Origin: a virus
IMG/VR virus record: IMGVR_UViG_3300032053_014309
Span: 1-24,557 of that record
Strand: one strand, 5' to 3'
DNA: 24,557 nucleotides
Below, piece by piece: positions 1 to 24,557 of this stretch (positions are counted from its first letter, which is position 1; every line of letters starts with the position of its first letter). Made by a program: the position numbers and the translations under genes. Below the pieces are notes generated by a model, which was not told the origin of the DNA, did no database searches, and worked only from the letters and a program-made list of their open reading frames with translations.

Positions 1-223
1 CACACCCCGCACCATCGATAAAGCAGGGGCAAATTTTGGGCTGCGGTTGTTGTGCGTCTGTGGGCGCGGACTCCACCCTCTTAAGGAGCGCGTCGTTAAT
101 AGCATCCACAGTAAATTGAGCACATAACTCAATGGCTATAGAGTCGTGATCATCGAGATAATCAAGCCAATGTTGCCTCGCCTCATCGAGAGGGCAAGAA
201 TACGCCTCACTCCGATACTGCAT
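1..223 (-). CDS. Small hypothetical protein, 3' end outside window
   Basis: This frame is read leftward from an ATG at 223 and stays open to the window edge, giving at least 74 residues. The start is chosen because AAAGGAG lies 7 bases upstream (GTAAAGGAGCGCTTTATG on the minus strand), the same start style as the other small genes here. The N-terminal half is acidic and probably helical. It is followed by a Ser/Pro/Gln linker (VESAPTDAQQPQP) and then a Cys pair (ICPC), with another Cys at the edge, so a small zinc-binding knuckle is possible. The linker DNA resembles that in several neighbouring genes. No family is recognised and the function is unknown. Confidence 0.6.
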   Translation of the reverse strand, partial: MQYRSEAYSCPLDEARQHWLDYLDDHDSIAIELCAQFTVDAINDALLKRVESAPTDAQQPQPKICPCFIDGAGC

Positions 224-312
224 AAAGCGCTCCTTTACAATATGGTTCCGCGCCCATTGTGCACAACGCTCAGGGCAACGGCTGCTGCGTACTCGTGGCA
301 CGCCTTGCCGTG

Positions 313-489
313 TTATGCGCCGTTTTTGGCGACTCCTATAGTTGCCGCCGCCTCTTCGAGATCAGCAACCTGTTTCTCAAGACGATCAATCTCGCTTACC
401 ATCTCACAAGCTGGACAATTACCACGACCAATACGCGCCGACTCCCAAACAACGACAAAAGAATGATCTTCGCATGCGTAAATAGCCAT
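313..489 (-). CDS. 58-residue CxxC plus coiled-coil protein
   Basis: A short frame runs from the ATG at 489 to TAA at 313. The start is supported by AGGAGG followed by TTCTAA before ATG. The protein has a CPAC motif near residue 25-28, then a predicted coiled coil (SEIDRLEKQVADLEE), and ends in a short Ala-rich tail. An earlier Cys at residue 6 could join the CPAC pair in binding a metal. Small CxxC-coiled-coil proteins of this shape are common in phage early regions, but no function is established for this one. It is the next gene upstream of the partial gene at the left edge and has its own promoter-like module upstream. Confidence 0.6.
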   Translation of the reverse strand: MAIYACEDHSFVVVWESARIGRGNCPACEMVSEIDRLEKQVADLEEAAATIGVAKNGA

Positions 490-507
490 TTAGAACCTCC
501 TGCGGCG

Positions 508-541
508 GCCTATAACATGGCTCGCCAATAATGGTGCATAA
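508..541 (-). promoter_or_regulatory. Promoter-like module upstream of the 58-residue gene
   Basis: On the minus strand this reads GCCATGTTATAGGCC just before the ribosome-binding site. That matches the CCATrTTATAGGC box found upstream of other small genes in this arm. The -10-like hexamer is TGTTAT (512-517). No good -35 is visible. The call rests on the repeated motif, not on a consensus sigma-70 match. Confidence 0.35.
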
Positions 542-549
542 CGGTCCCG

Positions 550-582
550 CAAAGGGTGCCGTTTACTAATGGCAACCCTTTG
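550..582. repeat. Inverted repeat, imperfect hairpin
   Basis: CAAAGGGTGCC and GGCAACCCTTTG form an 8 bp stem plus 3 bp with one bulged base around a 10-base loop. It lies 45-77 bases past the stop of the 627-857 gene. There is no T-tract on either side, so it may be an mRNA 3'-end structure or processing site and not a standard intrinsic terminator. Confidence 0.45.
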
Positions 583-626
583 TCGTGTTGGTGGTTGTTC
601 GCCGCCGCTCCTCACGATGCAAACCG

Positions 627-857
627 TCAAAATGGTAGTTCAGCGATCGCTTTGCCACGATTCACAAATTCGAGCGCCACTGCCATTTGCTGAGGCGACG
701 GACTTTCATTGAGCGCATGAGCCACGAATATTTCTGCATTCCGCAAAGCATCGGCGGCCCGTTCTGTCCCAGAAATCTCGATCTCAATACCGGCCTTACG
801 ATTACAGTAACCAGGCTCCGACTTGGTGCGCTCGAAATACACTCTCGTTGCACGCAT
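627..857 (-). CDS. 76-residue hypothetical phage protein
   Basis: The frame runs from ATG at 857 to TGA at 627. The start is chosen because AAAGGAGCATT sits directly before it, identical to other starts in this arm. The much longer open frame that continues upstream on the same strand is ignored because it would swallow the neighbouring gene. The protein begins MRATRVYFERTKSEPGYCNR, then a charged Ile/Glu strand, then a helical Ala-rich half. The YFERTK...GYCNRKAGIEIE start resembles small conserved phage proteins of unknown function that I cannot name. It has its own promoter-like module at 885-914. Confidence 0.65.
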   Translation of the reverse strand: MRATRVYFERTKSEPGYCNRKAGIEIEISGTERAADALRNAEIFVAHALNESPSPQQMAVALEFVNRGKAIAELPF

Positions 858-882
858 AATGCTCCTTTGTAAATAGGTTTGC

Positions 883-1563
883 CTATAACATGGTCGGCGG
901 CGAATTGCCACCAACGTCCCGGCCAACAGTTGACCGTGCGGCTTTGCGCATGTCAACTTTGGCCTGTTGGTTGGCTGTTGCGCCGGACTCCTTAGCCTTC
1001 GGTGCGCCAGACAGCCAGTATACAAACCGAAACTTTGAAACCCGTGGAACCCTTGACACCGACAAACCAGCGGGGATGTGGGACGCCCGTGAGTACTTCT
1101 TGCCGCGCTCATCCACGTAATCGCAGCGTGGCGTTTTTCGCCCGGCGTCTGTGCGCCCATCGAAGATCCAATTTGCGGCCTTGTAGATTGTGCCGCGATG
1201 GCCCGCTGATGGGTCTGCATACGAGACGAGATACTTGAGCGCGGGCCACTTGCGCTTGACGAACCGCACAGACTGAGCGATGAGCCAGGTTTCTGCATTT
1301 CGCGGCACAGTATCTGAAATCCAAAGGCGAGCCAACTCAAACCCCTGACCACCAAACCGGACGTTTGATTGCGAAGGAGGCTCTGCGTAGATGCACATAC
1401 CCACGGGCTCGCCTTTGGCTACCATAACAAGGCCGCAGCGCACGACGCCGGGCCACTTGCCCAAGTAGTGAGTACAGACCATTGATTGCACGACAGAGCG
1501 CGGCCCCTCGATTACGCGGCACACGCTACGCCAGTGCTTGTCGAATGTGGGCGCACCTACCAT
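883..1563 (-). CDS. Mom-like DNA adenine modification protein
   Basis: The 226-residue product resembles the Mom family. These are GNAT-fold proteins that convert adenine in phage DNA to a methylcarbamoyl form and so block host restriction. Visible signature stretches are ELARLWISDTVPRNAETW (about 76-93), VSYADPSAGHRGTIYKAANW (113-132) and RVPRVSKFRFVYWL near the C terminus. The ATG at 1563 is preferred over an in-frame ATG 27 bases upstream because GGAG with an 8-base spacer precedes it. The last 35 or so residues after SGAPKAKESGATANQQ are a linker and basic tail, and the linker DNA is shared with neighbouring small genes. No gene for an Mu Com-like regulator is recognised, although several small Cys-rich neighbours could fill that role. 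Family assignment is from remembered motifs, not a search. Confidence 0.75.
   Translation of the reverse strand: MVGAPTFDKHWRSVCRVIEGPRSVVQSMVCTHYLGKWPGVVRCGLVMVAKGEPVGMCIYAEPPSQSNVRFGGQGFELARLWISDTVPRNAETWLIAQSVRFVKRKWPALKYLVSYADPSAGHRGTIYKAANWIFDGRTDAGRKTPRCDYVDERGKKYSRASHIPAGLSVSRVPRVSKFRFVYWLSGAPKAKESGATANQQAKVDMRKAARSTVGRDVGGNSPPTML
885..914 (-). promoter_or_regulatory. Repeated promoter module (TTGGTG, 18 bp, TGTTAT)
   Basis: The minus strand reads TTGGTG (909-914), an 18-base spacer, then TGTTAT (885-890) within CCGACCATGTTATAGGC. A near copy with the same spacing lies at 2593-2622. It overlaps the 3' end of the Mom-like gene and precedes the 627-857 gene. The -35 is weak against TTGACA, so a phage sigma factor or activator is possible. 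Confidence 0.5.
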
Positions 1564-1614
1564 AATGATCTCCGGCGCAATTGCAACCAACGATCTGGCG
1601 CACCGTGCGCCGTG

Positions 1615-1833
1615 CTACAGTTCATAGTGGCACACCATACACGCTTCGCCGAGCGAATACCGCCCTGCACGCTCACCACAGTTCGGACATGGCGCACTTT
1701 GCCTGTTAGAGGACGGTTGGCCCGACTCCTTCAGTTTGGCGCGGATGAATTCGAGTGCTTTGCGCGCCTTGGGTTTCATTGGCAAGAAATAACTTAGCAT
1801 CAGCAATGCGGTTTCTTCTGTCATCTGCGCCAT
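1615..1833 (-). CDS. 72-residue zinc-ribbon protein
   Basis: The start at ATG 1833 is chosen over one 21 bases upstream because GGAGG with a 4-base spacer (GGAGGTTATATG) precedes it. The N-terminal 40 residues look helical (MTEETALLMLSYFLPMKPKA). A Ser/Asn/Gln linker (ESGQPSSNRQSAP) leads to CPNCG and CMVCH, a four-ligand zinc-ribbon arrangement at the C terminus. Such small zinc ribbons often bind nucleic acid or a polymerase, but no target is known here. It sits just upstream of the Mom-like gene and is probably cotranscribed with it. Phage Mu Com, which controls mom translation, is also a small zinc protein. An analogous role is possible but is only positional inference. Confidence 0.65.
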   Translation of the reverse strand: MAQMTEETALLMLSYFLPMKPKARKALEFIRAKLKESGQPSSNRQSAPCPNCGERAGRYSLGEACMVCHYEL

Positions 1834-1868
1834 ATAACCTCCATGACGGGCCAACTGTACTCTAACGC

Positions 1869-2165
1869 CTATGCCAACGGGTGTAGTTTTGCAAGCTCAT
1901 CGGCCATAGCGTAGATTAGATCGCTGTCAAGTTCTTTCCCACTATTTTTCGGAGCGCAATACCCTCGCGCAAGAGCTTGCAAAATTGCATCCCTTGGCGA
2001 GTTGGGAGTGCCTGCCGACTCCTTAGTGTCAAGCGGGCATTCCTTGCGATCACATATCTTACGAGCCTGGGACATCATTACTTTGTGGGTATACTCCTGC
2101 AAATTATAGTGGAGCCTGATAAGTTCGGAAACATCGTCGAACTCAAGAAGATAGCCGCAACTCAT
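1869..2165 (-). CDS. 98-residue hypothetical protein
   Basis: The frame runs from ATG at 2165, preceded by AAAGGAGCATTT, to TAG at 1869. The protein has an N-terminal helical part with scattered Cys (C3, and CDRKEC about 38-43), then a linker (KESAGTPNSPRD) and a helical C-terminal part ending AMADELAKLHPLA. The linker DNA begins with the same GACTCCTTAG (plus strand) as the linker of the Mom-like gene. No family is recognised. Its own promoter-like module lies at 2192-2223. Confidence 0.65.
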   Translation of the reverse strand: MSCGYLLEFDDVSELIRLHYNLQEYTHKVMMSQARKICDRKECPLDTKESAGTPNSPRDAILQALARGYCAPKNSGKELDSDLIYAMADELAKLHPLA

Positions 2166-2191
2166 AAATGCTCCTTTGAAAAAGCCCGCCT

Positions 2192-2223
2192 ACAAAATCG
2201 CTCTCGGCAGGCATTTACACCAA
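2192..2223 (-). promoter_or_regulatory. Variant of the repeated promoter module
   Basis: The minus strand reads TTGGTG (2218-2223), a 20-base spacer and TTTTGT (2192-2197) followed by AGGC and GGGCTT. It is clearly homologous to the module at 2593-2622, but the spacer is 2 bases longer and the -10 is degenerate. It may be weaker or inactive. Confidence 0.35.
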
Positions 2224-2227
2224 CGTT
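2208..2227 (-). repeat. 20 bp direct repeat, copy 1
   Basis: CAGGCATTTACACCAACGTT on the plus strand is repeated exactly at 2607-2626. Each copy sits directly at or after the stop codon of the gene upstream and contains the TTGGTG part of the promoter module. Confidence 0.85.
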
Positions 2228-2564
2228 ATTGCGCACTCGCCTGCTGAGTGCCGACCTTTACACAGTAAGTATCACGATCACCACGCAAACAAAAACCACC
2301 GCGAGGCTTCTGCCAATATTCGCAATCAAGGCACTTTGCAGGCTGCGCGAGTTGCTCGCCGTTGGCCGGTGGCTCCTCCGGTTGCCGGGCGTTTCCTCCG
2401 ATAGAAAGATGACGCCCGTACCACTCTTCGCGCCGCATACTGGCAGACTCAAAAGCTGCGAGACACGACAGAAGATACTCTGCCAAGATGAAGTCGGGTG
2501 TGTTACTGATGTTCTCCCGACTACAGCGGTTTATCGCGGCGCGAATTTCGTTTGCTAAAGGCAT
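2226..2564 (-). CDS. 112-residue Cys-rich protein
   Basis: The start is ATG at 2564 after AAAAGGAGCATT, and the stop is TAA at 2226. An N-terminal helical region of about 45 residues is followed by a Pro/Asn/Gln linker (EEPPANGEQLAQPA) and a Cys cluster CLDCEYW...FCLRGD...YC that can bind one zinc. The C-terminal tail is short and polar. The two-part plan of helical head, linker and metal knuckle is the same as in the 1615-1833 gene, and the linker DNA is similar. The function is unknown. Confidence 0.65.
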   Translation of the reverse strand: MPLANEIRAAINRCSRENISNTPDFILAEYLLSCLAAFESASMRREEWYGRHLSIGGNARQPEEPPANGEQLAQPAKCLDCEYWQKPRGGFCLRGDRDTYCVKVGTQQASAQ

Positions 2565-2592
2565 AATGCTCCTTTTCTGTTAAGCCCGGCCT

Positions 2593-2622
2593 ATAATATG
2601 GTCGGCCAGGCATTTACACCAA
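2593..2622 (-). promoter_or_regulatory. Repeated promoter module (TTGGTG, 18 bp, TATTAT)
   Basis: The minus strand reads TTGGTG (2617-2622), an 18-base spacer and TATTAT (2593-2598) inside CCGACCATATTATAGGC. This is the best-formed copy of the module and lies upstream of the 2226-2564 gene. Confidence 0.55.
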
Positions 2623-2626
2623 CGTT
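2607..2626 (-). repeat. 20 bp direct repeat, copy 2
   Basis: This is an exact copy of the sequence at 2208-2227, placed just past the TGA of the 2628-2900 gene. Confidence 0.85.
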
Positions 2627-2627
2627 C

Positions 2628-2900
2628 TCAGGCACTCGCCCGAAGTTGACGACATATAATGGAGTGAGCCGCTGCCACGCCAACGCCAAAGTTGTTCATG
2701 TCAAGACCAATCTCCGAACAGACACCGGCTGCCACGATACCCTTCCGCACGTCTTCCAACGTCGGAAATTTTGGGCTGCCTGTGTTGGTGGATGCGGAAG
2801 GAGCGGCCCCCTCCAGATGGGAGGCGCACGGCGGTTGCAGAGTGCCAAGATACCGATCACCGCAGATCTCACCCATCAAACAAGTGTTGTTACATGGCAT
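2628..2900 (-). CDS. 90-residue Cys-rich protein, first gene of the left arm
   Basis: ATG at 2900 is chosen over one 45 bases upstream because AGGAGG with a 6-base spacer precedes it. The N terminus carries Cys at about 3, 7, 13 and 25 (PCNNTCLMGEICGDRYLG), which could form a metal or disulfide knuckle. A Ser/Thr/Asn linker follows, then a segment beginning SPKFPTLEDVRKGIVAAG. The linker shares 14 identical bases (AAATTTTGGGCTGC, plus strand, 2766-2779) with the partial gene at the left edge (31-44). No family is recognised. It is the most upstream gene of the leftward small-gene series. Confidence 0.6.
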   Translation of the reverse strand: MPCNNTCLMGEICGDRYLGTLQPPCASHLEGAAPSASTNTGSPKFPTLEDVRKGIVAAGVCSEIGLDMNNFGVGVAAAHSIICRQLRASA

Positions 2901-2912
2901 TTTGCGCCTCCT

Positions 2913-2945
2913 ATAATGCAAACGAGCGACTGAAGTTTCCACCAA
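2913..2945 (-). promoter_or_regulatory. Possible promoter of the first small gene
   Basis: The minus strand reads TTGGTG (2940-2945), a 21-base spacer and CATTATAGG. It keeps the two boxes of the module seen downstream, but the spacing is long and the -10 runs into the ribosome-binding site, so a transcript from here would have almost no leader. Confidence 0.3.
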
Positions 2946-3039
2946 CTACAGAATGCACGGTATCATCAAATCATCTCCCCCAAACCCTCACTTTCAATAT
3001 ACTAAGAAACCGGTCAGAATGAGACACGATTTTTTCCGA

Positions 3040-3056
3040 TTTACCCCAGGGGTAAA
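3040..3056. promoter_or_regulatory. Perfect palindrome, operator-like
   Basis: TTTACCCC-A-GGGGTAAA is an 8+8 bp palindrome with a 1-base centre, too tight for a hairpin loop. It lies in the gap between the small-gene series and the terminator of the upstream operon, where a repressor site would be expected. No repressor gene is seen in the window. Confidence 0.4.
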
Positions 3057-3059
3057 ATG

Positions 3060-3093
3060 AAAAAAGGCGACAGGAGAAAAACCTCCCATCGCC
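3060..3093 (-). terminator. Intrinsic terminator of the 8854-3121 operon
   Basis: The minus strand reads GGCGA-TG-GGAG, a short loop, CTCC-TG-TCGCC and then TTTTTT. The stem is 5+4 bp with a symmetric internal TG/TG mismatch, and it lies 28 bases past the TGA at 3121. Confidence 0.8.
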
Positions 3094-3120
3094 GGCATCC
3101 TCATTTTTCGCTATCGAATA

Positions 3121-3963
3121 TCAAGGCGCAGGGTGAGCGCCAGTCAAAAGACCCTGCCCATAAGTACCGGGATAATATGCTCCATAAATCTGATTCTTGA
3201 GCGTCCAGGGAGTACAGACCACATCGGGATTATAGAGCGGACTCATAACCGCCATCTCCAGGTTTCGCTGACTCGGAGGGATATTCGGCATGCCGGCCAA
3301 AGACCACCCGGACTTGGGTGTACTCTTTCCGTACCAGTAAATGTCGTGCATTGCATACCGATACGAAGCAAGCATAAGAAGAACCTCAATCACCCAGGTA
3401 CTACAAACGTACCGATTATCAAGTTTGACCTGCTGCCGAATTTTCTGAAAAGCCATTATAAAAGGGTTGAAGGTTATAGCGCCAAGGCCACCAATGAAAG
3501 CTGACGCGACGTACCCAAAATCATAATCCGTCTTCCCGATACTCTTCATCTGCAAACAAAGAATCTCACTGAAAAACCACTCGGCGTAATAACTGAAAAA
3601 AGGAGCGCCCGTGAAACTCTTGACACCGGCGCGATAATCGACCAGCCAGGGTCGAAAAATGCACATAATCCCGGGACAGTTGTTTTTCTTCCCAATCCGA
3701 ATATACGGATCGTTGCACTCCACGCACGTCCCTTTTCCTTGCATATTACACAACTCAAGGTTCATGAAAATCTTGTCAACATAGGTAGGCCTGATGAACG
3801 GATCCCAATTAAAAAAGAATCCGCAGTGTGTCGGTACAACATCGATCGCATGTCCATAGTTCATCCCGGCCTGTTGTATCCGGGAATACCACGCAAGGGC
3901 GCCATCATCACGAATGAAGTACACATCCCCGCTACGGAGATTATTCGCTATCATGCCGGCCAT
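3121..3963 (-). CDS. YiiX/permuted NlpC-P60-like (papain-fold) protein
   Basis: The 280-residue product begins MAGMIANNLRSGDVYFIRDD. It shows the circularly permuted papain-like pattern: a GD(hydrophobic) strand near 12-17, a His in PTHCGFFFN (about H46), and a late nucleophile in RYVCSTWVIEVL (about C187), with GKTDYDFGY in between. Enzymes of this superfamily cut amide or acyl bonds in peptidoglycan, lipids or proteins. Here a tail-associated or lysis role is likely but unproven. A central Cys cluster (TCVECN, NCPGIMC) could bind zinc. A hydrophobic stretch (FIGGLGAITFNPFIM) might contact a membrane. ATG 3963 has GGGAG 7 bases upstream and follows the original end of the propeller frame by 21 bases. 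It is the last gene of its operon. A second superfamily member lies at 23632-24273. Confidence 0.65.
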   Translation of the reverse strand: MAGMIANNLRSGDVYFIRDDGALAWYSRIQQAGMNYGHAIDVVPTHCGFFFNWDPFIRPTYVDKIFMNLELCNMQGKGTCVECNDPYIRIGKKNNCPGIMCIFRPWLVDYRAGVKSFTGAPFFSYYAEWFFSEILCLQMKSIGKTDYDFGYVASAFIGGLGAITFNPFIMAFQKIRQQVKLDNRYVCSTWVIEVLLMLASYRYAMHDIYWYGKSTPKSGWSLAGMPNIPPSQRNLEMAVMSPLYNPDVVCTPWTLKNQIYGAYYPGTYGQGLLTGAHPAP

Positions 3964-3984
3964 AAGGGGACTCCCTTTCTCATC

Positions 3985-4164
3985 TCAAACGATGTGACCT
4001 TTATAGACCCGAAAAAATGCGCCGTCAGTCGCGTAGAAAAAATCACCGCACACATGCGCCCAAAGACTCACAGTCCCGGCATTTTTCACAAGATCCTGTA
4101 AATCGGACAACCCGCCATTTCGCAAACTGTAAACCTTGAAAAATCCGGTTCCAGAAGCTTCAGC
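3985..4164 (-). pseudogene. In-frame continuation of the propeller gene past a TAA
   Basis: Directly after the TAA at 4165-4167 the same frame stays open for 59 codons to a TGA at 3985-3987. The encoded segment (including GFFKVYSLRNGGLSDL and GDFFYATDGAFFRVYK) has the strand pattern of the upstream propeller repeats. The TGA lies 21 bases before the next start, the tight spacing typical of this operon. The stretch has no start codon with a ribosome-binding site of its own. It is therefore best read as the severed C-terminal blade of the 4165-5649 gene, made only if the stop is read through. A sequencing error is an alternative. Confidence 0.7.
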
Positions 4165-5649
4165 TTAATATGCTCCGATGTACACCACCAGCGTATCATA
4201 CTGCGTGTAAACGAAAAGCGCGCTCACGACAATAATGTGTTCCGTAACGAAAATGCCCTTCACGATGTCCTGCGCGGGAATGAGATTATTCGAGGCAAGG
4301 GTACAAACAAAAAGATCACGACTGGCCAGTTCCTCAGCTACCACTATATCGCCACTCGATCCCATTTGTCCGAAAGCCCGCGCCATATGCGGCCAGGGGT
4401 CAGGAAGGTCCACCTCTCCGGCAGGAATACTCGTCGCGCTGAATGCACTCAGATTCCACCGGCAGTACTTCGTATTCACGCTACTGGGGGTGATGATGTA
4501 CCCATCGAATCCGTTGATGTAGCCGGCCCGCACGGTGGCATAGTCGGCGCCGAGATACTGGACCGCGGCAAGGTTGCTGATGTCAACCGCAATCCAGCCG
4601 GGGTTCGGCGTATCGACCGTGCAGAAAACCAAGCCGCCCACAGGGCAGCAGGTTCGAACGACACCGGCGCCCGCCGGGGAAGCGTATGTACTCAACAGAA
4701 CAGGCGCTGAGGGCGCGGAACAGTCATACACCCTCATCGTCCAATTCGTGTTCACCACATCCCCGGTAAACGTGTAAAGCCGGGACCCCTGCCACGCCAC
4801 GGCGCTTACCCATACAGCGCCATAATCCAACCGCGCCAAGGGTGCCCATGAAAAGTTGGCGGGATCGTGCGCATCGAACAACTCGCAGTAATCATCCCCG
4901 CCGAAGGAAACACCGCCAACGGCAAGAATACCGTTTCCATTCACCACGGCTTTAGACCCGATCGAATTACGGCCAACCATGGCCGAGGTATCCGTACTCG
5001 TGATGACTGGCGTGCCGGCGCCATCGATCCGCACGATGTACCGCCCGGAATCGTGCGTGGCAATGAAGAACCAATCGTACAGAGAGTCGTGTGACAGATG
5101 ACAGATAGTGCTGATGTGGGAATGAGTATTGACAAGGGGACAAACCACGGTAGCGCCGCTGTCGGAATAAGTCAATCGCGTCGCCTTCAGATTCAAGTCC
5201 CGGCAGAGTTGCACCAGGCAGGCGCCCTGCGAGACAAGAGACGCAACCCAATCGACGATGCTGCCGGCAATCGCGCGGTATGATTCCACACGGACAGGAT
5301 CATTACCCGGCCAGGCATATGTACGCGAGGATTCCAGCGACCCATAGTACCGCTCGTAACGATAGACCTCACGGATGAAGTTCTCAAGATTGTCCGCATC
5401 GCTGATCGGGATATATGCACTCACCGCGACGCCGCGCCCGACAAAAAGATACCCCAGCTTCGTGAGATACTCGCTCACCTCGCCGGACTGACGAGCGAAA
5501 CGCGCCATGAATGAAAAAAGTTGCCCGCCACTAACCCTCTGTGCAGTAGCGAGAACGGTATCGCCAGTAGCAGGATCAGGCGGCGTGCTCGACAACTCAT
5601 CGAAGTACAGCATCCCGAGATAGATTGAATAAAGGGTAGGATAGGTCAT
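4165..5649 (-). CDS. Beta-propeller-like structural protein, truncated by TAA
   Basis: The 494-residue product starts at ATG 5649, with GAGG 8 bases upstream. The first 160 residues are mixed helical (MARFARQSGEVSEYLTKLGY, then NLENFIREVYRYERYYG), which resembles a phage particle attachment domain. The rest is a series of roughly 45-residue beta repeats such as MRVYDCSAPSAPVLLSTY and GWIAVDISNLAAVQYLGADY, which recall LVIVD-type propeller blades. A role as a tail, baseplate or receptor-facing protein is likely from the architecture and from the adjacent cell-wall-type enzyme gene. The frame is broken by TAA at 4165-4167 and continues open to 3985, so the visible product probably lacks its final blade. 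Confidence 0.65.
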   Translation of the reverse strand: MTYPTLYSIYLGMLYFDELSSTPPDPATGDTVLATAQRVSGGQLFSFMARFARQSGEVSEYLTKLGYLFVGRGVAVSAYIPISDADNLENFIREVYRYERYYGSLESSRTYAWPGNDPVRVESYRAIAGSIVDWVASLVSQGACLVQLCRDLNLKATRLTYSDSGATVVCPLVNTHSHISTICHLSHDSLYDWFFIATHDSGRYIVRIDGAGTPVITSTDTSAMVGRNSIGSKAVVNGNGILAVGGVSFGGDDYCELFDAHDPANFSWAPLARLDYGAVWVSAVAWQGSRLYTFTGDVVNTNWTMRVYDCSAPSAPVLLSTYASPAGAGVVRTCCPVGGLVFCTVDTPNPGWIAVDISNLAAVQYLGADYATVRAGYINGFDGYIITPSSVNTKYCRWNLSAFSATSIPAGEVDLPDPWPHMARAFGQMGSSGDIVVAEELASRDLFVCTLASNNLIPAQDIVKGIFVTEHIIVVSALFVYTQYDTLVVYIGAY

Positions 5650-5661
5650 AATACAATCCTC

Positions 5662-5916
5662 TTAGTCGTTTGAAATAACGGTCACGGTGTACTCAGGCAG
5701 TCGATACTCAATAGGCGCCAATCGCCCGGGATACTGCACCTTCGCCCCCCAAACACAACGGCGCACCGAGACACAAGTGTCAAGGCGCGCCGTGCTCTGA
5801 TTATCATTAAGTCGCATGGTAATCTGGATCACTACATTAGCGCCGGCAGCCTCGGTGGAGCAATCACACGCACCGAGCACTCCGGCAATTATTGCCCAAA
5901 AAAGGATCCCCCCCAC
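5662..5916 (-). CDS. Small putative lipoprotein
   Basis: An 84-residue frame lies between the fusion-protein stop (5921) and the propeller gene. From GTG at 5916 it encodes a short hydrophobic segment and a lipobox-like LGAC (Cys about 17), then a secreted-looking region. No ATG exists in frame without overlapping the upstream gene by 30 bases or more (an ATG lies at 5955), so GTG is preferred. The ribosome-binding site is weak (GGGG about 9 bases upstream). The N terminus lacks the usual basic residues, so export is uncertain. It could be an outer-membrane spanin subunit or a superinfection-exclusion lipoprotein, but neither is supported beyond the lipobox and size. Confidence 0.45.
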   Translation of the reverse strand: MGGILFWAIIAGVLGACDCSTEAAGANVVIQITMRLNDNQSTARLDTCVSVRRCVWGAKVQYPGRLAPIEYRLPEYTVTVISND

Positions 5917-5920
5917 TTGT

Positions 5921-8854
5921 TCAAAACCCCGGCACGAGTGACGCCGCATCAACAAGATCCGTCTCCCAGATCAGCAAAGTCCCACTCTGAACCTTGTACC
6001 CGATCTGATTTGTCGCGCCGGACTTCGTCTGCTCCTTCGGTTTCCACACAATCCAAATGTACCGCGACTTCACCCCGCCCTCGTGCTCCGGCGCCGCAAG
6101 CATATCCTCATCGGAATGCTGCACGGAAATCTTGCGCCACACATAACGGCCGGTGTGATGCTTCCCATGAAGGATGACTTCCAGGAAGTCGCTCGTCCGC
6201 TTGACGAACTCGTACGTCCCGGAGTCAACAATCTCCATGTGGGCAACAAGATTCTTCGTCGGATTGCCGGGCTGGCCCACGGGTATATCGCCTTCAAACG
6301 TAAGCCACTTCGGATCGTGATACATCTTCTCCACGGTCCGCGTCTTCGTCCCGTCCTCCTTCAATTCGGTGAACAGCGTCCAGCCCCACATGCGCTGCGC
6401 GGTCGGTGAACCGAACCGAATATCGTAGTGCACCTTGTTACCCCACCAATGTCTCTGGATGACGAATCGATTGGCATACTTCCATTTCTTGGCAAGTGCC
6501 TCGATCGCAGCCGGGGTCATGTCAGGCGCAAGTTCGATCGCCGGACCATCCGGACCGCCCGGACAGACATTGAGATCCATGGACTCAGCCAGTTCCTCGC
6601 CCAGCGCCGCCTCCAGCGCGGCGCGCTCGTCATCAGTCAACTCCCGATCGACAAAGAGATCCACGTCATGAAGACTGCTGCCGCGCTCCACAAGGCCACC
6701 GGCAAGGCTCAAACGGTATGCATGCGGATACCGCTTCAGGCGCGGGACCACATCACCAAGCTGGATCACATTCGTGCTCATGCTGGCATGGTCCCGCGCC
6801 GCCGCTATGCGCTCGATCGTGCTCAAAGGATCGGGCTGCTTCTTGTCAGCCCGAACACTGATCACCTTCGGCGCGTACCAACTCACCTTATGACTCGCGG
6901 TGTCGTACGTGACGTGGTCCACCGACACCTCAATGATATCGCCGACGGCCGCCTTGATACTCGTTGCGTACGTTGTCCCGATAACCTCCCGCTCATCCGC
7001 CGTGCCGACTTCACACTCGTAAGTATAGGCGCCGCCCTTGTCGTCATGAACCGACTTCACCAAGGCGTCTATCACCGACTGACGCTTGAACTTGAAGTAC
7101 TTACCAGCGTCGGCACTCAGAAATTTCGCGTCAAGCGCCTTGACCATCGCGCCCTCACGCGTCTCCACCTGGACGATGGCGTTCACCACATCATTCATAC
7201 CAGCCTTGTGCGCAACCACCAGCGTCTTGACCGAATGAATCGTGCCGGTAAAACCAATATCATTGATGATCTTCAGACGGTCCGAGTATGGCTGTTCACG
7301 AAGATCCTTGCCATCGTACATCGGCACATCGAAAAGCTTGAACTTGAAATGGTAGTCCTCGTAAGGTCCCTTACCATTGATGTATGCCATCACGTCCGTA
7401 TGATCCATTCGCTGCCGACCACGGTACTTCACGATCTCACCGCTCAGGACCGTGCCTTTCGGCAGCTTCTCAGCCGAAGCAACCAGATTCGAGAACTTCT
7501 CAGCCTGATCGGCGCCCGGGGTCAGCACGGCAACCTCGCCCTTCTCGTTCACATGAATCTCCGCGTACACACCGTCGTACTTCGGCTGGACCGCATAGGA
7601 ACCCGCCGGGAGATTCTTGAACGCATCGAGCTGGAAGTATTCGTTGTTCGCCGCGCCCGACTTCGCGGGCTTCACGTTGCCGAGGAAGGCGCCGATTGAC
7701 ATTGTGGAAAGCGTGACAGGAAGAGTCGCGGGTATAACAACAGCCCCGTCAAGAGTCGCGACTGCGGACACAGGCGGGACAACTGCATCGACCACCGTCG
7801 CCGCTGCCGCGGATTCTGCCGGCGCGATGGGTGCGGGTGAGGCGGGTGCAGGTTCCGGCGAAGGGTTTAACACGACCGGGGCGGGTGTGTCGATGACCGG
7901 GGGCGGCGCCGCCGAATCCCCGGAAACCATGACAGCAGCAACCTCGGATGCAGACTGATCCGCCGAACTCAAAGTTTCGCCTGGTACTGCCCCGTCACCG
8001 GATCCCGTTCCCGCAGCGTTACCGAGATCAGGCGTCGCTTTAACAGGCGGCTCAGCGCCGGCGTCAGAAGATGCTCCGCTTCCAATCGCCGCTGGAGGTG
8101 GTTCAGTTCCGGAAGCGGGAGCCGTTCCATCACCTCCTGAATCTGTTCCAGCATCGCTTGACAACGTATCAACCGCAGGACTTCCGCTTGTTCCGGTGAC
8201 ATCCTTTACCCCCGCGATGAGTGTATCCAACGCAGCGATCGCGCCCTTCTCCTCGTCGGTATTGAGCGTCGCCTGGGTCTTGTCGTATGCACCACGGAAA
8301 ACAGGAAAACTCACTTCGGCAACCTTCGTAAAGTCGCCGGGAATCCAGTAACAAACCTGGCCGCTGTACTTCTCCAGCGGGCGGTGGCCGCACTCACCCA
8401 GAGGCATGCCGCAGATACTACACTTCGCGCTACCAAAAAAATATGCGATCGATCCCTCGGAATGGATCCCTGAATCGATTTGCTGAGCGCGCTGGTCACC
8501 CGAGGCATCCTTCAAGAAGAAGTACCGCAGCTTCAAGACCGCGCCCTTGTAACCGGGTTGGTTATCAAGAACGGACGCCTCAAAAACCTTCCCCCACGGC
8601 GCCGCATCCCATACATGCCCAACCATCATCGGCGCCTTCGGCAACAGAGCAGCAAGCGCTTCCAGCGCAGACCGCGGATGAATGCTGCCCTTGGAAGTCG
8701 GCTCTTCGCCCAGGATGATAAGGCCCCGGACATGAACGTCCTGGGCGGTCAAAGTACGCAGGGGACCGCACACCTTATTGATGATATCAATTGTCCCAAT
8801 GTCAACCGCCCCGGCATCGCAAGTTTGCAGTTTCCCGCTATGAAAATACCGCAT
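5921..8854 (-). CDS. Fusion: prohead protease-like, ATP-dependent ligase, NTase-like, LigD phosphoesterase
   Basis: ATG 8854 is chosen over one 102 bases upstream because GGAGG lies 7 bases before it. The 977-residue chain contains four recognisable parts. Residues 1-200 resemble phage prohead proteases: MMVGHVWD (H80), IHSEGSIAYFF (S135), the CSICG...CGH knuckle (145-157) and EVSFPVFRGAY. Residues 215-390 are a Gly/Ala/Pro/Ser low-complexity linker. Residues 405-670 are an ATP-dependent DNA ligase core with motif I KYDG (K425), a GEIVKY motif, EGAMVK (567-572), KYFKFK (585-590) and an OB-like tail. Residues 715-735 carry GG-x9-DVD, the metal motif of MNT-type nucleotidyltransferases. Residues 795-910 match the LigD 3'-phosphoesterase: FVIQRHWWGNKVHYDIRF (H802, H809, D811, R813) and FEGDIPVG. 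LigD domains act on broken DNA ends. It is the first gene of a leftward operon, far from the capsid gene. All key residues seem present, so the domains are probably active. Confidence 0.88.
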   Translation of the reverse strand: MRYFHSGKLQTCDAGAVDIGTIDIINKVCGPLRTLTAQDVHVRGLIILGEEPTSKGSIHPRSALEALAALLPKAPMMVGHVWDAAPWGKVFEASVLDNQPGYKGAVLKLRYFFLKDASGDQRAQQIDSGIHSEGSIAYFFGSAKCSICGMPLGECGHRPLEKYSGQVCYWIPGDFTKVAEVSFPVFRGAYDKTQATLNTDEEKGAIAALDTLIAGVKDVTGTSGSPAVDTLSSDAGTDSGGDGTAPASGTEPPPAAIGSGASSDAGAEPPVKATPDLGNAAGTGSGDGAVPGETLSSADQSASEVAAVMVSGDSAAPPPVIDTPAPVVLNPSPEPAPASPAPIAPAESAAAATVVDAVVPPVSAVATLDGAVVIPATLPVTLSTMSIGAFLGNVKPAKSGAANNEYFQLDAFKNLPAGSYAVQPKYDGVYAEIHVNEKGEVAVLTPGADQAEKFSNLVASAEKLPKGTVLSGEIVKYRGRQRMDHTDVMAYINGKGPYEDYHFKFKLFDVPMYDGKDLREQPYSDRLKIINDIGFTGTIHSVKTLVVAHKAGMNDVVNAIVQVETREGAMVKALDAKFLSADAGKYFKFKRQSVIDALVKSVHDDKGGAYTYECEVGTADEREVIGTTYATSIKAAVGDIIEVSVDHVTYDTASHKVSWYAPKVISVRADKKQPDPLSTIERIAAARDHASMSTNVIQLGDVVPRLKRYPHAYRLSLAGGLVERGSSLHDVDLFVDRELTDDERAALEAALGEELAESMDLNVCPGGPDGPAIELAPDMTPAAIEALAKKWKYANRFVIQRHWWGNKVHYDIRFGSPTAQRMWGWTLFTELKEDGTKTRTVEKMYHDPKWLTFEGDIPVGQPGNPTKNLVAHMEIVDSGTYEFVKRTSDFLEVILHGKHHTGRYVWRKISVQHSDEDMLAAPEHEGGVKSRYIWIVWKPKEQTKSGATNQIGYKVQSGTLLIWETDLVDAASLVPGF

Positions 8855-8962
8855 GTCAAGCCCTCCGTTAAGGTTGCAAAATTGACACTTGCGAGAGTCC
8901 CCGTCCCCTGACGCGCGTGACCACCACCCCCGGGGAACCAGGACGCACACGATCACATCATA

Positions 8963-8992
8963 AGTATACTCGGTTGCATGGTCATCTGTCCA
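8963..8992 (-). promoter_or_regulatory. Sigma-70-type promoter for the fusion-protein operon
   Basis: The minus strand reads TGGACA (8987-8992), an 18-base spacer, then TATACT (8963-8968). Both hexamers match the consensus at 5 of 6. Transcription would start near 8956 and leave a leader of about 100 bases before ATG 8854. Confidence 0.6.
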
Positions 8993-9018
8993 GTACGATC
9001 ATGACAAGCCAGTCTGCC

Positions 9019-9109
9019 CGCTCGGCAGTCGGACGGTCCACCAATCCGAGTCGGCTCGCCCTTGCTCGCTGATCGGACGGTCCGTGTCCGCTCGCTGGTC
9101 GGACGACTC
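9019..9109. repeat. Iteron-like repeats around CGGACGGTCCG
   Basis: Three copies of a 21 bp unit start at about 9019, 9063 and 9089 (CGCTCGGCAGTCGGACGGTC and variants). The core CGGAC-G-GTCCG is a perfect palindrome in the second copy (9074-9084), has one changed end base in the first and is degenerate in the third. Spacing is 44 and 26 bases. They could be binding sites for the initiator encoded at 9283 or for a repressor. Confidence 0.6.
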
Positions 9110-9137
9110 GCGTGTCTCACCTTGCCGAAGATGCGAG

Positions 9138-9143
9138 TATATT
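9138..9143 (+). promoter_or_regulatory. Weak promoter candidate for the rightward operon
   Basis: TATATT within GCGAGTATATTC is a good -10, but the position 17 bases upstream (TCTCAC) is a poor -35. An activator bound at the adjacent repeats could compensate. Confidence 0.25.
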
Positions 9144-9282
9144 CTGTTAGTGGCCGGAAGCCAGGGTGATCACGCCTGGACATTCACCAAGACCGAGCCG
9201 TCGTCCAGACTACGAGGAAGAGTCGCAGTCTCCTGCTCTTTCTCTTTCCACCTGTACGGCGGCTCGTCTTTCAGGAGACCCC

Positions 9283-10485
9283 ATGGGAAAGAAGCACGAC
9301 CTGCCAGCAATGCCGATGTATTGGGGGGATTGGTTCAAAGCCACGGACCTGCAAGCACTCGACCGAAATACGCGCTGCACATGGTTCGAGATGCTCGGAC
9401 GGATGTGGGAAAACAATGAACGCGGCTTCCTTTCGCTTGCCGGGAAGCCAATGTCGGATAACCAATTAGCCAACCTATTAGGGTATGGAACGGATATCCC
9501 AGCCGTACAGCAAGTGGTTAACCTACTTTTGACCACAGGAATTTGCAGTCGTCGCAATGACGGAGTTTTGTACTGTCGCCGAATGGTCCGAGAGGAAGAA
9601 ATTCGTAGCAGAAACGCTACTAATGGGGCGAAAGGTGGCAATCCTGCACTCATTTCAGGGAAATTCGTATCGGGTTCGGTTATCCCAAAAACAAACCGAT
9701 ACAGTGAAGATGAAATTGAAGAAAGTATTAATAGCAATACAATACCAAATCAAGCAATACAGACCGATACAAGCCATACGCGCGCGACCTCGACCGATGA
9801 ACCCCAGGACCCGGCAATTCTTGCCGAGCGCTTCGACACCATACGCAAAGCCTACCCCGGCGCAAAGCGTGGCAACGAGACGGAACTAAAGACCTTCCTG
9901 GCGCACGGAGACGCCTCTGAAACCCTCGATCGCCTTCTGCCCGCAATCCAAGCACAGAAGGCACACCGCAAGCGCCTGACGGCCGCGGGCGACTTCTGCC
10001 CGGCCTGGCCACACTTCGCAACCTGGCTGAACAACCGACAGTGGGAACTCGAATTCGAGAAGTACGGTCCGCAACCGTCGAAAGAAACAACAACGCCGGT
10101 CACGAAGGTGGCGCAAGAAGAGCGCCCGGCTTCACCCGAAGAGATCGCCGCACTCGTACAAGCTGGAATCCAAGAGCACAAGAAGACCGCCGGACCAAAA
10201 CCTCAAGACGCCGCAGCCGCGCCGGTACCGCCCCCGCAGCAGCCGGCAGTTGAAGACCAGAACCCGCAGCAGCCGGAAGTTGAAGACCAGATCGCCAAAC
10301 TTCTCAATCCCTACATGCCGGCCTTCAAGATCGCCAATCTCCGCAAGATGGTGAAAAACCTGTCCCCGATAATGATTCTTGACAAAATAGAACTAACCAA
10401 CGAAGAACAACGAACGGACCCCGGCTCATTCCTTTTTCAAGCAATCGTCTTCAACTACCAGTCAAAAAAAACCCATAAGACTTGA
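9283..10485 (+). CDS. Phage replication initiator-like protein
   Basis: ATG 9283 has AGGAG 5 bases upstream, and an in-frame ATG 117 bases earlier lacks one. The 400-residue product begins MGKKHDLPAMPMYWGDWFKA and continues with a helical region (RCTWFEMLGRMW, SDNQLANLLG). This resembles the winged-helix N-terminal domains of phage replisome organisers. A polar linker (about 130-175), a second helical domain with FCPAWPHFATWLNNRQW (about 245-261), a Pro/Gln linker with a tandem repeat, and a C-terminal helical domain (LLNPYMPAFKIANLRKM) follow. The product probably binds the origin and loads helicase, but no catalytic motif is present. The DNA from about 9430 to 9790 is visibly richer in A and T than the rest of the gene, which suggests mosaic origin of the linker. 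Confidence 0.6.
   Translation: MGKKHDLPAMPMYWGDWFKATDLQALDRNTRCTWFEMLGRMWENNERGFLSLAGKPMSDNQLANLLGYGTDIPAVQQVVNLLLTTGICSRRNDGVLYCRRMVREEEIRSRNATNGAKGGNPALISGKFVSGSVIPKTNRYSEDEIEESINSNTIPNQAIQTDTSHTRATSTDEPQDPAILAERFDTIRKAYPGAKRGNETELKTFLAHGDASETLDRLLPAIQAQKAHRKRLTAAGDFCPAWPHFATWLNNRQWELEFEKYGPQPSKETTTPVTKVAQEERPASPEEIAALVQAGIQEHKKTAGPKPQDAAAAPVPPPQQPAVEDQNPQQPEVEDQIAKLLNPYMPAFKIANLRKMVKNLSPIMILDKIELTNEEQRTDPGSFLFQAIVFNYQSKKTHKT
10231..10290 (+). repeat. 30 bp tandem duplication inside the initiator gene
   Basis: Two adjacent 30-base units (10231-10260 and 10261-10290) differ at 3 positions and encode PQQPAVEDQN followed by PQQPEVEDQI. They lengthen the flexible linker before the C-terminal domain. 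Confidence 0.85.
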
Positions 10486-10510
10486 CAATTCAAACGAAGG
10501 GGTGTAGATT
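10482..10510 (+). promoter_or_regulatory. Strong sigma-70-type promoter for the head genes
   Basis: TTGACA (10482-10487), a 17-base spacer and TAGATT (10505-10510) form a near-consensus promoter right after the initiator stop. The expected start of transcription is near 10517, the A of the next ATG. Confidence 0.75.
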
Positions 10511-10516
10511 TAAGGC

Positions 10517-10909
10517 ATGGAACAGTTGACGACAGCACGGAACCTTTTAACCCGTCTCAGTTCCAAGCCTGACTCGATTGACGTTCATGAATGCATCACG
10601 GTACTGTCCACCCTGATCGATGCGTTGTCCAGCGGCCTCCAACGGACCGACAATGCATCAGCGTCAGAAGTCAGTCCGATAATGCAGGACATGAAGAACC
10701 GAATCAAGGGCAAAATCATGATGTCGATGCACGGCATCGAGAAGGCAATGGCGCTCGACCAGCTCCAACACACCAGCGACCAAACCAAGTTGATCGAGAT
10801 GCAGGCGCAGATCGATGAAACCTTCGCTCGACATTTTCAGGAACCGACAAAGGTGACGGCATCCGGGCTATCTTTCGTCAACGTCAGCAACTTCAAAACA
10901 GGAGCATGA
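10517..10909 (+). CDS. 130-residue helical head-region protein
   Basis: The product is almost all helical and rich in Met, Gln and Asp (NRIKGKIMMSMHGIEKAMAL, LIEMQAQIDETFARHF). Its length, helical content and position upstream of the capsid genes would fit a small scaffold or assembly protein, but no family is recognised. The ATG coincides with the predicted transcription start of the promoter at 10482-10510, and the nearest purine block (AAGG) is only one base away. The message may therefore be leaderless. The stop codon lies inside the ribosome-binding region of the next gene. Confidence 0.7.
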   Translation: MEQLTTARNLLTRLSSKPDSIDVHECITVLSTLIDALSSGLQRTDNASASEVSPIMQDMKNRIKGKIMMSMHGIEKAMALDQLQHTSDQTKLIEMQAQIDETFARHFQEPTKVTASGLSFVNVSNFKTGA

Positions 10910-10913
10910 CCCT

Positions 10914-11375
10914 ATGAACCTCGCTCGTATCGTCAACAACATCGGCATCGGCAGCGTCGAACTCACGCTGATCAACCGGTCCACAACCTCAACCATGGGC
11001 GCCGGTACCGTCAAGGCGCTCCGTGGCTTCACCCAGGCAAACATTGACGCCAACCGCGTCGCGTGCAGCGTGCGCGGAAACAACCTCGGCGGTCTCGCCG
11101 GCACGACCGGCGGACTCTTCGGCGCCGCTCTCGCGGTAAGTGAGCATTGCTGGGGCACGAAAGCAACGCCCCGTGAGATCGTGGTTCAGGTAAGCGGAGT
11201 CGCGCAATTGGGCGCGACAACGACCCGCCCGGTCGCCAACAATGCCGACAGCGGTGACATCGTCCAGGTAGGCGGCCTTATCTGTGATGGCGGCCATACA
11301 ACCGCAAAACTGCTCAACACGCGCGGCACCGTGATCAACGTCTGGGACACCGAACGCGTTGACGTGCTGTTCTGA
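10914..11375 (+). CDS. Small head protein, possible capsid decoration protein
   Basis: The 153-residue product starts at ATG 10914 after AGGAG with a 9-base spacer. It is rich in Gly, Ala, Thr and Val with a predicted beta fold (TREIVVQ-like strands, DSGDIVQVGGLICDGG, GTVINVWDTERVDVLF). Its place one gene before the major capsid protein and its size match phage capsid cement or decoration proteins. I do not recognise a specific family. The CRISPR-like repeat begins 6 bases after its stop. Confidence 0.7.
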   Translation: MNLARIVNNIGIGSVELTLINRSTTSTMGAGTVKALRGFTQANIDANRVACSVRGNNLGGLAGTTGGLFGAALAVSEHCWGTKATPREIVVQVSGVAQLGATTTRPVANNADSGDIVQVGGLICDGGHTTAKLLNTRGTVINVWDTERVDVLF

Positions 11376-11380
11376 ACACA

Positions 11381-11412
11381 TCGCGCCCTGCGTGGGGCGC
11401 GTGGATTGAAAC
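11381..11412 (+). CRISPR. Solitary type I-C-like CRISPR repeat
   Basis: A 32-base unit has a 7 bp stem (CGCGCCC 11382-11388, GGGCGCG 11395-11401) with a 6-base loop and ends in GTGGATTGAAAC (11401-11412). That length, hairpin position and 3' tail are those of type I-C repeats, which Cas5d cuts at the stem base. No second repeat and no cas gene are visible. It lies between two capsid genes on the transcribed strand. Solitary repeat units in phages have been described as RNA-based anti-CRISPRs. Chance hairpin formation is an alternative, since two other capsid-gene gaps also hold GC-rich hairpins, but those lack the tail. Confidence 0.75.
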
Positions 11413-11457
11413 GAAACGACAAAAGAACACTTTCCACCCACAAGCAGGAGCAACACC

Positions 11458-12570
11458 ATGGAATTTCTTCAGAAAGCACAGGAACTCAAGGACACAATCC
11501 TTGCGTACAACTCGCACAACAAGGCGTTGGAACTCTTCGCCTCGTGCGACCAGAAGCACCAGACGCTCAGCCAGTATCTGGAGTCACTCGACCCGACGCC
11601 CATCAACGACAAGGGCGAGAAGGCATGCCCGCTCGACGCCTTCGAGCGTCACCTCATGGTGCTCGGGCTGGAACTCAGCGGAACCAACGCGGCATCGATT
11701 GAAAAACTGATGTCAACCGCCGTCTACATGGTCCCCGAACTCATCAAGCGTGAGATCGAGGCCGGTATGAAGGCAAGCCGATCGAACCCGGACGGCCTTG
11801 TCGCATCACAAGAAAGCGTTGCCGGTCTAACGTTCCACCCGCTTTACATCCCGAACCTCAACCTCGCATCGGTCGCGACCCGCAATACCAAGTCTCTCGG
11901 CCGGCGCGCGGCAAGCGGCAAGGGCGGGGATTATCCCGTCACCCGCATCGAGCACCGCGAGAAAGACATCCCGATCATGGACTACGGCCGTGAGATTCAG
12001 GTGGCCTACTCCGTGGTGAAATCCAAGCCCTGGACCGTGTTCAAGATCTTCCTGAACCTGATCGGCGCGCAGATGGCGGCCGACGAGCTGTATGACATCT
12101 ACCAGCTCGGCCACGTCGGAGACGGTACCGTCGGCGCATCGCCCGACACCTTCGCCGGTACCGCGGGCACCCTGCAGTACACCGACCTCATTCGCAACTA
12201 CACCAGCTACTCCGCGCCGTTCAAGATGGGCGCGATCCTGGCTCCGCAGCGGTCCTATGAAGGTATCCTCACGATGGCGCAGTTCCAGGACCCGCTCAGC
12301 GGTTGGGAGTTCCAAAAAAACGGTACGCCGGTAACGCCAATGGGCGCAGTTCTCTACCAGGTCGAAACCGTACCCGCGGGCGCACCGACAGGCACCGAAA
12401 TCGTAACCCTGGATCCGAACTACGCCATCGCGCTGGCGTCGGATGATCAGGGGATCTTCATCGAAACCGAGAAGATCATCTCCAGGCAGTTCGAAAAGGC
12501 TGTCGTAAGCAACAAGAAGGTGTACTCGGTCATTGCCGATGGTGCACTGAAGCAAATTCTCTGGACGTAG
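11458..12570 (+). CDS. Major capsid protein, HK97-fold type
   Basis: The 370-residue product starts after AGGAG with an 8-base spacer. Residues 1-90 are a helical N-terminal region like a delta or scaffold domain. The stretch STAVYMVPELIKREIEAGMK is the usual entry to an HK97-fold body, followed by the E-loop-like RAASGKGGDYPVTRIEHREK and a long helix (WTVFKIFLNLIGAQMAADEL). The C-terminal part (IFIETEKIISRQFEKAVV, KVYSVIADGALKQI) matches the P-domain end of such proteins. Position between a decoration-like gene and other head proteins agrees. Whether the N-terminal domain is removed by the protease domain encoded at 5921-8854 cannot be seen. Family call is from motif memory. Confidence 0.82.
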   Translation: MEFLQKAQELKDTILAYNSHNKALELFASCDQKHQTLSQYLESLDPTPINDKGEKACPLDAFERHLMVLGLELSGTNAASIEKLMSTAVYMVPELIKREIEAGMKASRSNPDGLVASQESVAGLTFHPLYIPNLNLASVATRNTKSLGRRAASGKGGDYPVTRIEHREKDIPIMDYGREIQVAYSVVKSKPWTVFKIFLNLIGAQMAADELYDIYQLGHVGDGTVGASPDTFAGTAGTLQYTDLIRNYTSYSAPFKMGAILAPQRSYEGILTMAQFQDPLSGWEFQKNGTPVTPMGAVLYQVETVPAGAPTGTEIVTLDPNYAIALASDDQGIFIETEKIISRQFEKAVVSNKKVYSVIADGALKQILWT

Positions 12571-12583
12571 TCAATCGCGACAC

Positions 12584-12605
12584 GGGGCCCGGCCAACCGG
12601 GCCCC
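12584..12605 (+). terminator. GC-rich hairpin after the capsid gene
   Basis: GGGGCCCGG, loop CCAA and CCGGGCCCC give a perfect 9 bp stem, 13 bases past the capsid stop. It is followed by TCTCTTTC, a pyrimidine-rich but imperfect U-tract. It may partially terminate or protect the very abundant capsid message. Confidence 0.6.
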
Positions 12606-12660
12606 TCTCTTTCGCAGTCTACCGTTCATTTTCATTTCACCTGACACAAGGAGAATCTTC

Positions 12661-13128
12661 ATGGGTGACAGAATAACAATCCCCAGGACAATGGCCGGCC
12701 TCATCGGCGTTGCGGACGTACAGAACTCGATTCGCCGCAAGTACATCGAAATCGACATCTCTCCGACCACCGCGCGGCATTTCGGAAACAACACAACCGG
12801 AGGGCTCAAGTTCGATCGCCCGATAACGCTGGAGCGTTGTTATGTCTCCAAGCGCCTCGTCGGCGGCACGACTTCGCACACCGCGAAATTTTTCCTCGCG
12901 GTCTTCAAAAACGCATCGACCGTATTCCGCACAGGAACCGTGCCATGGGGTTCGACGGGCAAGTTGTGGGGAGCAACCACAGGATGGAAATGCGACGAGT
13001 TGACACCGCTTTCCAATGCCGTGGCGCTGATCCTGGACACCGACCGGCTCACGGTCAACGTGCCCAACCACACGACACAGGACCGGATCAAACTGGTACT
13101 ACAGTTCCGCGAAGAACTTGACCAGTAA
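12661..13128 (+). CDS. 155-residue structural protein, paralogue A
   Basis: ATG 12661 follows AAGGAG with an 8-base spacer. The protein is predicted to be mostly beta. Its core (NNTTGGLKF, GGTTSHTAKFFLAVFKNAST, RTGTVPWGSTG, DTDRLTVNV) aligns by eye with the next gene's product, so the two are an ancient tandem duplication. The N-terminal 40 residues (IPRTMAGLIGVADVQNSIRR, KYIEIDI) are unique to this copy and could anchor it to the particle. Placement after the capsid gene suggests a head decoration or fibre role. No family is recognised. Confidence 0.7.
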   Translation: MGDRITIPRTMAGLIGVADVQNSIRRKYIEIDISPTTARHFGNNTTGGLKFDRPITLERCYVSKRLVGGTTSHTAKFFLAVFKNASTVFRTGTVPWGSTGKLWGATTGWKCDELTPLSNAVALILDTDRLTVNVPNHTTQDRIKLVLQFREELDQ

Positions 13129-13177
13129 GACAGCAAGGCGAACGAATCGAACAGACCATTTCACCAAGGAGTCTCAC

Positions 13178-13567
13178 ATGCGAAAAGCGAATGTACTGGT
13201 ACTTCCAATGCTGCCCGGCGCCACCACCGGCGCGGTCTACGGCAACGGTACGACAGGCGGTATCGTGTTTCCCCTGCCCACCAAAGCCGTCTCGGCCGCG
13301 CTGAGGTATTGGAAGGGCACAACCTCCAACCTCAAACTGAAGATGCTCTTGCTGCGCAACGGCTCAACCGTCGGTACCATCTTCACCGGCACTACCGGAG
13401 CGCGCAACAAAACCTCCGGATGGCGCAGACTGGCGTTCACCATGACGGCAGCCAAACAGGAACTGTCCACCACACAGCGCCTGTCAGTCGTCATCAGAAC
13501 CAGGTCAGCCGCCGGCGCGTACGTGAAGGCACGAACCGGCTTCATCGTCGTCAACACGCTGTCCTAG
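13178..13567 (+). CDS. 129-residue structural protein, paralogue B
   Basis: ATG 13178 is chosen over one 60 bases upstream because AAGGAG lies 7 bases before it. The protein is beta-rich and basic. NGTTGGIVF, KGTTSNLKLKMLLLRNGSTV, FTGTTGARNKTSGW and TTQRLSVVIRT line up with the corresponding parts of the 12661-13128 product. It lacks that protein's N-terminal extension. A small trimeric surface protein is plausible. A GC-rich hairpin follows its stop. Confidence 0.7.
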   Translation: MRKANVLVLPMLPGATTGAVYGNGTTGGIVFPLPTKAVSAALRYWKGTTSNLKLKMLLLRNGSTVGTIFTGTTGARNKTSGWRRLAFTMTAAKQELSTTQRLSVVIRTRSAAGAYVKARTGFIVVNTLS

Positions 13568-13582
13568 TCGTCGCGCAGACAG

Positions 13583-13604
13583 TGCGCCCCCACCCGGGGG
13601 CGCA
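13583..13604 (+). terminator. GC-rich hairpin after paralogue B
   Basis: TGCGCCCCC, loop ACCC and GGGGGCGCA form a perfect 9 bp stem 15 bases past the stop at 13567. There is no T-tract (ATACCCC follows), so it is probably a processing or stability element and not a full terminator. Confidence 0.5.
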
Positions 13605-13629
13605 TACCCCAACCTTCGAGGCGCACAAG

Positions 13630-14610
13630 ATGAAGTTTACGAAAGAGAATATCCGCTACTGCCTCCTCGCATTCGCGGGTTGGGAAAAAACCGAGTCGGA
13701 TCACTACGTCTCAGAAGACATCCCACTGTCGGGCCTGTTCAACTGGTCGCTTGCCCTAAACGGCATACGCGCCTTCCCGCGAACGCGAGAAGACGCAGCA
13801 AAGTACAACCTCGTACATGTCAATATCACGCAAAACAATCTCAACATGCTGCCGCAGCTCGATGAATTGCTTGACAGATCACAAACCAAAGTCATCTACA
13901 ACATCGATTACGCAATCGAGATGTGGTACCCTTCTTTCAGATTCCCAGCGCTATTCCTGCGAGAAATGGACAAAGCGGATTACATCTTCGCCGTCGAGGA
14001 ACAGATGGCGGATCTGCTCTCGCAACTCCTCAAGCGACCGGTCGCACACATGCCTCACCCGTGCTCGGTCGACAAACTGATGGCGCTTCAGAAGACGGGG
14101 GAAGGCGCGCGCCGCTCGGAGATAGGCATCTCAATCCACTCTTACGAGCAAAACTTCCTTCTACCGGCCCTCGCCTTTCGCCTGGCGGGGCTTGAAAAGA
14201 CCAAATGGCTCTTATCGCTCATCGGTGACGCCGGCCAGAATGCGGGTCTCGTCGCCCACCTCTACCCGAATATCCTCGGTCAAATCAAGTATGGCGACCT
14301 CATGAGACACCTGGCCGAAACGTACGCGGTACTCGAATCGTACACGCTTCGCTCATACGGCCGGCTCACCATCGACTGCGCGGCCCTCGCGGTACCGGTC
14401 GTGGGGTCCCGGTGTGTCGACTCGCAGAGATTCCTGTTCCCGGACCTCTGCACCGAGAACAACGAGATCACCAAGCAAGCGGAACTACTCCGGGAACTCA
14501 TCAACAACCCGGTTTTCTGGTCACACTGTGTCGAAGGCGCTCTCGACAAAATACGGTTCTACTCATTCGAATCATGCGCAGACAGAATGATCGAATTCCT
14601 GAACGCATAG
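13630..14610 (+). CDS. GT-B-type glycosyltransferase
   Basis: ATG 13630 has GAGG 8 bases upstream. The long open frame starting at 13309 is not used because it overlaps paralogue B. The 326-residue product has a Rossmann-like N-terminal half (LVHVNITQNN, KVIYNIDYAIEMWY, ADYIFAVEEQMADLL, HMPHPCSVD) and a C-terminal half with SYGRLTIDCAALAVPVVGS (about 242-260) and FPDLCTENNEI. These are the layout and nucleotide-sugar-side motif of GT4-like glycosyltransferases. Lying inside the structural operon, it may add sugar to a capsid or tail protein, perhaps a product of the two neighbouring duplicated genes. Acting on the host surface is the alternative. The donor sugar cannot be predicted. Confidence 0.7.
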   Translation: MKFTKENIRYCLLAFAGWEKTESDHYVSEDIPLSGLFNWSLALNGIRAFPRTREDAAKYNLVHVNITQNNLNMLPQLDELLDRSQTKVIYNIDYAIEMWYPSFRFPALFLREMDKADYIFAVEEQMADLLSQLLKRPVAHMPHPCSVDKLMALQKTGEGARRSEIGISIHSYEQNFLLPALAFRLAGLEKTKWLLSLIGDAGQNAGLVAHLYPNILGQIKYGDLMRHLAETYAVLESYTLRSYGRLTIDCAALAVPVVGSRCVDSQRFLFPDLCTENNEITKQAELLRELINNPVFWSHCVEGALDKIRFYSFESCADRMIEFLNA

Positions 14611-14619
14611 GATATTTCC

Positions 14620-14991
14620 ATGATACTCGTTGACGGACAATACCGTATTGATATGCGTTGCTGGCGCGTGTTGAGCAACGACGAATCGCGCGCGTACTCG
14701 TTGAATATGCCCGCTGACGCTACCCCGGACGACGTGCTCACTGAGGCGCAGCGGCTCGACGATATGGCAACAGCGCCGATAGAGGAACCTGTCGTGCCAA
14801 CGCCGGAGGACGCGCTGAACGCGGCGATTGACGAGTACATGGCCGCGACGGGCGAGACAGTCGAGGCCGTGACCGATCTTGTAGTTGCCCGGATGGCGCC
14901 CGACCAGGCCACGACGTACCTCGATGCGAAGTCAATTGCCATTCGGATCAGGCCAGACCCAATTGAAACGCCGATTGAGAAGGTGAGATAA
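14620..14991 (+). CDS. 123-residue acidic protein before the tail fibre gene
   Basis: ATG 14620 follows AGGA with a 7-base spacer. The N-terminal 30 residues are beta (MILVDGQYRIDMRCWRVLSN). The rest is acidic and helical (DDVLTEAQRLDDMATAPIEE, then a Pro linker, then AAIDEYMAATGETVEAVTDL). Its TAA overlaps the ATG of the tail fibre gene by one base, so translation is probably coupled. A fibre chaperone or an attachment part is plausible from this coupling, but no family is recognised. Confidence 0.65.
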   Translation: MILVDGQYRIDMRCWRVLSNDESRAYSLNMPADATPDDVLTEAQRLDDMATAPIEEPVVPTPEDALNAAIDEYMAATGETVEAVTDLVVARMAPDQATTYLDAKSIAIRIRPDPIETPIEKVR

Positions 14992-17330
14992 TGGCTATCT
15001 ACCGCAGCAAAAATACGGGTGTGGCGACGGACGGTTCTGGCGCGGACTTCGCAGCGAACGCCTGCGGAACGATCAACGAATGCTCCACCGCAGCCGTAGA
15101 AACCCGTTGTCTGGCATCAACCGACACCAACATGGCCGGTGTGACCGTCGCATACGCCAAAGGAACGGCTGCGGTTCCCAACCGATACCTGCCGTTCAAC
15201 GCGGGCAATCTGTCGAGTTTTGCGGCGCTGATTGATGCGTGCGAGAGTGGGTGGGTTAAAGCGGCTGGCGGCGATTTGTCAACGGTTACATACTCCGCCG
15301 GTGTCATCAAAAATGGTACTGCCAACAAACTGACACTGACATTCGGGGCAACGCCCCATGCTACGACATTGCAGGCTTACGTCGTTGTTGCGAATCTTTC
15401 TCTCGCAGCGTATCAGAAGGTGTGTTCGTGGGTCACGGCAACGGTTGGCTCTATGCCTGCCAACTCATGCGTAATCAAGTTGTGCACTGGCAACGACGGC
15501 GTAACTGGAGTCGTAGCAACACTCAACTATGCCGAGGCACTCGCCGCGCTCTCTGTCAACTCTACCATGTGCCTTGACAACGGCGGAGCACTCGCAAACG
15601 GCATCAACTCAATAGCGATCTACACCGGGGCCGCCGCACCCGCGGCATCGAGTGTGTGGAAGTTCGATACCTTCTACGCAACCGTGGCAGGATTCGACCT
15701 TGACAGTATGCTCCACAAACCATGGAAAACCGCATGGACCGCCAATGAGGTAGTTGGGGCAGGAGTGATCCGGGTACCGACATTCGGCTATCACGCACCG
15801 CTACGATTTCAGACCACGGCAGGTGGTACGTGCGGCGCGACGGAACCGGATTGGGATACGGCGATGCTTCCGGCAATGGGCAGCTTCGCCGGGCAGACGA
15901 TTACCGACGGCACTGTGATTTGGACGTGCATGGGCGACGACGAAGCGTACTACTTCATGACCATCAAGTCCCTTGACATAGCGAATAATCGCATTGAGAT
16001 CGACAACCATTGCGCCAACGTGGGTGCTGCTGGCAGAGGGTACTACGGCACTGACGAGACTGCGGGACTGTCGTACCTCACGCCGTTCCTGTATCCGATG
16101 CCTGCGGCTGCGGGCACTCATGGTGATAGTGCAGGGGCAAACGGTATGGATGCTGCACCGAAAATTATCTCAGGCGGATGGACTTCGCCCGGTGGAGTTG
16201 ATACCATAACCGGAGTCACCGTTATTAGCTTCCGAAATGGCCTTGGAGATATATATAACAACAAACAAAGCATTAAGTTTACTGGTGGAATCGTACTCGT
16301 CAGGGCATATCGGTTTTATGACACTGGTGGAATCAACTGGATGTCTGTGCGTCATTTTTTCGGCGTTTCATCCACCGCGACTTCGTTTTATATGGCCTTT
16401 GCATCGGGGACATATTATTCGATCCGCCTTTTTCAGTATTGTTGGGGATTCAATTCGGGGGCTATTGGCGGTAGTGATCATTCTTATGCAGCGTGTCTTT
16501 TTCTGGCTTCTTTCAGTTTGAAAAGTTTTGGAAGTTTTACATCGGGAACGTCAATCGCGTTTGTAGCCTGTTCCGGCAAGATTTATGATGTCTGTTCTTA
16601 TAATGGAGTGGGATATGGCATGAGCACAATAGGCCCTGCTCTTCGTTTAATTCATGTTCGCACCTTCTTTGCCACGATTGCGGCGTTTATAGGCTCTATG
16701 CTTGGGCGTAGTGGAATCAAAAATTTCTTAACTGATAGTTCATCTATTATTGTTGGTCCAGCCACTTCCTATGGATATGGCGATAGTCTTTCGGTCCAAA
16801 GCTTCAGCGGAGTCACCGGCGATAACCGCGCGTACTACCCGTCAATGGGCTACGCCACATTCGCCACCCCGACGTGGATCATCGCAGTCAACAACGTCAA
16901 CGCAACCCTATTGATCCCCATGCGTCACTGTATCGGTTTCGTCCGATGCGATACAGCCAACGTCCCGTACACCGTCTCTCTCACTGTCAACCCGAGCAAT
17001 GCAGCGCTCATTGCACAGTTGAAAATCCTGGCCAACTCCATCGCTGGGGTCTCGTATGACATCTTCACCGCATCGGCTGGTGCGGGCGCACAGATACTCA
17101 CGATCACTTTCACCCCACTCGAAGTCGGCAGGGTCAATCTCTACCTCGATTGCTACATCACCACCGGCGTGCTTACATACACAGTTTCTTACAGTCTGGC
17201 AACACTAGCCGCAACCAAAAACGCATCACCACTCTCGATAACGGAAATGGGTGAAGAACTCTACGGTGATGAAATGGTCACGGCAGGCCCGGGTAGCGGC
17301 GGTAGTTCGGGTGGCTTCAAAGTCTGGTAA
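14991..17330 (+). CDS. Tail fibre or tailspike protein
   Basis: The 779-residue product is rich in Gly, Ala, Ser, Thr and Asn. It begins MAIYRSKNTGVATDGSGADF, a plausible particle-binding start. Residues to about 230 are beta-sandwich-like, 235-400 hold a segment with FRTTAGGTCG-type turns and DGTVIWTCMGDDEAYY. Residues 405-610 repeat short Gly/Ser/Phe strands as in a right-handed beta-helix (ISGGWTSPGGVDTITGVTVI, SLKSFGSFTSGTSIAFVACS). The C-terminal part has an Ig-like domain (PYTVSLTVNPSNAALI) and a Gly-rich tail. It probably recognises the host surface, but no lyase or hydrolase motif is evident. DNA for the helix part is markedly AT-richer than both flanks. Confidence 0.75.
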   Translation: MAIYRSKNTGVATDGSGADFAANACGTINECSTAAVETRCLASTDTNMAGVTVAYAKGTAAVPNRYLPFNAGNLSSFAALIDACESGWVKAAGGDLSTVTYSAGVIKNGTANKLTLTFGATPHATTLQAYVVVANLSLAAYQKVCSWVTATVGSMPANSCVIKLCTGNDGVTGVVATLNYAEALAALSVNSTMCLDNGGALANGINSIAIYTGAAAPAASSVWKFDTFYATVAGFDLDSMLHKPWKTAWTANEVVGAGVIRVPTFGYHAPLRFQTTAGGTCGATEPDWDTAMLPAMGSFAGQTITDGTVIWTCMGDDEAYYFMTIKSLDIANNRIEIDNHCANVGAAGRGYYGTDETAGLSYLTPFLYPMPAAAGTHGDSAGANGMDAAPKIISGGWTSPGGVDTITGVTVISFRNGLGDIYNNKQSIKFTGGIVLVRAYRFYDTGGINWMSVRHFFGVSSTATSFYMAFASGTYYSIRLFQYCWGFNSGAIGGSDHSYAACLFLASFSLKSFGSFTSGTSIAFVACSGKIYDVCSYNGVGYGMSTIGPALRLIHVRTFFATIAAFIGSMLGRSGIKNFLTDSSSIIVGPATSYGYGDSLSVQSFSGVTGDNRAYYPSMGYATFATPTWIIAVNNVNATLLIPMRHCIGFVRCDTANVPYTVSLTVNPSNAALIAQLKILANSIAGVSYDIFTASAGAGAQILTITFTPLEVGRVNLYLDCYITTGVLTYTVSYSLATLAATKNASPLSITEMGEELYGDEMVTAGPGSGGSSGGFKVW
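16210..16800 (+). other. AT-rich island inside the tail fibre gene
   Basis: By eye the GC content falls to the mid-forties percent here, and third codon positions shift from C to T, while both flanks return to the phage norm. The borders coincide with the predicted beta-helix segment. This is what replacement of a receptor-binding domain by recombination looks like. Confidence 0.6.
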
Positions 17331-17343
17331 CAAAGGAGAATAC

Positions 17344-17823
17344 ATGAGCGGAATCATTGACGAACTGCTGCAAAGAAACGAAACAGCTTCGGTAATGACC
17401 GAAGACCAGTTGCTTCGCAACGCCTTCGACAAGGTGGCCGTCGACGGCACGGGCGCCCAGGGGAGCATGCAACACGACGCCGTAGTATCCGCCATCAATG
17501 GCGCCCTCATGGGCGTCATGCCGAGAAGAAGCCGCATTCTCACCATCACTACCACCACGCCAACGCTCATGATTCGCGGACAAACCGACAAAACCATTAT
17601 CCTGTTCGACATATTCTGCTCACTGTCGGCAGCGTCCAATATCACTTTCATTGCAGAAGACCTGTCCACAATTCTCTTCCCGACGTTCCGGGCAATCAAT
17701 GCCGGTCAAGGCTTCTGCTTCAACTCGGTACATGGTTTTCCAATCCTGAGAAGCAAATCGTTCTTTATCAAGTCATCGGCGGCAATCACACTGGAAGCAG
17801 CAGCTTCATTCATCATAGTGTGA
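17344..17823 (+). CDS. 159-residue structural protein
   Basis: ATG 17344 is preceded by AAAGGAG with a 6-base spacer, and an in-frame ATG 93 bases upstream overlaps the fibre gene. The N-terminal 60 residues are helical (SGIIDELLQRNETASVMTED). The C-terminal 90 are beta strands with TTTTPTLMIRG and a hydrophobic end (TLEAAASFIIV). The position next to the fibre gene suggests an accessory tail or head surface protein. No family is recognised. Confidence 0.65.
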   Translation: MSGIIDELLQRNETASVMTEDQLLRNAFDKVAVDGTGAQGSMQHDAVVSAINGALMGVMPRRSRILTITTTTPTLMIRGQTDKTIILFDIFCSLSAASNITFIAEDLSTILFPTFRAINAGQGFCFNSVHGFPILRSKSFFIKSSAAITLEAAASFIIV

Positions 17824-17826
17824 ACC

Positions 17827-18180
17827 ATGGACACACCCGAGATAGTAACGATCATCGCAACGGGCGCCGCGGCAATAGCAGCGACGGTATTGCAGATCGC
17901 AAAAAAGAAAACAGAGACGCCGGAGGTTGCGCCGCCTCCCGAAGCGCAGGCAGCGATGAGATTGTACGACTCGTTCACGAAAAAGGCTCACGATGAACTC
18001 TGCGACCTCAAAATGATACCGATAACTCAAGAACTCCAGACGATTCGTGAACATGAGAAAGACGCAAAAGAAACCGTCTCCGAGGTAAAAGAAACCATCG
18101 CAAAGATCTGGGACCGAGTAGACAAAATGATCGATGAAATGCACGACAATCACATAGAAGTGATGAAAGCCCTCAAATGA
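17827..18180 (+). CDS. Membrane-anchored coiled-coil protein
   Basis: The 117-residue product has one N-terminal transmembrane helix (about 5-24, IVTIIATGAAAIAATVLQIA), then KKK, a Pro-rich link and a long coiled coil (ELQTIREHEKDAKETVSEVK, IWDRVDKMIDEMHDNHIEVM). This layout fits an inner-membrane spanin or a holin-associated protein, but also a small tail or entry protein. Spacing to the previous stop is 3 bases, and the ribosome-binding site is weak, so translation may be coupled. Its TGA overlaps the next ATG (ATGA). Confidence 0.65.
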   Translation: MDTPEIVTIIATGAAAIAATVLQIAKKKTETPEVAPPPEAQAAMRLYDSFTKKAHDELCDLKMIPITQELQTIREHEKDAKETVSEVKETIAKIWDRVDKMIDEMHDNHIEVMKALK

Positions 18181-18617
18181 TCAAGGGCCCAAGATGCAAA
18201 ATCTGCCGGTCAATCCACCGCGCCGAAATAGACGCGATGTTGGGAAAGGGCGCCCCATTCTCAAAAATCATCGTGAAAGCAAGTCGACTCAAACCGCCTT
18301 TCAAAGTGAACAAGGCCAATCTCTCGGTCCACAATAAAGAGCACAGAATCCCCTCGATCGTCGAAGGAACGCCGGACCGCAAAGCAGAGGATGTAACCAC
18401 ACGTCAGCAACTGGACACAGCCCAGGATGTGATGCTCTGCACCGAAATCATAAAAGACGTCCTGTCAAGAATACGATCCAAAACCCTCATCCCAACCATC
18501 ACGGAAGCACTCAAGGCCGCCGAAATCCTCAAGAGGATACAGGACGGGAACCCATGGGAAAACGCGCTTCGCGCATTCGTCTCGGAGGTCTCCCTTGAGC
18601 ACGGCTTCCGTAACTAA
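18177..18617 (+). CDS. Probable terminase small subunit
   Basis: The 146-residue product ends 23 bases inside the large terminase gene. It opens with a CKIC pair and a His (MIKGPRCKICRSIHRAEIDA) and a helix-turn-helix-like stretch (GAPFSKIIVKASRL, NLSVHNKEHR), followed by helices that could oligomerise (LTEIIKDVLSRIRSK type). A zinc-bound or helix-turn-helix DNA-binding head directly before TerL is the normal place and shape for TerS, which recognises packaging sites. The call rests mainly on position and the DNA-binding-like head. A different transcription-factor-like role cannot be excluded. Confidence 0.6.
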   Translation: MIKGPRCKICRSIHRAEIDAMLGKGAPFSKIIVKASRLKPPFKVNKANLSVHNKEHRIPSIVEGTPDRKAEDVTTRQQLDTAQDVMLCTEIIKDVLSRIRSKTLIPTITEALKAAEILKRIQDGNPWENALRAFVSEVSLEHGFRN

Positions 18618-20010
18618 AACCTTCCCGGAAAAATGGCGCAGGGGATTCCTTGATATCCCATACTTCGCCCATGAAGTGCTGGAGATGAATACCCACGCCG
18701 GCCAGGACATAGCCCTCAATGGCATGCGCCTGAAACGCAACTCCTTCATCTGCGCAGGCAACCGATTCGGCAAAGGCGAGATCGGCCTCATTTATGGATG
18801 CTGGATGGCCGCGTACAAACCATGTGAAAAGCAATTCAAGCACAAGAACATGTCGATTTTGAATACGTCAATCACTCAGGATCAATCCAATATCATCTTC
18901 GACAAATTCAGAGACTCCGTCGTCAACAAAAAGAACTTCTCCTGGCTGGTGAAAGACATCAAACTCTCGCCATTCCCTCATATCGAATTCACCAATGGGG
19001 TAATCTGGTGGTTCCGCAATGCGGCGTACGATGGCAAATTTCTTGAAGGCCGGTCGTACCTCTACACCAATACCGACGAGCTGGACCTGTTCGCAGATGC
19101 CCAGCGCTTCCAGGAAGAAATGCTCGAACCCCGTACCTGGGACTATGCGGGTTTCATGTCGGTCATGACGACACCGCGCCGGGGAAAGAAAAACGCCTTC
19201 AAACTCTGGACGCTGATGCAGAACAAAATCAAAGAGGGCGACGAAGATTACTTCACCTACCAGGGTGACTCCAGAATGAACAAGTTCTTGTCACCAGCAA
19301 CTATCGTCCACATGAACTCGTTACCACCACGGCTATTCGCCAAGAACGTCAAAGGTGAATGGGAAGCCGAAGGAAACCTGATCTCCTCCGAATTCCTTGA
19401 TGCAGCGCAACTCAAAGCATGCGGCCTGCAGGATGTTCCCCGCTCGGGTAAAACTCATATCAACGCATGGGACCTCGCCCGAGCTCGGACCTGGTGTACA
19501 CGCGTCACTCTCGAAGTCGGGGACATCCTCCAGATCGTATCCGTCGATCGATTCAAGGACCAGTCCGAGACGGTAACCGAAGGCTACTGGCGCATGGTTG
19601 AGCAGAAGATCAAGGCCGCGCATCACCAATGGCCGGGAACAACGGCCTTCGACAGAACAGGCATCGGCGATGTACTTTTCAGCTACATCGCGGAGATCGC
19701 CCCGGTACCGATCGTGCTCTCTCATGCCATGGAAGAGGACCTGATTCGCAATGGCGCAGCGGAGTTCCAGCATGGTAGAATCGGACTACCATTCATCGAA
19801 AGACGAATGGAGGACGGTTCGCTCTGGATCGCCCAGGACGAACTACGCGATTTCGAACCGGACATACGAAAATCAATCCTCTGGGATTTCGTTTGCGCAT
19901 TGTTCATAGCCATAGCAGTAGCACGTGGTAAATTTACAAACCAGACAGAAACCTCCAACCCGCTCATCCCACGAGTACGAGGGGTAAAGAAAAATGTGGC
20001 CATTCGATAA
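18595..20010 (+). CDS. terL: Terminase large subunit
   Basis: TTG at 18595 is the start because CGGAGG lies 7 bases upstream and no ATG fits. The 471-residue motor pumps DNA into the prohead and cuts it. The ATPase half has Walker A AGNRFGKGE (55-62), Walker B YLYTNTDELD with D161 and E162, and the coupling motif TTPRRG (192-197). The nuclease half has NAWDLARA (D293), TTAFDRTGIGD (D353) and ILWDF (D431), an RNase H-like Asp triad. In Walker A the usual Ser or Thr after Lys is Gly, which is unusual. It overlaps TerS by 23 bases and the portal gene by 17 bases. Confidence 0.93.
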   Translation: MSTASVTKTFPEKWRRGFLDIPYFAHEVLEMNTHAGQDIALNGMRLKRNSFICAGNRFGKGEIGLIYGCWMAAYKPCEKQFKHKNMSILNTSITQDQSNIIFDKFRDSVVNKKNFSWLVKDIKLSPFPHIEFTNGVIWWFRNAAYDGKFLEGRSYLYTNTDELDLFADAQRFQEEMLEPRTWDYAGFMSVMTTPRRGKKNAFKLWTLMQNKIKEGDEDYFTYQGDSRMNKFLSPATIVHMNSLPPRLFAKNVKGEWEAEGNLISSEFLDAAQLKACGLQDVPRSGKTHINAWDLARARTWCTRVTLEVGDILQIVSVDRFKDQSETVTEGYWRMVEQKIKAAHHQWPGTTAFDRTGIGDVLFSYIAEIAPVPIVLSHAMEEDLIRNGAAEFQHGRIGLPFIERRMEDGSLWIAQDELRDFEPDIRKSILWDFVCALFIAIAVARGKFTNQTETSNPLIPRVRGVKKNVAIR

Positions 20011-21415
20011 AAAGACGCCGGTCGTCGCATGCGCGAGCTCAGGCTCCAGAGTAAAAAAGGAATTGCTCAAGGCAAAACCGATGGCAGCCTGGCGGCAAGG
20101 ATCCAGGTCATTCAAGATCACGGGATCGGACATGCTCACCGACAAGGCCGCATTCATGAAAACCTATGCCGACGCGGTGACGCGCACGGTTCCATCCGCC
20201 GCAGGCGCCGTGTGGGTATGGAAAAACCTCTGCGCGACTCGCCAGAATGTCAAGTTTGTAGGGGGGACCGAACAGCAACGCATCCGCGCAGCCGAGACAA
20301 TACTCGAACTCGACCGTCGCATCTCCCCGATCAAAACCGTCCAGACCGGGGGCATGGATTTCATGCTCGAACTGTGGTTCAAATACATCTTCACGTACGG
20401 TCGATTCGCCGGCCAACTCAGGTTATCGCCAACCAAGGATGGTGTGGCATCGTTCGAAATCATGAACCCTTACTCCATCAAATTCTCAGAGAAAGACCTT
20501 CAACCATACGCGGAACAAAAAGACGGCACATTCCTCAAACTGAATCCCAATACTTTCTACTTTTTCGCGATGAATATGGACACCGAAAACCCGTACGGTT
20601 CCTCAATGCTCGAAGCGGTCCCTTCTCTCATCGGTATCGCCAACGACATGATGGAAGATATGACCTTGTCGTCAAGCAATGCCGGGATCCCCCGCCTGCA
20701 CATCAAAATCAAGCAACCACAAATCATGCCGGGGGAAAATGCGGACAACTACGCAACCCGGGCAAACAATTACTTCGATAGCCTCGTTGACGAGATGGCT
20801 GAAATAGGTCCGGATGACAACTTCTACACATGGGACGATGTGCAAATCGCCATCGCCGGCGGCGCGAATGCTCAAACAGGATACGTATGGCGCGCCCTGC
20901 GGCAAATAATCGATGAAGAAATGTGCACCGCATTCCACCTCTACCCATGGGTCCTCGCCAAAAGCTACGGCACCACAAAAAACTGGGTATCGGTACAGTT
21001 CGACCTCCTCATGGCTCAGGCCGAATCCCTGCAGCGCGAAGCCAAGAGATTCGCGGAGTGGATTCGCAACTCACACCTCATGCTCCAAGGTATCCCGGTG
21101 TCATGCAAACAGTTCTTCGTACTGCCCCGGGACCCAGCCGCCAGGGATATGGCAACAGCCGACTCGACAAAAACCGACAGCATCATCAAAAAGATCCAGG
21201 CCGGTTTCATCTCGGTGGACGACGGCGCCAGAGAACTCGGGTACGAAAAAGCATTCGCGCCGAATATGCTGATGTCAACACCATCACCGGCGCCGGCGAC
21301 AAAACACGAAATCGATCTACCCCAACGCCTCGAAGACAGTCTCGACGAGATGCACCAGATACTGTCGGAACTCCGCGAACGTGAACCAATGCACGCAGCA
21401 AACACGGAGGAGTAA
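19994..21415 (+). CDS. Portal protein
   Basis: The 473-residue product forms the dodecameric ring through which DNA enters. ATG 19994 follows GAGGGG. Features typical of phage portal proteins include an early helical region (SRVKKELLKAKPMAAWRQG), NPYSIKFSEKD, the stem and clip stretch ENPYGSSMLEAVPSLIGIAND, YVWRALRQIIDEEMCTAFHL and an acidic helical end (LEDSLDEMHQILSELREREP). The gene directly after TerL agrees. It overlaps the next ribosome-binding site. Confidence is high for the family and lower for exact domain limits. Confidence 0.9.
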   Translation: MWPFDKKTPVVACASSGSRVKKELLKAKPMAAWRQGSRSFKITGSDMLTDKAAFMKTYADAVTRTVPSAAGAVWVWKNLCATRQNVKFVGGTEQQRIRAAETILELDRRISPIKTVQTGGMDFMLELWFKYIFTYGRFAGQLRLSPTKDGVASFEIMNPYSIKFSEKDLQPYAEQKDGTFLKLNPNTFYFFAMNMDTENPYGSSMLEAVPSLIGIANDMMEDMTLSSSNAGIPRLHIKIKQPQIMPGENADNYATRANNYFDSLVDEMAEIGPDDNFYTWDDVQIAIAGGANAQTGYVWRALRQIIDEEMCTAFHLYPWVLAKSYGTTKNWVSVQFDLLMAQAESLQREAKRFAEWIRNSHLMLQGIPVSCKQFFVLPRDPAARDMATADSTKTDSIIKKIQAGFISVDDGARELGYEKAFAPNMLMSTPSPAPATKHEIDLPQRLEDSLDEMHQILSELREREPMHAANTEE

Positions 21416-21416
21416 G

Positions 21417-22304
21417 ATGTTCACCGGTAAATGGACGGATGAAGATACCATCAATGCACTGATGCAGTCGACAAACGTGCCGAGTCCAACGGTATACGAC
21501 GAACCGCTACTCATCACCGCGGCGGCGCCGTCACAGTTGCAGTACTCAGGCGTCGACATGGGTCTTATCCTGAAGCAACGCCGAACTCTCGCACCAACAC
21601 TCCTCACGCCAACGCTCACAGGAGTAGTACCACAACCGATCACCGCGGGCGACAGACCGATACGCGGTACCGTCCAATGCTTCATAGGAGTCATAGAATA
21701 CATTGAGGACTATGATTTCGTGGTCGACTACGAAGTAGGCACCATACGCCGCACTACGCCCGGCTGTTCAATTCCGTCGGGAAGCGTGGTAGGCACCTCA
21801 TGCCTGGAATGGACTACACTTTCCGAAGGCGTTGACTACTCCGTCAACTATGCAGCCGGACAGATAACGCGCCTCGCGGGTTCCTCAATCGCATCGGGCG
21901 TCTACGTCTACATCGACTACTCGCATGCGGCAATCCTTATTTCGAGCCTCGCCATTCGTGAGATGATTCAGCAGGCAGAAGCCCTGATGCTGCAAGCGAT
22001 CGCAGACCCGACAACTCAAAATGACCTCACAAGAGCATCGGCATCATTCCTCACCATGTCGCTTATCTGCCTGTCACAAGCGACAAAGGTACTCATGATC
22101 CCGGAAAGCACCGCCGCCAATCGCTCAAAAGAACTCATCGCGCTGGCATCGGCGTATGGCGTCCGGGCAGATTCAACATTCCTGCCCTTGAAAAAAGCAG
22201 ACGCAACACTGTCATGGGGCGGCCTGATACAAAACCGCTTCGCTTCTTCAAGGGATCATGAAATCATCAGCCCCTCACTTTCGCCGGCATGGAGGAGAAG
22301 GTGA
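21417..22304 (+). CDS. Connector or neck-like protein
   Basis: ATG 21417 has GGAGG 6 bases upstream. The 295-residue product has a beta domain with DYEVGTIRRTT and EGVDYSVNYAAGQITRLAGS. These two near-repeats are a strand-turn-strand element common in phage neck and tail-tube proteins. A helical domain follows (LAIREMIQQAEALMLQAIAD), and then a basic tail. Position after the portal gene fits a head-tail connector, but no specific family is recognised. Its stop overlaps the GTG start of the next gene (GTGA). Confidence 0.65.
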   Translation: MFTGKWTDEDTINALMQSTNVPSPTVYDEPLLITAAAPSQLQYSGVDMGLILKQRRTLAPTLLTPTLTGVVPQPITAGDRPIRGTVQCFIGVIEYIEDYDFVVDYEVGTIRRTTPGCSIPSGSVVGTSCLEWTTLSEGVDYSVNYAAGQITRLAGSSIASGVYVYIDYSHAAILISSLAIREMIQQAEALMLQAIADPTTQNDLTRASASFLTMSLICLSQATKVLMIPESTAANRSKELIALASAYGVRADSTFLPLKKADATLSWGGLIQNRFASSRDHEIISPSLSPAWRRR

Positions 22305-23320
22305 GAATCGTCTTCCCGGCGGTCGAAGCATACCATGACGCTTTCTGGCACTGCCGAATCGTCGCATGGATTTCATACGACTATGGTCGTACGTTCATAC
22401 GCACCATAATCACGGCTTACGACGCAGGCGCTCACCACAGCAGAATCTACACGCCTATAGCAGCCAACTCACCATACGGCACAATTATCATAGGCGACTT
22501 CAGGGATGAAGGCAAACTGAAATCATTCTATCTTGACAACGCAGGCGCTTTCTCGATCTCGCCAACCATATCGCTACTGAATTATTCAATAGCAGAAGTC
22601 CAATTCTTCAAAGGTTCAATCTGGGTAGCAAGAGTGCCGGCCGATTTCATTGCAGATGCAAAAATGATGGTATCGTTTGACAATATGACAACATGGTCAG
22701 CGATGGCGCTCCCACCAGCAGCATTCCCCGATCAACAATCCGTACTGGAATCCAATGGTTTGTACTTGCTGGTATTGACACAAAATGCCTACATGTCAAC
22801 CGATGCTCTGTCATTTTCAGAAATAATACTTCCCATGTCAATGCTCTACCCGGCAGACGGCTCTCTCTACAAGGACAAATGCTTCATAGTGTACTGGCAC
22901 TCCATGCCACCGCCTTTCGATGTGTTCACGACATCTTCCGTCGCGGAAATAAGCCCGACGCAACTCAACATCTTATCGGTGACAAATTCAATCGTCAACA
23001 GAATCAGATTAACGGAAAAAAATTGTCTGCTGGTCAAAGACGGCTTCTTCCAACGTGCAACGGTTGATGCCTTCGACACCATACCAAGCGGCGTGAATGT
23101 ATTCGATCCATCGGTATATTCCGCGGGTAAAATCATGTCGATAGACGACCAAATTTCCTGCTTCGCACTCAGAGACGCATGGTTCGATGTACAATCAATG
23201 GTCATCATGAAAGACGAATCCATTTTCAACACGGCAACCGTAGCCGCGGCAACACCAGGCGCAACATTCACGGGATATCCGCTCGTCATCACACCCGCAC
23301 TCAGGGAAATCAAATTATGA
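22301..23320 (+). CDS. Asp-box beta-propeller-like structural protein
   Basis: GTG 22301 is chosen over an in-frame ATG 12 bases upstream because GGAGG (22291-22295) is then well placed and the stop and start overlap as GTGA. The 339-residue product has Asp-box (BNR) motifs S-x-D-x-G-x-T-F/W: ISYDYGRTF (about 24-32), VSFDNMTTW (124-132), and a weaker MSTDALSF. These mark sialidase-like beta-propellers. No catalytic Arg triad of a sialidase is recognised, so it is probably a binding or structural propeller in the tail. Its TGA overlaps the next ATG (ATGA). Confidence 0.6.
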   Translation: MRIVFPAVEAYHDAFWHCRIVAWISYDYGRTFIRTIITAYDAGAHHSRIYTPIAANSPYGTIIIGDFRDEGKLKSFYLDNAGAFSISPTISLLNYSIAEVQFFKGSIWVARVPADFIADAKMMVSFDNMTTWSAMALPPAAFPDQQSVLESNGLYLLVLTQNAYMSTDALSFSEIILPMSMLYPADGSLYKDKCFIVYWHSMPPPFDVFTTSSVAEISPTQLNILSVTNSIVNRIRLTEKNCLLVKDGFFQRATVDAFDTIPSGVNVFDPSVYSAGKIMSIDDQISCFALRDAWFDVQSMVIMKDESIFNTATVAAATPGATFTGYPLVITPALREIKL

Positions 23321-23613
23321 TCCGTCAAATGATCAACTCGGCATACCGCCTGATTATCGACCCAGGCGTCGACGTGACACTCGCAGCCGCACGCAACATC
23401 CACGTCGTGAAACCGGACAACACCACGGCCATCTACGCGGCAACAATGTTGTCGGAACGAGAAATCTATGTCGACATCACATCGGCCTCGAACAATATGG
23501 CCGGGCGGTGGCTCTTCGAAGCAGTCTGCTCCATCGGCGGTCAGGATTACCGGGGTGAAACCAAAGCGCTCATCATCTGGCCGGAATGGACACCGTTCGA
23601 GAATGAAATCTGA
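23317..23613 (+). CDS. 98-residue beta-sandwich tail-type protein
   Basis: ATG 23317 overlaps the previous stop, so coupling is likely. The protein is an Ig-like sandwich by pattern (AYRLIIDPGVDVTLAAARN, IHVVKPDNTTAIYAATML, REIYVDITSASNN, AGRWLFEAVC). Similar layouts occur in N-terminal attachment domains of phage baseplate and fibre proteins (BppU-like). The function is uncertain. The next gene follows 18 bases later. Confidence 0.65.
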   Translation: MIRQMINSAYRLIIDPGVDVTLAAARNIHVVKPDNTTAIYAATMLSEREIYVDITSASNNMAGRWLFEAVCSIGGQDYRGETKALIIWPEWTPFENEI

Positions 23614-23631
23614 ACCACAGGAGGAGGAAGT

Positions 23632-24273
23632 ATGTCTCAGGAACTCACTTCGTTCGGTCCCATTGTTCGCACAGGCATGCTCGCGGGCACGACCAGCATT
23701 TCTCCACTCGCCGCCATCATCAAGAAATTCAAACCGGGGCTCTTCCAGATGCTCAATCCGCGGGTATGCAGCCACATCGCACTCTCGGTGATGTGGGACC
23801 CCTGCTATGCGCCGATCATCGTGACCGCATCCAGGAAATGGGGTTGCGCTGCGCGCATCCCGGCATGCCCCGCCGGCACCCTGCTTGGCATAGAAGCCAC
23901 GTGGCCCCGCTGCAGATGGTTCCCCCTTCACGAATATGAACTCCGATCCCGCCTTGGTCCTCACTACGTGTTCATCGTCCAGCCGCACAATGTCTTCTCT
24001 CGCAGCGTCGATGAAATCAATCAGTTCCTATGGTCATATGTAGGTAAACCGTATGAATTGGAAGTATTCTTGCAAATGTACGGTGTAGAGAATTCAGACC
24101 CACAGAACAAGCGGGCATATTGCTCGGAAATAGGGCTGGAACTTCTGGACTTCATAGGCGCCCCTCATGAAGCATCATGGAAGTGGGGAATCCCGCCGAT
24201 CGATATGCAGTTGCACTACGAAGCGACCAAAGAGACGCTCTGGAAATGCTACACCGGGAATTGGTGTGACTGA
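23632..24273 (+). CDS. YiiX/permuted NlpC-P60-like protein
   Basis: The 213-residue product has the permuted papain-like pattern: His in RVCSHIALSVMWD (H48), an acidic site in LLGIEATWPRC (E88) and the late nucleophile in KRAYCSEIGLELLDF (C164). ATG 23632 follows GGAGGAGG with a 4-base spacer. Known members cleave amide bonds or lipids at the cell envelope, which fits a tail-associated or lysis enzyme, but the substrate is unknown. It is the last clear gene of the rightward operon. The gene at 3121-3963 encodes another member, but the two proteins look only distantly alike. Confidence 0.6.
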   Translation: MSQELTSFGPIVRTGMLAGTTSISPLAAIIKKFKPGLFQMLNPRVCSHIALSVMWDPCYAPIIVTASRKWGCAARIPACPAGTLLGIEATWPRCRWFPLHEYELRSRLGPHYVFIVQPHNVFSRSVDEINQFLWSYVGKPYELEVFLQMYGVENSDPQNKRAYCSEIGLELLDFIGAPHEASWKWGIPPIDMQLHYEATKETLWKCYTGNWCD

Positions 24274-24499
24274 CCTCTGGGTAGCACTGCGCCGGGTGTG
24301 GGGCGGGCACCGATCGCGACATGCGACAGTCAGAGTGCCCCCACCCACGGAAATAGTTCTCATGCGAATGCAAGCGGAAGGGCGCCTCATGTCGGCCGTC
24401 GTGTCCCGCGTCCAACCGTGCGGTGTCCTTCGTGTCCTTCGGCACTACGGCACTCCACGGCAGGCGCAGGCACTGCGGCAGCATTCGGCACGACACTGA
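24266..24499 (+). CDS. Weak candidate: 77-residue basic protein
   Basis: From GTG 24266, overlapping the previous gene by 8 bases, the frame encodes an Arg/Val-rich protein ending QALRQHSARH. The only ribosome-binding sequence is GGGAA 6 bases upstream, and the composition is unlike the neighbouring proteins. It is listed because it is the only open frame in the last 284 bases with a coupled start, and it may well be spurious. If it is not a gene, 24274-24499 holds nothing recognisable. Confidence 0.25.
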   Translation: MTDLWVALRRVWGGHRSRHATVRVPPPTEIVLMRMQAEGRLMSAVVSRVQPCGVLRVLRHYGTPRQAQALRQHSARH

Positions 24500-24557
24500 T
24501 CCCCGCCCACCCACCCACCGGCCCCAGGGCCTCCGTCAAACCAATTCCACATACAAT
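24500..24557. other. Window end, no feature seen
   Basis: The last 58 bases are C-rich (CCCACCCACCCACCGG) and show no ORF, ribosome-binding site or hairpin that can be supported. A promoter or gene may begin just beyond the window. Confidence 0.3.

Follow-up and report, generated by a model that had tools for sequence, protein, structure and literature searches.

A solitary type I-C CRISPR repeat unit ahead of a phage capsid gene, a candidate RNA anti-CRISPR

Why would a phage carry a single CRISPR repeat immediately ahead of its capsid gene? The question is raised by a short stretch of a 24,557-base IMG/VR virus record (hereafter the window, that is, the whole stretch of DNA analysed), which is probably a fragment. 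RNA decoys that imitate CRISPR repeats were first described in 2023, and the first-pass annotation of the window had proposed a candidate of this kind, a solitary type I-C repeat acting as an RNA anti-CRISPR. Judging by the sequence and by analogy with a known system, we consider the unit likely to be an RNA decoy (a Racr candidate) that the phage carries against type I-C CRISPR-Cas. Solitary repeats and RNA anti-CRISPRs are already known as kinds, and the unit in the window is a new candidate.

The unit, its hairpin and its neighbors

The 32-base stretch at 11381-11412 (+), TCGCGCCCTGCGTGGGGCGCGTGGATTGAAAC, was claimed to have the size, the 7-bp hairpin and the tail of type I-C repeats, and both the sequence and the RNA fold agree with this description. 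However, the unit is better delimited as 33 nt, ATCGCGCCCTGCGTGGGGCGCGTGGATTGAAAC (11380-11412, +), because the closest real repeats have 33 nt and start with GTCGC; the first base of the unit is A, compared to G in these repeats. The unit and its surroundings comprise the following features.

10482-10510 (+): sigma-70-like promoter TTGACA-17-TAGATT, 10/12 consensus matches (consensus scan)
10517-10909 (+): 130-aa ORF, no recognised family
10914-11375 (+): 153-aa ORF, no recognised family, no match to phages by tblastn
11380-11412 (+): solitary type I-C CRISPR repeat unit, candidate Racr (31/33 identity to the L047/L052 array repeat, 56.0 bits, shuffle control)
11382-11401 (+): hairpin, stem CGCGCCC(U)/(G)GGGCGCG, loop GCGU (RNA fold)
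11458-12570 (+): major head (capsid) protein, 370 aa (PHROG 3922, E 5.9e-39)
12584-12605 (+): terminator-like hairpin with 9 G-C pairs, then a T-rich tail (consensus scan)

The predicted hairpin consists of seven Watson-Crick pairs and one U-G pair (-17.7 kcal/mol, z -2.1) and also forms when folded within a 221-nt context, while the tail of the unit is mostly single-stranded in the predicted fold. The unit is intergenic, lying between the stop at 11375 and the capsid ATG at 11458 on the same strand as both neighbors, and a TGA within it closes the capsid frame upstream, so that the capsid ORF does not include the unit. The gaps, given earlier as 6 and 46 bases, needed a slight correction: the stop of the 153-aa ORF ends 5 bases before 11381, that is, 4 nt from the 33-nt unit, and 45 bases lead from 11412 to the ATG. 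An antisense ORF crosses the unit at 11335-11559 (-) and contains SIHAPHAGRD, which is also found antisense to the arrays in L047 and L013 (described below). We judged the antisense ORFs overlapping the unit, one of them with this peptide, to be spurious; annotation pipelines masking ORFs of the SIHAPHAGRD type could conceal type I-C solitary repeats.

Between the promoter-like and terminator-like sequences lie the 130-aa and 153-aa ORFs, then the unit and the capsid gene. The placement of the unit between capsid genes is borne out on the downstream side, where the major head protein is recognised (about 30% identical to many phage capsids); the 153-aa ORF on the upstream side has no recognised family (its predicted structure, with pLDDT 32, is unusable), and thus a capsid function can be assigned to one neighbor only. 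No known acr gene was recognised next to the unit.

Type I-C identity and solitude

To characterise the unit as a repeat, we scanned GTDB genomes with a pattern made of its stem, a loop of any six bases and its tail, and found at least 120 stretches, most of them arrays. Among the matches listed, the nearest array repeats have two differences from the unit in 33 bases, namely GTCGCGCCCCGCGTGGGGCGCGTGGATTGAAAC, the array repeat of a Haliea MAG (L047, L052) and of a viral contig (L013), and GTCGCGCCCTGCATGGGGCGCGTGGATTGAAAC from Selenomonas noxia (L127). By blastn-short, the unit is 96.9% identical to the L047/L052 and L127 repeats over 32 of 33 bases (97% coverage, 56.0 bits). The Haliea array L047 lies after, and adjoins, the genes cas3 (partial), cas5c, cas8c, cas7c, cas4, and cas1c (NCBIfam models). 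Its repeat shares 31/33 bases with the unit, with the same stem and tail, but stands in an array beside cas genes, whereas the unit stands alone in a phage with no recognised cas genes. One of the differences from the Haliea repeat, C to T at 11389, converts a stem C-G pair into U-G, and hence the stem pairing is kept. The type I-C likeness is thus borne out, since over 32 bases the unit and a genuine I-C array repeat disagree at a single position; the comparison with I-C repeats had been set as a test beforehand, and the match extends beyond the tail, so that a tail-only match is excluded. The exact 32-mer is absent from the GTDB genomes searched and from IMG/VR, an Rfam search yielded no match, and the 33-mer gave weak or array-like matches only among GenBank phages and plasmids.

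A G+C-rich stem-loop within an intergenic gap could in principle be a hairpin or a terminator that resembles a repeat by chance. Yet the closest array repeat, with up to three mismatches allowed, finds one place in the window, the unit itself, and 0/100 shuffles match; 36 stretches of IMG/VR contain the stem and tail pattern, while none contains its letter-reversed control. Given these two controls, chance resemblance is rejected for practical purposes. The terminator reading is rejected as well, there being no T-run after the hairpin of the unit, which is absent from the list of the terminator scan. We regard this explanation as hardly credible.

The criteria of SRUFinder for solitary repeat units (SRUs) are at least 90% identity and at least 90% coverage to a known repeat, a blastn-short bit score of at least 41.1, an intergenic position, the absence of any second repeat, full or partial, within 100 bp, and no association with cas genes (PMC10651486). 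The unit passes the sequence filters with 96.9% identity, 97% coverage, and 56.0 bits, above the cutoff of 41.1. Its 100-bp flanks contain no further repeat (the best match is 16/33, 48%), its exact tail has a single occurrence in the window, and the main ORFs of the window yielded no cas family; hence, the earlier statement that neither an array nor a cas gene is present is upheld. On these sequence grounds we class the unit as a strong SRU, and as a candidate Racr.

The same observations bear on the possibility that the unit is an acquisition site, or a mini-array of one repeat, beside which the host Cas1-Cas2 inserts spacers against competing phages. Viral mini-CRISPR arrays do exist and, as in the window, place a host-like repeat in a viral genome (PMC11656645). 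However, they contain a spacer enclosed by two or more repeats, compared to the one repeat here; moreover, the 100-bp flanks lack a second or partial repeat, and upstream of the unit lies coding sequence rather than a leader-like region. This makes an acquisition site very improbable.

Solitary type I-C units in other viruses, relatives and host

Searches including IMG/VR3 have produced a list of 2,103 viral SRUs, of which one type I-C example was tested (PMC10651486); the record of the window may be among them. With a wider pattern, viral sequences yielded at least 69 distinct solitary I-C units, the window included. The sixth base and its partner pair in all 69 units listed (GC in 32, CG in 18, TA in nine, AT in six, and TG in four). 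As arrays covary likewise, this pairing confirms the identity of the units rather than proving selection in phages. This set of viral I-C units is a source of further candidates. Two contigs differ from both arrays and single solitary units, IMGVR_UViG_3300031673_000079 (L004/L006) and the contig of L016, each carrying several identical I-C repeats hundreds to thousands of bases apart.

Where both neighbors have the same direction, the unit is in sense with them in 29 of 36 cases among the units listed (p 3e-4, an approximate value, as it relies on simple ORF calling). At least seven phages, the window included, have the unit beside head or packaging genes, and in the at least six others it is always in sense with the adjoining head or packaging gene. 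Therefore, the head-operon location of the unit in the window is not unique.

L253: unit 46 nt after terminase, in sense
L252, also near copy L291: unit 247 nt after terminase, in sense
L288: unit 172 nt before portal, in sense
L028: unit 72 nt after portal, in sense
L283: unit 98 nt before head maturation protease, in sense
L275: unit 22 nt before head maturation protease, in sense

The sense bias of the listed units is relevant to the view that the unit is a captured relic, a single repeat obtained from a host I-C array via recombination or aberrant spacer-integration chemistry and now drifting without function. Two substitutions relative to the nearest array repeat and a position in an operon expected to be late agree with drift, but the stem substitution preserves pairing, the tail is intact, and the unit fits a short intergenic gap in sense, the placement that viral solitary units favor as a class. 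We thus consider a relic rather unlikely.

Relatives were sought as well. No DNA similarity of the 9-15 kb region of the window to GenBank phages was detected, and we found neither close relatives by capsid nor relatives keeping the genes that flank the unit. Among the distant capsid relatives (about 30% identity; 80 kept of 391), the GGATTGAAAC tail is present in none of the fetched stretches. Another phage, L335, has portal and terminase proteins 42% and 39% identical, respectively, to those of the window, and the 19 kb fetched from it lack an I-C tail; it is uninformative about conservation of the unit, as it has no detectable homologue of the window capsid, probably due to modular exchange of head genes. 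In the search for a host by spacer matching, 1,864 spacers from the fetched I-C-like arrays gave no credible match to the window, the best being 15-18 nt. A host with the matching CRISPR subtype has been observed in 83% of cases, which makes it typical but not required (PMC10651486).

Proposed decoy action and the capsid message

The closest precedent is RacrIC1 from a Bifidobacterium pseudocatenulatum prophage, which, like the unit, is a solitary I-C repeat a few bases past an upstream stop (PMC10651486). It shares a bicistronic RNA with acrIC5, from which it is 11 nt downstream, and has been shown to inhibit type I-C (PMC10651486). Co-transcription with the upstream gene is thus demonstrated for RacrIC1 and predicted for the unit; RacrIC1 follows acrIC5 and its inhibition is proven, whereas the unit, a candidate, follows the gene of the 153-aa protein and precedes the capsid gene. 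RacrIF1 (type I-F, Thiocystis prophage) is likewise an intergenic repeat mimic in a phage, but it targets Cas6f, has its own promoter, and yields a product without a 5' handle (PMC10651486), while type I-C cleavage would give the downstream RNA a 5' handle.

In type I-C systems, Cas5c/d replaces Cas6 as the repeat-cutting enzyme, and its cut leaves a 5' handle of 11 nt (PMC5965380), and the minimal recognised hairpin has been reported to consist of a 3-bp stem and a tetraloop (PMC7064716). By analogy, the unit would be transcribed from the sense strand within a message carrying the two upstream genes, the SRU and the capsid gene, and its RNA would adopt the hairpin of an I-C repeat, exact 3' tail included, and therefore could be bound by Cas5c/d of a type I-C host. 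Cas5c/d would probably cut at the base of the stem, 11401|11402, so that the hairpin would stay on the upstream cleavage product, and the downstream product would carry the handle UGGAUUGAAAC and the capsid leader, without a second repeat.

11402-11412 (+): predicted 11-nt crRNA-like 5' handle, UGGAUUGAAAC, by analogy with the 11-nt handle of I-C crRNA (PMC5965380) and from the sequence
11413-11446 (+): would-be guide segment, formed by the capsid gene leader

Cas5c/d and possibly Cas7c and Cas8c may then be occupied by decoy RNAs rather than by genuine crRNAs, and such loading would lower immunity. The PAM of type I-C is TTC. Phage DNA would be spared self-targeting because its matching site is flanked by the repeat triplet AAC instead of this PAM, as in an ordinary array; moreover, a TTC-preceded match to the first 6-8 bases of the guide segment 11413-11446 was found nowhere in the window.

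Thus, the sequence, the structure, the sense orientation with both flanking genes, the pairing kept by the U-G wobble, the context, and the RacrIC1 precedent lend good support to the proposal of a solitary I-C repeat that is a candidate RNA anti-CRISPR. A weak point for an anti-CRISPR, one that the first-pass annotation had not raised, is timing, since the head operon is expected to be expressed late and inhibitors help most when early.

It had also been suggested that Cas5d cutting could split the capsid message. The split follows physically if Cas5d acts; a regulatory role or selection for it did not gain support. As an explanation in its own right, Cas5c/d-dependent control would mean that a cut 56 nt before the capsid start alters stability or translation of the capsid mRNA, as a sensor or as a side effect of immunity. 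The coding-strand position 45 nt before the capsid ATG, the 11-nt handle left by the Cas5 cut of type I-C repeats (PMC5965380), and units adjoining head genes in other phages are consistent with such control. On the other hand, a capsid message cut or coated by Cas7 could cost the phage, and decoy action alone explains the operon-borne RacrIC1; we find this explanation improbable. Of about the same low plausibility, perhaps a shade higher, is a dual-purpose design, where Cas5c/d would cut the head message, the capsid leader would become the guide of an inert PAM-less Cascade, and capsid expression would be altered, so that the message might serve as decoy and sensor at once; the units that adjoin head genes in six or more further phages would follow the same design.

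If the decoy reading is true, a type I-C RNA anti-CRISPR would reside inside a structural operon, the decoy and an essential message being one molecule. Late action of RNA decoys would then become testable, as would the question of whether a phage tolerates or uses a cut by the Cas endonuclease.

Several other features of the window were observed. Upstream of the promoter-like sequence, the ORF at 9166-10485 contains two near-identical 29-base direct repeats (10233-10291, starts 30 bases apart), encoding PQQPAVEDQN/PQQPEVEDQ. A long ORF at 5921-8956 (-), about 980-1011 aa, combines ATP-dependent DNA ligase and LigD-type 3'-phosphoesterase domains with an N-terminal phage domain of unknown function. 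An intergenic motif close to GTTGGTGTAAATGCCTGGCCGACCATATTATAGGC precedes small genes of the minus strand at 508-544, 881-917, 2589-2625, and approximately 2190-2230 (- strand), the last copy having been spotted by eye; three copies compare with 0.05 expected, and the motif resembles a family of phage early promoters (TTGGTG, 18 nt, TATTAT).
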